Shown here in pieces: positions 1-51,992 of a stretch of DNA of 51,992 nt. The notes beneath the pieces are model-generated. The model was not told the DNA's origin. It saw nothing but the letters and a program-made list of their open reading frames with translations, and made no database searches. Numbering within the stretch: the stretch's first letter is position 1; each line of letters starts with the position of its first letter. Source of the DNA: Mycoplasmatota bacterium (GTDB taxonomy: Bacteria; Bacillota_I; Bacilli_A; Izemoplasmatales; Hujiaoplasmataceae). The stretch is taken from the NCBI GenBank assembly GCA_016342455.1, contig JAEIOE010000010.1:1-51992 (forward strand), given 5' to 3'. The position numbers and the translations under genes are program-made.

Positions 1-349
1 TATACTTGAAAAAATTACCATTCATCCCCCACTTATCCAAGATTGAAGAAAGGGTGTTCTGGTTAGTGTTGATAAAATAATAGCCTGTAATAAATGTATA
101 AACTTTAATAAATATAGTAAAAGATACTACAATTATACTATAAACCCCTAAGACTCTTCTTATTGTTCTAAGGGTTGATTTCTTAAGCCCTGTAAAAGTA
201 TATAAGAACATCCCTGCTTCCATAAATAATATAATTATCGGCATTAACAAGGTAAGTTTTGTTAAACTATCTACTACAAAAAAACTTAGTATAAAGGATA
301 TAATAAAAAGAACGATAAGTATTATATTTCCGTATATCAGCTTCTTCAT
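1..349 (-). CDS. Membrane protein of unknown function, 3' end outside window
   Basis: An open frame starts at the ATG at 349-347 (MKKLIYGNI...) and runs without a stop to the window edge, so about 116 residues are visible and the C-terminus is missing. Three hydrophobic stretches are seen, near residues 5-26, 31-52 and 68-95, so it is an integral membrane protein. The start overlaps the stop of the HAD phosphatase by four bases (ATGA), which implies translational coupling and one operon. I recognise no family. Confidence 0.6.
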   Translation of the reverse strand, partial: MKKLIYGNIILIVLFIISFILSFFVVDSLTKLTLLMPIIILFMEAGMFLYTFTGLKKSTLRTIRRVLGVYSIIVVSFTIFIKVYTFITGYYFINTNQNTLSSILDKWGMNGNFFKY

Positions 350-1017
350 TCATTATCCTCCAATTCAATTATTCTATAGTTTCTTTCTAAAGCAATTTTT
401 TTTAACATTTTGTCTGGGTTAACAGCGACTGGATTCCCAACAATTTCAAGTATCGGCAAATCATAATTTGAGTCTGCATAAGCCTTTGAATTCAAAAAAT
501 CCGCTTTTGAAAACTTATCTAAGATTATTTTTGCTTTTCCATCATGGATAATAATCTTAATTTCTTCTGACGGTAGAACTTCTCCATCTCTTATCGCAGG
601 ACTGCCTATCACTTCATCAAAACCCTCTTTTAGAAATGGTTTTAAAATGATATCAAAATTACCACTTAATAATATTGTATAGTAACCCGCTTCAATATCC
701 TTTAAAAGTTCTTGTTTAATTTGCGGGTTTATATATGATCTAAGATGTTCGTATAAGTCTTCAAGGAAGGTATCTAATACGGCTTTATCTACTGATCTGA
801 ACAAATCAGCTGTTAAAGCCATTGCGTTTGCACGAAAGTTTTGTTTGGTCCAACCGAATAGGTGAAATTTTTGAAAAAAGTAACGGGTCCATATTTTTGT
901 CCAAATTTTATGATATAAAGACATATTTAAATTTTGTTTCTTCCAAAACCTAAAAACTAACTTTAAGCCTTGGGAACTCATATAGGTTCCATCAAAGTCA
1001 TAGATTGCTAATTTCAT
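346..1017 (-). CDS. HAD-superfamily (HAD-IB, SerB-like) phosphatase
   Basis: A 223-residue protein with the haloacid dehalogenase motifs in order. Motif I is YDFDGT near residue 6, with D7 as the expected nucleophile and D9 as acid/base. A motif II Ser/Thr lies in LLSGNFD near residue 117, and motif IV is AYADSNYDLP near residue 179. The helical cap between motifs I and II suits the HAD-IB group, which includes phosphoserine phosphatase and similar small-molecule phosphatases. The substrate cannot be told. The start has a strong site (GGAGGGGG) about eight bases upstream. It is the first gene of an operon with the partial membrane protein, which it overlaps by ATGA. Confidence 0.8.
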   Translation of the reverse strand: MKLAIYDFDGTYMSSQGLKLVFRFWKKQNLNMSLYHKIWTKIWTRYFFQKFHLFGWTKQNFRANAMALTADLFRSVDKAVLDTFLEDLYEHLRSYINPQIKQELLKDIEAGYYTILLSGNFDIILKPFLKEGFDEVIGSPAIRDGEVLPSEEIKIIIHDGKAKIILDKFSKADFLNSKAYADSNYDLPILEIVGNPVAVNPDKMLKKIALERNYRIIELEDNE

Positions 1018-1147
1018 AAAATTCCCCCTCCAAATAATTATTTACACTATGAATATTATATAACATTAAAACATATTAATACATAGGATTTCAGAGTTTT
1101 TTACTTTATGTGATTTCTCTTGGATTAACTTCTAAATTAATTTTATA

Positions 1148-1156
1148 TGCTATAAT
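1148..1156 (+). promoter_or_regulatory. Extended -10 promoter
   Basis: TGCTATAAT matches an extended -10 element (TGnTATAAT) and sits about 30 bases before the ATG of the small regulator at 1187. No good -35 is visible at 17 bases, which is usual for extended -10 promoters. Confidence 0.55.
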
Positions 1157-1186
1157 AAGTTTAGATTATAATGGTAGGAGGTTTAT

Positions 1187-1438
1187 ATGAGCAGATATAA
1201 TATCATGACAGTGTTAATAGAACACAGAAGAGACACAGCTGAGAAAGTTCAAGCTCTACTTACGAAATATGGATGCAATATTAAAGTAAGACTTGGATTA
1301 CATGAGGCAGTAAGCGTTTGTGCAGAAGATGGACTTATGGTTCTTCAATTGGTAGGAGACCAAGGCGATATTGAAGCATTACTTGATAAATTGAATGCAT
1401 TAGATGGCGTTCAAGCGAAACTTGCTGTATTTAATTAA
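1187..1438 (+). CDS. TM1266-like (iron-only hydrogenase system regulator) ACT-type small protein
   Basis: An 83-residue protein with a beta-alpha-beta-beta-alpha-beta pattern of the ACT/NikR C-terminal type. The frame starts RYNIMTVLIEHRRDTAEKVQ, continues with KVRLGLHEAVSVCAEDG, and ends with a helix and LDGVQAKLAVF. Length and pattern match the family named after Thermotoga TM1266, annotated as a putative regulator of iron-only hydrogenase systems. Such proteins lack a DNA-binding domain, so a ligand-binding or partner-binding role is more likely than direct DNA binding. The ribosome site GGAGG and an extended -10 precede it, and a strong terminator follows, so it is monocistronic. No hydrogenase gene is in the window, so the functional link is not supported locally. 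Confidence 0.6.
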   Translation: MSRYNIMTVLIEHRRDTAEKVQALLTKYGCNIKVRLGLHEAVSVCAEDGLMVLQLVGDQGDIEALLDKLNALDGVQAKLAVFN

Positions 1439-1449
1439 AAAATAAAATA

Positions 1450-1486
1450 GAGGAGACTAATCAAGTGATTATCTCCTCTTATTTTT
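1450..1486 (+). terminator. Intrinsic terminator
   Basis: Stem GAGGAGA (1450-1456) pairs with TCTCCTC (1472-1478), with extra TAATC/GATTA pairing inside. A T-rich run (TTATTTTT) follows. It lies 12 bases after the stop at 1438. Confidence 0.85.
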
Positions 1487-1569
1487 AGACCTTACAAGCT
1501 TCATTAAAAATATTTTATTGATTATATGATAGTATTGGTTTATAATTTTCAATTGAAGGGGTTGATTAT

Positions 1570-2805
1570 ATGATTAGTAATAAATTATTAGAAAAATATG
1601 CAAAATTAATTGTTGTTGTTGGAGCAAATGTACAAAAAGGACAAATGGTATCTGTCAATGTATCTACTGACAATAACATCTTAGCAAGAGCAGTTGTGAA
1701 ACAAGCTTACTTAGCAGGAGCTTCAAAAGTTACTGTAAACTGGACCGATGATTATTGTTCAAAAGAAGGATTTATGTATAGATCTATTGAATCTTTATCT
1801 ACTGTTCCTAGTTATACCGTTGATAAATATCAAGAATTTGTTGACAATAATGGTTGTGCAATCTCTATTTCATCACCTGTACCTGATTTAAATAAAGATA
1901 TTGACCCTAGTAAGTTACAAGCAGCTAACATCGCTTCTAGAAAAGCGTTATCTTTTTATTCAGATCACATGATGGCTTCTAGATCACAATGGACAGTTGT
2001 TGCTGCACCTAATGCAGTTTGGGCAAAGAAAGTTTTTCCTAACTTCAATGAAGAGGAAGCAGTTGATGCTTTATGGAAAGCTATTTTAGAAGCTTCAAGA
2101 GTTACAGAAGAAAACGATCCAATCGAAGAATGGAACAAACACAATGCAGCAATGCTAGCACATAATGAAATATTAAATGACTATGAATTTGATACATTAC
2201 ATTTCAAGAATAGTTTAGGAACGGATATTTCCGTTAAGCTTGTAGACAATCACATTTGGGCAGGTGGAGGAGAATTAGATCCTAGAAAAGTGTTATTCAA
2301 TCCAAATATTCCTACAGAAGAAAACTTTACCATGCCTCATAAATATGGAGTAAACGGAAAAGTAGTAGCTACTAAACCTTTAAATTACCAAGGAAAACTA
2401 ATTGAAGATTTCTGGATGGAATTTAAAGATGGTAAAGTGGTTAATTATGATGCAGCGAAAAACAAAGATGTTTTAACAAACTTAGTTAACTTTGATGCTG
2501 GAAGTTCCTATTTAGGAGAAATCGCTTTAATTAGCTATAATTCACCAATTTCTAATTCAGGAATTTTATTCTTTAATACACTATTTGATGAAAACGCTTC
2601 TTGCCATATGGCTTTAGGTAGAGCTTATGTAATTAACGTTGTAGACGGTCCAGATAAATCTTTAGAAGAGTTAGCAAAAATGGGATACAACCATTCAATG
2701 GCTCATTCAGATTTCATGTTTGGTAGTAAAGACTTATCAGTAATAGGCATTACAAAAGCTGGTAAAGAAGTTGTTGTCTTTAAAGATGGTAACTTTGTAA
2801 TTTAA
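1570..2805 (+). CDS. M29-family aminopeptidase (AmpS/thermophilic type)
   Basis: A 411-residue cytosolic metallo-exopeptidase, the usual length for peptidase family M29 (AmpS, AmpT, PepS). The N-terminal half has the family opening (KYAKLIVVVGANVQKGQMV). The metal site residues of the C-terminal half are visible: Glu in SSYLGEIALI, Glu and His in FDENASCHMALG, and the His/His/Asp cluster in NHSMAHSDFMFGS. Members remove N-terminal residues from peptides using two divalent metal ions. A ribosome site (AAGGGG) precedes the ATG and a terminator follows directly, so it is a single-gene unit. Confidence 0.9.
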   Translation: MISNKLLEKYAKLIVVVGANVQKGQMVSVNVSTDNNILARAVVKQAYLAGASKVTVNWTDDYCSKEGFMYRSIESLSTVPSYTVDKYQEFVDNNGCAISISSPVPDLNKDIDPSKLQAANIASRKALSFYSDHMMASRSQWTVVAAPNAVWAKKVFPNFNEEEAVDALWKAILEASRVTEENDPIEEWNKHNAAMLAHNEILNDYEFDTLHFKNSLGTDISVKLVDNHIWAGGGELDPRKVLFNPNIPTEENFTMPHKYGVNGKVVATKPLNYQGKLIEDFWMEFKDGKVVNYDAAKNKDVLTNLVNFDAGSSYLGEIALISYNSPISNSGILFFNTLFDENASCHMALGRAYVINVVDGPDKSLEELAKMGYNHSMAHSDFMFGSKDLSVIGITKAGKEVVVFKDGNFVI

Positions 2806-2822
2806 ATATAATGAATATATTG

Positions 2823-2853
2823 AAAGCGAGGAATGTTATCCTCGCTTTTTTTT
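2823..2853. terminator. Bidirectional intrinsic terminator
   Basis: AAAGCGAGG pairs with CCTCGCTTT around a seven-base loop, followed by eight T on the plus strand. It sits between the aminopeptidase and the convergent DsrE gene. The A-run on the left gives a shorter T-run for the minus strand. Confidence 0.85.
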
Positions 2854-2866
2854 ATTCATAACCTTT

Positions 2867-3205
2867 TTACAGTGTAATTAAATGAGCTTTCTCTTTAATT
2901 AGTTTTGTAAGGTCTTTACCATAATATTTTACTTCAACTCCCAAAGCTAATAACTTGTGTTCAGCATTAACATGTTCTGCACAGGCTTTACAAGCGACAA
3001 AGTGAACTCCCTTTGCAATTGATTCCTTAACTAGTACTTGTATTTCTTCATTCTCTGCAACAAGTTTAGCGGTTGCTCCCCAGATGATAACTGTCACTTT
3101 TTCCCAAAATTCAAATATTAATGAGTTTTTAGCATACATTAATACCATTTCTTTTGAAGTAAGTAAATTATCATTTGTCCAAAGAATATGTAAATGATTA
3201 TCCAT
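2867..3205 (-). CDS. DsrE/DsrF-like protein
   Basis: A 112-residue single-domain protein with the DsrE-like fold pattern: an N-terminal beta strand (HLHILWTND), a helix after SKEMVLMYAKN, a central strand (KVTVIIWGATAKL), and a Cys-containing loop FVACKACAEH near residues 68-77 followed by GVEVKYYG. Family members bind or relay sulfur on a conserved cysteine, and this loop supplies two candidates. A small soluble cytosolic protein is expected. It lies 17 bases downstream of the thioesterase gene with its own strong site (AAGGAG), probably in the same operon. Confidence 0.75.
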   Translation of the reverse strand: MDNHLHILWTNDNLLTSKEMVLMYAKNSLIFEFWEKVTVIIWGATAKLVAENEEIQVLVKESIAKGVHFVACKACAEHVNAEHKLLALGVEVKYYGKDLTKLIKEKAHLITL

Positions 3206-3222
3206 TTGTGTTTCTCCTTCTA

Positions 3223-3951
3223 TTATTCTGAAATTTTTAAGATTGTTTTAAACATTGAGATGGTATCTTTTTTACCCTCCACAAAAATAGTATTGCTCTC
3301 TTTTTTGTAAAAGATATCCAATTCATCTTCTAATTTGCATTCTTTTAAGTAATCAATATGTAAGCTTAAAATATCATGTTTATTTAATACTTCTATTGGA
3401 ATTGCATTATATATAATATCAGCGTATCTAACATTGTTCACATGCATGTTCCAATCAATATCTCGAGGCATTATAGTTTTTTTGTAAGAATATGTTAAAT
3501 CCTCGGGATTTCTGATTTTGTTAAGCTTAAAAGAATCTTCTTCTTTAATCGGCATTTCTTTCATTACCTCTATAAAGTTATTAGCGATAATTGGTTTCAT
3601 CCTTTTACTATCCATCATCAACCAGTAATGAAATCCAGAACCAATTTCTTTTCCATCAATAGATAAGCTAAACCTTCTTAAGGCTTTTAATCCTTTCAGT
3701 CCAGCTGGCCAAGTGGCTACTTCCACTTCTTCATTTAATTCTGGTAATCTCGTTAATTCAAATTTACTAGTCCTAAGCACCCAAAAATAGCCTTCATTCA
3801 TAGAATCGTGGTAACCTAAGCCTATTTTTTGTGCGTGGTTCGTTGCGACTTCTTCTAAAAAACCAAGAATGCTAACAGGTGATGCCTTACGATTATAAGC
3901 AGCATCATAAGTTCTTATTTTAAATTTTTCTTTATATTTTAGTATGTTCAT
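3223..3951 (-). CDS. Acyl-ACP thioesterase (FatA/FatB-like hotdog)
   Basis: A 242-residue protein of the bacterial acyl-[acyl-carrier-protein] thioesterase family, built from two hotdog domains. Domain 1 contains the TYDAAYNRKASPVSILGFLEE opening near residues 14-34. Domain 2 contains the catalytic-type motif DIDWNMHVNNVRYADI near residue 168, with the Asn and His that are catalytic in plant FatA/FatB. It should release free fatty acids from acyl-ACP in the cytosol. It follows the ATL gene by 12 bases and precedes the DsrE gene, so the three form a likely operon. The start is supported by AGAGG. Confidence 0.85.
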   Translation of the reverse strand: MNILKYKEKFKIRTYDAAYNRKASPVSILGFLEEVATNHAQKIGLGYHDSMNEGYFWVLRTSKFELTRLPELNEEVEVATWPAGLKGLKALRRFSLSIDGKEIGSGFHYWLMMDSKRMKPIIANNFIEVMKEMPIKEEDSFKLNKIRNPEDLTYSYKKTIMPRDIDWNMHVNNVRYADIIYNAIPIEVLNKHDILSLHIDYLKECKLEDELDIFYKKESNTIFVEGKKDTISMFKTILKISE

Positions 3952-3963
3952 TTTATCCTCTAT

Positions 3964-4275
3964 CTATCCTTCTGTATACTGATAAAGATATTTATCAAAA
4001 TCTATTTTTTTGTTTTTTACTTCAATTCCTTCATCCGATAATCTTGATAACTGTTCAAAGTATGCTTCTCCGCTTAGACTGATCTCGCCTTTAGAATTTA
4101 CAACGCGATACCAAGGCAAATCATATTTACGAGACATGGAACTTAAGATTCTAGAGATTTGTCTCGCTCCCCAAGGATTACCAGCAGCAGCGGCTATTTG
4201 ACCATAGGTCATTACTTTTCCATAGGGTATTTTCTTGATTATTCTAATAACTTCTTCAGTAAATTCAGTCATCAT
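3964..4275 (-). CDS. atl: Alkyltransferase-like protein (ATL, MGMT-related)
   Basis: A 103-residue protein matching the DNA-binding domain of O6-alkylguanine-DNA alkyltransferase (IPYGKVMTYGQIAAAAGNP, then the recognition region ISRILSSMSRK). The active-site PCHR of MGMT is replaced by PWYR, so the methyl-accepting Cys is a Trp. This is the hallmark of ATL proteins, which bind O6-alkylguanine and hand the lesion to nucleotide excision repair. The start is one of two adjacent ATG codons (ATGATG) after GAGAGG. It heads the operon ATL - thioesterase - DsrE. Confidence 0.88.
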   Translation of the reverse strand: MMTEFTEEVIRIIKKIPYGKVMTYGQIAAAAGNPWGARQISRILSSMSRKYDLPWYRVVNSKGEISLSGEAYFEQLSRLSDEGIEVKNKKIDFDKYLYQYTEG

Positions 4276-4312
4276 ATTTACCTCTCACAAGTATTTTAAC
4301 ACATTACAAAAT

Positions 4313-4334
4313 AAAAAAGCACTTTTCAGCGCTT
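4313..4334 (-). terminator. Possible weak terminator
   Basis: Read on the minus strand, AAGCGC pairs with GTGCTT (one G-T pair) and a run of six T follows. It lies about 160 bases after the GNAT stop at 4494 and just before the ATL start, so it could end the upstream transcript. Confidence 0.4.
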
Positions 4335-4371
4335 ATTATGTTCCTTTATTTACCGGATAAAGGGGAGAGAA

Positions 4372-4437
4372 ATGAAAAAGTTATTTTGTTTTACAGTTAT
4401 TATTATAAAACTAAAATATGTCTTTATTATGAAGTGA
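4372..4437 (+). CDS. Possible 21-residue hydrophobic peptide
   Basis: A short frame (MKKLFCFTVIIIKLKYVFIMK) begins six bases after a good site (AAGGGGAG at 4360-4366). It is basic at both ends and hydrophobic in the middle, like small membrane peptides or toxins. It lies in a 218-base gap between minus-strand genes, on the opposite strand. I see no clear promoter or terminator, so this may be chance. Confidence 0.25.
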   Translation: MKKLFCFTVIIIKLKYVFIMK

Positions 4438-4493
4438 TTTTGTAAGTTTTGTGAGGTTTTCTTTTTCGTTTAAAATATTACTAAGAAGTTGTT

Positions 4494-4961
4494 TTATTCT
4501 ATGTTTAATTCAAGACCAATTTCTTCACCAAACATCTTATCCATTTTAACGAAACCATACTTTTCGTAAAATGGGTAAGGACCATCTTCTACTACTTCGC
4601 AACTAGTTAACACTCTCTTATAACCCAATTCTTTTGCCATTTTGACTATATAATCTATAGCTTGTTTACCATACCCCTTGTGTTGGTAATCATTGGTAAT
4701 CATAAATCTCCATAAGAAGAAGTCATCTTCTCCTTCTTTAATTGATTCTTCATCCGGAATGAAAACCATAATAAAACCAATGGTTTTGTCTTCTAAGAAT
4801 ATTCCTCTGTGATAAGCATTTTTGGGATAGACACTAGCCTCGGCGATACTAACTACATTCGGAGCTACACATTTCTTGTGTTTCTCAGATAGTTGTTCAC
4901 TAAGCATAATTATGTCTCTGAGATTTTTTTTACTAACTTCCCTTAATTCAATATTCTTCAT
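4494..4961 (-). CDS. GNAT N-acetyltransferase (diamine/spermidine acetyltransferase-like)
   Basis: A 155-residue GNAT-fold enzyme that should transfer acetyl from acetyl-CoA to an amine. The acetyl-CoA-binding motif A is clear near residues 87-105 (LWRFMITNDYQHKGYGKQAI). This closely resembles the BltD type of diamine/spermidine acetyltransferases, in which LWRFMI precedes the Q-x-x-G-x-G loop. The C-terminal motif B contains PFYEKYGF near residue 130. The family assignment is firm but the substrate is a guess. The start is preceded by AAAAAGGAG. It lies 20 bases downstream of another acetyltransferase gene, in a likely three-gene operon starting at 6719. Confidence 0.8.
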   Translation of the reverse strand: MKNIELREVSKKNLRDIIMLSEQLSEKHKKCVAPNVVSIAEASVYPKNAYHRGIFLEDKTIGFIMVFIPDEESIKEGEDDFFLWRFMITNDYQHKGYGKQAIDYIVKMAKELGYKRVLTSCEVVEDGPYPFYEKYGFVKMDKMFGEEIGLELNIE

Positions 4962-4981
4962 TCTAACAAACTCCTTTTTAT

Positions 4982-5779
4982 TTATTTACTCACTGAATAC
5001 ATATCCCAAGTCCCGATATTTTCAAAACCTAACTTCAAGTATATCTTACCTGCTTCTGGATTATCGTAGAATAGGCATAACTCTTTATGTAATCCATTAA
5101 TGTATTCTTTCATTAGTGACAATAAGAGGAAGCTTGCATAACCTCTTTTACGACAGTTATTATCTGTAGCTACGGCTACTACCATAGCATTTTTCGTTGT
5201 ATCAGCTGTAGTAGCTACTGTCGATATAATTCTATTATCTTTTTCAATATATAGTGTCGTTCCCATTTGTAGAGATTTCAATTTGCTTTTTACAAAATTT
5301 TCTTTGCTCTGCTTATAAACTCCAAACTCTTTTATTTGTTTTAGAAAATCATATAGTTTTTCACATTCTTCTTTTGTTTTAAGCCTCTTAATAATCGAAT
5401 TATCATAGTCAATATCATGTTTTATTTCTTTTGCTCGACAGAAATACATTTGATTTCTAATACCTTTTGGCAAATGTACATTAATCAAATCCATAAGTTC
5501 TGTTTTACAACTGAAAAAATCAAAACTATCTTTTTTTAATATTTCAGCATAGGCTTCATTAAAATATCTTTTGTGAGAATAGTAGACAGCATTCTCTCTA
5601 TATCTTAAAAAGATACTTAGATAATTATTGTCTTCATCAAACTCAGCATATATTCTTTGAAAGTCAGTATCAAAACCGAACACTTCAATATCACCTATTG
5701 GAAAGATATTGTAATTTACATCTTGATATAGATATTCAAGGACTGAAGTTCTATCCTCTTCTTTTAGTAATCTAATCAT
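4982..5779 (-). CDS. GNAT N-acetyltransferase (FR47-like, long form)
   Basis: A 265-residue protein with a degenerate N-terminal half and a GNAT domain in the C-terminal 120 residues. VVAVATDNNCRKRGYASFLL near residue 194 is the acetyl-CoA loop (R-x-x-G-x-A), and AGKIYLKLGFENIG near residue 239 is the closing motif. It resembles the GNAT subgroup in which an extra N-terminal domain precedes an FR47-type domain. Its ATG lies inside the end of the upstream gene (8-base overlap), so it is translationally coupled. The substrate is unknown. Confidence 0.75.
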   Translation of the reverse strand: MIRLLKEEDRTSVLEYLYQDVNYNIFPIGDIEVFGFDTDFQRIYAEFDEDNNYLSIFLRYRENAVYYSHKRYFNEAYAEILKKDSFDFFSCKTELMDLINVHLPKGIRNQMYFCRAKEIKHDIDYDNSIIKRLKTKEECEKLYDFLKQIKEFGVYKQSKENFVKSKLKSLQMGTTLYIEKDNRIISTVATTADTTKNAMVVAVATDNNCRKRGYASFLLLSLMKEYINGLHKELCLFYDNPEAGKIYLKLGFENIGTWDMYSVSK

Positions 5780-6719
5780 CTTGTTCTCCCTTTAAGAATT
5801 TTATATATTCATCTGGCTTGTATTTTTTCAAAACTCTTAAGACTCTTAACGTATTCCATTTACTTCCTAATTTATCTTCTTCCATTGAAAAATATATTTT
5901 TCCTGGAAATCTTGAATATGCTTTTATATAACCCTGACTATTTTTCTTTAAAATTATTTGTAAAGCCGATTCCATCCTTGGATCATAAGCTTTATCAACT
6001 CTTCTAAAATAATCTAAAGCCCTTAGGATTTCATAGTGCCACCTGTGTGGAAATGGATACCTTAAAAACTGCTCATTAATTACTTCTTTGGTTCTAACAG
6101 ATTTAAATAATTCTTTTTTTAAGATGAACTCTTCACCCAAAGGAATAGCCTTTATAATTTCTTCTTTTCTATAGCTGTAACCACTTTTAAGGTATTGTTC
6201 AAGTCCTTCTAAGACAGTAATTGTTGTGTGAAGTGAACTATGTTTATGCTTTAATTGCCAACTACAGTTCCACCCACCATCTTGGTATTGCCTGTCAATT
6301 AAATAATCAATGATTTCAAATATTTTTGGGTTTTGAATCTTTGAGTAACAACACATTTGAATCAACATGCCTGTAATACATACATCTTGCATTCTAGTTT
6401 TTCTTACCCAACCTTTATTAAACCACAACGATTCTAATAAGTGCCTTGCTGAGTTAGTATAATCCACGTTATCATTCGGAACACCTATATAGTATAAATC
6501 ATATAAAAGATAATGCATTGAAGTCCATTTAGGACTATATATTCTACTACCGAGTAATCCATCATTATGTTTTTCAGCTAAGAACCTTTTTCCATAGCCT
6601 TCTGTTTCGATTCTTCGTTGAAGTGAATCAACGATAGAATCATCGCTCTCAAGAAGATCTCTATGAACTTGGTATTGAATTGATACATCTGAATTTAGTA
6701 ACCAATCAATTATTTTCAT
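5772..6719 (-). CDS. Terpenoid-cyclase/prenyltransferase-fold protein, unknown function
   Basis: A 315-residue soluble protein rich in aromatic residues and helices. It shows repeat units like those of the alpha/alpha toroid of squalene cyclases and prenyltransferases, for example DYLIDRQYQDGGWNCSW near residue 141, with similar HYLLYDLYYIG and LRALDYFRRV segments. No acid motif of a true cyclase (DxDD) is visible. A ligand-binding or sensing role is therefore as likely as catalysis. It opens an operon with two acetyltransferases, overlapping the next gene by eight bases. The start is preceded by GTGAGG. Confidence 0.6.
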   Translation of the reverse strand: MKIIDWLLNSDVSIQYQVHRDLLESDDSIVDSLQRRIETEGYGKRFLAEKHNDGLLGSRIYSPKWTSMHYLLYDLYYIGVPNDNVDYTNSARHLLESLWFNKGWVRKTRMQDVCITGMLIQMCCYSKIQNPKIFEIIDYLIDRQYQDGGWNCSWQLKHKHSSLHTTITVLEGLEQYLKSGYSYRKEEIIKAIPLGEEFILKKELFKSVRTKEVINEQFLRYPFPHRWHYEILRALDYFRRVDKAYDPRMESALQIILKKNSQGYIKAYSRFPGKIYFSMEEDKLGSKWNTLRVLRVLKKYKPDEYIKFLKGEQDD

Positions 6720-6792
6720 TACCTTACCTCACTTACTAATATTAATAGTATTTATTATTATATCATATTCGCTTTAAGAAAAGTAGCGCATA

Positions 6793-6824
6793 AGAAAAGG
6801 ACAGGGGTGATCCTGTCCTTTTCT
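6793..6824 (-). terminator. Intrinsic terminator
   Basis: AGAAAAGGACAGG pairs perfectly with CCTGTCCTTTTCT around a short loop. It lies about 40 bases after the stop of the YdcZ gene. It is nearly symmetric and could act on both strands. Confidence 0.75.
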
Positions 6825-6863
6825 CAGAAATTTAGAAAGTTTTATGTAGAATTCATATCTCTG

Positions 6864-7292
6864 CTAACTTTTTTGATATATGAATACTCCGACAATCATT
6901 AAGAATATAGCTAATACTTGCATCCAATTAATTGGATTTTGTTCAATACCAAACCACCCAAAATGTCCGATAATTTTGGCAAAAATCATTTGAGCTACTA
7001 CAGAAAGCATTACAGTAAGTAACACACCGTTTAAAGATACACTTTTCGTTATTGCTGTAACAACGATGACTCCTAGCGCACCAGCAACAACCGTATAACC
7101 ATTAATATTAGATGTAAGGTTTTGGATTGAGCCTTTTACTAATAAAAAAACTATAACTGCAGCTATTAACCCGAAAAAATGTACCATTACTGCTGTACCA
7201 AATACACCTATATCTCTACTTACTTTTTCATAAAAAACACTTTGGAAAGCTAAAGCAAGACCGGCAGCGACTGGTATTAATATAAATACCAT
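6864..7292 (-). CDS. YdcZ-type (DUF606) DMT transporter
   Basis: A 142-residue integral membrane protein with five hydrophobic helices, matching the short DUF606/YdcZ branch of the drug/metabolite transporter superfamily. It starts MVFILIPVAAGLALAFQ and contains a GxxG-rich third helix. I chose the ATG at 7292: it lies four bases after the stop of the regulator gene, has GAAGG upstream and gives the usual family length. An upstream ATG (7337 or 7331) would add 13-15 basic residues and overlap the regulator. Members usually work as pairs or homodimers; the cargo is unknown. Coupling to a YeiL-like regulator suggests that the regulator controls it. Confidence 0.75.
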   Translation of the reverse strand: MVFILIPVAAGLALAFQSVFYEKVSRDIGVFGTAVMVHFFGLIAAVIVFLLVKGSIQNLTSNINGYTVVAGALGVIVVTAITKSVSLNGVLLTVMLSVVAQMIFAKIIGHFGWFGIEQNPINWMQVLAIFLMIVGVFIYQKS

Positions 7293-7296
7293 CTTT

Positions 7297-7992
7297 TTAA
7301 CCTTCGACTTTATAGTCAATTTGGCTTTCATATACATTCCCTTGAGAAATTTTTAACAATAATTCTTTGTTTAATAATGTGACTTCGTTTTTGGTCTTCA
7401 TAATAGCTCCTTGGTTAATTAGTTTTTTTATTGTTCTCGTTAAGTGCCGATAACTAGTTCCTAAGTGATTTGAAATATCTATCAAACTCGGTATGATTAC
7501 AGTTTTAGAATTGCCTTCTGCTAATGACAATATGTAACTTGAAAATCTTGTATCTAATGAATGCATTAGATTAATTGATGTTTGTTCTTGAGTCAAAAGA
7601 ATCTTAGAAGATGTTTGAACCAATATGTTATATAAAAACTTATTATCATTTCTATATTCTTTATCTATATAATCAAAAGGTATTTTGATTAATTTAACGA
7701 CTGACTGTGTTTCTACAGAACAATTTGCTTCTATCTTCAGAAAGTATTCTAAGTCTCCTAAGATAGTGAACTCTTCAAAAATTCTTATTAGTAAGGTCTT
7801 TCCATTTTCAAAAGTTCTAAATATTTTTAGTTTGCCCGATACAACAAAAAAGAAGTGATCTATTTCATCGCCTTGCATGACGATGTTCTTTCCTGCCTGA
7901 TAACTTGAAATATTAAAAGCATCATTCTTTGTTTTTGTTAGATAATGTTCATATACTCTTTTTACATTATCATCATAAGAGGATCTCTTCAT
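7297..7992 (-). CDS. Crp/Fnr-family regulator, YeiL-like
   Basis: A 231-residue regulator. Residues 25-120 form a cyclic-nucleotide-binding-type beta barrel (GKNIVMQGDEIDHFFFVVSG, then FTILGDLEYF). Residues 170-205 form the winged helix (ISNHLGTSYRHLTRTIKKL). The SYRHL recognition helix resembles E. coli YeiL more than Crp, FNR or PrfA. The barrel lacks the Arg-Ser pair of a cAMP pocket, so the ligand is unknown. No FNR-type N-terminal cysteine cluster is present. The start follows GGTGGAG. It is four bases ahead of the YdcZ transporter gene in an operon. Confidence 0.8.
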   Translation of the reverse strand: MKRSSYDDNVKRVYEHYLTKTKNDAFNISSYQAGKNIVMQGDEIDHFFFVVSGKLKIFRTFENGKTLLIRIFEEFTILGDLEYFLKIEANCSVETQSVVKLIKIPFDYIDKEYRNDNKFLYNILVQTSSKILLTQEQTSINLMHSLDTRFSSYILSLAEGNSKTVIIPSLIDISNHLGTSYRHLTRTIKKLINQGAIMKTKNEVTLLNKELLLKISQGNVYESQIDYKVEG

Positions 7993-8116
7993 AGCATCTC
8001 CACCAATCCATTATATTATAGATTGTATCATAGATATAGGACTTATGTCCTACTATTATAAATATATTTTAATATATTATTATTCGATTTGTAAATCAAA
8101 GCTAACTAACAAAAGG

Positions 8117-8146
8117 AAAAGGCTTAACCTAGAGGTTTTGCCTTTT
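8117..8146 (-). terminator. Intrinsic terminator for the malY-type gene
   Basis: AAAAGGC pairs with GCCTTTT, and AACC with GGTT inside, interrupted by a 2x2 bulge. On the minus strand it lies about 55 bases after the stop at 8201 and is followed by CCTTTTG. Moderately strong. Confidence 0.5.
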
Positions 8147-8200
8147 ATTGTATTGTTTGTTCAAATCAGTTTTTTTTATATATTCTTCTCAAATATTTCC

Positions 8201-9370
8201 TTACAAATTATTATTTTTAAAGTAACTTACTATCCTTTTTAATCCTTCTTCTAAGATTACTCTAGATGTAGCTACATTAATTCTAAGAAAGCCTTTAGAG
8301 TTTTCAGAATAATTAAAGCCATCATTTACAATCACTCTAGATTTTTCAAATAAGTCATTTTGTAGACTTTCTACTTCTTTATAATAAGCACTGATGTCTA
8401 CCCATACTAAATAAGTAGCTTCTGGTTTGTGTACTTTGACTAATGGTAGTTCTTTTTTAAAGTATTCTATTAAGAACTTAATGTTTTTTTCTAAATATAC
8501 TAATAATTGTTCTAACCATTCATCGCCATATTGATAAGCGGCGATAAAACCTTCAATACCAAAAACGTTTATCATTCCAACTTCATTTTGTTCAACTGCT
8601 TTCTGTACTTGTTTAAATATTTCTTTGTTTGGAATGATCATGGCAGCGGCTTTTAAACCAGCCAGATTAAAGGTTTTAGATGGTGCTGTACAAGTAATAC
8701 TATTATTTGCGAATGCTTCTTTAATAGACAGATATGGTGTGTAGTTATGACCTGTATATACGATGTCTCTATGTATTTCATCAGAGACAACTAATACATT
8801 GTGTTTTAAACAGATATCTCCTAATTTTTCTAATTCTATCCTTGTAAAACATTTTCCTACTGGATTGTGAGGATTACAAAGGATAAACAGTTTTGTATCT
8901 TCTCTTTTAGCTAGTTCTTCAAAGTTTTCATAATCAACGACATAAGAACCGTTTTCTAAGATCAATTCATTTTTTAGAATGTTAGCCCCATTGTTTTCTA
9001 TTGCAATATGAAAATGATTATATACAGGAGTTTGGATAATGACACTCTCTCCTGGTTTTGTGAAAGTCTTTATAATACAACTAAGAGAAGGTATTACCCC
9101 AGTAACTCTTTGAATCCATTCTCTTGAAATATTTGTATCATGTCTTTTCTTCCACCAAAGAATTTCAGCTTCATAAAATTCATCTGGTGTTTTGGGATAT
9201 CCATAAGCTCCAAAAGATGCTCTTTTAAGAAGTGCTTCTTTTATTTCATCCGCTACTGCGAAATCCATATCAGCTACCCATAAAGGAATAAACTCACCAC
9301 TTTGCACTGTCCATTTAATTGAATTAGTCGCTATTCTATCTACTGTTTCATCAAAATTATATTTTTGCAT
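8201..9370 (-). CDS. MalY/PatB-family PLP C-S lyase (cystathionine beta-lyase)
   Basis: A 389-residue fold-type I PLP enzyme. The N-terminal IPLWVADMDFAVADEI motif near residue 28 is the MalY/PatB signature. The aspartate and Tyr region is in LVVSDEIHRDIVY near residue 195. The PLP lysine lies in APSKTFNLAGLK near residue 230. The C-terminal arginine is in GFLRINVATSR near residue 363. It should cleave cystathionine or cysteine to thiol, pyruvate and ammonia; transaminase activity is possible but less typical. It is the last gene of an operon with two membrane proteins, three bases after the preceding stop. Confidence 0.88.
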   Translation of the reverse strand: MQKYNFDETVDRIATNSIKWTVQSGEFIPLWVADMDFAVADEIKEALLKRASFGAYGYPKTPDEFYEAEILWWKKRHDTNISREWIQRVTGVIPSLSCIIKTFTKPGESVIIQTPVYNHFHIAIENNGANILKNELILENGSYVVDYENFEELAKREDTKLFILCNPHNPVGKCFTRIELEKLGDICLKHNVLVVSDEIHRDIVYTGHNYTPYLSIKEAFANNSITCTAPSKTFNLAGLKAAAMIIPNKEIFKQVQKAVEQNEVGMINVFGIEGFIAAYQYGDEWLEQLLVYLEKNIKFLIEYFKKELPLVKVHKPEATYLVWVDISAYYKEVESLQNDLFEKSRVIVNDGFNYSENSKGFLRINVATSRVILEEGLKRIVSYFKNNNL

Positions 9371-9373
9371 AAC

Positions 9374-10006
9374 TTACCTTTCAATTAACTCTTTATTTCT
9401 TCCTATTTGCAATTCATATTTTAATCCAGCATTCTTTAAAAACCCTAAAAATATATCATTCACTTCAACGTTTCCATAAACATATTTTTTCTTGCCATTA
9501 ACAACGAATAAAATTTTCGGTTTCATCACTTCTAAACCGTTCTTGATTTTATAAAAGAATTTAACATAGGCATTAGATGCTTTAGCTTCAAAGTATAATT
9601 TTACCCCTTTTCTTTGTATGTCGAATAATTTATAATTTTCTTCTTCTATATCCAATAACATATAGATAATTTGACTACTTTTTCCATTAGAAACAACTCG
9701 ATACAGCGGAACTTTAGTGCCTTCTGTCTCATATGCTACAAACTTTTGATAGTAGTAGGGTTCAAAAGTTTTAGACTTCGATTTATTTTGCACAATAAAT
9801 ACGATGATACTTAGCAAAACCATAAGACTACCAATTATCAGCAATACTAGAAACCCTTCATCTTCACCAGATGCTTGCATAGCAAAAGCGCCAACCACCA
9901 TTGGTAGTCCTATTATAAAGAAAATACCAACCATAACTTTTAAACTCAATAATTGTTGTTTCAATAATAATTCTCTATATTCTTCATTTGGAATAATGCT
10001 ACTCAT
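9374..10006 (-). CDS. Hypothetical membrane protein with cytosolic domain
   Basis: A 210-residue protein with two transmembrane helices near residues 23-43 and 52-72, separated by a short acidic loop (ASGEDEG). A C-terminal beta-rich domain of about 130 residues follows. The positive flank after helix 2 (NKSKSK) places both termini inside. No family is recognised. It overlaps the end of the upstream membrane protein gene by eight bases and stops three bases before the MalY-type gene. Confidence 0.6.
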   Translation of the reverse strand: MSSIIPNEEYRELLLKQQLLSLKVMVGIFFIIGLPMVVGAFAMQASGEDEGFLVLLIIGSLMVLLSIIVFIVQNKSKSKTFEPYYYQKFVAYETEGTKVPLYRVVSNGKSSQIIYMLLDIEEENYKLFDIQRKGVKLYFEAKASNAYVKFFYKIKNGLEVMKPKILFVVNGKKKYVYGNVEVNDIFLGFLKNAGLKYELQIGRNKELIER

Positions 10007-10970
10007 ATACTTTCCCTCTTCTTCTCTTTTTCATTTTATCTAAAAGCATAGATATGCCACTAGTAATTATAACAGAAATCATAGCCATTAATCCGAGTTT
10101 TCCGCCTAAGCCATTAAAAAACTCAATAAATAAATCATAGATTAAGCCAAGGACGATACCAGACAATAAAACATAGTAAACATTTTTCAGTCTTTTCTCA
10201 GAGGACATTCCAATAAAACTAGCTGAGAAATAGACAACTACGTAGTCATAATGTTCTGGAATAAAGCAAATAAATATCAAAGCGAAAATGAAACTAGGCA
10301 ATGCTGAAGCAAATACAGCTGATACTTTAAAAAAATGTTTAAAATAGAATGTTATTAAAACCCCAAGGATTGTTGTGAGTATTAATAAGAATGTATTAAA
10401 GGAAATGCTTACTGTTATGAAATCATCCGCAAAGATACTATGAACAATTAAAGAAGACAAGAATGCCACAGTTCCTAGTTTACCGCCATAGCCTTTAAAT
10501 AATGGTTTTGTTAGTATAAAGATAAACGCACATACTAATGCTAATACTGAAACTTCTAAAAAACCAAATAAAGAAACAGAAACCATCCCGGCAAAAGATC
10601 CACAATAAACTGCTAATTGGTGCTTTTTAACTAGGAAATAACCTAGTAAGCCTGTCATGCTAGAAGCTAAAACTACAGATATTCCTAAGAAATGACTTAA
10701 ACTATAAGTAAAAAAAACAGCGATTATTACAAACAAAGCATCTAAATCATTAAATCTAATCTTTTTGCTTTCGTCTGATTCTCTAATAAACTGCCTCACA
10801 AGTCCTACTATCAAAAATACGAAAAGAATCGCATAGATAATATCTAAGGCGATTTCTTCAGACTCAAATAAAACAGTGATGTAAGCATAAAACAATGCGG
10901 CGATCAATATAACAAAGCCTATCCACTGTTGGCGAGTTACAATAAAGTTTTTTATCTTGTTTTTTTCCAT
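9999..10970 (-). CDS. Polytopic membrane protein, unknown function
   Basis: A 323-residue protein with about nine or ten hydrophobic helices, a basic N-terminus and a very basic tail (KMKKRRRGK), suggesting both ends lie in the cytosol. No motif of a known transporter family is seen. It is the first gene of a three-gene operon ending with the MalY-type lyase, and overlaps the next gene by eight bases. There is no ribosome site before the ATG, and two overlapping -10 elements (10977-10987) leave almost no leader. The mRNA is therefore probably leaderless. Confidence 0.65.
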   Translation of the reverse strand: MEKNKIKNFIVTRQQWIGFVILIAALFYAYITVLFESEEIALDIIYAILFVFLIVGLVRQFIRESDESKKIRFNDLDALFVIIAVFFTYSLSHFLGISVVLASSMTGLLGYFLVKKHQLAVYCGSFAGMVSVSLFGFLEVSVLALVCAFIFILTKPLFKGYGGKLGTVAFLSSLIVHSIFADDFITVSISFNTFLLILTTILGVLITFYFKHFFKVSAVFASALPSFIFALIFICFIPEHYDYVVVYFSASFIGMSSEKRLKNVYYVLLSGIVLGLIYDLFIEFFNGLGGKLGLMAMISVIITSGISMLLDKMKKRRRGKVYE

Positions 10971-10987
10971 ACACTAATCATATCATA
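10971..10987 (-). promoter_or_regulatory. -10 element(s) of a near-leaderless promoter
   Basis: On the minus strand two TATGAT hexamers overlap (10987-10982 and 10982-10977). The second is preceded by TG in the extended -10 position. The second ends six bases before the ATG of the membrane protein, so transcription would start at or within a few bases of the start codon. Confidence 0.5.
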
Positions 10988-11013
10988 TATCAGTTAGATT
11001 TTAAATGCACCAA

Positions 11014-11040
11014 GGAAAAAGCACCCTTTTCGGGTGCTTT
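11014..11040. terminator. Intrinsic terminator
   Basis: AAAGCACCC pairs with GGGTGCTTT around TTTTC/GAAAA, with T-runs on both sides. It lies 15 bases after the TetR stop at 11055 and could also stop plus-strand transcription. Confidence 0.85.
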
Positions 11041-11054
11041 AGATAATTATTATT

Positions 11055-11597
11055 TTAAAAGAAACGTTCCATGACTATTTTAAAGTATTTCTCCATATCT
11101 TCTTCTTGTAAGTTAATTGCAATCACTCCAAAATAGATCCATTCGGCAGCTATCTTTATTTCATCTTCTGCAACATGGCTATTCCTAATAGATTGTTTCA
11201 ATAAATTAATGATGACATCTAGTCCACTCTTCTTTACAATATTCGCTCGACATTCACCATCTACTGCAACTGAAACATTAACAAAGAGGTATTTTCCCAA
11301 ACCGGAACGGTTATTAACATCTTCATTTATTACTCTGAATACATTAATTGCTTTATCTTTTAATTCTAATTCACTTTCTACTATTTCCAATAACTTAGTT
11401 TTTGTAATCTGCCAACTATGACTAAATACTTGTTCCAAAAAAGCATCTCTAGAATCAAAGTAATTGTAAATTGTACCAAGGGCACAATTTGCATGTTTCG
11501 CTATATTTCTCGCTGTGCAGCTCTCTAAGCCCTCTTCTTTTATAATAAATTCCGCTATTTCAATCAACTTTTCCTTTGATAATACTTTATTTCTCAT
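11055..11597 (-). CDS. TetR-family regulator of the MATE pump operon
   Basis: A 180-residue TetR-type repressor. The N-terminal helix-turn-helix lies near residues 22-47 (CTARNIAKHANCALGTIYNY, then FDSRDAFLEQVF). The rest is the helical ligand and dimer domain. It follows the MATE gene by ten bases, so pump and regulator share a transcript. The likely operator is the 13-base palindrome inside the MATE promoter (13000-13012), which would give autoregulation and induction by a pump substrate. That link is inference from position. Confidence 0.85.
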   Translation of the reverse strand: MRNKVLSKEKLIEIAEFIIKEEGLESCTARNIAKHANCALGTIYNYFDSRDAFLEQVFSHSWQITKTKLLEIVESELELKDKAINVFRVINEDVNNRSGLGKYLFVNVSVAVDGECRANIVKKSGLDVIINLLKQSIRNSHVAEDEIKIAAEWIYFGVIAINLQEEDMEKYFKIVMERFF

Positions 11598-11607
11598 ATC
11601 AATACTC

Positions 11608-12966
11608 CTAATGAGTCATTAAGACATCTAATTTTTTATTGATAAAGAATGGTGCGATAACAGCTATTGATAAAAGTGCTGTTAAGAAATCTCCTAAGGC
11701 TTGAGAAATCAATACTCCATCCACACCAAAAATTCCAGGTAAAATTAATATCAATGGAATAAAGAACAATCCTTGTCTTGAAACACTTAGAATCAAAGCT
11801 TCTACTCCTCGACCTAACGATTGATAGAATACAGCGATTGGATTAGAAATACCCATGAAAAGCATACCAATTGCATAATATCTAAAACCTATCATTCCAT
11901 AGTTTGTTACAGACTCACTTGAATTATAGATAATAAATATTACATCCGAGAATAATAAGAAGAAAATAGATGCTATAATCACAATTCCTAAAGACACCTT
12001 CAGTGCATATCTAAAGGAATCCTTAACTCTCTGTTTGTTTCCAGCACCAAAGTTATATCCAGCTACAGGCTGGAATCCCTGACAAAAACCAAATACAAAA
12101 TACATTGGTATCATCGATACTCTGGTTATAATTCCAATTGCAGTAACTAAATCAGTTGAGACATCAGAGGCAGCATTGTTTAAAATACCAATTGCAACAG
12201 AAACTAATACTTGTCTAAAGAAAGTTGGAATACCTACCTTCAATATTTCCTTGTAAATTGCAACTGATGGTTTGAAGTTTTTCGGAGCTATCTTAATTAG
12301 TGATTTTCCTCTAATGAAGATAGATAATAAGATTGCTGAAGACACAAATTGGGAAAGCATCGTTGCGATTGCGGCACCCGCAATCCCCCAACCAAAAACA
12401 AAAATGAAGATAGGGTCTAAAATGATATTTAAGACAGATCCGATAGCCATTCCAATCATTGAATACTTTGCAGAACCTTCTGATCTTAAAATATTGTTCA
12501 GAATCATATTTAGAATAGTAAATGCATAACCAAAGATTATATAAGAACCATATTCTTTAGCTAAGTCTAAGGTGTTTACATCTGCTCCAAATAGATTTAG
12601 AATTGGCTCTAAGAAAAATAGATTTACCGTTGTTAATATTAATCCTAAGATGATACCTGTAAAGAATGAAACAGTAGCGACTTTGTTCGCTTCTATTTTA
12701 TTGTTTTTACCAAGCAGTCTCGATATGTAGCTCCCACCACCCATTCCAAGTGCTAAACCAATTGAAGATGCAATTAGCATAATTGGGAATACTACCTGAG
12801 TCGCAGCTACTTCATATCCTTCCTCTGAAATCCAAGATACAAAGATAGAGTCTACTACATTATATATAGCCATAACAATCATACCAATGATTGCAGGCGT
12901 CGCCATTTTATTTACCGCTTTACTTACTTTTTCATTTTTAAGTAAGTGTATTCTTTTGTCGTCCAT
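11608..12966 (-). CDS. MATE-family multidrug/metabolite efflux transporter
   Basis: A 452-residue protein with twelve predicted helices in two MatE domains, residues about 12-220 and 235-440. The N-terminal helix includes MATPAIIGMIVMAIYNVVDS, typical for the DinF/NorM-like bacterial MATE proteins. The loop ALGMGGGSYISRLLGK near residue 73 is also characteristic. It should export cationic compounds using a Na+ or H+ gradient; the cargo is unknown. It is first in the operon with its TetR regulator, and its promoter holds a perfect palindrome between -35 and -10. The start follows GGAGGG. Confidence 0.88.
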   Translation of the reverse strand: MDDKRIHLLKNEKVSKAVNKMATPAIIGMIVMAIYNVVDSIFVSWISEEGYEVAATQVVFPIMLIASSIGLALGMGGGSYISRLLGKNNKIEANKVATVSFFTGIILGLILTTVNLFFLEPILNLFGADVNTLDLAKEYGSYIIFGYAFTILNMILNNILRSEGSAKYSMIGMAIGSVLNIILDPIFIFVFGWGIAGAAIATMLSQFVSSAILLSIFIRGKSLIKIAPKNFKPSVAIYKEILKVGIPTFFRQVLVSVAIGILNNAASDVSTDLVTAIGIITRVSMIPMYFVFGFCQGFQPVAGYNFGAGNKQRVKDSFRYALKVSLGIVIIASIFFLLFSDVIFIIYNSSESVTNYGMIGFRYYAIGMLFMGISNPIAVFYQSLGRGVEALILSVSRQGLFFIPLILILPGIFGVDGVLISQALGDFLTALLSIAVIAPFFINKKLDVLMTH

Positions 12967-12991
12967 AAGGCCCTCCTAATATGTTATTATC

Positions 12992-13020
12992 ATTATATAT
13001 GAACATTGTTCACTTTGCAA
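12992..13020 (-). promoter_or_regulatory. MATE promoter with TetR-type operator in the spacer
   Basis: On the minus strand the -35 is TTGCAA (13020-13015) and the -10 is TATAAT (12997-12992), with a spacer of exactly 17 bases. The spacer contains the palindrome TGAACA-A-TGTTCA (13000-13012). A repressor bound there would block RNA polymerase. The TetR gene of the same operon is the natural candidate. Confidence 0.75.
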
Positions 13021-13040
13021 TAATTTTTTGCACTAAGCAT

Positions 13041-13064
13041 AAAAAAAAGCAGATAATTATCTGC
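13041..13064 (-). terminator. Terminator of the NifU/ABC/GTPase operon
   Basis: On the minus strand GCAGATAATTATCTGC (13064-13049) forms a perfect stem and eight T follow (13048-13041). It starts three bases after the stop of the zinc-ribbon gene and closes the five-gene operon. Confidence 0.85.
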
Positions 13065-13067
13065 AAT

Positions 13068-13313
13068 TTATTTCTTAATAATCTTTCCTGCTTTTTGTAC
13101 AATATTAGGATCATGACAACTACAAGGTGTTACTGCGAAGATCATTCCACAGCTTGGACATTTATCTTCAAAGAATTCCATTGTGAATTTAGTTCCACAA
13201 TCACAAGTTAAGTCATGAGGTATTGGTAACGCTCCATCACTAAATCCCATCATTCTTACTTTATCAACTACTTGTTGACCATTTTGAAATGTTCCTGAAC
13301 ATCCATCGTGCAT
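13068..13313 (-). CDS. Small zinc-ribbon protein of the NifU/ABC/GTPase operon
   Basis: An 81-residue cysteine-rich protein. A ribbon is formed by C37-x-C39 and C52-x-x-C55 (CDCGTKF, then KCPSCGMIF). A further C64-x-C66-H67 (PCSCHDP) and an isolated C5 give extra ligands. This allows a zinc site plus perhaps a second metal site. No signal peptide or membrane helix is seen. Its ATG overlaps the stop of the ABC ATPase gene by one base (TAATG), so it is translationally coupled to it. I know no named family for it. The arrangement suggests a small metal carrier or subunit, which is inference. Confidence 0.7.
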   Translation of the reverse strand: MHDGCSGTFQNGQQVVDKVRMMGFSDGALPIPHDLTCDCGTKFTMEFFEDKCPSCGMIFAVTPCSCHDPNIVQKAGKIIKK

Positions 13314-14326
13314 TATTCTTCCTCCTTCAAAGTAATTTTTTTACCGTGTCTTAATTTGTTGCGCATAGACATCATAAATTGGTCCATTTTTTCAAGCTCT
13401 CCTAAAATACTTCTTTCTTCATCAGTAATTTCTAGAACTTTCTCAATGCCACCATTCTTAATAACAATTCTTCTATCACCCATTAAGGCTAAGATTGGAT
13501 CATGTGTTGACATCAACACAATCTTATCTTCACTAACTAATAGGTCAAGTGCCATCTTACGATCAATCCCTGCGTTTTCAATCTCATCAATTAATATAAT
13601 TGGTGATGAACTTAAGATAGCTGTATCAGCTATCATTAACGCTCTGGATTGTCCTCCGCTTAATTCTGTAATTGGCGTATCTATATCAAATGTTTCACCA
13701 GCTAATGAATTCGCTTTGTTAAAAATATTTTGAATTACAGTATCTTTATCTTCAACTAATCTAGAACTTGCATGCAAATCTAAGAATTCCGCTACTGTCA
13801 TATCCATAACAAAATTCATATTTTGTGACAGTTGTGCAACTAATCTATTTGATGAAGAAAATCTTTCATGAGTTTCTAAAGAACGACCATTAATATGAAT
13901 GATTCTTTTGGTTGGTGTATCTTTATTCGCTGCCCATTCGATATCAGCTAATAATCTTGATTTACCAGAACCAGTAGGTCCAACAATAGATACTACTTCT
14001 CCACTTTTAATCGTTATTTCTTCAAACTTTTCTTTTTTCCCATCTTTATAAAGACCAGGATATATCGTTATTGTATTATTGGTTGGTTTATCACTAACAA
14101 AATATGCTTTCATAATATCAAGGTATTGAATCAAACCTATTTTAAAAGCTTCAGGGTTAATCGCATTTTCTTCAATCGTGTCATAATCTAGAATACCTAA
14201 TAATTGTTCTACTGTTAAGTTTTCGTGTCCTTTAAAAGGTACTAAGTTATCATTAAAATAATCTTTTATAAAAGGATACTTTATGATTAATTCAGAAATG
14301 GTATAGTGCGTTAATATATTCTTCAT
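13313..14326 (-). CDS. ABC-type ATPase with N-terminal DUF1858-like domain, no cognate permease
   Basis: A 337-residue cytosolic protein. Residues 1-75 form a small helical domain (ILTHYTISELIIKYP, then NLTVEQLLGIL) resembling the DUF1858/ScdA N-terminal type. Residues about 85-315 are a complete ABC ATPase: Walker A GPTGSGKS at 116-123, a Q-loop near Q165/Q168, signature LSGGQS at 222-227, Walker B IILIDE with D247 and E248, and switch H275 (STHD). A basic tail follows. All residues for hydrolysis are present. No transmembrane partner lies in the operon, so it is not an obvious importer. It overlaps both neighbours by one base (TAATG). SufC is the best-known cytosolic analogue, but this is a different subfamily. 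Confidence 0.8.
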   Translation of the reverse strand: MKNILTHYTISELIIKYPFIKDYFNDNLVPFKGHENLTVEQLLGILDYDTIEENAINPEAFKIGLIQYLDIMKAYFVSDKPTNNTITIYPGLYKDGKKEKFEEITIKSGEVVSIVGPTGSGKSRLLADIEWAANKDTPTKRIIHINGRSLETHERFSSSNRLVAQLSQNMNFVMDMTVAEFLDLHASSRLVEDKDTVIQNIFNKANSLAGETFDIDTPITELSGGQSRALMIADTAILSSSPIILIDEIENAGIDRKMALDLLVSEDKIVLMSTHDPILALMGDRRIVIKNGGIEKVLEITDEERSILGELEKMDQFMMSMRNKLRHGKKITLKEEE

Positions 14327-15021
14327 TATTTATCACCTAAGTCAATCTTTCTTACATTACCAACTTGATGCTTTTTACCAATTCTTGTTTCTCCCAAACA
14401 ATAACTACATAAAGCTGAAGGCATTGGGTATCTTAGCGTCATACCTTCTAGTGTTTTAACATCTTGTTTCTCATCATATATTAATGTGCTTAATTCAAAA
14501 GCTCCTTGACCGTTGAGCCCGTTCACGTGCATAATAATCGCTTTTGGATTCACTGACTGAACTTTCATTGTAAACACTTCACGTTCCGCTTGAGAAACAA
14601 TATCGCCTTTTGTAATTACTACGATATCGGCTGACTTAAGCATCGGTCCTATTTTCTTTGGTGTATTGATACCACTAAGGTTATCAATAACACAAACAGC
14701 TTTAATTCCTTTGATATATGGTGAACAACGATTGCAAAGTCCAGCTGATTCTGTGATTAAGATATCTATATCTAATCCTACTCCCCATTCAACTACTTCT
14801 TCAATATTTGATACAAAGTAATGATCAGGACAAAGTGAACCACTTAGGCCTTTTTTCACTGGAATATTTAATTTTTTAAAGTATTCATCATCGTCTGTAA
14901 ATAAACAATCAAATTTCACTACTCCTACTTTTAAACCTCTTCTAATGAAATGATCTATCGTTTTAAGCAGAATTGATGTCTTACCTGATGAAGGTGGTCC
15001 TGATACTGTAATTAAATCCAT
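14326..15021 (-). CDS. HypB/UreG-like P-loop GTPase with cysteine motifs
   Basis: A 231-residue SIMIBI-class nucleotide-binding protein. Features are Walker A GPPSSGKTS (8-16), a switch region D38-C39, a second motif ITESAGLCNRCSP near 89-101 that parallels the ESxG/ENxG loop of UreG and HypB, and a base-specificity motif TKGD (137-140) in place of NKxD. Cysteines C39, C64, C96 and C99 gather in the switch areas, and C205-x-x-C208 (CSYCLGE) sits near the end. These suit metal binding coupled to GTP hydrolysis, as in Ni insertion chaperones. It is not HypB or UreG itself: there is no His-rich tail and no hydrogenase or urease gene nearby. It follows the binding-protein gene by one base. Confidence 0.75.
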   Translation of the reverse strand: MDLITVSGPPSSGKTSILLKTIDHFIRRGLKVGVVKFDCLFTDDDEYFKKLNIPVKKGLSGSLCPDHYFVSNIEEVVEWGVGLDIDILITESAGLCNRCSPYIKGIKAVCVIDNLSGINTPKKIGPMLKSADIVVITKGDIVSQAEREVFTMKVQSVNPKAIIMHVNGLNGQGAFELSTLIYDEKQDVKTLEGMTLRYPMPSALCSYCLGETRIGKKHQVGNVRKIDLGDK

Positions 15022-15022
15022 A

Positions 15023-16210
15023 TTACTTCATTCCTTTCTCGAACTCAGTCATACATTTTTTAAGTATAGTTCCTATATCATTGTTATCTATATAATCCCA
15101 GCCTATCCAGTTGAATTTAGGATTTAAAATTTTATTATCTACATCTTTATGAGTAGAAGGGAATAAGCCTTTATGAGAAAGGATTTCTCCAACTTCTTTT
15201 GATAAGAAGAATTCACTTATCGCTTTCAATCCTTCTTCTTTTGACTTTTTAGTTAACATGAATATTGGTGAAACAATCGCGCCATCTTCAGGCCAAACTG
15301 CTTGCATAACTGAACCTGGTAACGCCATCTTCGTAAAGAAATATGGCATGATAGAAATAGCAGGTTTAATCCTAGCTCTTCTTTCACTCTTTACCATTTG
15401 TGCAGGATGCATAGAAGCTATCATTTGTTTTCCTAATCTGTTAACTCCGACTAAGCCATAATCTTTATAGATATGAATCAGAATAGCATTAAATAAATCA
15501 AAGTCACTTACAGGTAAACTAACAGAACTTTCATAAATAGGATCTAATAAATCCTTCCAAGTTTTAGGCATAGGTCTTTCACCTAAGACTTGTGTATTTA
15601 CTAAGAATACTGCGGGTACTACCGCAAACATTGAATAATCATGATTTGGGTCTTTTAGAGCGATTTCTTCATTATCAAAATCCTTATTGATTTCTCTTTC
15701 AAAATGATAATCTTTAAATACCTTATCATCTTTAAAACGCTTCATTAACTCTTGTTCAAAGAATAAATCGAATCCAGCTGATATATATATGTCAGCTAAG
15801 TCTTCTTCTGTTTTTGCGACTAATACTTCTTCTTTAAGCCAATCTAAGCCTTCTGAAGCAGCTTTTAAATTATGATTGATATTCTTTATTTCAGGAGTCT
15901 TTGATAATGCTTCTAACAACGGTAATCTTACAGGACAAGGTAAAAGCCCCACTAAATTAATAGAGCCATTTTTATTCCCGTCTTGTAAAGTGACATCGAT
16001 ATTCTTTGATTCTAATGTTTCATTAAGCAGTTCAACAAAAACATCCGCGTTCTTCCCTCTTGTTTTTAATAAAGCTTCTAAAGTTAATCCACCTATTTGT
16101 TTTAATACATGTGGATTATCTAAACCTTTAAAGCCATAATTATTAAACACATCAATTAATGATGCGTCTATTTCAATGATTTCTTTTACTGTTAGGTCCT
16201 TTGAAATCAT
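15023..16210 (-). CDS. Cytosolic solute-binding-like protein with N-terminal DUF1858-like domain
   Basis: A 395-residue protein in two parts. Residues 1-65 (LTVKEIIEIDASLIDVFNNY, then GLTLEALLKTRG) match the DUF1858 pattern but lack its cysteine pair. Residues about 82-395 look like an AfuA/Fe3+-type periplasmic binding fold, with the family segments TWKDLLDPIYESSVSLP and SEFFLSKEVGEILSHKGLFP. There is no signal peptide or lipobox, so it should stay in the cytosol, which is unusual for this fold. LLPCPVRLP near residue 89 offers a cysteine. It overlaps the NifU-like gene by four bases (ATGA). Substrate unknown; an iron or metal-complex ligand is a guess from the fold. Confidence 0.75.
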   Translation of the reverse strand: MISKDLTVKEIIEIDASLIDVFNNYGFKGLDNPHVLKQIGGLTLEALLKTRGKNADVFVELLNETLESKNIDVTLQDGNKNGSINLVGLLPCPVRLPLLEALSKTPEIKNINHNLKAASEGLDWLKEEVLVAKTEEDLADIYISAGFDLFFEQELMKRFKDDKVFKDYHFEREINKDFDNEEIALKDPNHDYSMFAVVPAVFLVNTQVLGERPMPKTWKDLLDPIYESSVSLPVSDFDLFNAILIHIYKDYGLVGVNRLGKQMIASMHPAQMVKSERRARIKPAISIMPYFFTKMALPGSVMQAVWPEDGAIVSPIFMLTKKSKEEGLKAISEFFLSKEVGEILSHKGLFPSTHKDVDNKILNPKFNWIGWDYIDNNDIGTILKKCMTEFEKGMK

Positions 16211-16437
16211 TCTACTAATTCAACTCCAATAACTCCAGGTACTTCCGCTAAAAGAATACTTTCAATTCCATCATACAATGTAACATTAATATAACTACAA
16301 CCAACACAAGCTCCGTGTACTTTTACAAATACCAATCCGTCTTCGAATTTAACGAATTCTACATCGCCACCATCTTCTTGTAGTTGAGGTCTCACTCTAT
16401 CTAATACTTCTTTGATTTTAATTACTGTTTGTTCCAT
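16207..16437 (-). CDS. NifU C-terminal-domain Fe-S scaffold protein
   Basis: A 76-residue stand-alone NifU C-terminal (Nfu) domain. The C44-x-x-C47 pair (HGACVGCS) binds an Fe-S cluster at a dimer interface. The flanking LQEDGGDVEFV and the closing PGVIGVELVE are typical. It should assemble or carry a 4Fe-4S cluster in the cytosol. I chose the second ATG (16437), because AGGAG directly abuts the first ATG (16446) and is correctly spaced only for the second. It is the first gene of the five-gene operon and overlaps the next by ATGA, so the operon probably handles Fe-S or another metal centre. Confidence 0.88.
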   Translation of the reverse strand: MEQTVIKIKEVLDRVRPQLQEDGGDVEFVKFEDGLVFVKVHGACVGCSYINVTLYDGIESILLAEVPGVIGVELVE

Positions 16438-16486
16438 ATGATTCATCTCCTAATATATATATTTATTCATCTTTTAAAACATAGGT

Positions 16487-16495
16487 AGTATATCA
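16487..16495 (-). promoter_or_regulatory. Extended -10 promoter of the NifU/ABC/GTPase operon
   Basis: On the minus strand TGATATACT fits TGnTATAAT with one mismatch, about 50 bases before the NifU-like start. No convincing -35 is seen. Confidence 0.5.
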
Positions 16496-16586
16496 TAAAC
16501 CATTTCCTTTCCTTTTGATTTTGACTGATTTATTTGCTAAAGGCAACATAAGTTCTTTTGTTCATGACACAATAACAAAACACCCA

Positions 16587-16614
16587 ATAAAAAAGAGCAA
16601 GTTGAACTTGCTCT
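16587..16614 (-). terminator. Intrinsic terminator after the M48 operon
   Basis: On the minus strand AGAGCAAGTT pairs with AACTTGCTCT around one base, followed by TTTTTT. It begins eight bases after the stop at 16623. Confidence 0.88.
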
Positions 16615-16622
16615 AGTATTTT

Positions 16623-17408
16623 TTATAATTCAATAAAACCTACAAAAATAAGAATTAAAGCCGCTACTCCAATTACTAAAAGGAATATAGTTTGATTTTT
16701 AAGATCTTTTGCATTAAAAGTCATATTGTTTAAATCAACTTTTCTTTTAAGATTCTTCTGTATCGCATAATAAACATGTTTGAATTGAAGCCTTATTCCT
16801 ATAAAGAAGTAAATAGCATATATTAGTATCGAAATCCCCAGTACAATATTCGACACTTCTTTTTCTAGAGAAAACCTCAGAATAATGGCTGATCCAAAAG
16901 CAAAAGCTATGTAAATATATCTCCAAAAGAAAGCTAATATCTTAATGATGTTTACCTGAGTAGGTCTCAAATCTATTAACTCTTCATTTAGATTTCGATC
17001 TTTCTTAATTAAAGAAGCATTCTTAATTTCTAAATTTAAATTATCAAACACAATAAGATTATTTAGTCTTTCAAAAAAAGCTATTCTCTCTTCTTTGTTT
17101 AAAGCGGCTTCTTCCGGGAATTGCCAATCACAAAACTCTGCGTCATAGACAAAACAATTTCTTTCAAATAAGATAAACTCATTAAGTATTTTATCCCCTT
17201 TTCGATATAGTACAAAAGCAGATACATCTTCTTCTGTATTATCATCTAACACAAACAAGATTTCTCCATCACTTAATAATTTTAGTAAGGCTTCATTTAA
17301 TAAAGTGACGTCCTCAGGGTTATCATAGTCTATTACTTCAAGCATATTTGTATGATAGACTCCGTCAATCTTATAATATGCTTGATAAAAATCATCTATT
17401 GTTTTCAT
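16623..17408 (-). CDS. Hypothetical membrane protein downstream of M48 protease
   Basis: A 261-residue protein with an acidic soluble N-terminal region of about 150 residues and three hydrophobic helices near 160-178, 186-207 and 239-259. I recognise no family. The N-terminal segment contains many Asp/Glu and aromatic residues (DDNTEEDVSAF, then CDWQFPEE). It follows the Ste24-type protease gene by 11 bases, so the two are co-transcribed and may act together in the membrane. It could be a partner or regulator of the protease, but nothing in the sequence proves that. Confidence 0.6.
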   Translation of the reverse strand: MKTIDDFYQAYYKIDGVYHTNMLEVIDYDNPEDVTLLNEALLKLLSDGEILFVLDDNTEEDVSAFVLYRKGDKILNEFILFERNCFVYDAEFCDWQFPEEAALNKEERIAFFERLNNLIVFDNLNLEIKNASLIKKDRNLNEELIDLRPTQVNIIKILAFFWRYIYIAFAFGSAIILRFSLEKEVSNIVLGISILIYAIYFFIGIRLQFKHVYYAIQKNLKRKVDLNNMTFNAKDLKNQTIFLLVIGVAALILIFVGFIEL

Positions 17409-17419
17409 AAAAACAACCT

Positions 17420-18661
17420 CTACTTTTTTTCTATTTTCCTGATTGCTCTGATTCTAGATACTGTTGGTGGATGTGAGTAATTCATTTGAACAAACAAAGG
17501 ATGTGGTGTTAAATTACTGAAGTTTTCTCTTGTTAAGACTTTAAGAGATGATTCCATATGCTCTTTACTATAATGACTAGCTGCGTAATGATCTGCTTGA
17601 TATTCATGTTTTCTTGAAATATAAGCAGATAAGAAACTAATTGGAATCATAATAGGAGTAATCAACACTGTAAATAGAATAACAGCGAAACCAAAGTTCG
17701 TTTCTGTAAAGCCAAAGGCTTTAGAGAAAACTGGGTTTTCAAGCAATAACAATAATAGTCCTAAATACAAGGCTACCATCAATATAGATTCAATAAGACC
17801 TGTCCACATGTGTTTATGTTTATTATGACCTATTTCATGCGCTAAGACAGCCACAACTTCTTCCTCTGAGCATTTCTCAACTAATGTGTCATATAATACC
17901 ACTTGCTTAAATCTTCCAAAGCCGGTAAAATATGCGTTTAATTTCGTTGAACGCTTAGAAGCATCCATAATACTTATCTTTTTAATTTCATAACCAACTG
18001 ATTTAGCAAAGTCTTCAATCTTTGTTTTTAAAGTTGATTCCTCTAATGGTTTTAGTTTGTTAAACATCGGAACAATTAATTTCACATACAAAATACTGCT
18101 TAGGAATATAAATACGATTGAAGAAAGCATTCCATAAACAAAGAACATCTCTCTTACTTCAAAATAGAGTGCGGTGAATCCCATTAAAATTCCACCACCA
18201 AGCATAATTGTTAAAATTAATCCTCTTATCTTATCTTTTACAAAGGTAGATTTTGTTGCTTTATTAAAGCCAAACTCTTCTTCAATTGTAAAAGTTGAAT
18301 AATAACTTGTAAAAATTCCGATCACATAGGAAATAACATAGTATAAACCAATGAATATCAATACTTGAAGTTGTTGGCTACTACTGCTGTTTTCAGCAAT
18401 CTTATTGATAAATGGAAAATATCCTACTGCTAGCAATAATATGAATAATACAGTATTTATTGTTCGTGTTAATAAACCGAATCTAAAATTCTTCATGTAG
18501 TACGCATGCCATTTTTCATAAGCTTCTGTATCATAGATATCATTTACTTCTTCTGGAATATCAGCATTCCTGTTTTTGTAGTTTAGGATAGACATCCATA
18601 GACTGAAGCCATAAGATAATACGATAATTGCATAAGTAATAATTCTAATTGTTAATTCCAT
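17420..18661 (-). CDS. M48-family Ste24/CAAX-prenyl-protease-type metallopeptidase
   Basis: A 413-residue membrane zinc protease. It has an N-terminal helix, four or more central helices, a peptidase domain with VVAVLAHEIGHNKHKH (the HExxH zinc motif) near residue 279, and a downstream glutamate ligand in RKHEYQADHYA near residue 350. The length and the LNAYFTGFGRFKQVVLYDTL segment match the M48A (Ste24) type rather than the shorter HtpX type. Bacterial members probably degrade or trim membrane proteins, as prenylation is absent. The start follows GAGG, and it shares an operon with the 261-residue membrane protein. Confidence 0.88.
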   Translation of the reverse strand: MELTIRIITYAIIVLSYGFSLWMSILNYKNRNADIPEEVNDIYDTEAYEKWHAYYMKNFRFGLLTRTINTVLFILLLAVGYFPFINKIAENSSSSQQLQVLIFIGLYYVISYVIGIFTSYYSTFTIEEEFGFNKATKSTFVKDKIRGLILTIMLGGGILMGFTALYFEVREMFFVYGMLSSIVFIFLSSILYVKLIVPMFNKLKPLEESTLKTKIEDFAKSVGYEIKKISIMDASKRSTKLNAYFTGFGRFKQVVLYDTLVEKCSEEEVVAVLAHEIGHNKHKHMWTGLIESILMVALYLGLLLLLLENPVFSKAFGFTETNFGFAVILFTVLITPIMIPISFLSAYISRKHEYQADHYAASHYSKEHMESSLKVLTRENFSNLTPHPLFVQMNYSHPPTVSRIRAIRKIEKK

Positions 18662-18720
18662 TTAATGTCCTCATCTTTCAATTTGATATGTTTATTCTAT
18701 ATGATAAGTAAAAACTATAT

Positions 18721-19116
18721 TTATTTAAATACGACTCTTTCGCTGCGTAAGCGTCTTTCTTCCTCAACATCAGCGATAAGTTCTTCCACTTTCTTTATTT
18801 TTTTAAACTTCTTTGATTCTTCAGAAAGGACACCTTTTATTGTTTTTTCGTTTAGTTTTCTTAGATAGCCTATTAGATTATCTATGTTTGTTTTGTAATA
18901 GTGAAATATAATCGTTCTAATAAATAATGGCCTTAAGATAATTGCGGCTATCGCTGCCCAAAACACAATAACGATAACAGCAACAAAAGACATTCGTCCA
19001 AGAACAGCTATGATTAAAAATAACCCGATTCCTAAAGCTACTGTTGCGTAAATTATCAGCAATATTGAAAAAGGGAAAATACTATCCACTTTCTTTTTTA
19101 ATTCTTCTCTACTCAT
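18721..19116 (-). CDS. Small two-helix membrane protein (paralogue of next upstream gene)
   Basis: A 131-residue protein with two central hydrophobic helices (about 16-36 and 43-64) and a long charged, probably coiled-coil tail (KKIKKVEELIADVEEERRLR). I chose the ATG at 19116, because GGAGAA lies eight bases before it and none precedes the ATG at 19143. Its plan (xELKKKVDSIFPFS, two helices, basic segment, Lys/Glu tail) matches the neighbouring protein at 19187. Function unknown. Confidence 0.6.
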   Translation of the reverse strand: MSREELKKKVDSIFPFSILLIIYATVALGIGLFLIIAVLGRMSFVAVIVIVFWAAIAAIILRPLFIRTIIFHYYKTNIDNLIGYLRKLNEKTIKGVLSEESKKFKKIKKVEELIADVEEERRLRSERVVFK

Positions 19117-19186
19117 AAACAGTTCTCCTATCCATTTTGTCATTTTATTTATATTTCTTACTTCTTCTTAAAAGTTTTAAATTCTA

Positions 19187-19561
19187 TTACCAAATCTTAA
19201 TAATATCTTTTTCGATATCAAGAATAAACTTCTTTAACTTAACTACTTTAGGGTTTTCTTCTTTTCTTCTTAACAATCTTATTTTGCGGTTTTCTTTTGT
19301 TACTCTGTATTTTAAATAACTAACTAATTGTTTTTTTCCTGTATCAATGTGTTTAAAAATGTTTCTTCTTATCATAAATATATCTAAACTAGCTAAAAAT
19401 ACATTGAACCATACTAGTAAAACTAAAAAGGTAAATGCATTGAAAATATCTCCTGGTTCTATTGTGAAGAATAAAGCACCAATACATAAAAGCGAAATAA
19501 CAATGAAGTTAAATACAGATGGTGGATATATTTCATTTAGTCTTTTATTTAAGTCATTCAT
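19187..19561 (-). CDS. Small two-helix membrane protein (paralogue of downstream gene)
   Basis: A 124-residue protein: a short amphipathic start (MNDLNKRLNEIYPPS), two hydrophobic helices, then a basic segment and a charged tail. I chose the ATG at 19561. AAGAGG precedes it by six bases, while an upstream ATG at 19609 would fall only a few bases after the -10 element at 19617-19612 and has no ribosome site. It is similar in plan and length to the protein at 18721, so the pair probably arose by tandem duplication. Function unknown. Confidence 0.6.
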   Translation of the reverse strand: MNDLNKRLNEIYPPSVFNFIVISLLCIGALFFTIEPGDIFNAFTFLVLLVWFNVFLASLDIFMIRRNIFKHIDTGKKQLVSYLKYRVTKENRKIRLLRRKEENPKVVKLKKFILDIEKDIIKIW

Positions 19562-19611
19562 GCTTAGCCTCTTCAATTTGTAAGATAAATTATATAAGTT
19601 TCTCGACATTT

Positions 19612-19620
19612 ATTATATCA
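19612..19620 (-). promoter_or_regulatory. Extended -10 promoter
   Basis: On the minus strand TGATATAAT is a full extended -10. The transcript should start near 19605. This supports the start at 19561 for the gene downstream. Confidence 0.55.
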
Positions 19621-19678
19621 CGTGGAGAAATCAAGTGAAAGGAAATATGAGATTTTATTATGTATAGTAATAATAAAA

Positions 19679-19701
19679 ATCAAGGATGACTAGTCCTTGA
19701 T
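19679..19701 (-). terminator. Intrinsic terminator
   Basis: ATCAAGGA pairs with TCCTTGAT around a seven-base loop. On the minus strand a T-rich run (TTTTATTATT) follows. It closes the unit of the 90-residue membrane protein that stops at 19735. Confidence 0.75.
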
Positions 19702-19734
19702 TTGTTTTATGAATTTTTTTTAATTTTACTATCT

Positions 19735-20007
19735 TCATTTATTTTTTCTAATTGTATTTACATATTCAACTAAGTTTAAAGTAATGAACGTTAAAAAAAC
19801 AGGTATACCATAGATAACTACAACAAGATACCCTGGCCAAGAAACTCCGCCCATTTGATTATTTGTCACAATATATGCAAATAAGCAAATTATGAGAAAC
19901 AATCCAAGACTAGTTAAATTAAATGTTTTTATGTTAGTTTTAATCTTCAATAAATAGCCTAAAGGAAGCAATATTATAACAGCTATAATTATCTGCTCTA
20001 TTCCCAT
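19735..20007 (-). CDS. Small membrane protein, three helices
   Basis: A 90-residue protein that is nearly all membrane: hydrophobic helices at about 4-20, 32-50 and 58-82, with a basic tail (NTIRKNK). No recognised family. The start is preceded by GGAGGG. It lies 56 bases downstream of the lipase gene and is followed by a terminator, so it may be the last gene of that operon. Confidence 0.55.
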   Translation of the reverse strand: MGIEQIIIAVIILLPLGYLLKIKTNIKTFNLTSLGLFLIICLFAYIVTNNQMGGVSWPGYLVVVIYGIPVFLTFITLNLVEYVNTIRKNK

Positions 20008-20063
20008 TTTTTTTACCCTCCATTTCTATAATTGTTATTTATCGATATTTTCTAGAATAAGAA

Positions 20064-20933
20064 CTATAAATCCATCTCTTTAAGATTAGATACTATAGTT
20101 AGATACAAATCTGTAATATCAGATACTCCATCCCCATTTTTCTTAGTTAATCTTCGTCTTCTTAAATCAACCTCATCACAATGAGAAATACCTCTTCTGC
20201 AATTCCCTCTGTATACACCTTGAAAATTGGTCCAAGAAACAGATTTAGGTGTTAACAGACCATCATTTGGTCCTTCTTTCAAATATACAATTAACCAAGA
20301 GAACCACATGAGAAAATCCGAAAATATATTCTTCATGACAAAAGCATAGCTTTGGTAATAGACTTTTTGTGAATCTGGATTATTCTTATTAAACTCTTTA
20401 GCCATATCAGTTTTAAAATGGACTATGGAATTATATGTTTGAGGAGATTTATCTCCCGTAACTCTAAAGAATAGATCGACTACTTTACATCCAAATTTAA
20501 TGATAAATTGAGGAAAGCGCATCAACATATCAACTGTTTTGGATCCATTATGTGGTGTGGCTAAAGTTGTAAGAGACGCTATTCTATCTTGTTGTCCTAA
20601 AGAAGAAATCAAATATCTAGCTTCTAATCCCCCTTTAGAGTGAGCAATTATATTCACTTTGCTTACGTTCTTATTTAAATGTATATCTTCTATCAGTTTC
20701 TCTATTTGTAAAGCATTTCCTTCGATTGAACCATTTGCATCTTGATTCGCGATAATTACTTTAGCGCCATGCTCTTCCAATACTTTAGGAATTCTTCCCC
20801 AGTATCCAATGTGCTTCGTTCCTTTAAAGCCCATTCCATGTAATAACAAAATAGGGTATTTTGTATCTAGCTTAGATAAAAAATCCCTTTTGATTTTATG
20901 AGGTTTCATATTTAATGTATTTAGCTTATCCAC
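20064..20933 (-). CDS. Alpha/beta-hydrolase, lipase-like
   Basis: A 289-residue hydrolase that starts with GTG (GAGG seven bases before it). The oxyanion segment YPILLLHGMGFKG lies near residue 27. The nucleophile elbow AHSKGG near residue 98 carries the catalytic Ser. TLATPHNGSKT near 137 is typical for triacylglycerol lipases of the LipA/EstA type. The acid and base are probably Asp in GPNDGLLTPKS and His in RRGISHCDEVD near residue 250. No signal peptide is visible, so it seems cytosolic, unlike secreted lipases of this group. It follows the broken gene at 20947-21237 by 13 bases. Confidence 0.82.
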   Translation of the reverse strand: MDKLNTLNMKPHKIKRDFLSKLDTKYPILLLHGMGFKGTKHIGYWGRIPKVLEEHGAKVIIANQDANGSIEGNALQIEKLIEDIHLNKNVSKVNIIAHSKGGLEARYLISSLGQQDRIASLTTLATPHNGSKTVDMLMRFPQFIIKFGCKVVDLFFRVTGDKSPQTYNSIVHFKTDMAKEFNKNNPDSQKVYYQSYAFVMKNIFSDFLMWFSWLIVYLKEGPNDGLLTPKSVSWTNFQGVYRGNCRRGISHCDEVDLRRRRLTKKNGDGVSDITDLYLTIVSNLKEMDL

Positions 20934-20946
20934 GTAAAGTCCTCTT

Positions 20947-21237
20947 TTAAATTTTTAATTTATCTTCTATTAATAATGCAGGTAATCCAGAATTAGTAAC
21001 CTCACTAATGGTAATGATGCCATCTTCTAAAGTTGATTTAATATCAATGTATTCTTTATTATACTCTATATAATAAATTGATTCTCTATCACAACTACCC
21101 GCAGTTATATAATATGTCGATGTATCGTCTTCATAAATATACTATTATAACCACTGTTTAAAAACAATACCAATCCAAAAACAGAAAGGTAAAATAACAA
21201 CTAAAACTATGGATAGAATAATTAGTTTTTTCTTCAT
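20947..21237 (-). pseudogene. Small secreted/membrane protein gene interrupted by two in-frame stops
   Basis: From the ATG at 21237 (after GGAGGG) the frame encodes a 30-residue basic-hydrophobic leader (MKKKLIILSIVLVV, then KQWL). It then hits TAA TAG at 21147-21142. The same frame continues open for 64 more codons (YIYEDDTSTYYITAGSC to LLIEDKLKI) up to TAA at 20947. The joined product would be a 95-residue anchored or secreted protein. The continuing same-frame coding suggests recent inactivation rather than two genes. Alternatives are a real 30-residue membrane peptide or a sequencing error. The tail has no start codon of its own in frame. Confidence 0.6.
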
Positions 21238-21291
21238 ATTCCCTCCAATGTCTTCAATATGTTACATATTATTAAAATAAAATATGTACTC

Positions 21292-22224
21292 CTATATTAA
21301 AAACGATAACTTTGAAGCAAGTAATAATCCAATTACCAACGAAGCTGCATTTGCACATAGCGAATATGACATTCTTCTAAATAGTCGATACTCTTTCACG
21401 AAAATAGAAACGATAATTAGTTCTAAAATAAATACAAAGAACTCTCCTATTATGAATGTACCTATAAATGCATATCCCTCACTAGGATTATTATAAAAGA
21501 CTGATATTAAAACAATATTTAAAACTCCTTGTGAAACAATATTCATAAGTGTTATAAAAACATATGTAGTTTTTTTTCTATAACCAAATAGATATAAAAC
21601 TCCAAGTTCAATTACCAAAGTTAAAATTAGTCTCAATATAAAATTAAACCAAGTAGTAAAATTAAACCAAGGATTACCAATATAGCCAGATACTACTCCA
21701 ACATTATCTTGATTGCTTGACATGTCTACACCCGTCAAATCAAGTGTCAATCGATAATCAAACTGACTCATAGTAATTAGTTCGGAAGTTATAATGTTTT
21801 CCTCATCAGTATATAACAGTACTTTAAACTCTTTTGGAACATTTAAGTACATTTGAGCAAAAAAGCCTCTTTCATCACCATAATCATTCGCATAATAATA
21901 ATCAACATCTCCGTACAATAAGTTTGAAACAAAACCTTCAGAGTCTTGATAACTTGCCATATAGATTAGAAATTCAGTATCACTGTAATTAAAACTGTAA
22001 TCTCCCTCATCTATCCAATTTAATGCCTCGTTAATCTCCTCTTGAGATAATGAACTTTCTTTATGTATTAATAAATCAAAATTAAAGTCAACTTCGTAAT
22101 TGATTACCTCAATTCGAACATTGGTTGGTGGACCAGAATTAGCTTTCACAACCGTAATACTTAAAAAAGAAATAAGAGTAAAAAGAAATATAATTAAAAT
22201 GTTTTTTTGATAGTTTCTTTTCAT
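21292..22224 (-). CDS. Membrane protein, signal peptide plus C-terminal helices (paralogue of 25667)
   Basis: A 310-residue protein with an N-terminal signal sequence ending near ANSGPPT, an extracellular domain of about 150 residues, and four helices in the C-terminal half after residue 185. I chose the ATG at 22224 because of its strong AAGGAGG site. The upstream ATG at 22257 has none. It shares with the protein at 25667 the order signal - GPxPT - soluble region with YxDSxGF - ELxxLYxFGYRxK - final helices, so they are paralogues. They flank the two-component system. No known family; probably an envelope sensor or structural protein. Confidence 0.65.
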   Translation of the reverse strand: MKRNYQKNILIIFLFTLISFLSITVVKANSGPPTNVRIEVINYEVDFNFDLLIHKESSLSQEEINEALNWIDEGDYSFNYSDTEFLIYMASYQDSEGFVSNLLYGDVDYYYANDYGDERGFFAQMYLNVPKEFKVLLYTDEENIITSELITMSQFDYRLTLDLTGVDMSSNQDNVGVVSGYIGNPWFNFTTWFNFILRLILTLVIELGVLYLFGYRKKTTYVFITLMNIVSQGVLNIVLISVFYNNPSEGYAFIGTFIIGEFFVFILELIIVSIFVKEYRLFRRMSYSLCANAASLVIGLLLASKLSFLI

Positions 22225-22302
22225 AAATCCTCCTTTAAATAATGGATTTTTAGTCATTTCATCCAGTAAATTTTAATATGAAAATAGTTTATAAACAAGG
22301 AA

Positions 22303-22611
22303 TCATTTCCATTGAAGTTGAATTATCCAATAAATACTGGCTCCAATAATAAAAATGACTTTAATTGCGACAAAGATGAAAGATTGCTTAATATTAACGT
22401 GTTTACGAAAATATAAAGCTACCGATAAGAGTGTTGATATTACCCCTATAACCAATATTCCAATACGATTAAAATGATTCAATACAATCCGATTGTTTAT
22501 TGAAAAATCATACATAGAAAATAATACTTCTGATTCAAAAAGATAAATAACTGCTCCTATTAAAAAGTATAAAAAGCAAAATAGAGTCAATTTATATATA
22601 TATTTACTCAA
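22303..22611 (-). CDS. Small membrane protein, three helices, TTG start
   Basis: A 102-residue hydrophobic protein with helices near 7-27, 46-66 and 76-97. The start codon is TTG, preceded by AAGGAG at the right distance. No family is recognised. It lies between the membrane paralogue and the lipoprotein of the envelope module, in the same direction. No repeat-type operator is found directly upstream. Confidence 0.55.
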   Translation of the reverse strand: MSKYIYKLTLFCFLYFLIGAVIYLFESEVLFSMYDFSINNRIVLNHFNRIGILVIGVISTLLSVALYFRKHVNIKQSFIFVAIKVIFIIGASIYWIIQLQWK

Positions 22612-22686
22612 AATTTTCTCCTTCAGTATTGTTCAAAATTTTTGATGATTGTAAAAGCACCTAACAAAACATAGATTTTCAGTCCC

Positions 22687-23379
22687 TTATTCTGTTAATC
22701 CTAATAACAAATCAAATACTATTTCCATGTAGTCTAATTCCGCTTGTATATAAGTTGTCTCTACTGCATCTAAATCATCTATTATTTCTAAGAATGATTT
22801 AGAGAATACATCATATTCAGAATAAGCATATAGTCTTTCAAAGCCTGCTTGCAAGTCATTAAATCCCGCTTCTTCATCTGCAGATAAATCTCTACCTATT
22901 CTCATTTCTAGATAATCAATTCTTCTTATCGTTATTCTTTGTGGGAATTCTTCTTTTATGTTTAATAAATCCATATATCCAACAATATCATCTACTGTTA
23001 ACGTGATTCCGCTTGCTCCTGCTAATTCATTTAGTTCAGTAGCTGAATAGGATAACATATCAGATATGTTGACCTGAGAAGCTAGAGATATTTCTCCTAA
23101 GGTATCTAAAACGCCATTATCAGCTTCTAATAGTGAGTCTATATAATTATTTTTAATTAGTACTTCTAACATTAACTTAAAGTCTTCTGTTTCATCAGTT
23201 ATATAGTATAAGAGGTCGCCTTCTAATAATCCAGAAAATTCTAAATCATCAAAATCATAATATATGATACTATTATTATTATTATTCATTACAATGGTCG
23301 TTGTATATTCCATAGCCTCAGAACAGCCTAAAAGAAACAACATCGCAAATAGTGATATTACAAATAGTATTTTCTTCAT
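22687..23379 (-). CDS. Lipoprotein of the two-component envelope module
   Basis: A 230-residue lipoprotein with a clear lipobox (FLLGC, lipidated Cys at residue 19). The N-terminal region LGCSEAMEYTTTI is nearly the same as in the VWA lipoprotein at 26657 (VGCSESMEYSTTM), so the two share a leader and tether. The rest is acidic and helical with no domain I recognise. It starts 57 bases after the histidine kinase gene. Its promoter carries the same TTTGTCA-N4-TTTGACA repeat as the two plus-strand genes, so it is probably controlled by the response regulator. Confidence 0.7.
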   Translation of the reverse strand: MKKILFVISLFAMLFLLGCSEAMEYTTTIVMNNNNNSIIYYDFDDLEFSGLLEGDLLYYITDETEDFKLMLEVLIKNNYIDSLLEADNGVLDTLGEISLASQVNISDMLSYSATELNELAGASGITLTVDDIVGYMDLLNIKEEFPQRITIRRIDYLEMRIGRDLSADEEAGFNDLQAGFERLYAYSEYDVFSKSFLEIIDDLDAVETTYIQAELDYMEIVFDLLLGLTE

Positions 23380-23400
23380 AGAGACACCTCCTTCATTATT

Positions 23401-23435
23401 AGTATATTTCTATATTCTGTCAAAACTATGACAAA
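23401..23435 (-). promoter_or_regulatory. Response-regulator box and -10 of the lipoprotein gene
   Basis: On the minus strand TTTGTCA (23435-23429), four bases, then TTTGACA (23424-23418): a direct repeat with an 11-base period. TATACT (23406-23401) follows 11 bases later as the -10. The box ends 38 bases before the ATG. The box starts right after the histidine kinase stop codon. Confidence 0.75.
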
Positions 23436-24836
23436 CTATAATTTCTTTAATCCTATCTTTGAAATAACATATCCATTATCATTGAATATCTTATATTCTG
23501 CTTGATAGATTTCAGCTATTTGTTTTACAATAAATAGACCAAGCCCTGTACCTTCCTTATTAAGGTTAACTCGGTAATAAGGTTCAAAGATTTTTTCTAA
23601 ATCACTTTCCTTAATTTCACCTTTGTTTTTAACCTCAATAAATACGGTATCTGCTTGTTTGTAAGTTTTTAAATATACTTTAAAATCTTCCGTATAACTA
23701 ATAGCATTCTTTAGTATATTCGTTACTAAGATAGCTAATAGTTCTTCATTGATTTGAACCTTATATTTCTTTATATCTAAACTTAGATTCACTTTAGAGA
23801 TCTTTGCTAATTCTTTGACTGAATCTAATGAGTTTTCTAAACTGATTAGATTCGCTGAATCATTTGCTTTCGCAATATCTTCTAGTTTCAATGAGTATGT
23901 TAAGTCCTTTGTCATATCTGATAGCTTTTCTAGTTGTTTTAAGACTTGCTTTAGATAAACATCTTTATTAGAAAATCTACCAACACCATCAATCATTCCT
24001 TCTACCATTCCTTTAATAACTGATACAGGAGTTTTTAACTCATGATTGATAGTCATAATTAATTCTTTCTTCTTCTTTTCTTGAAGTTGTTCAAACTCAA
24101 TATCACCTTTAAGCTTTGCATTTGCTTGATTCAGTTCTGAATAGGTCTTTTGCAAGTTAAACGCCATTTCATTTAAACTGCTGGTTAATTCTTGTAATTC
24201 ATCTTTTCTTGTAATTCTTAGTTTTTGATCAAAGTCTAATCTAGCAAGTGATTTTGCATATTTATTAATCTTCTTAATTGGTTTTGTGAAACTTCTTGAT
24301 ATAATTAATGATAAAATAATAATGGTAACGATTAAGAAGATTCCTTGATTAATCGTTATTTCTTTTAGCACAACATCAATATTATTTAAAGATTGTATTT
24401 TCGTTAATACTAATAAGTAATCACTACCTCCAAAGCGATAAATATACGAGATATTATAGATATCTTCATCTATTGTGATTGTATAACTTAGCTTTCCTTC
24501 TGTTATTAAGTCGTCATTGTCATAAATATCAATAACAAAGAAAAGAATTTCACTCTCAGTTAAAATGGTTGGTCCAACCATTTCGGTTACTGCATTGTTT
24601 TGGAACCTAATATACTGCGTTTCACTGGAAGCTTCTTCAAGCATTGAATCTACTAATGAAACATCATTTTCAAGATCTGCAGCTGAATTGATAATCGCAT
24701 TCTTTACTGCGGATATATTCTCTTCAACGTATCTATTAGAAAAGTTATTATATAAATATAACTGACTCCCTAAAAACAAGATAACAAAAGAAAAAAGGAG
24801 GGTTAAAAATGTTTTAATAAAAATACTTATTTTCAT
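23436..24836 (-). CDS. Sensor histidine kinase
   Basis: A 466-residue membrane histidine kinase. A first helix lies at about 8-29, an extracellular sensor of about 130 residues follows, and a second helix lies at about 164-181. Then come a HAMP segment (180-230), a dimerisation domain with phospho-accepting H265 in NHELKTP, and a catalytic domain with N-box (ILKNAISYTED), FEPYYR and a G-box GTGLGLFIVKQ. All catalytic residues are present. It lies 27 bases after the response regulator gene with its own AGGAGG, in one operon. The signal is unknown; the extracellular domain shows no recognised fold. Confidence 0.9.
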   Translation of the reverse strand: MKISIFIKTFLTLLFSFVILFLGSQLYLYNNFSNRYVEENISAVKNAIINSAADLENDVSLVDSMLEEASSETQYIRFQNNAVTEMVGPTILTESEILFFVIDIYDNDDLITEGKLSYTITIDEDIYNISYIYRFGGSDYLLVLTKIQSLNNIDVVLKEITINQGIFLIVTIIILSLIISRSFTKPIKKINKYAKSLARLDFDQKLRITRKDELQELTSSLNEMAFNLQKTYSELNQANAKLKGDIEFEQLQEKKKKELIMTINHELKTPVSVIKGMVEGMIDGVGRFSNKDVYLKQVLKQLEKLSDMTKDLTYSLKLEDIAKANDSANLISLENSLDSVKELAKISKVNLSLDIKKYKVQINEELLAILVTNILKNAISYTEDFKVYLKTYKQADTVFIEVKNKGEIKESDLEKIFEPYYRVNLNKEGTGLGLFIVKQIAEIYQAEYKIFNDNGYVISKIGLKKL

Positions 24837-24863
24837 TTTTATACCTCCTTTTTAATTTTTTAT

Positions 24864-25532
24864 TTATTTCTCAAACTTATATCCTATTCTATACACGGTT
24901 TTTATATAAGAACTTGTATCTCCTAGTTTTTTTCTTAAACGCTTAATATGAGTGTCTAAAGTTCTTTCATCACCAAAGTATTCATAACCCCATACTTTAT
25001 TTAAAATAGTATCACGCGATAATACAATACCCTTATTGTGGATGAACAGATTGAACAGCTTCCATTCCTTATTATTTAAATCTAATTCCTTAAAGTCACG
25101 ATAGACTTTACATTTAGCTAAGTCATATTTTAAAAGTCCATAAACTTTTAAACCTGAATTATCAGTAGTGTCATACCTTTGTAAAACAGCTTCTACTTTC
25201 TTAATCACTAATTTAGGACTATAAGGTTTTTTTACAAATTCATCAATTCCTAAGTCATAGCCTCTTATCTGATTTTCATCATCAGATAAAGCGCTAAGCA
25301 TAATGATTGGAGTATTATTAGATTCTCTGACTTCCTTACAGACATCAAATCCACTAATCCCCGGCAGCATGACATCTAATAAAATAAGGTCATATGTGTT
25401 TTCGTGGAAAAGTTCTAAGGCTGTTTCTCCATCATAAACTTGATTTATAAGTGCTTCCTTAAAAGTATCTTTTAAATAATCATATAAGATATCATTTAAG
25501 TCTGAATCATCTTCTACTATTAAAAATTTCAT
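24864..25532 (-). CDS. OmpR/PhoB-family response regulator
   Basis: A 222-residue regulator. The receiver domain (1-118) has the acidic pair D8/D9, phospho-acceptor D53 in LILLDVMLPG, S80, and K102 before Pro. The C-terminal winged helix (about 127-222) ends in YIKTVYRIGYKFE, as in OmpR/PhoB proteins. This class binds tandem direct repeats of 11-base period. Such repeats occur at the divergent gene at 25667 and at two more promoters in the block. I infer that it activates them, because the boxes sit 10-11 bases ahead of the -10, in place of a -35. Confidence 0.92.
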   Translation of the reverse strand: MKFLIVEDDSDLNDILYDYLKDTFKEALINQVYDGETALELFHENTYDLILLDVMLPGISGFDVCKEVRESNNTPIIMLSALSDDENQIRGYDLGIDEFVKKPYSPKLVIKKVEAVLQRYDTTDNSGLKVYGLLKYDLAKCKVYRDFKELDLNNKEWKLFNLFIHNKGIVLSRDTILNKVWGYEYFGDERTLDTHIKRLRKKLGDTSSYIKTVYRIGYKFEK

Positions 25533-25609
25533 ATCTTATCCTCACTATGATAAATAATAACATATTTAGAGTAAATAATAAATATGACTCAGTTAAAATC
25601 TTTTTATTA

Positions 25610-25643
25610 TTTGTCAAAGATTTGTCACTTATTAATATATAAT
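25610..25643 (+). promoter_or_regulatory. Response-regulator box and -10 of the membrane paralogue gene
   Basis: TTTGTCA (25610-25616), four bases, then TTTGTCA (25621-25627): direct repeat with an 11-base period. TATAAT (25638-25643) follows ten bases after the box. The box ends 39 bases before the ATG at 25667. It lies in the region divergent to the response regulator gene. Confidence 0.75.
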
Positions 25644-25666
25644 AGAGTATAAGGAGATGATTATCT

Positions 25667-26572
25667 ATGAAGCGTTATCGAATACTCGTATCATTCTTAT
25701 TATTGTTCTTATTATCTGGACTTGTTTATCAAACAAGAGCGGATATGGGACCAAAACCAACTTCAACTGTTCAAATAATTGGAATGGATGAAGAATACTA
25801 TTTTGATCTATTGTATGAAATCAGTGATTATGAATTTAAGGTTTTAAATGACGATGAATTGTTACAACAAATAGAATATGATTACTATAAAGATGATTTT
25901 CCTGATTTGTTAAACGGATATAGAGATAGTGATGGTTTTGCTTCTTATACTTTATATGAAGGTATTCCTCATTCTATCAAAGAAACAGAAGCCAATACTT
26001 TTCTTTGCGGATACTTTTCTCCGCCAAGTATCTTTAAAGTAGTTATCATTACTGAATCAGGTAAAATGTTTGTATCTGAGATTGTGAATAAGACAGCATT
26101 CAATGCTAGTTTTACCTATGATCTTAGTACCGTAGCTGTTAGTGATGATCAAGATTTATATTTAAATGCAGGTGCCATATCTGAAGTAGCTCCTTTTAGT
26201 ATTGTTAATTTTATATTAATGTTAGCTATACTAGTAATAGTTACTCTAGTTGTTGAGCTCCTTATCTTATACGCTTTTGGTTATAGAGATAAGAAAGTAT
26301 ATATAAAAGTAGGGATTGTTAATTTAATTACTCAAATAATTCTACAATTGCTTATTCTGTATGGATTTGTATATGTATGGAATGTTTTTGGGGCTTTTGC
26401 ATTCTTAGTATTAGGAGAAATCGGAGTATTCATTACAGAAATAATCGCTTATCGAATAATATTAAAGGAAAGATCAAAAGGTAGAGCTTTTGTTTACGCA
26501 TTGGTAGCGAACCTAGCTACTTTCATCTTAGGATTAATCAGTTTAGGTTATTTAGCTAGTATTGTAAGTTAA
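25667..26572 (+). CDS. Membrane protein, signal peptide plus C-terminal helices (paralogue of 21292)
   Basis: A 301-residue protein: signal sequence to about residue 25, then ADMGPKPTSTVQI at the start of an extracellular region of about 150 residues containing YRDSDGFAS, and four helices after residue 180 including ELLILYAFGYRDKKVY. The order and the FGYR motif match the protein at 21292. It is the gene next to the response regulator, divergently transcribed, with a repeat box upstream. It probably sits in the cell membrane with its soluble part outside. Function unknown; an envelope-stress or surface role is inferred from context. Confidence 0.7.
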   Translation: MKRYRILVSFLLLFLLSGLVYQTRADMGPKPTSTVQIIGMDEEYYFDLLYEISDYEFKVLNDDELLQQIEYDYYKDDFPDLLNGYRDSDGFASYTLYEGIPHSIKETEANTFLCGYFSPPSIFKVVIITESGKMFVSEIVNKTAFNASFTYDLSTVAVSDDQDLYLNAGAISEVAPFSIVNFILMLAILVIVTLVVELLILYAFGYRDKKVYIKVGIVNLITQIILQLLILYGFVYVWNVFGAFAFLVLGEIGVFITEIIAYRIILKERSKGRAFVYALVANLATFILGLISLGYLASIVS

Positions 26573-26598
26573 AAATATTGAAGTTTTTTATTTTTTGC

Positions 26599-26633
26599 TT
26601 TGTCAAAACTTTGACACAATCAATTGATAAACT
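26599..26633 (+). promoter_or_regulatory. Response-regulator box and -10 of the VWA lipoprotein gene
   Basis: TTTGTCA (26599-26605), four bases, then TTTGACA (26610-26616), again with an 11-base period. A -10-like TAAACT (26628-26633) follows 11 bases later. The box ends 40 bases before the ATG at 26657. Confidence 0.7.
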
Positions 26634-26656
26634 GTTTACATAAGGAGATGAATGAT

Positions 26657-28174
26657 ATGAAAAAATTAATGTTTATATTTTTATTAACAATAGGATTATT
26701 TTTAGTAGGTTGTTCAGAATCTATGGAGTATTCAACTACTATGCTAGCTTATAATATTGCCATAGAAGCTGAAAGCAATGAGGAATATGCCGATATATCT
26801 GAAAACAAGTTTATCAGTGTAAGTGATATGCCTGTTTCCACATTCTCAGCGGATGTAGATACTGCAGCTTATTCCATTATTAGAAAAAAATTAATGCAAG
26901 ATGAATTACCAAATAGAAATGCTGTAAGAATTGAAGAGATGCTTAATTACTTCACATATGACTTAGATACACCAATTGGTAATGAAGTCATACATGTTAC
27001 AAAGGAATTAAGTGACGCTCCATGGAATGAAGATCATCAATTATTAATGTTAGGATTAAAAACAGAGGATATTATATATGAAAACGCAATACCTTCTAAC
27101 TTAGTATTTTTATTAGATGTATCTGGTAGTATGAATAGTGCTGATAAATTACCTTTATTAAAACAAGCTATTATTCTATTAGTGGGTGAATTAAGAGCAT
27201 CAGATAGAATTTCTTTAGTTGTCTACGCTGGTTCAGCAGGTGTTGTCTTAGACGGCGCAGATGGCTCAGATAAAGAAAGTATTATTGACGCAATCAATTC
27301 ATTAGAAGCTGGCGGTTCTACTGCTGGTGGAGAAGGTATCAACCTTGCATATAATGTAGCAGCTACTAATTATATCGAAGGTGGAAATAATAGAGTGATC
27401 TTAGCTACTGATGGAGACTTTAATGTTGGCGTATCAAGTGATGCTGCTTTAGAGAGATTAATCACTCAAAAGAAAGAATCTGGAATATTCTTATCAGTTT
27501 GTGGATTTGGTACTGGTAACTTAAAAGATAGTAAGATGGAAACATTAGCTGACAAAGGCAATGGAGTATATTACTATATAGATAATCTATTAGAAGCTAA
27601 GAAAGTCTTTGTGGAAGAAATGGGTGGAACCTTATTAACTGTAGCTAAAGATGTTAAGTTACAAGTTGAGTTTAATCCCGCTTTAGTAAAAGGATATCGT
27701 TTAATCGGTTATGAAAATAGAATTTTAGATTATAATGACTTTAATAATGATGAAGTGGATGCTGGAGATATCGGTGCCGGACACGAAGTCATTGTATTAT
27801 ATGAAATTATTCCATTTGGTTCCGATGAAGTGATTGATGAAGCTACTTACGAAATACCTGAAACATTAAAGTATGATGGAGAAAACTACTTAGATCAAAT
27901 GCTAACATTATCAATAAGATATAAAGCACCTGATTCTGATGTATCTGAAAAGAAAGATTATGTAGTATATGATTCAGATTTTACAGAAACACCATCAGAT
28001 AATTTCTTGTTTGCTTCAAGTGTCGCTGAGTTTGGAATGTTATTATTAGATAGTGAATTTAAATATAATTCTAGCTATAATGCAGTCATTGCGAGAGCTA
28101 CTGATGTATACAACGATGATTATAAAGAAGAATTTATTGAATTAGTAAGAATAGCACAAAGATTACAAGATTAG
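26657..28174 (+). CDS. VWA-domain lipoprotein, YfbK-like
   Basis: A 505-residue surface lipoprotein. The lipobox is FLVGC with Cys19. Residues about 48-135 form the YfbK-type N-terminal domain (FSADVDTAAYSIIR). The von Willebrand A domain starts near residue 146 with the full metal-ion-dependent adhesion site: D154-V-S-G-S158, a Thr in GGSTAGGEG, and Asp in ATDGDFNVG. The C-terminal 150 residues match the DUF3520-like tail. I chose the ATG at 26657, because AAGGAG (26642-26647) fits this start and not the upstream ones. It likely binds a protein ligand through Mg2+ outside the cell. The leader is shared with the lipoprotein at 22687. Confidence 0.85.
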   Translation: MKKLMFIFLLTIGLFLVGCSESMEYSTTMLAYNIAIEAESNEEYADISENKFISVSDMPVSTFSADVDTAAYSIIRKKLMQDELPNRNAVRIEEMLNYFTYDLDTPIGNEVIHVTKELSDAPWNEDHQLLMLGLKTEDIIYENAIPSNLVFLLDVSGSMNSADKLPLLKQAIILLVGELRASDRISLVVYAGSAGVVLDGADGSDKESIIDAINSLEAGGSTAGGEGINLAYNVAATNYIEGGNNRVILATDGDFNVGVSSDAALERLITQKKESGIFLSVCGFGTGNLKDSKMETLADKGNGVYYYIDNLLEAKKVFVEEMGGTLLTVAKDVKLQVEFNPALVKGYRLIGYENRILDYNDFNNDEVDAGDIGAGHEVIVLYEIIPFGSDEVIDEATYEIPETLKYDGENYLDQMLTLSIRYKAPDSDVSEKKDYVVYDSDFTETPSDNFLFASSVAEFGMLLLDSEFKYNSSYNAVIARATDVYNDDYKEEFIELVRIAQRLQD

Positions 28175-28191
28175 AGATAAATACAATAAAG

Positions 28192-28224
28192 AAATCCCCG
28201 CTCAAATTAATGAGTGGGGATTTT
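28192..28224. terminator. Intrinsic terminator between convergent genes
   Basis: AAATCCCC-G-CTC pairs with GAG-T-GGGGATTT, followed by TTATTT. It serves the VWA gene and may also serve the convergent GH81 gene. Confidence 0.8.
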
Positions 28225-28251
28225 ATTTATTGTTATTAAATGCTATATTTC

Positions 28252-31110
28252 TTAATTAAGTTCAACTTTGGTAAATGAATTGCTCGATACTTCTACCGAA
28301 TCATATAAGCCATTTGAATCATAGAAGTTAACGGTCTTTGATTCATCGCTGACATTCCAAATCATTGCATATACTGTTTCATCTTCTGTTATATAAACGG
28401 TAGAGGATACTCCTATTTGGATTTCCATCCAAATATCACTGTTTCTTCTCCCCAAAGACTCTAAAGCGTGAATCATCCAATAAGTTCCAACTAGTTCCGC
28501 TGTGTAATCATCATTCAATATTTTAGTTGAATCAAATTCTTGTATCGCCACACTTGAGTCGACGATAGCTTGTATCGCCCACATATTAGAATACCAAGTA
28601 TCTATTACTCCATCTTTAGCAGCTAAATACGTTGCATATATAGAACTAAATTTAGTATAATCATCATCGTTTAATGCATAATTTGTTAAGTATTCTCCTG
28701 TTGGTAACCATTGAATACCATAAATGAAAGTAGGATTAGCCCCAAACCATGTGGCGTAATCATGCTTCCCTCCCCAAATCATTCCAGCAACATCAACATA
28801 GTCACCGAATTTAGGATCCCAGTTTTCTTCATCATAATCAAACCAGTATTCCTTAATAGCACTTATTTCTGTTACAAATCCATAAATAGCAGCTTCCATT
28901 CTTTCAGTATCCTCAGTAGCTAATGCCCATAAATATCCTGCATTCCAAGAATTTAGCGCTTCTGAAGTAGATTCTAAGTTGTTTCCCTCTGCAAACGTTC
29001 CAAATCCATGTGCCCAAGAGTGTCCTGCCCAAGCATCAAAGTTTCTTAAGTATTGAAAATCAGAGCTATTCTTTGTTGGATACATATAATCATCCAATAA
29101 CAAATCGACCATATCTGCGTAATCTGTTACAAATGAACTGTCATACATCGCTAATACAGATGCTGCATAGATTAAGTATCCATGAGTAAATGAATGGTCT
29201 GATAAAGTAGAAGCTGTCGCGAAGTCATCATTAGAGTAATATACACTTCCCCAAGCATTATTATAGAATAAGAATTTTTCATCTGAGGAATTGCTATAAG
29301 TAAACCAATCAACTAATAATGTTCTTAGTTTCGCAATTAACTGAAACTCTATGGCTGTTTCTCCTGCTTGGTTCGCTATAATAATTCCTTGAGCTAAAGG
29401 ATATAATGCTTTAGAATTCCAATAAGGCCCTTCATTATTATAAAAACCATCAGGATCTTGTGTATCAATTTCTGTATTTAAACTATTTAAGTAAGTAACT
29501 AAATCTGTTTCAGAATATTCTGAATTATCTGGTAATGTATATCCTGGTAATAAGCCATTGAATGATAATTCTGTTTGAAAGTAATTCCCTTCCATCACTT
29601 TTAACGTTCCTCTTACTGTTCTATATGAGTATTCAGTTAGTGAAGCATCTGAATACTTATAATGATGTGGCATTAAAGCGAGAACTGTATTCATACTTAA
29701 ATCTGTTCTTAAAGATTGTGTATTAAAGAGGTAATCTGTATATACCATACTTGCTTGATAATCTATTTGGAAATCTGTTATCGAGTTATTAATTAAGTTG
29801 TAACCATGGTTATGATAATATGCCGCTTCTGATAAATCATTAATCGCAACTACAGAAATAAAATTACCATCCCCTAAGCTCATACTAAGAACATTATTGT
29901 TCATCGTAAATACTGTATTTAGTGGTGTATTTACTAAATAGTATTTATCAGAATATTCAGGTTGTCCAACAGTTGCCGGTGGTGCATTATCATATCCAGA
30001 ATGTCTATGAACATATTTAATGATAATTGCATCTCCAGAATGAGAGTTTGCGTTAATTAAGTTTCCTGCTAAATCATAAAACTCCACTAAAGCTCCTGAT
30101 TCCATCGCTATCGTTAACGCTTCTAAATTTTCAGTTTCCGCAAATATATAAGGAGAACCTTGAACTAAAGAAACTACCACTTCATCTATATTAGAACCAT
30201 TATTTCTCATAGCTACCTTAACTGAGTTATCAGAATAATCAATTACTTCAGTCACGTATCCAAGGTTTAAATCACTTGATTTTAAATATAAGTCTTTTAT
30301 TGCAATTGGAAACTGAGCAATCGTTTGAACGTCATTTACATTCCAGTATTGAACAAAACCATCCTGCGGATTGGTTATTTCCATTCCTTCATTAGAAAAA
30401 GCTACTCTTAAAGGGTTGGTATATATTCCATTCCCGCCTCCGTAGTTCTGTACTAATAGGCTTGTCCACCAACCAGATGAAGGTATTGCATCAACTAATA
30501 AATTGTTTGCTAGATAGTTTGGATTGACAGGATGTGCAATACTAGAGTTAGAACCTGTATAGTAAGATCCTTCTCCGGCACTAATTATCCCGTTTAACCC
30601 AACAGGTCTTTGAATATTTGATTCTATATAAGTACCATTTATCACATTGATTGTTCTAGTGGCTGATAATGTATCTCCATTATAATTTATATAATAGTGT
30701 AGTTGGTAAGTTCCTATACTACCAAAATCAACAGCACCAGAAACATTTACAAAAGCAGTGATATCCGTTCCAAATTCAGATTCAGCACTTACATCATTCA
30801 TCACATTAAAATAATGTCCTAGTATCACATTAGTATCTTCAATACCAGAAATTGTGGCTATCGTATCCTCAACTGGAATCGTTGTGATTTCAGTTGTAGT
30901 ATTTTGTGTTGTAATTGGTATGGTTGTTGTTTGTATAGTCGTTTGAGTGCTTGTTTCAGCACTTGTTTGAGTAGTTGTTGAATCTTGAGTTGTAGAAGAA
31001 ATCAAAGTTGTATCTGTTTGATAAACTGATGTTGTAACACTGGTTCCTTCAGTACAGCTAACTAAAAATAGTGATATCGCAATAAATATCCATATAAGAT
31101 GTTTTTTCAT
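28252..31110 (-). CDS. GH81 endo-beta-1,3-glucanase lipoprotein
   Basis: A 952-residue lipoprotein (lipobox FLVSC near residue 19). A Thr/Ser-rich linker follows (about residues 22-77), then an Ig-like domain (about 78-155), and a glycoside hydrolase family 81 catalytic region to near residue 870. The family signature is clear: DAWAGHSWAHGFGTF followed by NNLESTSEALNSWNAG, which holds the acid (Asp) and the two Glu of the active site. A small C-terminal beta domain ends the protein. It should cleave beta-1,3-glucans such as laminarin or callose outside the cell. I chose the ATG at 31110 because AAAGGAG precedes it. The promoter has an extended -10 and a LacI/CcpA-type palindrome. Confidence 0.88.
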   Translation of the reverse strand: MKKHLIWIFIAISLFLVSCTEGTSVTTSVYQTDTTLISSTTQDSTTTQTSAETSTQTTIQTTTIPITTQNTTTEITTIPVEDTIATISGIEDTNVILGHYFNVMNDVSAESEFGTDITAFVNVSGAVDFGSIGTYQLHYYINYNGDTLSATRTINVINGTYIESNIQRPVGLNGIISAGEGSYYTGSNSSIAHPVNPNYLANNLLVDAIPSSGWWTSLLVQNYGGGNGIYTNPLRVAFSNEGMEITNPQDGFVQYWNVNDVQTIAQFPIAIKDLYLKSSDLNLGYVTEVIDYSDNSVKVAMRNNGSNIDEVVVSLVQGSPYIFAETENLEALTIAMESGALVEFYDLAGNLINANSHSGDAIIIKYVHRHSGYDNAPPATVGQPEYSDKYYLVNTPLNTVFTMNNNVLSMSLGDGNFISVVAINDLSEAAYYHNHGYNLINNSITDFQIDYQASMVYTDYLFNTQSLRTDLSMNTVLALMPHHYKYSDASLTEYSYRTVRGTLKVMEGNYFQTELSFNGLLPGYTLPDNSEYSETDLVTYLNSLNTEIDTQDPDGFYNNEGPYWNSKALYPLAQGIIIANQAGETAIEFQLIAKLRTLLVDWFTYSNSSDEKFLFYNNAWGSVYYSNDDFATASTLSDHSFTHGYLIYAASVLAMYDSSFVTDYADMVDLLLDDYMYPTKNSSDFQYLRNFDAWAGHSWAHGFGTFAEGNNLESTSEALNSWNAGYLWALATEDTERMEAAIYGFVTEISAIKEYWFDYDEENWDPKFGDYVDVAGMIWGGKHDYATWFGANPTFIYGIQWLPTGEYLTNYALNDDDYTKFSSIYATYLAAKDGVIDTWYSNMWAIQAIVDSSVAIQEFDSTKILNDDYTAELVGTYWMIHALESLGRRNSDIWMEIQIGVSSTVYITEDETVYAMIWNVSDESKTVNFYDSNGLYDSVEVSSNSFTKVELN

Positions 31111-31140
31111 TTTGGCTCCTTTAAGCTTTGGTTTTAAACT

Positions 31141-31178
31141 ATTATAACATAAATTAGTCAAAACCGAAAACGTTTTCG
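31141..31178 (-). promoter_or_regulatory. GH81 promoter with LacI/CcpA-type operator
   Basis: On the minus strand an extended -10 TGTTATAAT (31149-31141) follows the perfect 14-base palindrome CGAAAACGTTTTCG (31165-31178), which overlaps the -35 region. The palindrome core AAACGTTT is typical for LacI-family regulators, including CcpA sites. Repression by a sugar-responsive regulator is inferred. Confidence 0.65.
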
Positions 31179-31204
31179 CTTATTAAAATATTGAGTAATT
31201 TAAA

Positions 31205-31226
31205 AGCGCTGCAATTTCGCAGCGCT
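31205..31226 (-). terminator. Intrinsic terminator after XRE gene
   Basis: AGCGCTGC pairs with GCAGCGCT around six bases, and TTTT follows on the minus strand. The stem includes part of the XRE stop codon. Confidence 0.7.
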
Positions 31227-31971
31227 ATCGTTTTTTCTGTTTCCAAATTAATTTTGCTCTGGTTCTTCTTTCTACTTTTTCAGCTAAAAAACCACTAAGT
31301 CCTTCTAGGTTATATTTAGGAACATATACTTTTTCTCCCTTTAATACAAACAATAACATAAAATCGGTCTTATCAATAAAATAGTTTAAGAATTTATAAT
31401 CAATATACTTTTCTTTTAAATCTGGATGAATATATACTAAATGATCTTTAAAAAAGTGAAGTGTATATTTATTATGAAGCGCTAATGTTTTTTTCATATT
31501 TCGATAAATATAATAAGGAAATACTGAAAATGAAATCAATAAACTGACTATAAATATGATAAATAAAACTATTTTGAATTCTCTTGAAGCGCTAGAAGCA
31601 GAAAAAATAGATTGAATAGCTATCAAAAAGAAAAATAGAGTAATTCCATATAGTATAGAACCCTTTACATTTTGAGTATACATAAAGTCTCTAATATATA
31701 TTGTTCTCTTATTATCTTCATAAGAAACACTATATAATGCTTCCTTCTCTAATTCAAGTGTACTAATTTTTTCTTTTAAGCCTGTTAATACATCTAAAGA
31801 TATATTAAATAGCCTAGCTAAAGCTATTAGATTATCCATAGACGGAGAAGCTTGGTTCGTTTCCCATAGACTAATACTTTGTCTAGACACATTTAGTTCT
31901 AAAGCTACTTTTTCTTGAGATAATCCTAATTCTTTTCTTAGCTCATATATTCTGTTTCCATAGTCCATCAT
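31225..31971 (-). CDS. XRE-family regulator with membrane helices
   Basis: A 248-residue protein. Residues 5-63 are an XRE/Cro helix-turn-helix (LGLSQEKVALELNVSRQSIS, then WETNQASPSMDNLIALARLF). A linker follows, then two hydrophobic helices near 108-128 and 137-157. A C-terminal basic domain of about 80 residues comes last. This places a DNA-binding domain on a membrane-bound protein. It starts at one of two adjacent ATG codons. It precedes the GH81 gene but a terminator separates them, so regulation of GH81 is not implied. Confidence 0.8.
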   Translation of the reverse strand: MMDYGNRIYELRKELGLSQEKVALELNVSRQSISLWETNQASPSMDNLIALARLFNISLDVLTGLKEKISTLELEKEALYSVSYEDNKRTIYIRDFMYTQNVKGSILYGITLFFFLIAIQSIFSASSASREFKIVLFIIFIVSLLISFSVFPYYIYRNMKKTLALHNKYTLHFFKDHLVYIHPDLKEKYIDYKFLNYFIDKTDFMLLFVLKGEKVYVPKYNLEGLSGFLAEKVERRTRAKLIWKQKKR

Positions 31972-32052
31972 ATCACCCTACTATATTATATATAATTCTT
32001 ATTTATTTATCTACCAAATACGTTAGTAAAACTGTCAAGTATCGCTTGCTTT

Positions 32053-32712
32053 CTAATATATATCTAAATTTTTATTAATTTGTATTATATCTTTCAATAA
32101 CTTTATTAGTTTTGTGTAAGTTTCTCCCACTTCATCTCGCTCTAAGCCACCTTCAACAGTTAAAGCATAGTAAATGTAAAACAATACTTCATCTTGCTTT
32201 ATCGCAATATAACTTTTTTCATATTTAGAAGCTAAAGTAGTATGGTTTTCAATAATTTGTGGTTTTAACTTATTCTTATTCTTTAATTCTATAACAGAAT
32301 ATACATTAGAATTCTTTATATTCTTTGTTAAAATAATTTCTTCAGAATATTTAAAGCTTTCACCAACTAAGCTGCCGATTACAAAATTCGTTCTTGATAC
32401 TGAATCATAGTTTATTCTATCAATATAATTATCTAAGATATGAGAATCTTTATCATAGAAAACTTGTCTTGTAGAAAATGACGGATTTTCTATCTCTCCA
32501 TTCATTATTTTATATCTGAAACTAGCTATGTTTTTTGCTCTTTCCTTTTTAGAATTTTTATCATCAATACCCCAAAACACAACTATAAGAATTAAAGTTA
32601 CAATTAGCAATATACACAACCAATATATCTTGTATTGTAATGCAACAATAAAACCTATAAGAATAAATGGTATTGAAACAACTCTTATAACTAACTTTTG
32701 TATTTCATTCAT
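32053..32712 (-). CDS. Hypothetical protein with two N-terminal helices
   Basis: A 219-residue protein with two hydrophobic helices in the first 50 residues and a soluble, charged C-terminal domain of about 165 residues. No family is recognised. It starts two bases after the stop of the flavin reductase gene with AAGGAA upstream, so the two are co-transcribed. Confidence 0.6.
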   Translation of the reverse strand: MNEIQKLVIRVVSIPFILIGFIVALQYKIYWLCILLIVTLILIVVFWGIDDKNSKKERAKNIASFRYKIMNGEIENPSFSTRQVFYDKDSHILDNYIDRINYDSVSRTNFVIGSLVGESFKYSEEIILTKNIKNSNVYSVIELKNKNKLKPQIIENHTTLASKYEKSYIAIKQDEVLFYIYYALTVEGGLERDEVGETYTKLIKLLKDIIQINKNLDIY

Positions 32713-32714
32713 GC

Positions 32715-33638
32715 TTATTTCCTTTTCTTTTCTCCACTACGTTTATCATTAATTATATCCATTTCATCTGAACCAATTTCTATTACATCATGTTCTCTAG
32801 CCCATTTTGCACAACCTTCTAATGCTGCTTTCAAAAAGATTCTCGGTACTCTTGTCAATCTTTTACAAGCATCATCTGTAAAATGAATGTCTGGATCTAT
32901 CCTATCAGCCGCATATCTAACAGTTGATATATCTATCTCTTTAGGAGCCGGTATTGGTTCTGATTTATATTTCTTAGAAGAAGTATACCAAAAATTAGTA
33001 TTATCTCTATAACCATAGTCTACAGGTATTTTCGGGAAATTATTTGCTTTTACACCGTCAATGATTGATTGATAATATTTATCTTCCATCAGTATTTTAT
33101 CTATCTTAAGGATGAAATGCGCTCCCATTTTAGATGTGATACCATTAAACATTCTATAAGGCGGTTCATAACCTTCTAAGTTTCCCGCTTTATCTTTAAA
33201 TGCATCTTCTAATTCAGATACCCAAGTACATTCAAATACTTGGAAAGCTTCAGATACTATCTGAGGTCTTTGTTCTTTATCGTTTACTTGAGAATCCTCT
33301 AATGTTAGAGATAACTTTGCCATCTTCTCTTTAGAAGTATCTCCAGGAAAGCCTAATCTCACAGTTTCCTTAAAATACGTTTTATTATCCGGTAAAAAGT
33401 TTAAAGCACATTTTGGTCTTTTTAGTAAATGCTGCGCAGTGTTTGAGCTGTTTCTACAACTTAAAATCATAGCGTAGTAATCTTTACCCGCTACATAGTA
33501 TGGAAAACAAAGAGAATAAGATCCTAGGGATGTATTTCCTTCATCATCTAATGTAGATATAAGTATGGTAGGCATTGGGAAAAAGCTTGATGTTTGATAG
33601 AAATTATCAACAATTCTTAAATCTCTAAAATTTGGCAT
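32715..33638 (-). CDS. Flavin reductase-like protein with PCP_red-like C-terminal tail
   Basis: A 307-residue protein. Residues 1-200 form an FMN-binding split barrel of the flavin reductase family (FPMPTILISTLDDEGNTSLG at the start, NSSNTAQHLLKRPKCALNFL in the middle). Residues about 248-300 (DIHFTDDACKRLTRVPRIF, then CAKWAREHDVIEIGSDEM) match the small PCP_red domain found at the end of light-independent protochlorophyllide reductase subunits and in some redox proteins. It lies just upstream of the 219-residue protein and divergent to a nitroreductase. It probably reduces or carries flavin, with the tail as a partner-binding module. The fold call is good; the tail is my pattern match. Confidence 0.72.
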   Translation of the reverse strand: MPNFRDLRIVDNFYQTSSFFPMPTILISTLDDEGNTSLGSYSLCFPYYVAGKDYYAMILSCRNSSNTAQHLLKRPKCALNFLPDNKTYFKETVRLGFPGDTSKEKMAKLSLTLEDSQVNDKEQRPQIVSEAFQVFECTWVSELEDAFKDKAGNLEGYEPPYRMFNGITSKMGAHFILKIDKILMEDKYYQSIIDGVKANNFPKIPVDYGYRDNTNFWYTSSKKYKSEPIPAPKEIDISTVRYAADRIDPDIHFTDDACKRLTRVPRIFLKAALEGCAKWAREHDVIEIGSDEMDIINDKRSGEKKRK

Positions 33639-33739
33639 TTTATCTCCTTATATTCTTAGTAAATTATCACTAAATAATATTATATCATTTTTGAATTGCT
33701 AAATGTATTTAAAACTGTGATTTTAAAAGTTTAAATTAT

Positions 33740-33768
33740 TTGTTTTTAAAGTGGTCACAGTTTATAAT
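33740..33768 (+). promoter_or_regulatory. Nitroreductase promoter
   Basis: -35 TTGTTT (33740-33745), 17-base spacer, -10 TATAAT (33763-33768). TCACAGTT (33755-33762) lies in the spacer, and its inverse AACTGTGA occurs upstream at 33713-33720. Confidence 0.65.
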
Positions 33769-33799
33769 AGGAACGAAATATATTTAAAGGAGAAAATGA

Positions 33800-34633
33800 A
33801 TGTTTAATTCTATTTATAAACGAATAAGCACTAGAACATATAAAAATGAAACTCTAAAGGATCAAGACCAAGAAGAAATAATAAAGATAGTTAATCAATA
33901 TAAAAGCATCAAGGGCCCTTTTGGTAATGGCTTTGATTTTACTTTCAGTCTAAATGAGAAAAACCAAGAAAAAGGTAAAAAAATCGGAACCTATGGGGTC
34001 ATAAAAAATCCTCCTGCATTTATTGGGGGCGTTTCTAAAAATACAGAGGAATCAATTATTGATTTTGGTTTTGTTTTTGAAAACTTACTTTTAACTTTGA
34101 CTAGTAAAGGATTTGACAGTTGTTGGTTGGGTGGAACATTTAAGCGAAAAGAATACAATGAAAAACTAGATGAAAATGAAATAATTCCCGCAATTTCACC
34201 TATTGGTTATAGAGCAGATAAAACTACTCTACTTGAGAAGTCAATGAGGAAATTAGTGGGTGCTAGAAAACGTTTATCAACAGATATATTGTTTAAACAA
34301 TATAATAATGAAAAACCTATTGATATGTTAGATAAGTCATTTATCAATACTTGTCTTGAACTAGTCCAACTAGGTCCGAGCGCTTCTAACAAACAACCTT
34401 GGAGGGTCTACCTTGAGGAAAACATAGCACACTTTTATATTGAACGAACACCAAAGTATCCCTCTGTTTCTTTAGGCTATGATATTCAAGCATTAGATAT
34501 TGGGATTGCCCTATGTCATTTCACTACAGGTCTCCATCACTTCAAAAAGAATTTCGAATACAGAAAATTAGAAAATGCTATAACTTTTACTAATCAAGAA
34601 TATATGCTTTCTATCAAATTTGATTTTGAATAA
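33800..34633 (+). CDS. Nitroreductase-family protein (TM1586-like)
   Basis: A 277-residue FMN-dependent oxidoreductase of the nitroreductase fold. The N-terminal segment has the family ISTRTYKNETL start. FENLLLTLTSKGFDSCWLGG near residue 93 forms the flavin-binding core. A second half contains LVQLGPSASNKQPWRV near residue 189, so the protein is a tandem single-chain form in which both half-barrels are fused, as in TM1586. It may reduce quinones or nitro compounds, using NAD(P)H. It is divergent from the flavin reductase gene and has its own promoter and terminator. Confidence 0.78.
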   Translation: MFNSIYKRISTRTYKNETLKDQDQEEIIKIVNQYKSIKGPFGNGFDFTFSLNEKNQEKGKKIGTYGVIKNPPAFIGGVSKNTEESIIDFGFVFENLLLTLTSKGFDSCWLGGTFKRKEYNEKLDENEIIPAISPIGYRADKTTLLEKSMRKLVGARKRLSTDILFKQYNNEKPIDMLDKSFINTCLELVQLGPSASNKQPWRVYLEENIAHFYIERTPKYPSVSLGYDIQALDIGIALCHFTTGLHHFKKNFEYRKLENAITFTNQEYMLSIKFDFE

Positions 34634-34640
34634 AATTTAA

Positions 34641-34693
34641 AAGCCCTTCTCCTTCGATTCATAAGAAACGATAAATGGAAAAGGGCTCTTTTT
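34641..34693. terminator. Intrinsic terminator
   Basis: AGCCCTT pairs with AAGGGCT across a 32-base loop, followed by C and six T. It serves the nitroreductase gene and faces the convergent OYE gene. Confidence 0.65.
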
Positions 34694-34716
34694 TCTATCT
34701 TTTATATGTATTGCTT

Positions 34717-35826
34717 TTATTTTTCGCTTATGGTAAAACCTCTTTTATTTCCAGGTACTCCCTTAAGCATTCTTTGATATATATTTGTTGGGATTAATGA
34801 TTTCTCACTAAAATGTTTAATTGGCTTTAAACCATCTTTTAAATGGATCACTACGAATGGATCACTTAATGCAATCATACCCATACTCAATAAACTAAAA
34901 CCAGATTCAAAAGCATCATTAATGGAATCCATATCCTCAATTTGGCCAACGCCAATAATTGGTACTCTATTTTGAACAACATCATTAATATAAGAAATTA
35001 CTGTTTTCTTGTTTTCTGCATCCTTTAAACTGCTTTGATTGTAACGACCTAATGAAAGGTGTATATAGTCTATCTTTTGTTTAGTTAGTTCTTCAACTAA
35101 AACCATAGTGTCATCTAGACTAATTCCTGGTTCTTCAAGTTCCTCAGGACTTAATCGATAACCAATAATAAAGTCTGATCGCTTTAGCTCTTCTCTAAGT
35201 TTTTGAGCTCTTTTTACTAGTTCTAATGGAAAGCGTAAACGTTTCTTAACAGTTCCACCAAATTCATCTTCTCTTTGATTTGAATGAGGGCTGAAGAATT
35301 GTTGTAATAGATAAGTATTAGCTCCATGCATCTCGACACCATCAAAGCCAGCAATCATAGCTAACTTCATTGCATTAAGAAAATCATTTATAATCTCGTA
35401 AACTTCTTTAGTTTCTAACGCTCTTGGTATTACACAATAATCTCTATTTGCTTTAACAGCACTAGCACTTACAATATCCTGATTTTCATATAGATTTGGC
35501 ATATTCATTCTACCACCGTGATACAGTTGTAAAATTGCTACACTTCCTTCTTTTTTAATCGCAGTAGCTAGTCTTGACATCGACGGTAAATAACTTTCGT
35601 CCATGATAGATATTTGGTTTTGAAAGCCTTGAGCGTTCCTGCTTATCGCAGTAGCCGCAGCTATAACCATACCAAAATTCTTTGCTCTCGCATTATAATG
35701 AATCTCTTCTTCTTTTGATAATGTTAAATCATTATTACTCGAATAAGTTGTCATTGGTGCTAAGACAAGTCTATTTCTTAATTTTTTTCCGTTTGCGAAT
35801 GTATATTCAGTAAAAGCTTTATTCAT
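34717..35826 (-). CDS. NADH:flavin oxidoreductase / Old Yellow Enzyme family
   Basis: A 369-residue (alpha/beta)8 barrel with the family features: NRLVLAPMTTYSS near residue 18, the active-site region GFDGVEMHGANTYLLQQFFS near residue 161, SNQREDEFGG near 183, and the phosphate-binding loop VPIIGVGQIED near 293. It should bind FMN and reduce enoates or other electrophiles. The length is that of the single-domain OYE type, without the Fe-S and second flavin domain of 2,4-dienoyl-CoA reductase. The start follows AAGAGG. It is transcribed towards the nitroreductase. Confidence 0.88.
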   Translation of the reverse strand: MNKAFTEYTFANGKKLRNRLVLAPMTTYSSNNDLTLSKEEEIHYNARAKNFGMVIAAATAISRNAQGFQNQISIMDESYLPSMSRLATAIKKEGSVAILQLYHGGRMNMPNLYENQDIVSASAVKANRDYCVIPRALETKEVYEIINDFLNAMKLAMIAGFDGVEMHGANTYLLQQFFSPHSNQREDEFGGTVKKRLRFPLELVKRAQKLREELKRSDFIIGYRLSPEELEEPGISLDDTMVLVEELTKQKIDYIHLSLGRYNQSSLKDAENKKTVISYINDVVQNRVPIIGVGQIEDMDSINDAFESGFSLLSMGMIALSDPFVVIHLKDGLKPIKHFSEKSLIPTNIYQRMLKGVPGNKRGFTISEK

Positions 35827-35934
35827 AAAATCACCTCTTATTACTTCTATTATATAAGTAAACCATTCTTCCTTCTTCTTTTTTGCATTATTTTAGCTTA
35901 AAAATTAATTCGATATTATTTTCAAAAAGAAAAA

Positions 35935-35956
35935 GGATATCTAAAAAAGGATATCC
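35935..35956 (-). terminator. Intrinsic terminator
   Basis: GGATATC pairs with GATATCC around an A-rich loop. On the minus strand TTTTTCTTTTT follows. It closes the 115-residue protein gene that stops at 35977. Confidence 0.7.
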
Positions 35957-35976
35957 TCAACTGTATTACTAAAAAA

Positions 35977-36324
35977 TCATTTGTTTTTTTTATAGTAATC
36001 TAACCACAAGACAACTTTTTCTTTGGCTTTAAAGTAATCATCTTGTTTCTCAATTGGAAACCATTCATCCCCTAAACTCATTCCTCTATTTACTCTAAGT
36101 CTTACTTCACCAACTAAAGTGCCTTCCACTAAGAAATCAATTGTGAAATCTTCTAAGACTTTGAATTCAAATTTATCTTTAGGATATTTTTCTTCAAACT
36201 CTTGTTTTACATACCAAATAAAATCTTTTTCCACATCAGTAAAATTAACATTATTCTTAGAGTTTTTATTCTGCATTTGTTGCATGGCTGCTAGTCCCAT
36301 TAATTTTCTAAACATCGTATGCAC
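35977..36324 (-). CDS. Hypothetical 115-residue protein
   Basis: A soluble protein of 115 residues with an N-terminal methionine/glutamine segment (LAAMQQMQNKN) and a C-terminal alpha/beta domain ending in KVVLWLDYYKK. No family is recognised. The start has AAGAGGTG upstream. It lies just downstream of a decayed gene (36334-36585) and ends at a good terminator. Confidence 0.6.
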   Translation of the reverse strand: MHTMFRKLMGLAAMQQMQNKNSKNNVNFTDVEKDFIWYVKQEFEEKYPKDKFEFKVLEDFTIDFLVEGTLVGEVRLRVNRGMSLGDEWFPIEKQDDYFKAKEKVVLWLDYYKKNK

Positions 36325-36333
36325 CTCTTCTTA

Positions 36334-36585
36334 TTAGAATAAATGAAATTTACTCTTAATTTCATCTCTTTGTTTTCTACTAAATGGGCTAATTTGTATT
36401 GAAAATTTTCTACCATCTAAAAAAACAAAGTTAATCTGTTCAATCTTTAATATTGAATTCTTGGAGTCAATTATTCTTATAATGATAGGTCCGCTTAGTA
36501 GAATTAAAACTATCGAAGAAATAATTCCACCTATTAGTATAATAGTAACACTATAGGATAGAAATGGTGCTTCTATATTTGATAA
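36334..36585 (-). pseudogene. Decayed membrane protein gene lacking a start
   Basis: On the minus strand a frame of 83 codons runs from a TAG at 36588-36586 to TAA at 36334. It has no ATG, GTG or TTG at a useful place. It encodes a hydrophobic helix (SVTIILIGGIISSIVLILL) followed by a soluble segment (ILKIEQINFVFLDGRKF, then SRKQRDEIKSKFHLF). The coding-like composition without a start suggests the 3' remnant of a membrane protein gene that lost its 5' part. It fills the gap between the orphan permease and the 115-residue protein. Confidence 0.45.
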
Positions 36586-36636
36586 CTATATACCAATGTA
36601 TATCGTAGTTTTTTTCTATTATTATTATATTTATTT

Positions 36637-37587
36637 TTATTCAATTTGAGCTTTTTTTGATCCCATTCTTATTCTAGGGTCAACAAAAGATTGTATGATA
36701 TCAACAATTAAAGAGAATACTAGTCCAAATGACATATAGAATGTCGCAATTAATATAGCTACTGGAATATCCATGAAAACATAATAGCCGTCCATAAATG
36801 GTGACAATAAAGAATCAAAGAATAGATTAGCTACTCCTTGTATATTATAAATTATTTCTACAATAAAAGAACTTCCTAATACGAACAAAAATGATGTAAC
36901 CAATTCTGGCAAGACAACCACAAAGGCATTCTTCATCGCATGTCGTTTGACACATTGAAATTTTGTTAAGCCTTTCGTTCTCGCTAACAGCATAAATTCT
37001 TCGCTGAGTATTTCTGAAACTTCCCCTCTAACCAAAAAAGTAATTTTGGCTAATGGCCATAACGAAAGTGCTAATACGGGAATTACAAATCCTAGTAATG
37101 CCTGTATTGGTGCTTCAGTTGAAACTGGGTAGTATGGTGGTACCCATTGTAATCCCCAACCTATAGAAAGCATTAAGAACCAAACAATAACATAATTTGG
37201 TACAACACTGAATAATGCAAGTAATGTAGTTATGGTTTTATCTATAACAGTATCCTTTTTAAGCGCTGTAAATATTCCAAGAATAAGACCAAAAACAAGA
37301 AAAAATATAACTGATGCTAAAGTGATTTTTAAAGTATAATGTACTTTATAAAAAACTATATCCCAAACTGGGTCTCCATCTCGTGATATACCCCAGTCCC
37401 AATGTTTAAATATGTTTGTTAAATATTCAACGAAATCATCCCAAATAAATGGAAAATATTGTACAAATGTAAGACTTTTAAAGTATTTATGAAACATTGC
37501 TATATTCATACTAAAAAATAATAGAGTTATTATTAACATCAAAGCAACAAATATAAGTATAATTCTCCCTAAAATGTGTTTCCACAT
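36637..37587 (-). CDS. DppB/OppB-type ABC permease without partners
   Basis: A 316-residue permease of the dipeptide/oligopeptide/nickel type, with six helices. The start HILGRIILIFVALMLIITLL is typical for the B subunit. The ATPase-contact (EAA) loop LLARTKGLTKFQCVKRHA lies near residue 202, and the C-terminal VDPRIRMG is usual for this group. Normally B is followed by a C subunit, one or two ATPases and a binding lipoprotein. Here none is present: the next genes are a decayed frame and a small soluble protein. It may use distant ATPases, or be a relic of a lost operon. Confidence 0.82.
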   Translation of the reverse strand: MWKHILGRIILIFVALMLIITLLFFSMNIAMFHKYFKSLTFVQYFPFIWDDFVEYLTNIFKHWDWGISRDGDPVWDIVFYKVHYTLKITLASVIFFLVFGLILGIFTALKKDTVIDKTITTLLALFSVVPNYVIVWFLMLSIGWGLQWVPPYYPVSTEAPIQALLGFVIPVLALSLWPLAKITFLVRGEVSEILSEEFMLLARTKGLTKFQCVKRHAMKNAFVVVLPELVTSFLFVLGSSFIVEIIYNIQGVANLFFDSLLSPFMDGYYVFMDIPVAILIATFYMSFGLVFSLIVDIIQSFVDPRIRMGSKKAQIE

Positions 37588-37728
37588 AAGTATCCCTCCT
37601 AAAATGATAAATTATTACATAATCTAATAATAAATATTTCAATACAAAAAAACATACAATTTATGTAAAAAATCGTCCTGTATCAACTAGATTTAAAGCT
37701 CTTTTAGAATCCTTAATTCGTATATTTA

Positions 37729-38064
37729 TTATTTATAATACGCATGAAAAGCTTCATCTTCCATCGCGTCGTACCACTCAAAAAAACCGATTTCTACTTC
37801 AATAGAAAATATTGTATTTCCCTCATCAATACCAATAAAAGTCCCTTTATATATATCTTCATATATAACAATATAAATTAAATTATCTTTAGTTAGCTGA
37901 ATATCGGCTATTTTATATATTGTACTTATTTCAGATTGATCCACATACACTTCTGTAAAAGTGCTAAAATCTAGCACCTCAGTTGTTGTTTCTTTTTCAG
38001 GGCCACAAGCTACAAGCGTGCAAAAAAAGCAAGTTAATATAACTAGCATCCATGTTTTTTTCAT
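37729..38064 (-). CDS. Small lipoprotein
   Basis: A 111-residue lipoprotein (lipobox TLVAC, Cys at about residue 20) followed by GPEKETTT and an acidic beta-rich domain. No family is recognised. It is upstream of the orphan permease by about 140 bases. It is too short to be a peptide-binding protein, so it does not supply the missing binding subunit. The start follows GGGAA. Confidence 0.6.
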   Translation of the reverse strand: MKKTWMLVILTCFFCTLVACGPEKETTTEVLDFSTFTEVYVDQSEISTIYKIADIQLTKDNLIYIVIYEDIYKGTFIGIDEGNTIFSIEVEIGFFEWYDAMEDEAFHAYYK

Positions 38065-38217
38065 TAAATCATTCCCTTCCCTTTGAGGTTTTATTCTACA
38101 AAATTGTAGAAGTGTAAGATATAACTTCCCGATTTTATTTACACATATTATCTAATTGTATCATTTTTTGGAAAAAAAACTAAATTTGAAATGAATTTAT
38201 GTCTAAAATTGAATAAA

Positions 38218-38249
38218 ACCCAAAGGATTCGAATTCCTTTGGGTTTTTC
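38218..38249. terminator. Bidirectional intrinsic terminator
   Basis: AACCCAAAGGA pairs with TCCTTTGGGTT around a six-base loop, with T-runs on both strands. It ends the EamA transporter gene, which stops at 38264. Confidence 0.8.
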
Positions 38250-38263
38250 TTTTCAGTTATATT

Positions 38264-39169
38264 TTAATTTTTTATTCTCTTTCTTTTTTTTATAACACTT
38301 AGTATATCAATCTCAGATAGTAATACTCCACCAAATACAAGTATGATACCTATTGCCAATCTAAAATCAAACAACTCATTCAAAAAGAATACTGCGAGTA
38401 TTGGTCCGAATACACTTTCAGTAGAAATAAGAATAGCTGCTTCTGTTTCATTAGAATGTTTTTGACCAATCGATTGAAAAGTAAAAGCAATAAAACTAGC
38501 AAAGAATCCAATTAATACAGCAGCTAATAATACTTTATAACTATTCCAATCAGCAAAGTCTACTTGTGGTATACCCGCTTTTATCATCATTGCGATGAAA
38601 GCTAATACAGAAACAACTAATAGTTGAAAAGCCATTAACACAACAGGATCCTTCTTTTTAGCATGTATTCCTAAAAGATAAATATGTCCTCCCCAGAAAA
38701 TAGCACCAATAAAGGTATAGACATCTCCTATATTGACGGAAGCAATATTTCCAACATCCACTGAAATGACTATAATTCCAACAAAAGTAATAGCAGCTGC
38801 AAATAATGTTCTCCTATGAACAATTCGCTTTTCCATTATGTAAACAATTAATGGTAAAAAGACAATATAGCCAGCAGTTATTAAAGCATTATTTGAAGCT
38901 GTAGTGTTTTCCAATCCCCAAGTTTGAAAGAAAAAACCCAAAAATAAGAATAACCCTAAAAATAAGCCTTTCCTGACTGTTTCTATATCTGTTTGTATTA
39001 TTTTCTTGAAGAAGATTAAGAAGATAAAAACTGTTGCAGTAAAGAATCGTACAAACAAGAGTTGGGAATCATCCCAGCCACTATTCAATATATATTTGTT
39101 TACAATAAAACCAGCACCCCAAATTATTCCGGCACTAAGCAATACCAACCTAGCTATATTCCTGTTCAT
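38264..39169 (-). CDS. EamA/DMT-family transporter
   Basis: A 301-residue protein with ten helices made of two EamA repeats. The first repeat opens with LVLLSAGIIWGAGFIVNKY; the second contains FIGAIFWGGHIYLLG near residue 150. The C-terminal GPILAVFFLNE segment is typical. I chose the ATG at 39169, since GAGG precedes it and the alternative start at 39223 lies upstream of the promoter's -10. It exports or imports small metabolites; the cargo is unknown. It forms a single-gene unit. Confidence 0.85.
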   Translation of the reverse strand: MNRNIARLVLLSAGIIWGAGFIVNKYILNSGWDDSQLLFVRFFTATVFIFLIFFKKIIQTDIETVRKGLFLGLFLFLGFFFQTWGLENTTASNNALITAGYIVFLPLIVYIMEKRIVHRRTLFAAAITFVGIIVISVDVGNIASVNIGDVYTFIGAIFWGGHIYLLGIHAKKKDPVVLMAFQLLVVSVLAFIAMMIKAGIPQVDFADWNSYKVLLAAVLIGFFASFIAFTFQSIGQKHSNETEAAILISTESVFGPILAVFFLNELFDFRLAIGIILVFGGVLLSEIDILSVIKKRKRIKN

Positions 39170-39203
39170 ATTTTTTCCTCGTAAATTATTTATCTCAAGC
39201 ATA

Positions 39204-39212
39204 ATTATAACA
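39204..39212 (-). promoter_or_regulatory. Extended -10 promoter of the EamA gene
   Basis: On the minus strand TGTTATAAT (39212-39204) is a perfect extended -10. It lies about 35 bases before the start at 39169. Confidence 0.6.
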
Positions 39213-39220
39213 CAGCCCGT

Positions 39221-39254
39221 CAAAAAAACACTACCAGTTTTCGCCGATAGTGTT
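39221..39254 (-). terminator. Intrinsic terminator of the GGDEF gene
   Basis: On the minus strand AACACTA pairs with TAGTGTT around a 13-base loop and six further T follow. It lies about 60 bases after the stop at 39317. Confidence 0.75.
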
Positions 39255-39316
39255 ATCTATGTATTCTTCTATCATTTTTATAATTATAGTCAATGTTATA
39301 GCTAGTTTAGTTTTGT

Positions 39317-40315
39317 TTAGTTTTGTTTGGTTTCTTTGTTCAAATATAATTTTCTATCTGCTTCTTCAATAAGACTTTCTACTGAACGGTGTTTCTCATT
39401 AACAACGGCTATTCCATAAGAGAAGTCAATTCCATATTTTTTAAGGAGGGGATTTATATAAATGATTTCTTTAATTCTATTCAAAGCTTTTACAATTACT
39501 GGTATATCAAAACTTTTAGTTAAATAGACAAACTCATCTCCACCAAACCTCGAGAATATATCAGGGTTTGTTAGCTCTTTAGATACTGTTTTTGATAATT
39601 CAACTAATAATCTATCTCCTGTTACATGACCATAATGATCGTTGATATATTTAAAGTGATCTAAATCAATCATAATTAGTGAAAATAATTCATTTGATTC
39701 ATTATATTCTTTAAAATATTTTTTGATAATATCATTAAATCCTCTTCGGTTTAAGATTTGAGTTAATTCATCAATTTTATTTTCTTCTTCTAAATTTGAA
39801 GTATTTTCTAAAGCAGTAAGGTCCTGTTCAATTATGTCTTTAAAGTGAAGCAGTAATTCTTTGTATTTATCTCTAAACTGATTTGTTTTGTTATCAAGTG
39901 TACAAATCGTTCCAAAAAAAGAACCATCATTCCATTTAATAGGTAACCCATAATAAGAAATCATATTTAGTTCTACATCAGGGTTTGTTTTCCATGCATC
40001 ATATTGTAGAGAATTATCTACGTGTAATGCTTCATCTCTTCCAATGACTGTCTCACAGTATAAGCCATGAAGTAAATTATCCATTCCATCTTCTGGATAT
40101 GGATTGTCTTTGTTTTGACTTTTTAAAAATACTTCCATATGTGTAGGTGTAATCTTCATAATTAATCCAGCCGGAACTTCTAATATATCAGCAACTAAAG
40201 AGATGACTTTTTGCCAACGCTCTCTAATAATTAGTGGAATTTCCGGTTTAAATTCATTTGTAATTAGAACATCTATTTTTATATTTTCTTCTCTAAGTAA
40301 TACTTTTGTTTTCAT
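39317..40315 (-). CDS. GAF-GGDEF diguanylate cyclase
   Basis: A 332-residue cytosolic protein. Residues about 20-150 look like a GAF sensor domain (NMISYYGLPIKWNDGSFFGT, then CTLDNKTNQF). Residues about 165-330 form a GGDEF cyclase domain with IDLDHFKYINDHYGH and an intact SRFGGDEF active loop, so it should make cyclic di-GMP. The inhibitory site RxxD is missing its Arg (TNPD precedes the loop), so product inhibition is probably weak. The start at 40315 is supported by GTGAGG; the upstream GTG is part of that site. The signal bound by the GAF domain is unknown. Confidence 0.87.
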   Translation of the reverse strand: MKTKVLLREENIKIDVLITNEFKPEIPLIIRERWQKVISLVADILEVPAGLIMKITPTHMEVFLKSQNKDNPYPEDGMDNLLHGLYCETVIGRDEALHVDNSLQYDAWKTNPDVELNMISYYGLPIKWNDGSFFGTICTLDNKTNQFRDKYKELLLHFKDIIEQDLTALENTSNLEEENKIDELTQILNRRGFNDIIKKYFKEYNESNELFSLIMIDLDHFKYINDHYGHVTGDRLLVELSKTVSKELTNPDIFSRFGGDEFVYLTKSFDIPVIVKALNRIKEIIYINPLLKKYGIDFSYGIAVVNEKHRSVESLIEEADRKLYLNKETKQN

Positions 40316-40396
40316 ATAAATCCTCACTCTCTTTAGTGTGTAATTATTGAATTTGTACGATTATAACATAATTCTTCTTAATATAGAACTAAAACG

Positions 40397-41692
40397 CTAA
40401 TCTTTTAGCTTATTTTGGTCTAACTTCAGTTCTATTTGTTTCACTTTGTTTTTAGTTCTAGATAATACTCTTAGACTACCTATATTAATGTCAATTAGAG
40501 AATGCTGTTGGCTTTTGTCCAAATCTTTTAGTTTTGCTTGAACAAAATCACCTATTGTATCAAAGCCCTCAGATGAATCTATCTTAATACCCAGCTTACC
40601 TTCTATATCACTAATCAAAATTTCAGCGTCAAAAATGTATCCAAACTCATCAATCGTTTCAGAGTGTTCCCCAATAAAGTCATGTTCATCATAAATATTA
40701 CCTACGATTTCTTCTACGATATCTTCTAAGGTGATAATACCCTCTAATTCATTTGAGTCATTTAGAATAAAAGCCAAATGTTCATATGAATCACGCATTT
40801 GTTTCAATAAAATATTTATCTTTATATTTTCATCTATAATATATGGTTTCCTAATCAAGCTCTCTATATCAACTTCTTCAATCATTTTATCTTTTAATTC
40901 AACTAACAAGTCTTTGACAAAGATAACCCCTTCTATATTATCCTTAGATCCATTGATAACAGGAATTCTTGAATATCTTGAATCGATAATGTCCATTAGA
41001 TTTGGCTTCGCTAAATCTAACGCAATAATATCAGATTTATGAGTCATAATCATATCAGCGCTTAAATCATCTAATCTAAAAACTCGATTCATCATATCTC
41101 TTTCTTCTGTTTTATATAAACCTTCTATTTGCCCAAACACAATCATCTCTTTAATTTGTTTTTCAGTTATTTTATCTTTTGCTTTCTTCGCTTTTAAGCC
41201 TAAAAGTCTAATTACTCCTTCTGTTGAAATACTTAGTAACCAAACAAATGGTTTAAATATTATCATGAAGACATTGATAAATGGAGCACATAATAAAGCA
41301 AACTTAGAAGGATTAGTCATCGCAATTCTTTTAGGTACTAATTCTCCTAATACTAAAGTAAAGAAAGAAAGTATAACTGTAATAATAATGACAGCCAATC
41401 CGTCTGATATCACTATATTTATCTTTCCTAAAAGATTTACAAAATCTCCTGATAACTGCGATCCTGCAAAAGCACTAGATAAAAATCCTGCAAAAGTTAT
41501 CGCAACTTGTATTGTTGATAAATACTTCGTTGAATCTTTCGTTACTTTATCCAAAACCTCTGCATTTTTTATTCCTTGACTTTTTATACGATATAAGTCA
41601 GATGGTTTGATTGATACTAAAGCCATCTCCGACGCTGCAAAAAAACCATTTATGATGATTAATACAAATATAAGAATTAAAATTGGCAGCAT
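40397..41692 (-). CDS. CNNM/HlyC-type DUF21-CBS transporter-like protein
   Basis: A 431-residue protein with an N-terminal DUF21 membrane domain of four helices (about 1-190, with NGFFAASEMALVSI near residue 16), a CBS pair (about 205-330, with DDLSADMIMTHKSDIIALDL and LEGIITLEDIVEEIVGNI), and a C-terminal CorC/HlyC domain ending near residue 420. These proteins act in Mg2+ or Co2+ efflux and resistance; the older name is hemolysin C. The start follows GAGGAG. Confidence 0.85.
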   Translation of the reverse strand: MLPILILIFVLIIINGFFAASEMALVSIKPSDLYRIKSQGIKNAEVLDKVTKDSTKYLSTIQVAITFAGFLSSAFAGSQLSGDFVNLLGKINIVISDGLAVIIITVILSFFTLVLGELVPKRIAMTNPSKFALLCAPFINVFMIIFKPFVWLLSISTEGVIRLLGLKAKKAKDKITEKQIKEMIVFGQIEGLYKTEERDMMNRVFRLDDLSADMIMTHKSDIIALDLAKPNLMDIIDSRYSRIPVINGSKDNIEGVIFVKDLLVELKDKMIEEVDIESLIRKPYIIDENIKINILLKQMRDSYEHLAFILNDSNELEGIITLEDIVEEIVGNIYDEHDFIGEHSETIDEFGYIFDAEILISDIEGKLGIKIDSSEGFDTIGDFVQAKLKDLDKSQQHSLIDINIGSLRVLSRTKNKVKQIELKLDQNKLKD

Positions 41693-41878
41693 ATATATAC
41701 TCCTCTATGTAAATAATATTAAGATTTTTAAAATAATTAAATATCTTACAATCTATTGTATGTTTTTTTGAAACTATTATCAAGTTTTGTTATTGAAGAT
41801 TTAATCGACAATCTTCTTTCAATACAATAGTCTTTATGATATCATTTAAATAAGGATTTTTAAAAAAAGGTGATTACG

Positions 41879-42604
41879 ATGCGCAATAACAAAGCTGTAA
41901 CAATAATTGAATTAATCGCCGTATTGGTAATTCTAGGGATTATAGCAGGGATCTCTGTTTTTCTTATTGGAAGGACAATAAATAGCGCAAGGTTATTAGC
42001 AGATCAGCAATTAGTTAATAATCTGAATTCAGCTATTAGCTTTTATGATGTCGAACACAGCACGAATACAATAGCAGAAAGTGGTTTGACTGACGCTGAA
42101 GTATTTTCATTATTAGTAGATAATGGTTATCTATCAAGTACACCAACACTATCGAGTAATGACTCTGTGCTCACCTGGGACTCCGTTAATGAAGTATATA
42201 AATTAAGTGTCGGTGGTGAGGTGTTACCTCTATCCCCATATGGAGATACTTTTGAAGAAATAGCTCCAGAGATCATCAGTGATATGCAAGAAAAATTAGC
42301 AGATACAGGAACTTATGGCAGAACTTGGGGAGATTATCGTTATACAGATTTGGGTTTAGATCCTGAAGATTGGGATCACTTCATTTTACACATTCTCTAT
42401 AAACCTTCAGGAAGCAGCTTAAGATTAGATGTAGAAGATGGCTATCAGTTTGTTTTTGAAACAATATCTGGGACTGTGATAGTTGTAAAATCTACCATGA
42501 ATTGGAGTTTAATTTACAGTGATTTGGATGGACTTTGGTATTACCATAGTATTGATCCAGCCAATGAAATAGATATAAACACACTTATTGTAGAATTAAC
42601 CTAA
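41879..42604 (+). CDS. Prepilin-like protein with type IV pilin N-terminus
   Basis: A 241-residue protein that begins MRNNKAVTIIELIAVLVILG, a class III (type IV prepilin/pseudopilin) signal. The usual Gly before the cut is Ala, followed by V1, and E5 is present. A single helix of about 20 residues is followed by an extracellular domain with WGDYRYTDLGLDPEDWDHFI. The start at 41879 follows AGGTG, rather than the GTG at 41870. There is no prepilin peptidase, assembly ATPase or other pilin gene in the window. It may be a surface pseudopilin used with a distant machine. It is followed by a terminator shared with typA. Confidence 0.75.
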   Translation: MRNNKAVTIIELIAVLVILGIIAGISVFLIGRTINSARLLADQQLVNNLNSAISFYDVEHSTNTIAESGLTDAEVFSLLVDNGYLSSTPTLSSNDSVLTWDSVNEVYKLSVGGEVLPLSPYGDTFEEIAPEIISDMQEKLADTGTYGRTWGDYRYTDLGLDPEDWDHFILHILYKPSGSSLRLDVEDGYQFVFETISGTVIVVKSTMNWSLIYSDLDGLWYYHSIDPANEIDINTLIVELT

Positions 42605-42615
42605 ATTAAAAAAAT

Positions 42616-42646
42616 AAGGGCTGCCTAAAATTAGGCAGTCCTTTTT
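42616..42646. terminator. Bidirectional terminator shared by prepilin and typA
   Basis: GGGCTGCCT pairs with AGGCAGTCC (one G-T pair) around six bases, with T-runs on both strands. The stop codon of typA lies inside the stem (42631-42633). Confidence 0.8.
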
Positions 42647-44472
42647 GAATTCTCTCCAAATGTATCTTTATTATATCTTCTTCTTGCGTGTTCGTCTAAC
42701 ACTCTTTTTCTAAGTCTTATGTTACCCGGAGTAATTTCTACTAATTCATCTTCTGCAATAAATTCCAAGGCTTCCTCTAAGGTAAACACAAGAGGAGGAT
42801 TTAATTTAACTGCATCATCTGAACCAGATGCTCTGGTATTGGTAAGCTTTTTGTTTTTACAAGGATTTACAATTAAATCATTTGTTTTATTACTAAGTCC
42901 TACAATCATTCCAGGATAAACTGGAACTGCAGGTCCAACAATCATTCTCGCTCTTATTGAAAGGTTGAATAAACTATAAGCCATTGTCTTACCTAAGTCT
43001 TTAGCAATAAATACTCCATTACGATGGTAATCTAATTCACCTGCATAAGGCAGATACCCATGGAATGATTTTTCTATTGTTCCTTGACCTTTTGTAGTAT
43101 TGATAAAGTCACTTCTGTAACCTATTAATCCTCTTGTAGGTACAATATATTCTAGTCTTGTATAAGAATTTTCTGTATCCATTGAAACCATTGTTCCTTT
43201 TTTCATGTTTAAAGCAGATATTACTGTTCCGATAAATTCATCCGGAGCACTAATGATTGCTTTTTCAAAAGGTTCAAGTTTATTTCCTTCTTCATCTGTA
43301 TGATATAAAACTTCCGGTTTTGATACGCATAACTCAAATCCTTCTCTTCTCATACTTTCAAGCAAGATAGATAAGTGTAATTCTCCTCTACCTGATACTT
43401 TATATCCTTCAACACCTTCTAAGTCTTCTACTTCTAATCCGATGTTTGTTTCTAATTCTTTATTTAGTCTAGCTCTTATTTGTCTCGTAGTTACTAAGTG
43501 TCCTGATTGACCAACAAATGGCCCATCATTTACCAAGAAATTCATTACTAATGTAGGCTTTTCTATTTCAATCATTTCCATTGGTTCTATATGCTCTGAA
43601 TCACATACTGTTTCACCAATTGAAATGTTTGAATCTCCTGAGAATGTTATGATATCTCCGGCATAAGCTACGTCTTTTTCAACTTTACTTAAGCCTTCAT
43701 TAACATATACAGATCTGATTTTTATTATTTCAGTTGTTCCATCTCTTCTACTAACTGTATATGATGTTCTTGCATTTAATGTTCCTCTTGAAATTCTTGC
43801 GATTCCAAGTCTTCCTAAATAGTCATCATATCCTAAACTTGATATTTGCATTACTAAAGGTTCATCTGTATTATCAGGATAACTTTCAGTATGTTTTAAT
43901 AATAAATCAAATAAAGGTGTTAAATCTTTTCCTTCATCATCTACATTATCAACTGCAATACCATCTTTAGCAATACCATAGATTAAAGGAAAATCACATT
44001 GTGAATCTGTAGCACCTAAGTCTACGAATAAATCGAAACACTCATCAACTACTTCAGCAGCTCTTTGATCTTTTTTATCTATTTTATTAATAAATACGAT
44101 AGGTTGTAATCCTCTTTGTAAAGCTTTCTCTAATACGACTCTTGTTTGAGGCATAGGTCCTTCACTTGAATCTACTAAAAGAATCACTGTATCAACAGTT
44201 TTGATGATTCTTTCAACTTCAGATGAAAAATCAGCATGTCCTGGTGTGTCTACGATATTTATTTTAGTTCCGTTATGTTCAATTGCACAGTTTTTAGAAT
44301 AGATTGTGATACCACGTTCTCTTTCTAAATCATTACTGTCCATCACTTGTTCTACTACTTGTTCATTCTCACCAAATATACCTGATTGACTTAGTAATGC
44401 ATCAACCAAAGTTGATTTCCCAGCATCAATATGAGCAATTACAGCTACATTAATTATATTTTTATTTCTCAT
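42631..44472 (-). CDS. typA: Translational GTPase TypA/BipA
   Basis: A 613-residue ribosome-binding GTPase of full usual length. The G1 motif is AHIDAGKST near residue 12, followed by the switch region ERGITIYSKN, G3 DTPGHAD near 75 and G4 NKIDK near 129. The TypA-specific C-terminus contains VPTRGLIGYRSDF and TNTRASGSDDAVKL. It acts in 50S subunit assembly and stress growth. The start follows GGAG. The stop codon lies in the stem of the terminator shared with the convergent prepilin gene. Confidence 0.97.
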   Translation of the reverse strand: MRNKNIINVAVIAHIDAGKSTLVDALLSQSGIFGENEQVVEQVMDSNDLERERGITIYSKNCAIEHNGTKINIVDTPGHADFSSEVERIIKTVDTVILLVDSSEGPMPQTRVVLEKALQRGLQPIVFINKIDKKDQRAAEVVDECFDLFVDLGATDSQCDFPLIYGIAKDGIAVDNVDDEGKDLTPLFDLLLKHTESYPDNTDEPLVMQISSLGYDDYLGRLGIARISRGTLNARTSYTVSRRDGTTEIIKIRSVYVNEGLSKVEKDVAYAGDIITFSGDSNISIGETVCDSEHIEPMEMIEIEKPTLVMNFLVNDGPFVGQSGHLVTTRQIRARLNKELETNIGLEVEDLEGVEGYKVSGRGELHLSILLESMRREGFELCVSKPEVLYHTDEEGNKLEPFEKAIISAPDEFIGTVISALNMKKGTMVSMDTENSYTRLEYIVPTRGLIGYRSDFINTTKGQGTIEKSFHGYLPYAGELDYHRNGVFIAKDLGKTMAYSLFNLSIRARMIVGPAVPVYPGMIVGLSNKTNDLIVNPCKNKKLTNTRASGSDDAVKLNPPLVFTLEEALEFIAEDELVEITPGNIRLRKRVLDEHARRRYNKDTFGENSKRTA

Positions 44473-44574
44473 TCAATACATCTCCTCAAAAAGTGTCCGT
44501 ATAACTATACCATACTTTATCTAATATAGCGAAAAATTTTGTTCGGTGAAAGAGTTTTCTTTCTATATAATAGA

Positions 44575-44602
44575 AAAACGACTCTAAAAAGAGTCGTTTT
44601 TG
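44575..44602 (-). terminator. Intrinsic terminator of the amylase gene
   Basis: AAAACGACTCT pairs with AGAGTCGTTTT around four bases, with T-runs on both strands. It lies about eight bases after the stop at 44610. Confidence 0.85.
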
Positions 44603-44609
44603 TATGAAT

Positions 44610-46592
44610 TTATGCCCAAACTAAAGTAGAACCATCAAAGATTCCGTCCGCCGGTATTTCAACATCATTGGTTTGATACTCATTTATATTCCAATTATAA
44701 TCGGTTGTTCCTGATGGAAAAGCAACTAATAGGAAATGATCATCTCCAGCATCAATATCAAAAGTGAAGGTTCCATTATTATAAACTCCTTCGACCCATC
44801 TTCCGTCTTCTGTACCTCCCCAAACCCAAGCAACCAAGACAGAATCACTCACTGTTTGTGTATCGATATTATTAACAACAACTTCTTCTACCACAATATT
44901 GCTTTTAATGTATTCATAGTGTTTTTCAATTACATAATCATTGAAATATACTTCAATATCTAAGGTTACAGTTGCATTTAAATCCGGATGTTCTAAACTA
45001 AGTTCAATATTTCCTTCAAAACTTACTTTCTCTCCACCATTAATTGAGTAATTTGCTTCTGTTGTATTATATGAGTAAATATCAATTACTTTTGTATCCG
45101 AGAATGACCCATGTGTTCCATCATCAGATACATAAACGGTAGGTTTTGGCTCAAAGGTATTGTTATAGATAACGGCTATACCACTCTCTCCTATCATTCC
45201 TGATATTTTACCGTTCTTAACCGTAAATGTCGTTCCACCAATTTGATCATGATAATATCCATCCGCGAAATTAGATACTGTTACTTTATCTAATTCTTGA
45301 TTTCCATCTATATCAACAATAACAACTCCTGCATCTAAAGAACTATAGCGTTCTCTTAGGTAAAAACCATCTTCTGCATAACTATATTCATTTGCGTTTA
45401 CAAAATAGTTGTTAAACTTATTTATTTCCGTGACTTCAATGGATTGCCAAATGTTTGTTCCACACTCACCAATTAAAGTGGTTTCTGCAGGTCTTGCAAA
45501 GTATAAAGCACTTGAATACGCTGTTGTAGCGGCTATTGCATACGCTTTTGTCATTTTTAAATCGGATATACTATCCGTTTCACCAGAAGCGTATGTGTCA
45601 TGAGATTCAGCCCATAAAACTGCCTTATCTGGAGTTACACCTGTTTGATAACTTAAGCTCATTAATCTCTCAGTATTCTTTGTAAGAACACCATTTCTAA
45701 TATTATACGATAATCCATTTTCAGTGATAGACATATATTGTGTGTAATCACTGTATGAACGACCTGTACCTACTGAGTTTAATATTTCTCCATAAAAATA
45801 TAAATCAGTTATTCCTAGTGTTTGTGCATATTCAGTAACACCATCTATAACTGTTGGCCAGAAATCACTTGCGTAATCTCCATCTTCTGGAGTTTCAATG
45901 TGTTTCGCTGCGTCAAATCTAAATCCATCAACACCAACATCAACATATTCTTTCAATAAATCTAATACTGCTAATTGAACTACTTCAGTTTCCGTTTGCA
46001 AGTCTGGAAATTGACCCATCGCTCCTTGAACCGTAGCTTTTAAAGATGTATCACTAATAAGACCATTATCTGTATGAATCAGGTTTTGATTATAAATTTC
46101 CGGTTCATATTCTAAGACATCTGAATTAAGTGATTCGTTCGTTCCACCAGCTAAATGATTTGCGACTACATCAACGATAATCTTAATTCCATATTCATCA
46201 GCTGCTTCACACATTGATTCTAATTCAGCTTTTGTACCTAATGCATGATTCTCCGTTGCAATGGAGAACCCTAATGGTTGGTAAAACTTCCACCATGATG
46301 AACCCCAACTAGCAACTCCATAATAGTCTTTTTGTGGTTGCATAGGAGATATCTGGATTGCAGAAAATCCAGCGATTGCAATCTCTTCCATGTATCCTTC
46401 AATAGTAGTCATCGACCAATTCCAAGCATGCAAAATATTAGCATCTTGAATATTATCAACAAGATAACCACTTTCTACTGTTGGAGCTTGTTCAGTATAA
46501 CTTATTGCTTCTGTAGTTATTGTTTCACTACAACCTAAAAAAGCGAATAATAATATAAAAGATATAAATATAAACACTGATTTCTTAAGCAT
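44610..46592 (-). CDS. Alpha-amylase lipoprotein (GH13) with C-terminal carbohydrate-binding-type domain
   Basis: A 660-residue lipoprotein (lipobox FAFLGC near residue 20). The GH13 barrel spans about residues 50-420 with all four family regions: VDVVANHLAG, GVDGFRFDAAKH (nucleophile Asp), FYGEILN (acid Glu) and WAESHDTYA (Asp). An amylase beta-sheet domain follows. Two further beta regions come after that, the last ending in FDIDAGDDHFLLVAFPSG, like starch-binding modules. It should cut starch or glycogen outside the cell. The start follows GGAGG. No sugar transporter gene is nearby. Confidence 0.9.
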   Translation of the reverse strand: MLKKSVFIFISFILLFAFLGCSETITTEAISYTEQAPTVESGYLVDNIQDANILHAWNWSMTTIEGYMEEIAIAGFSAIQISPMQPQKDYYGVASWGSSWWKFYQPLGFSIATENHALGTKAELESMCEAADEYGIKIIVDVVANHLAGGTNESLNSDVLEYEPEIYNQNLIHTDNGLISDTSLKATVQGAMGQFPDLQTETEVVQLAVLDLLKEYVDVGVDGFRFDAAKHIETPEDGDYASDFWPTVIDGVTEYAQTLGITDLYFYGEILNSVGTGRSYSDYTQYMSITENGLSYNIRNGVLTKNTERLMSLSYQTGVTPDKAVLWAESHDTYASGETDSISDLKMTKAYAIAATTAYSSALYFARPAETTLIGECGTNIWQSIEVTEINKFNNYFVNANEYSYAEDGFYLRERYSSLDAGVVIVDIDGNQELDKVTVSNFADGYYHDQIGGTTFTVKNGKISGMIGESGIAVIYNNTFEPKPTVYVSDDGTHGSFSDTKVIDIYSYNTTEANYSINGGEKVSFEGNIELSLEHPDLNATVTLDIEVYFNDYVIEKHYEYIKSNIVVEEVVVNNIDTQTVSDSVLVAWVWGGTEDGRWVEGVYNNGTFTFDIDAGDDHFLLVAFPSGTTDYNWNINEYQTNDVEIPADGIFDGSTLVWA

Positions 46593-46635
46593 TGTCTTCC
46601 TCCATATTTAATTACCTATAAGTATATTTTAACAT

Positions 46636-46673
46636 AAAAAAAGAAAACCCCCATATATAATATGGAGGTTTTT
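46636..46673 (-). terminator. Intrinsic terminator after the RND-TetR operon
   Basis: AACCTCCATAT pairs with ATATGGGGGTT (one G-T pair) on the minus strand, then TTTTCTTTTTTT. It starts three bases after the TetR stop at 46676. Confidence 0.82.
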
Positions 46674-46675
46674 GT

Positions 46676-47269
46676 TTAATTTGCTATTCTTAAAACCGTT
46701 ACATAAACAGCATCTACGTATTCGTTCAAGTCTTGCTTGTTTAATTTGACCGCGGAATTAGCCATTCGAATAATACTACCTACTATCAAACTTGATATCA
46801 TCAAGTTCTTTGTGAGTATATTCTCTCCTTTTATAACTCCTTCAATAACTCCTCTTTGGAATATATCATTGAATCTTTTATTGTAATGGTCCCTCACTTG
46901 GTTTACTTGAGTTTTCATCTCATTTTTGTATTCCATTGGCATGATATTTTCGAAATCAGGGTTGATTAGGTTTAAAAGATATGCACTATTTATTGATAAA
47001 TTAAACAGAAAATGTAATTCTTTCTTAAAACTTGCTTCAAAGTTTTCATCTTCACTAATTTTCGAATTATAAACTTGTTCAATACCGGTTTCTACTATTC
47101 TACAGACTGCTTGATGTAGTAATTCATCCTTTGTATCAAAATACTCATAGATAGTAGATTTACCAATATTCACTTTTTCAGCTAATTCCTTCATGGTGAA
47201 GTTATTATTGATTCCATTACTTGAAAACATTTCAATTAATGTATCAAGAATTTCTACCTTGCGGCCCAT
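46676..47269 (-). CDS. TetR-family regulator of the RND pump operon
   Basis: A 197-residue TetR-type repressor with a helix-turn-helix near residues 23-47 (FTMKELAEKVNIGKSTIYEY, then FDTKDELLHQAV). The C-terminal helical domain would bind a ligand. Its start overlaps the stop of the RND gene by one base (TAATG). It is likely to bind the large palindrome at 50674-50695 in the RND promoter and repress its own operon. That is inferred from location. Confidence 0.88.
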   Translation of the reverse strand: MGRKVEILDTLIEMFSSNGINNNFTMKELAEKVNIGKSTIYEYFDTKDELLHQAVCRIVETGIEQVYNSKISEDENFEASFKKELHFLFNLSINSAYLLNLINPDFENIMPMEYKNEMKTQVNQVRDHYNKRFNDIFQRGVIEGVIKGENILTKNLMISSLIVGSIIRMANSAVKLNKQDLNEYVDAVYVTVLRIAN

Positions 47270-50200
47270 TACGCCACCTTCTTTTTATTAAATATCCAGT
47301 TTGCAATGACCCCTAGAGTTAATACAGCTCCAATTAAGATTATATACCATAAAGAGAAGTAAATGAATCCACCTACTGTAGCTCCTATAATAGCTGTAAT
47401 AGCTAAAACACTTAAAGATTCTTTCGCACGCTTGTTGAATAACCAATACATGATTGGAACTAAGAATAATGTAAGAATGGTTGCGTACAATAATCCACCA
47501 ATAGTGGCAACCGCCATCGGTTGCATCATTTCAGCTCCATTACCAATTCCTATAGCCATTGTGATAAGCGCTAAGATTGTTGTTAAAGCTGTCATGATAA
47601 TTGGTCTTAATCTTGTTTTGCCAGCTTCTAATAAAGCATCTGCAACATGCATACCTTCTTGTCTCAGTTGGTTTGTGTAGTCAACTAAAACAATTCCGTT
47701 GTTTACTACTACCCCGACTAATACCATAAATCCAATCATCGCTACTACAGATACTGTCATTCCTGTAATAAATAATGCTAGGAATCCACCTGTAAATGCT
47801 AGCGGGATGGTAAACATAATAATTAATGGATATTTTAAAGATTGGAATTGACTTGCCATAATCATATAGATTAAGGCTATTGCTAATACCAATGCTAATA
47901 CTAATGTTTGCATTGCTGTCATGATTTCTTCGTTTTCACCTTGGATTTCATAATCATAACCATCAGGTAATTCATATGCTTCCATCGTTGCATCTAAATC
48001 CTTTGCAACAAATGAAGAATTATATTCAGGGTCAAATTCAGCTGATATCGTAACGGAACGAATACCGTTTGTATGAGATATTGAACTGAATCCTTCAACC
48101 ATTTCTACTGTAGCTACATCAGATATTTTAACATCTGTACCCATCATAGATTGTCCTAATACTAAGTCCTGAATTTCAGCGAAAGTATAGGTTGTTCCTG
48201 AATAATTAGAGAAGCCATCATATACATAAATATCATACATAGTTCCATCTTGAGTAATAGTAGTAGTTACATCTTCTCCGGCTAATAATTCAGCAATCAT
48301 TCCACCGACAACAGCTGTCATGTATCCATATTGGATTGCTCTATCTTTATCCACAGTAATTTTTATTTGGTCAGCTGGAATACCAATACCATCATCTACT
48401 TCTAATACACCTTCAACTGTTCTTAATTCAGCTGCCAAGGCTTCTGCTTGTGCTTTTAAAATATCTAAATCATATCCAGTAAGCTCTACTTGGTAACCAG
48501 AACCAGTAAGCATTGAAGTTTGTTGTTGAGAACCTGAGATTGAATACTCTATATTTGAATAAGATTCTGATAATAAATTTTCTAATAATATTTCTAACTC
48601 TGCTGTTGTTAATGTTCTATCTTCTTTTAATACAACACTAGCACTAGCTGAATTAGAAGAAGTGAATCCCATCATTGAAGATTGTAATGATCCTAAAGTA
48701 ACACCAACTACATCAACGTCGTCAATCAGTAAGATATCATCAGTTATATCATCTAAAACAGTAAAGAATTCAGTTGTTGATAAAGGTTGATCTACAGGGT
48801 TTTCAATAGTAATTGATAACTGTCCTTCATCTGAAGTAGGGAAATATTCAAAGCCGTTAGTTAAAGCTAGCCAGATAGACCCTCCAAATAGTGCTAAGGC
48901 AAGTATAATTACAATATACTTAAATTTAAAGAAGAATTTATATAATTTTTCATAAACTGCTTTTACTTTGTCTAAGCCACCTTTTTCATCGGTTTTTTTA
49001 ACTTCTGAATCTTCTTTTAATATTCTTGATGAAATCGCTGGAACTAATGTTAAAGCAATTAATAAACTAGCAATTAAACTAAAGGCGATGGTTAAAGCCA
49101 TTTGCATAAAGATTTCTTTAATGAAACCTTCAATGAAAATAACTGGTACGAATACAGAAATAGTTGTAATCGTAGAAGCAAAAATAGCTCCAGCAACTTG
49201 TTTTGTTCCTTGAATAGATGCTTCTCTATTTGACATACCTTGTTTCTTTAATCGGAAAATATTTTCCATTACAACAATAGAGTTATCCACCAGCATTCCA
49301 ATTCCCAGCGCTAATCCTCCTAAACTTACAATGTTTAGTGTGATTCCTGAGAAATAAATTAACACAATTGCAAACAATAAACTAATTGGAATACTAATAC
49401 CAACAATAAAAGTAGCTCTTGCACTTCTTAAGAAAATTAATAATACGATAATCGCTAAGATTGCTCCATACAAAAGATTGTTTAAAACAGTACCTGTCGC
49501 TGAATCAATATAATCTCCTTGGTTTAGAAGAACTGTAAATACTGTATCACTATCTGAATCTGAAATTTCAGCTATAGTAGCTGAGATTACTTCTGTTACG
49601 TCAGTTGTTGCGAATTCAGAACTTTTTTGGATGGTAATTGAGATTGCATTATTTCCATTTACTTTACTATATTCTTTTTCATTAGCATTGATAAAATCTA
49701 CTTCAGCAATATCAGACATAATTATAGTCAAAGGATTCACTGCCCAAAACTCAGAAAGTGGATCTAATGGATCATAGGTCATGTTTGGATATCCTGAAAA
49801 AGTAAATACTAATAAATCACTAATTTCAGTTGTTGAATTAAATTCGTCACCTACGCGTACTAAGTATGTTCCGTCCACTACATTAGGATCATCATCAACA
49901 ATATTTGCATATCCTAATGGAAATTCAAAGTTTTGAGCCATTAAGATATCAGATACTAAGTCTCTATCTAATAATGGTAATTGTGGAGCTTCTAAAGCAT
50001 CTAATCCTTGAAGTGTCCACAAATTTTGAAACTGCAAATTAATAGCTGTTATTTCAGCATTTTTAGTTGCTAAATCAACATCATTTATTAATACTTGCAC
50101 TTCTGACTCATAAGCACCGCTTACAGAAACAGAAGCTACTCCAGCTACTCTTTCTAAGTTTGGTACTACTTCATCATATACATATTGAGTAAGTGCTTCT

Positions 50201-50652
50201 TGATTTAAATCCCCTTTTGATACGCTTAATTGCATAATTGGCATCATATCAGGATTAATCTTTATAATTATTGGAGAACCAACCATATCAGGCATAGAGG
50301 CCGTGGTCATATCCAATGTCTCACGCATCTCAATAACAGCACTGTCCATATTTGTATCAGAGTTGAACTCCATAATAACCATTGACATGTTTTCTTGAGA
50401 TACAGATTGTATATTTTTGATGTTTGTTGTAGTAGCTAATGCATCCTCAATTGGATTCGTAACTACTTCCTCTACTTCTTCGGGACTGGCCCCAATATAA
50501 GTAGTTATTACTACAGAGTAAGGTATATTCATGCTTGGGAATAAGTCAGTTGTTAGATTTGTATAAGAAACAACCCCAAATACCATTACAATAAGTACTG
50601 CCATAAAGATAGTTATGGCTCTATCTACCGAATATTTTGCTAGATTTTTCAT
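47269..50652 (-). CDS. RND-family efflux transporter (AcrB/HAE1 type)
   Basis: A 1127-residue protein with the RND plan: one N-terminal helix (FMAVLIVMVFGVVSYTNL), a large outer loop, a helix bundle, a second large loop, a second bundle, and one extra helix pair at the end. The transport helix 4 motif is GIGMLVDNSIVVMENI, so the first Asp of AcrB's Asp-Asp pair is kept and the second is Asn. In helix 10 the Lys of AcrB is replaced by Asn (GVVVNNGIVLVDY). The proton relay may thus differ. No membrane fusion or outer membrane partner gene is in the window. It heads the operon with TetR. Confidence 0.9.
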   Translation of the reverse strand: MKNLAKYSVDRAITIFMAVLIVMVFGVVSYTNLTTDLFPSMNIPYSVVITTYIGASPEEVEEVVTNPIEDALATTTNIKNIQSVSQENMSMVIMEFNSDTNMDSAVIEMRETLDMTTASMPDMVGSPIIIKINPDMMPIMQLSVSKGDLNQEALTQYVYDEVVPNLERVAGVASVSVSGAYESEVQVLINDVDLATKNAEITAINLQFQNLWTLQGLDALEAPQLPLLDRDLVSDILMAQNFEFPLGYANIVDDDPNVVDGTYLVRVGDEFNSTTEISDLLVFTFSGYPNMTYDPLDPLSEFWAVNPLTIIMSDIAEVDFINANEKEYSKVNGNNAISITIQKSSEFATTDVTEVISATIAEISDSDSDTVFTVLLNQGDYIDSATGTVLNNLLYGAILAIIVLLIFLRSARATFIVGISIPISLLFAIVLIYFSGITLNIVSLGGLALGIGMLVDNSIVVMENIFRLKKQGMSNREASIQGTKQVAGAIFASTITTISVFVPVIFIEGFIKEIFMQMALTIAFSLIASLLIALTLVPAISSRILKEDSEVKKTDEKGGLDKVKAVYEKLYKFFFKFKYIVIILALALFGGSIWLALTNGFEYFPTSDEGQLSITIENPVDQPLSTTEFFTVLDDITDDILLIDDVDVVGVTLGSLQSSMMGFTSSNSASASVVLKEDRTLTTAELEILLENLLSESYSNIEYSISGSQQQTSMLTGSGYQVELTGYDLDILKAQAEALAAELRTVEGVLEVDDGIGIPADQIKITVDKDRAIQYGYMTAVVGGMIAELLAGEDVTTTITQDGTMYDIYVYDGFSNYSGTTYTFAEIQDLVLGQSMMGTDVKISDVATVEMVEGFSSISHTNGIRSVTISAEFDPEYNSSFVAKDLDATMEAYELPDGYDYEIQGENEEIMTAMQTLVLALVLAIALIYMIMASQFQSLKYPLIIMFTIPLAFTGGFLALFITGMTVSVVAMIGFMVLVGVVVNNGIVLVDYTNQLRQEGMHVADALLEAGKTRLRPIIMTALTTILALITMAIGIGNGAEMMQPMAVATIGGLLYATILTLFLVPIMYWLFNKRAKESLSVLAITAIIGATVGGFIYFSLWYIILIGAVLTLGVIANWIFNKKKVA

Positions 50653-50673
50653 TTCTTCCTCCTACAGTTAAAA

Positions 50674-50728
50674 ACCGACCGAATAGTCGGTCGGTTATAA
50701 TTCTATCACTCTTTTGAAGCTTTAGCAA
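50674..50728 (-). promoter_or_regulatory. RND promoter and TetR-type operator
   Basis: On the minus strand -35 TTGCTA (50728-50723), 17-base spacer, -10 TAGAAT (50705-50700). Right after it lies the perfect inverted repeat ACCGACCGA-N4-TCGGTCGGT (50695-50674), covering the transcription start. ACCGAC/GTCGGT arms are common for TetR operators. Confidence 0.8.
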
Positions 50729-50771
50729 GTAAAATAAGTTTTTAAATTAAAGTTTTTTAATCCATTAATTA

Positions 50772-51992
50772 TTAACTAAGCGTTCTCTTTCTTTTCGGCT
50801 TAAGAGCTAAGTCAGGATTATTAAATTTTATTGATTCTCTTATCTCTTTCATCTTGTCAGTTACTTGTTTTTTCTTCGCTTTTTTATACAAGAATTCATC
50901 AATAGCTACAGCTGCTCTATGACCATCAGATACACCAGTAATAATATCTGGTCCTCTAAAGATGTCACCACCAACGAATAACCAATCTAATCCATCGATT
51001 TGACCAGTTTCAGAAGCTTTGATTTTTCCTCTTTCAATAATTATTTTATCCTTAAATGCTTCAGGTACATAATCATAGTTTGGTGCTTGTCCTACAGAGA
51101 AGAACACTTGTTCTCCCTTAAGTACCATTTCTTGAGATTCATCCATAACGGGACTGAATTTACCAGATTCATCAAAGACGCTTGTACATTTAAATACTTT
51201 TAAGCCTTGAATCTTACCATCTTTGATAACTATTTCTTGAGGTCCATTTCCTAGGAATAATTGAATACCTTCTTCTTTTCCTTCTAAATATTCATCATCA
51301 GAGGCTGGAAGGATATCCAATGTTTCAAGCGCTGTTAATTTCACATCAGCTTTACCGTATTTAATTAATTGTAATCTTATCATATTTCTAGCAACATCAA
51401 AGGCAACGTCACCACCACCAACTACTACAGCTGATTTTTTAACAGGCATATCTTCTATCTTAATGTTTCCTCTAGCAAAATCTCTTGATAACGGTAAGAA
51501 GTCCATAGCCCCCATTACGTCTTTATGGTCAGATCCTGGAATATTTAACTTTCTTGCACTAAAGAAACCAGTTCCTAAAAAGACAGCGTCATAGTCTTTT
51601 TCAAGTTGGTCTAAAGTAATATCAGTTCCAACTCTGGTGTTACATTGAATATTTACACCTATTCTCTTGATGAAATTAATATCTTTTTCTACAGCATAGT
51701 CAGGAATACGGTATTCAGGAGCACCAAAACTAGCAACTCCACCTGGACGTGATTTTTCTTCAAATACGTCAACTTTATATCCTAAAGCTCTTAAATAATA
51801 AGCTGCAGATAATGAAGACGGTCCAGACCCAGCAATTGCTATTTTTGCATCAATTACTTCAGATACAGGTTCATTAAATATATTTTCATACATTTCATCC
51901 GGTGCTGAATCAATAATATAACCCGAGTTTGACAGTGAAATATTAATGAAGTAATCTTTATGGCTTGAAAGAGCCATTTTTTTTACACATTC
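50772..51992 (-). CDS. GltD-like FAD/NAD(P)-binding oxidoreductase, 5' end outside window
   Basis: About 406 residues are visible. The frame is still open at the window edge (ECVKK precedes the first visible Met at 51977), and no ribosome site lies before that Met, so the gene very likely begins outside. Two dinucleotide-binding motifs are clear: IAGSGPSSLSAAYYLRALG for FAD and VVVGGGDVAFDVARNM for NAD(P)H. The closing GGDIFRGPDIITGVSDGHRA is typical for the glutamate synthase small subunit and related NADPH oxidoreductases. An N-terminal Fe-S domain usually precedes these and may lie beyond the edge. The tail is basic (KPKRKRTLS). The partner is unknown. Confidence 0.82.
   Translation of the reverse strand, partial: ECVKKMALSSHKDYFINISLSNSGYIIDSAPDEMYENIFNEPVSEVIDAKIAIAGSGPSSLSAAYYLRALGYKVDVFEEKSRPGGVASFGAPEYRIPDYAVEKDINFIKRIGVNIQCNTRVGTDITLDQLEKDYDAVFLGTGFFSARKLNIPGSDHKDVMGAMDFLPLSRDFARGNIKIEDMPVKKSAVVVGGGDVAFDVARNMIRLQLIKYGKADVKLTALETLDILPASDDEYLEGKEEGIQLFLGNGPQEIVIKDGKIQGLKVFKCTSVFDESGKFSPVMDESQEMVLKGEQVFFSVGQAPNYDYVPEAFKDKIIIERGKIKASETGQIDGLDWLFVGGDIFRGPDIITGVSDGHRAAVAIDEFLYKKAKKKQVTDKMKEIRESIKFNNPDLALKPKRKRTLS

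Follow-up and report, generated by a model that had tools for sequence, protein, structure and literature searches.

A two-component system of Izemoplasmatales that very probably turns on its neighbouring surface-protein genes from promoters with an 11-bp direct-repeat box

Several regulators of the OmpR family, among them WalR/YycF and RpaB, have sites with 11-bp direct repeats. The locus described here shares with them the regulator subfamily and the site geometry, whereas half-site sequence and regulon differ. The Pho box was originally defined as two 7-nt repeats, 4 nt apart, on which PhoB is bound head-to-tail (PMC4415409), and an activator-dependent promoter on which a regulator of the OmpR/PhoB type is bound as such a head-to-tail dimer is established for PhoB (PMC4415409; PMC3348028). 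Sites of the same build, i.e. 7-nt direct repeats with a 4-nt spacer that overlap the -35 position upstream of the -10, characterize E. coli PhoB and Bacillus PhoP, and they recur at our locus, where the core TGTCA-N6-TGTCA is shared with the E. coli repeat CTGTCAT and the regulator has a PhoB-type DNA-binding domain. Unlike in the Pho system, the predicted targets encode surface lipoproteins and a membrane protein and are not phosphate genes. In Helicobacter pylori, the sites of HP1043 (HsrA) consist of 11-bp-spaced direct repeats that replace the -35 element immediately upstream of the -10, a further likeness, but HP1043 is an essential orphan regulator that has no kinase partner and reads the repeat TTTAAG (PMC5253667).

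The window, i.e. the whole stretch of 51,992 nucleotides that was analysed, belongs to a 2.43-Mb genome of the order Izemoplasmatales. Its central module comprises, on the minus strand, a small lipoprotein of 230 aa with the lipobox LLGC (22687-23379), a sensor histidine kinase with HAMP, HisKA and HATPase_c domains (23436-24836) and a response regulator (24864-25532), followed on the plus strand by a membrane protein of 301 aa with a DMGPKP N-terminus (25667-26572) and a VWA lipoprotein (26657-28174). The last has a lipobox, the MIDAS motif DVSGS and the YfbK architecture, with vWF_A N-domain, VWA and YfbK_C (PF12450, PF00092, PF12034) all above cut-off. The gene calls of an earlier sequence-only reading, namely lipoprotein, kinase, OmpR-type regulator, membrane paralogue and VWA/YfbK lipoprotein, hold when compared with Pfam, sequence identity and lipobox. 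The small lipoprotein matched nothing in Pfam or NCBIfam, and its homologues in the order occur only adjoining this kinase. The predicted structures of the small lipoprotein and the kinase (mean pLDDT 44 and 50, respectively) were too low in confidence to use. The two lipoproteins have a near-identical mature start, CSEAMEYTTT and CSESMEYSTT (encoded within 23281-23379, minus strand, and 26657-26755, plus strand), and are unrelated over the rest of their length.

Three direct-repeat boxes, all exact matches to the pattern, precede the small lipoprotein (TTTGTCATAGTTTTGACA, TTTGTCA-TAGT-TTTGACA, 23418-23435, minus strand), the membrane protein (TTTGTCAAAGATTTGTCA, TTTGTCA-AAGA-TTTGTCA, 25610-25627, plus strand) and the VWA lipoprotein (TTTGTCAAAACTTTGACA, TTTGTCA-AAAC-TTTGACA, 26599-26616, plus strand), which are the predicted members of the regulon. 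The repeat period is 11 bp in each, and the box ends 38, 39 and 40 bp before the respective ATG. Past the boxes follow the -10 hexamers TATACT (23401-23406, minus strand) after 11 bp, TATAAT (25638-25643, plus strand) after 10 bp and TAAACT (26628-26633, plus strand) after 11 bp. These measurements reproduce the boxes, the period, the distances to the ATG and the 10-11 bases to the -10 given by the sequence-only reading, and its remark that no other paired box was noticed in the window was confirmed for exact matches. With three mismatches allowed, the window gave as many matches as shuffled sequence. A paralogue of the membrane protein at 21292-22257, which is 30% identical, has no box.

The earlier reading would have been undermined by a box that is frequent at random places in the genome. 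Our scan of the whole 2.43-Mb genome for TTTGWCA-N4-TTTGWCA returned exactly three copies, all in the window, and no exact match for the reversed pattern used as control, so that the reading withstood this check. A first-order Markov model of equal composition gives about 1.6 copies per 2.43 Mb, so that a single copy or the bare count is unremarkable; what counts is the clustering of the three boxes within 3.2 kb together with their placement in promoters. Three copies within 3.2 kb, each in a promoter, correspond to a Poisson estimate of approximately 1e-9, for a motif that was defined after being seen. With one mismatch, seven further places in the genome compare with 10 control matches, and most of the seven lie inside coding sequence, which gives no evidence for additional members of the regulon.

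The comparison among relatives is a strong argument. Kinase orthologues (E <= 1e-60) were found in nine of 90 searched genomes of the order, several of the compared genomes being incomplete drafts; the host is one of the nine, and in the other eight, which are the same eight that encode the regulator orthologue, the kinase is 49-62% identical. Directly behind the kinase, each of the nine genomes encodes a member of one divergent lipoprotein family, and each time its promoter has two TTTGTCA-like repeats with an 11-bp period and a -10 at 11 bp, the box being placed in intergenic sequence or overlapping the end of the kinase gene. Across the regulator, a VWA or DUF4349 lipoprotein gene with repeats is found in G000, G023, G070, G045, G016, G068 and G035, of which G023 is a genome of the window's family. 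Where such a divergently transcribed lipoprotein gene abuts the regulator, the box is present in 6/6 genomes, as it is before the window's VWA gene, and five of these six (G070, G045, G016, G068 and G035) have four repeats in 11-bp register; the arrays of G016 and G068 were read by eye and then scored. In the window, the membrane protein gene with its own box lies between the regulator and the VWA gene, and the orthologue in G016, situated on another contig, has TCTGTCA-CGGT-TTTGTCA at the same place. In this membrane-protein family, both regulator-encoding genomes that have the gene also have the box (2/2), which is missing from all 12 orthologues of genomes that do not encode the regulator. 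Further boxes, remote from the locus, stand before a second VWA lipoprotein gene in G016 (L089) and, as a four-repeat version, before a DUF4349 lipoprotein gene in G045 (L173). VWA genes of other phyla (Lachnospiraceae, Bacteroidales) have no box nearby, and the box is confined to the Izemoplasmatales locus in this respect.

These data also bear on the idea that the boxes reflect shared ancestry only, i.e. that a segment of promoter plus signal peptide was duplicated among neighbours and carries no regulatory meaning. The leader GCSE(A/S)MEY(T/S)TT common to both window lipoproteins, with 55% identity over 33 residues, could be taken in its favour. However, the promoters differ outside the box, relatives that lack the common leader still have boxes at both genes, and the box is kept although the small lipoproteins of the relatives are only 19-26% identical to the window protein. 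Already disfavoured by the conservation across the order, this explanation has next to no probability in our view.

Alignment of 20 promoters defined the geometry more closely. A -10 with at least 4/6 matches stands exactly 11 bp after the last repeat in 19 of them, the sole exception being the window's membrane protein gene with TATAAT at 10 bp, and at the other gaps scanned such hexamers were found in 0-7 of the 20. The 11-bp phase is sharp, with 6.15/7 matches in register and at most 3.7 out of register. Over 49 repeats from nine genomes the unit is TTTGTCA, with A at position 5 in only three, an invariant CA and a core TGTCA that is conserved as T48 G48 T45 C49 A49; the background set for these repeat counts includes loci chosen for having the box, which biases the exact background rate upward. 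No -35 element was recognisable at 16-18 bp in the 20 promoters, where position scores were at chance (mean <= 1.7/6). Taken as ordinary -35 elements (TTGACA/TTGTCA) whose likeness stems from the promoter consensus and an AT-rich background, the repeats would be most plausible at the small lipoprotein, where a perfect TTGACA lies within the last repeat and AATAAT follows 17 bp further on. Since an acceptable -10 at 16-18 bp exists in only some of the 20 promoters, as opposed to 19 at 11 bp, and repeats two to four, which keep the 11-bp period exactly, would be left unexplained, we regard this as very improbable.

Hence, the promoters show direct repeats one helical turn apart that end 10-11 bp before the -10 and lack a -35, which is the promoter geometry of activators of the OmpR/PhoB type. 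The sequence-only reading had likewise seen the geometry of activator sites for such a regulator, and the comparative support for it is strong, because the same box, register and -10 distance are found at orthologous and remote genes in nine regulator-encoding genomes. A regulator that mainly represses, occupying the promoter and blocking RNA polymerase, would also fit a site overlapping the -35 region, where repressors act too. But there is no -35 element to block, and both the fixed 11-bp gap to the -10 and the arrays of four repeats are as in activator promoters of the family (PMC4415409; PMC5253667), which makes repression quite unlikely as the main mode of action.

The regulator itself, placed at 24864 and assigned to the OmpR/PhoB type in the earlier reading, indeed has Response_reg and Trans_reg_C domains (PF00072 and PF00486, both above cut-off) and is the predicted reader of the boxes. 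Its phospho-acceptor set E7/D8, D53 and K102 is invariant across nine orthologues, as are R, T, D, T, H, I and R of the recognition helix RTLDTHIKRLR. At the equivalent positions of the recognition helix, PhoB R193, T194, H198 and R201 contact the Pho box, and these contacts would fit the TGTCA core common to both sites. Every NCBIfam equivalog score of the regulator lies below its cut-off, including that of the curated PhoB family TIGR02154 (171.5 bits, cut-off 296.2). Elsewhere in the genome (C92; gene names read from the translations, except for PhoU), the operon pstS-pstC-pstA-pstB-phoU is present in full, with a regulator and a kinase of its own behind it, and lacks the exact box, which in the whole genome occurs in the window only. 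Identity with the phosphate system was rejected on account of this separate operon, the score far below the PhoB cut-off and the missing box. Control of the regulator gene by the box is likewise unsupported: the regulator promoters of G089 and G072 lack a box, and their -10 region is of a different, TATTCT-like kind, and the box nearest to the regulator start in the window, at 77 bp, points to the membrane protein gene.

What was observed is the box with its geometry, how it is conserved and that it goes together with the regulator; binding, activation, signal and physiological role are inferred from this as follows. The kinase would sense an extracytoplasmic signal and phosphorylate the regulator, two molecules of which would then be bound head-to-tail, one on each 7-bp repeat and a helical turn from one another. 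They would thereby occupy the -35 position, 10-11 bp separating the downstream repeat from an ordinary -10, and could bring the vegetative RNA polymerase to promoters devoid of a -35. As putative targets we regard the lipoprotein whose gene directly follows that of the kinase, the divergently encoded membrane protein and the VWA/YfbK lipoprotein, and the four repeats usual at the divergent surface-protein promoter of relatives would give room for two dimers. That the phosphorylated OmpR/PhoB-type regulator binds the boxes head-to-tail at the -35 position and activates a small surface-protein regulon is in our judgement highly likely; the pair very probably turns on its neighbour genes, and the finding is supported by sequence comparison across an order of bacteria. 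The role may be the remodelling or guarding of the cell surface. More tentatively, the small lipoprotein might be induced to serve the kinase as an accessory or feedback sensor, forming with the VWA, DUF4349 and membrane proteins an undescribed envelope-sensing circuit of Izemoplasmatales, in which a Pho-box-like site is read independently of phosphate control.

The box may, moreover, not be exclusive to the window regulator. In genomes with no regulator orthologue found, 17 exact boxes were listed, 10 of them in coding sequence and four with a -10, of which G059 has two and G003 and G006 have one each. In these three genomes the box may be read by another regulator, or the genes are missing from the drafts. 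The two exact boxes of G059 (L097:1726-1743 and L097:12704-12721) are separated by 11 kb; either is followed after 10 bp by a perfect TATAAT, and one precedes a small lipoprotein gene. A two-gene ABC-FtsX operon in the host genome (L256, C76:13017-15251) has ATTGTCG-CATG-GTTGTCA 11 bp before a -10-like hexamer; the corresponding operons of G023 and G003 (L093 and L080) have exact boxes, and in G003 no regulator orthologue was found.

One could therefore ask whether the window boxes are read by another regulator of the same genome (C21, RTVDTHIKRLREK; that of the C58 exopolysaccharide operon, RTVDTHIKQLRAK; the PhoB-like one of C92, RTVDVHIKEIRRK), into whose regulon the module genes were recruited. 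The near-identical recognition helices of these regulators would agree with that, and so would the ABC-FtsX boxes (degenerate in the host, also in G023 and G003) and those boxes of G059, G003 and G006 that have a -10, since the regulators found in these three genomes are only approximately 42% identical. However, the neighbourhoods of the C58 and C21 regulators and of their relatives gave no core box, regulators of the C58 type are widespread among genomes that have no box, and the surface-gene boxes track the window regulator, with a box beside the kinase-regulator pair in 9/9 genomes. We consider such recruitment unlikely and retain the window regulator as the probable reader. In many genomes of the order, the paralogous C58 regulator (L261, C58:18892-19539), whose helix is RTVDTHIKQLRAK, neighbours genes for exopolysaccharide control that appear to be CpsB/CpsD-like.

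The arrangement is of a known type, and the particular circuit appears to be undescribed: a literature search returned nothing on this two-component system in Izemoplasmatales, nothing for DUF4349 combined with two-component and lipoprotein, and only unrelated work for YfbK combined with two-component. The analysis offers a regulon for a two-component system in this order of largely uncultured mollicute relatives, together with a concrete and testable predicted binding motif, TTTGTCA with an 11-bp period and 11 bp to the -10. Furthermore, the uncharacterised surface families of the YfbK-type VWA protein, DUF4349, the DMGPKP membrane protein and the small lipoprotein would be joined in a single control circuit, leaving fewer guesses about their function. 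Beside the module, at 28252-31161, the window encodes a GH81-type lipoprotein with a bacterial Ig-like domain, a 56% identical relative of which is found in G005 (L076) next to a relative of the membrane protein.
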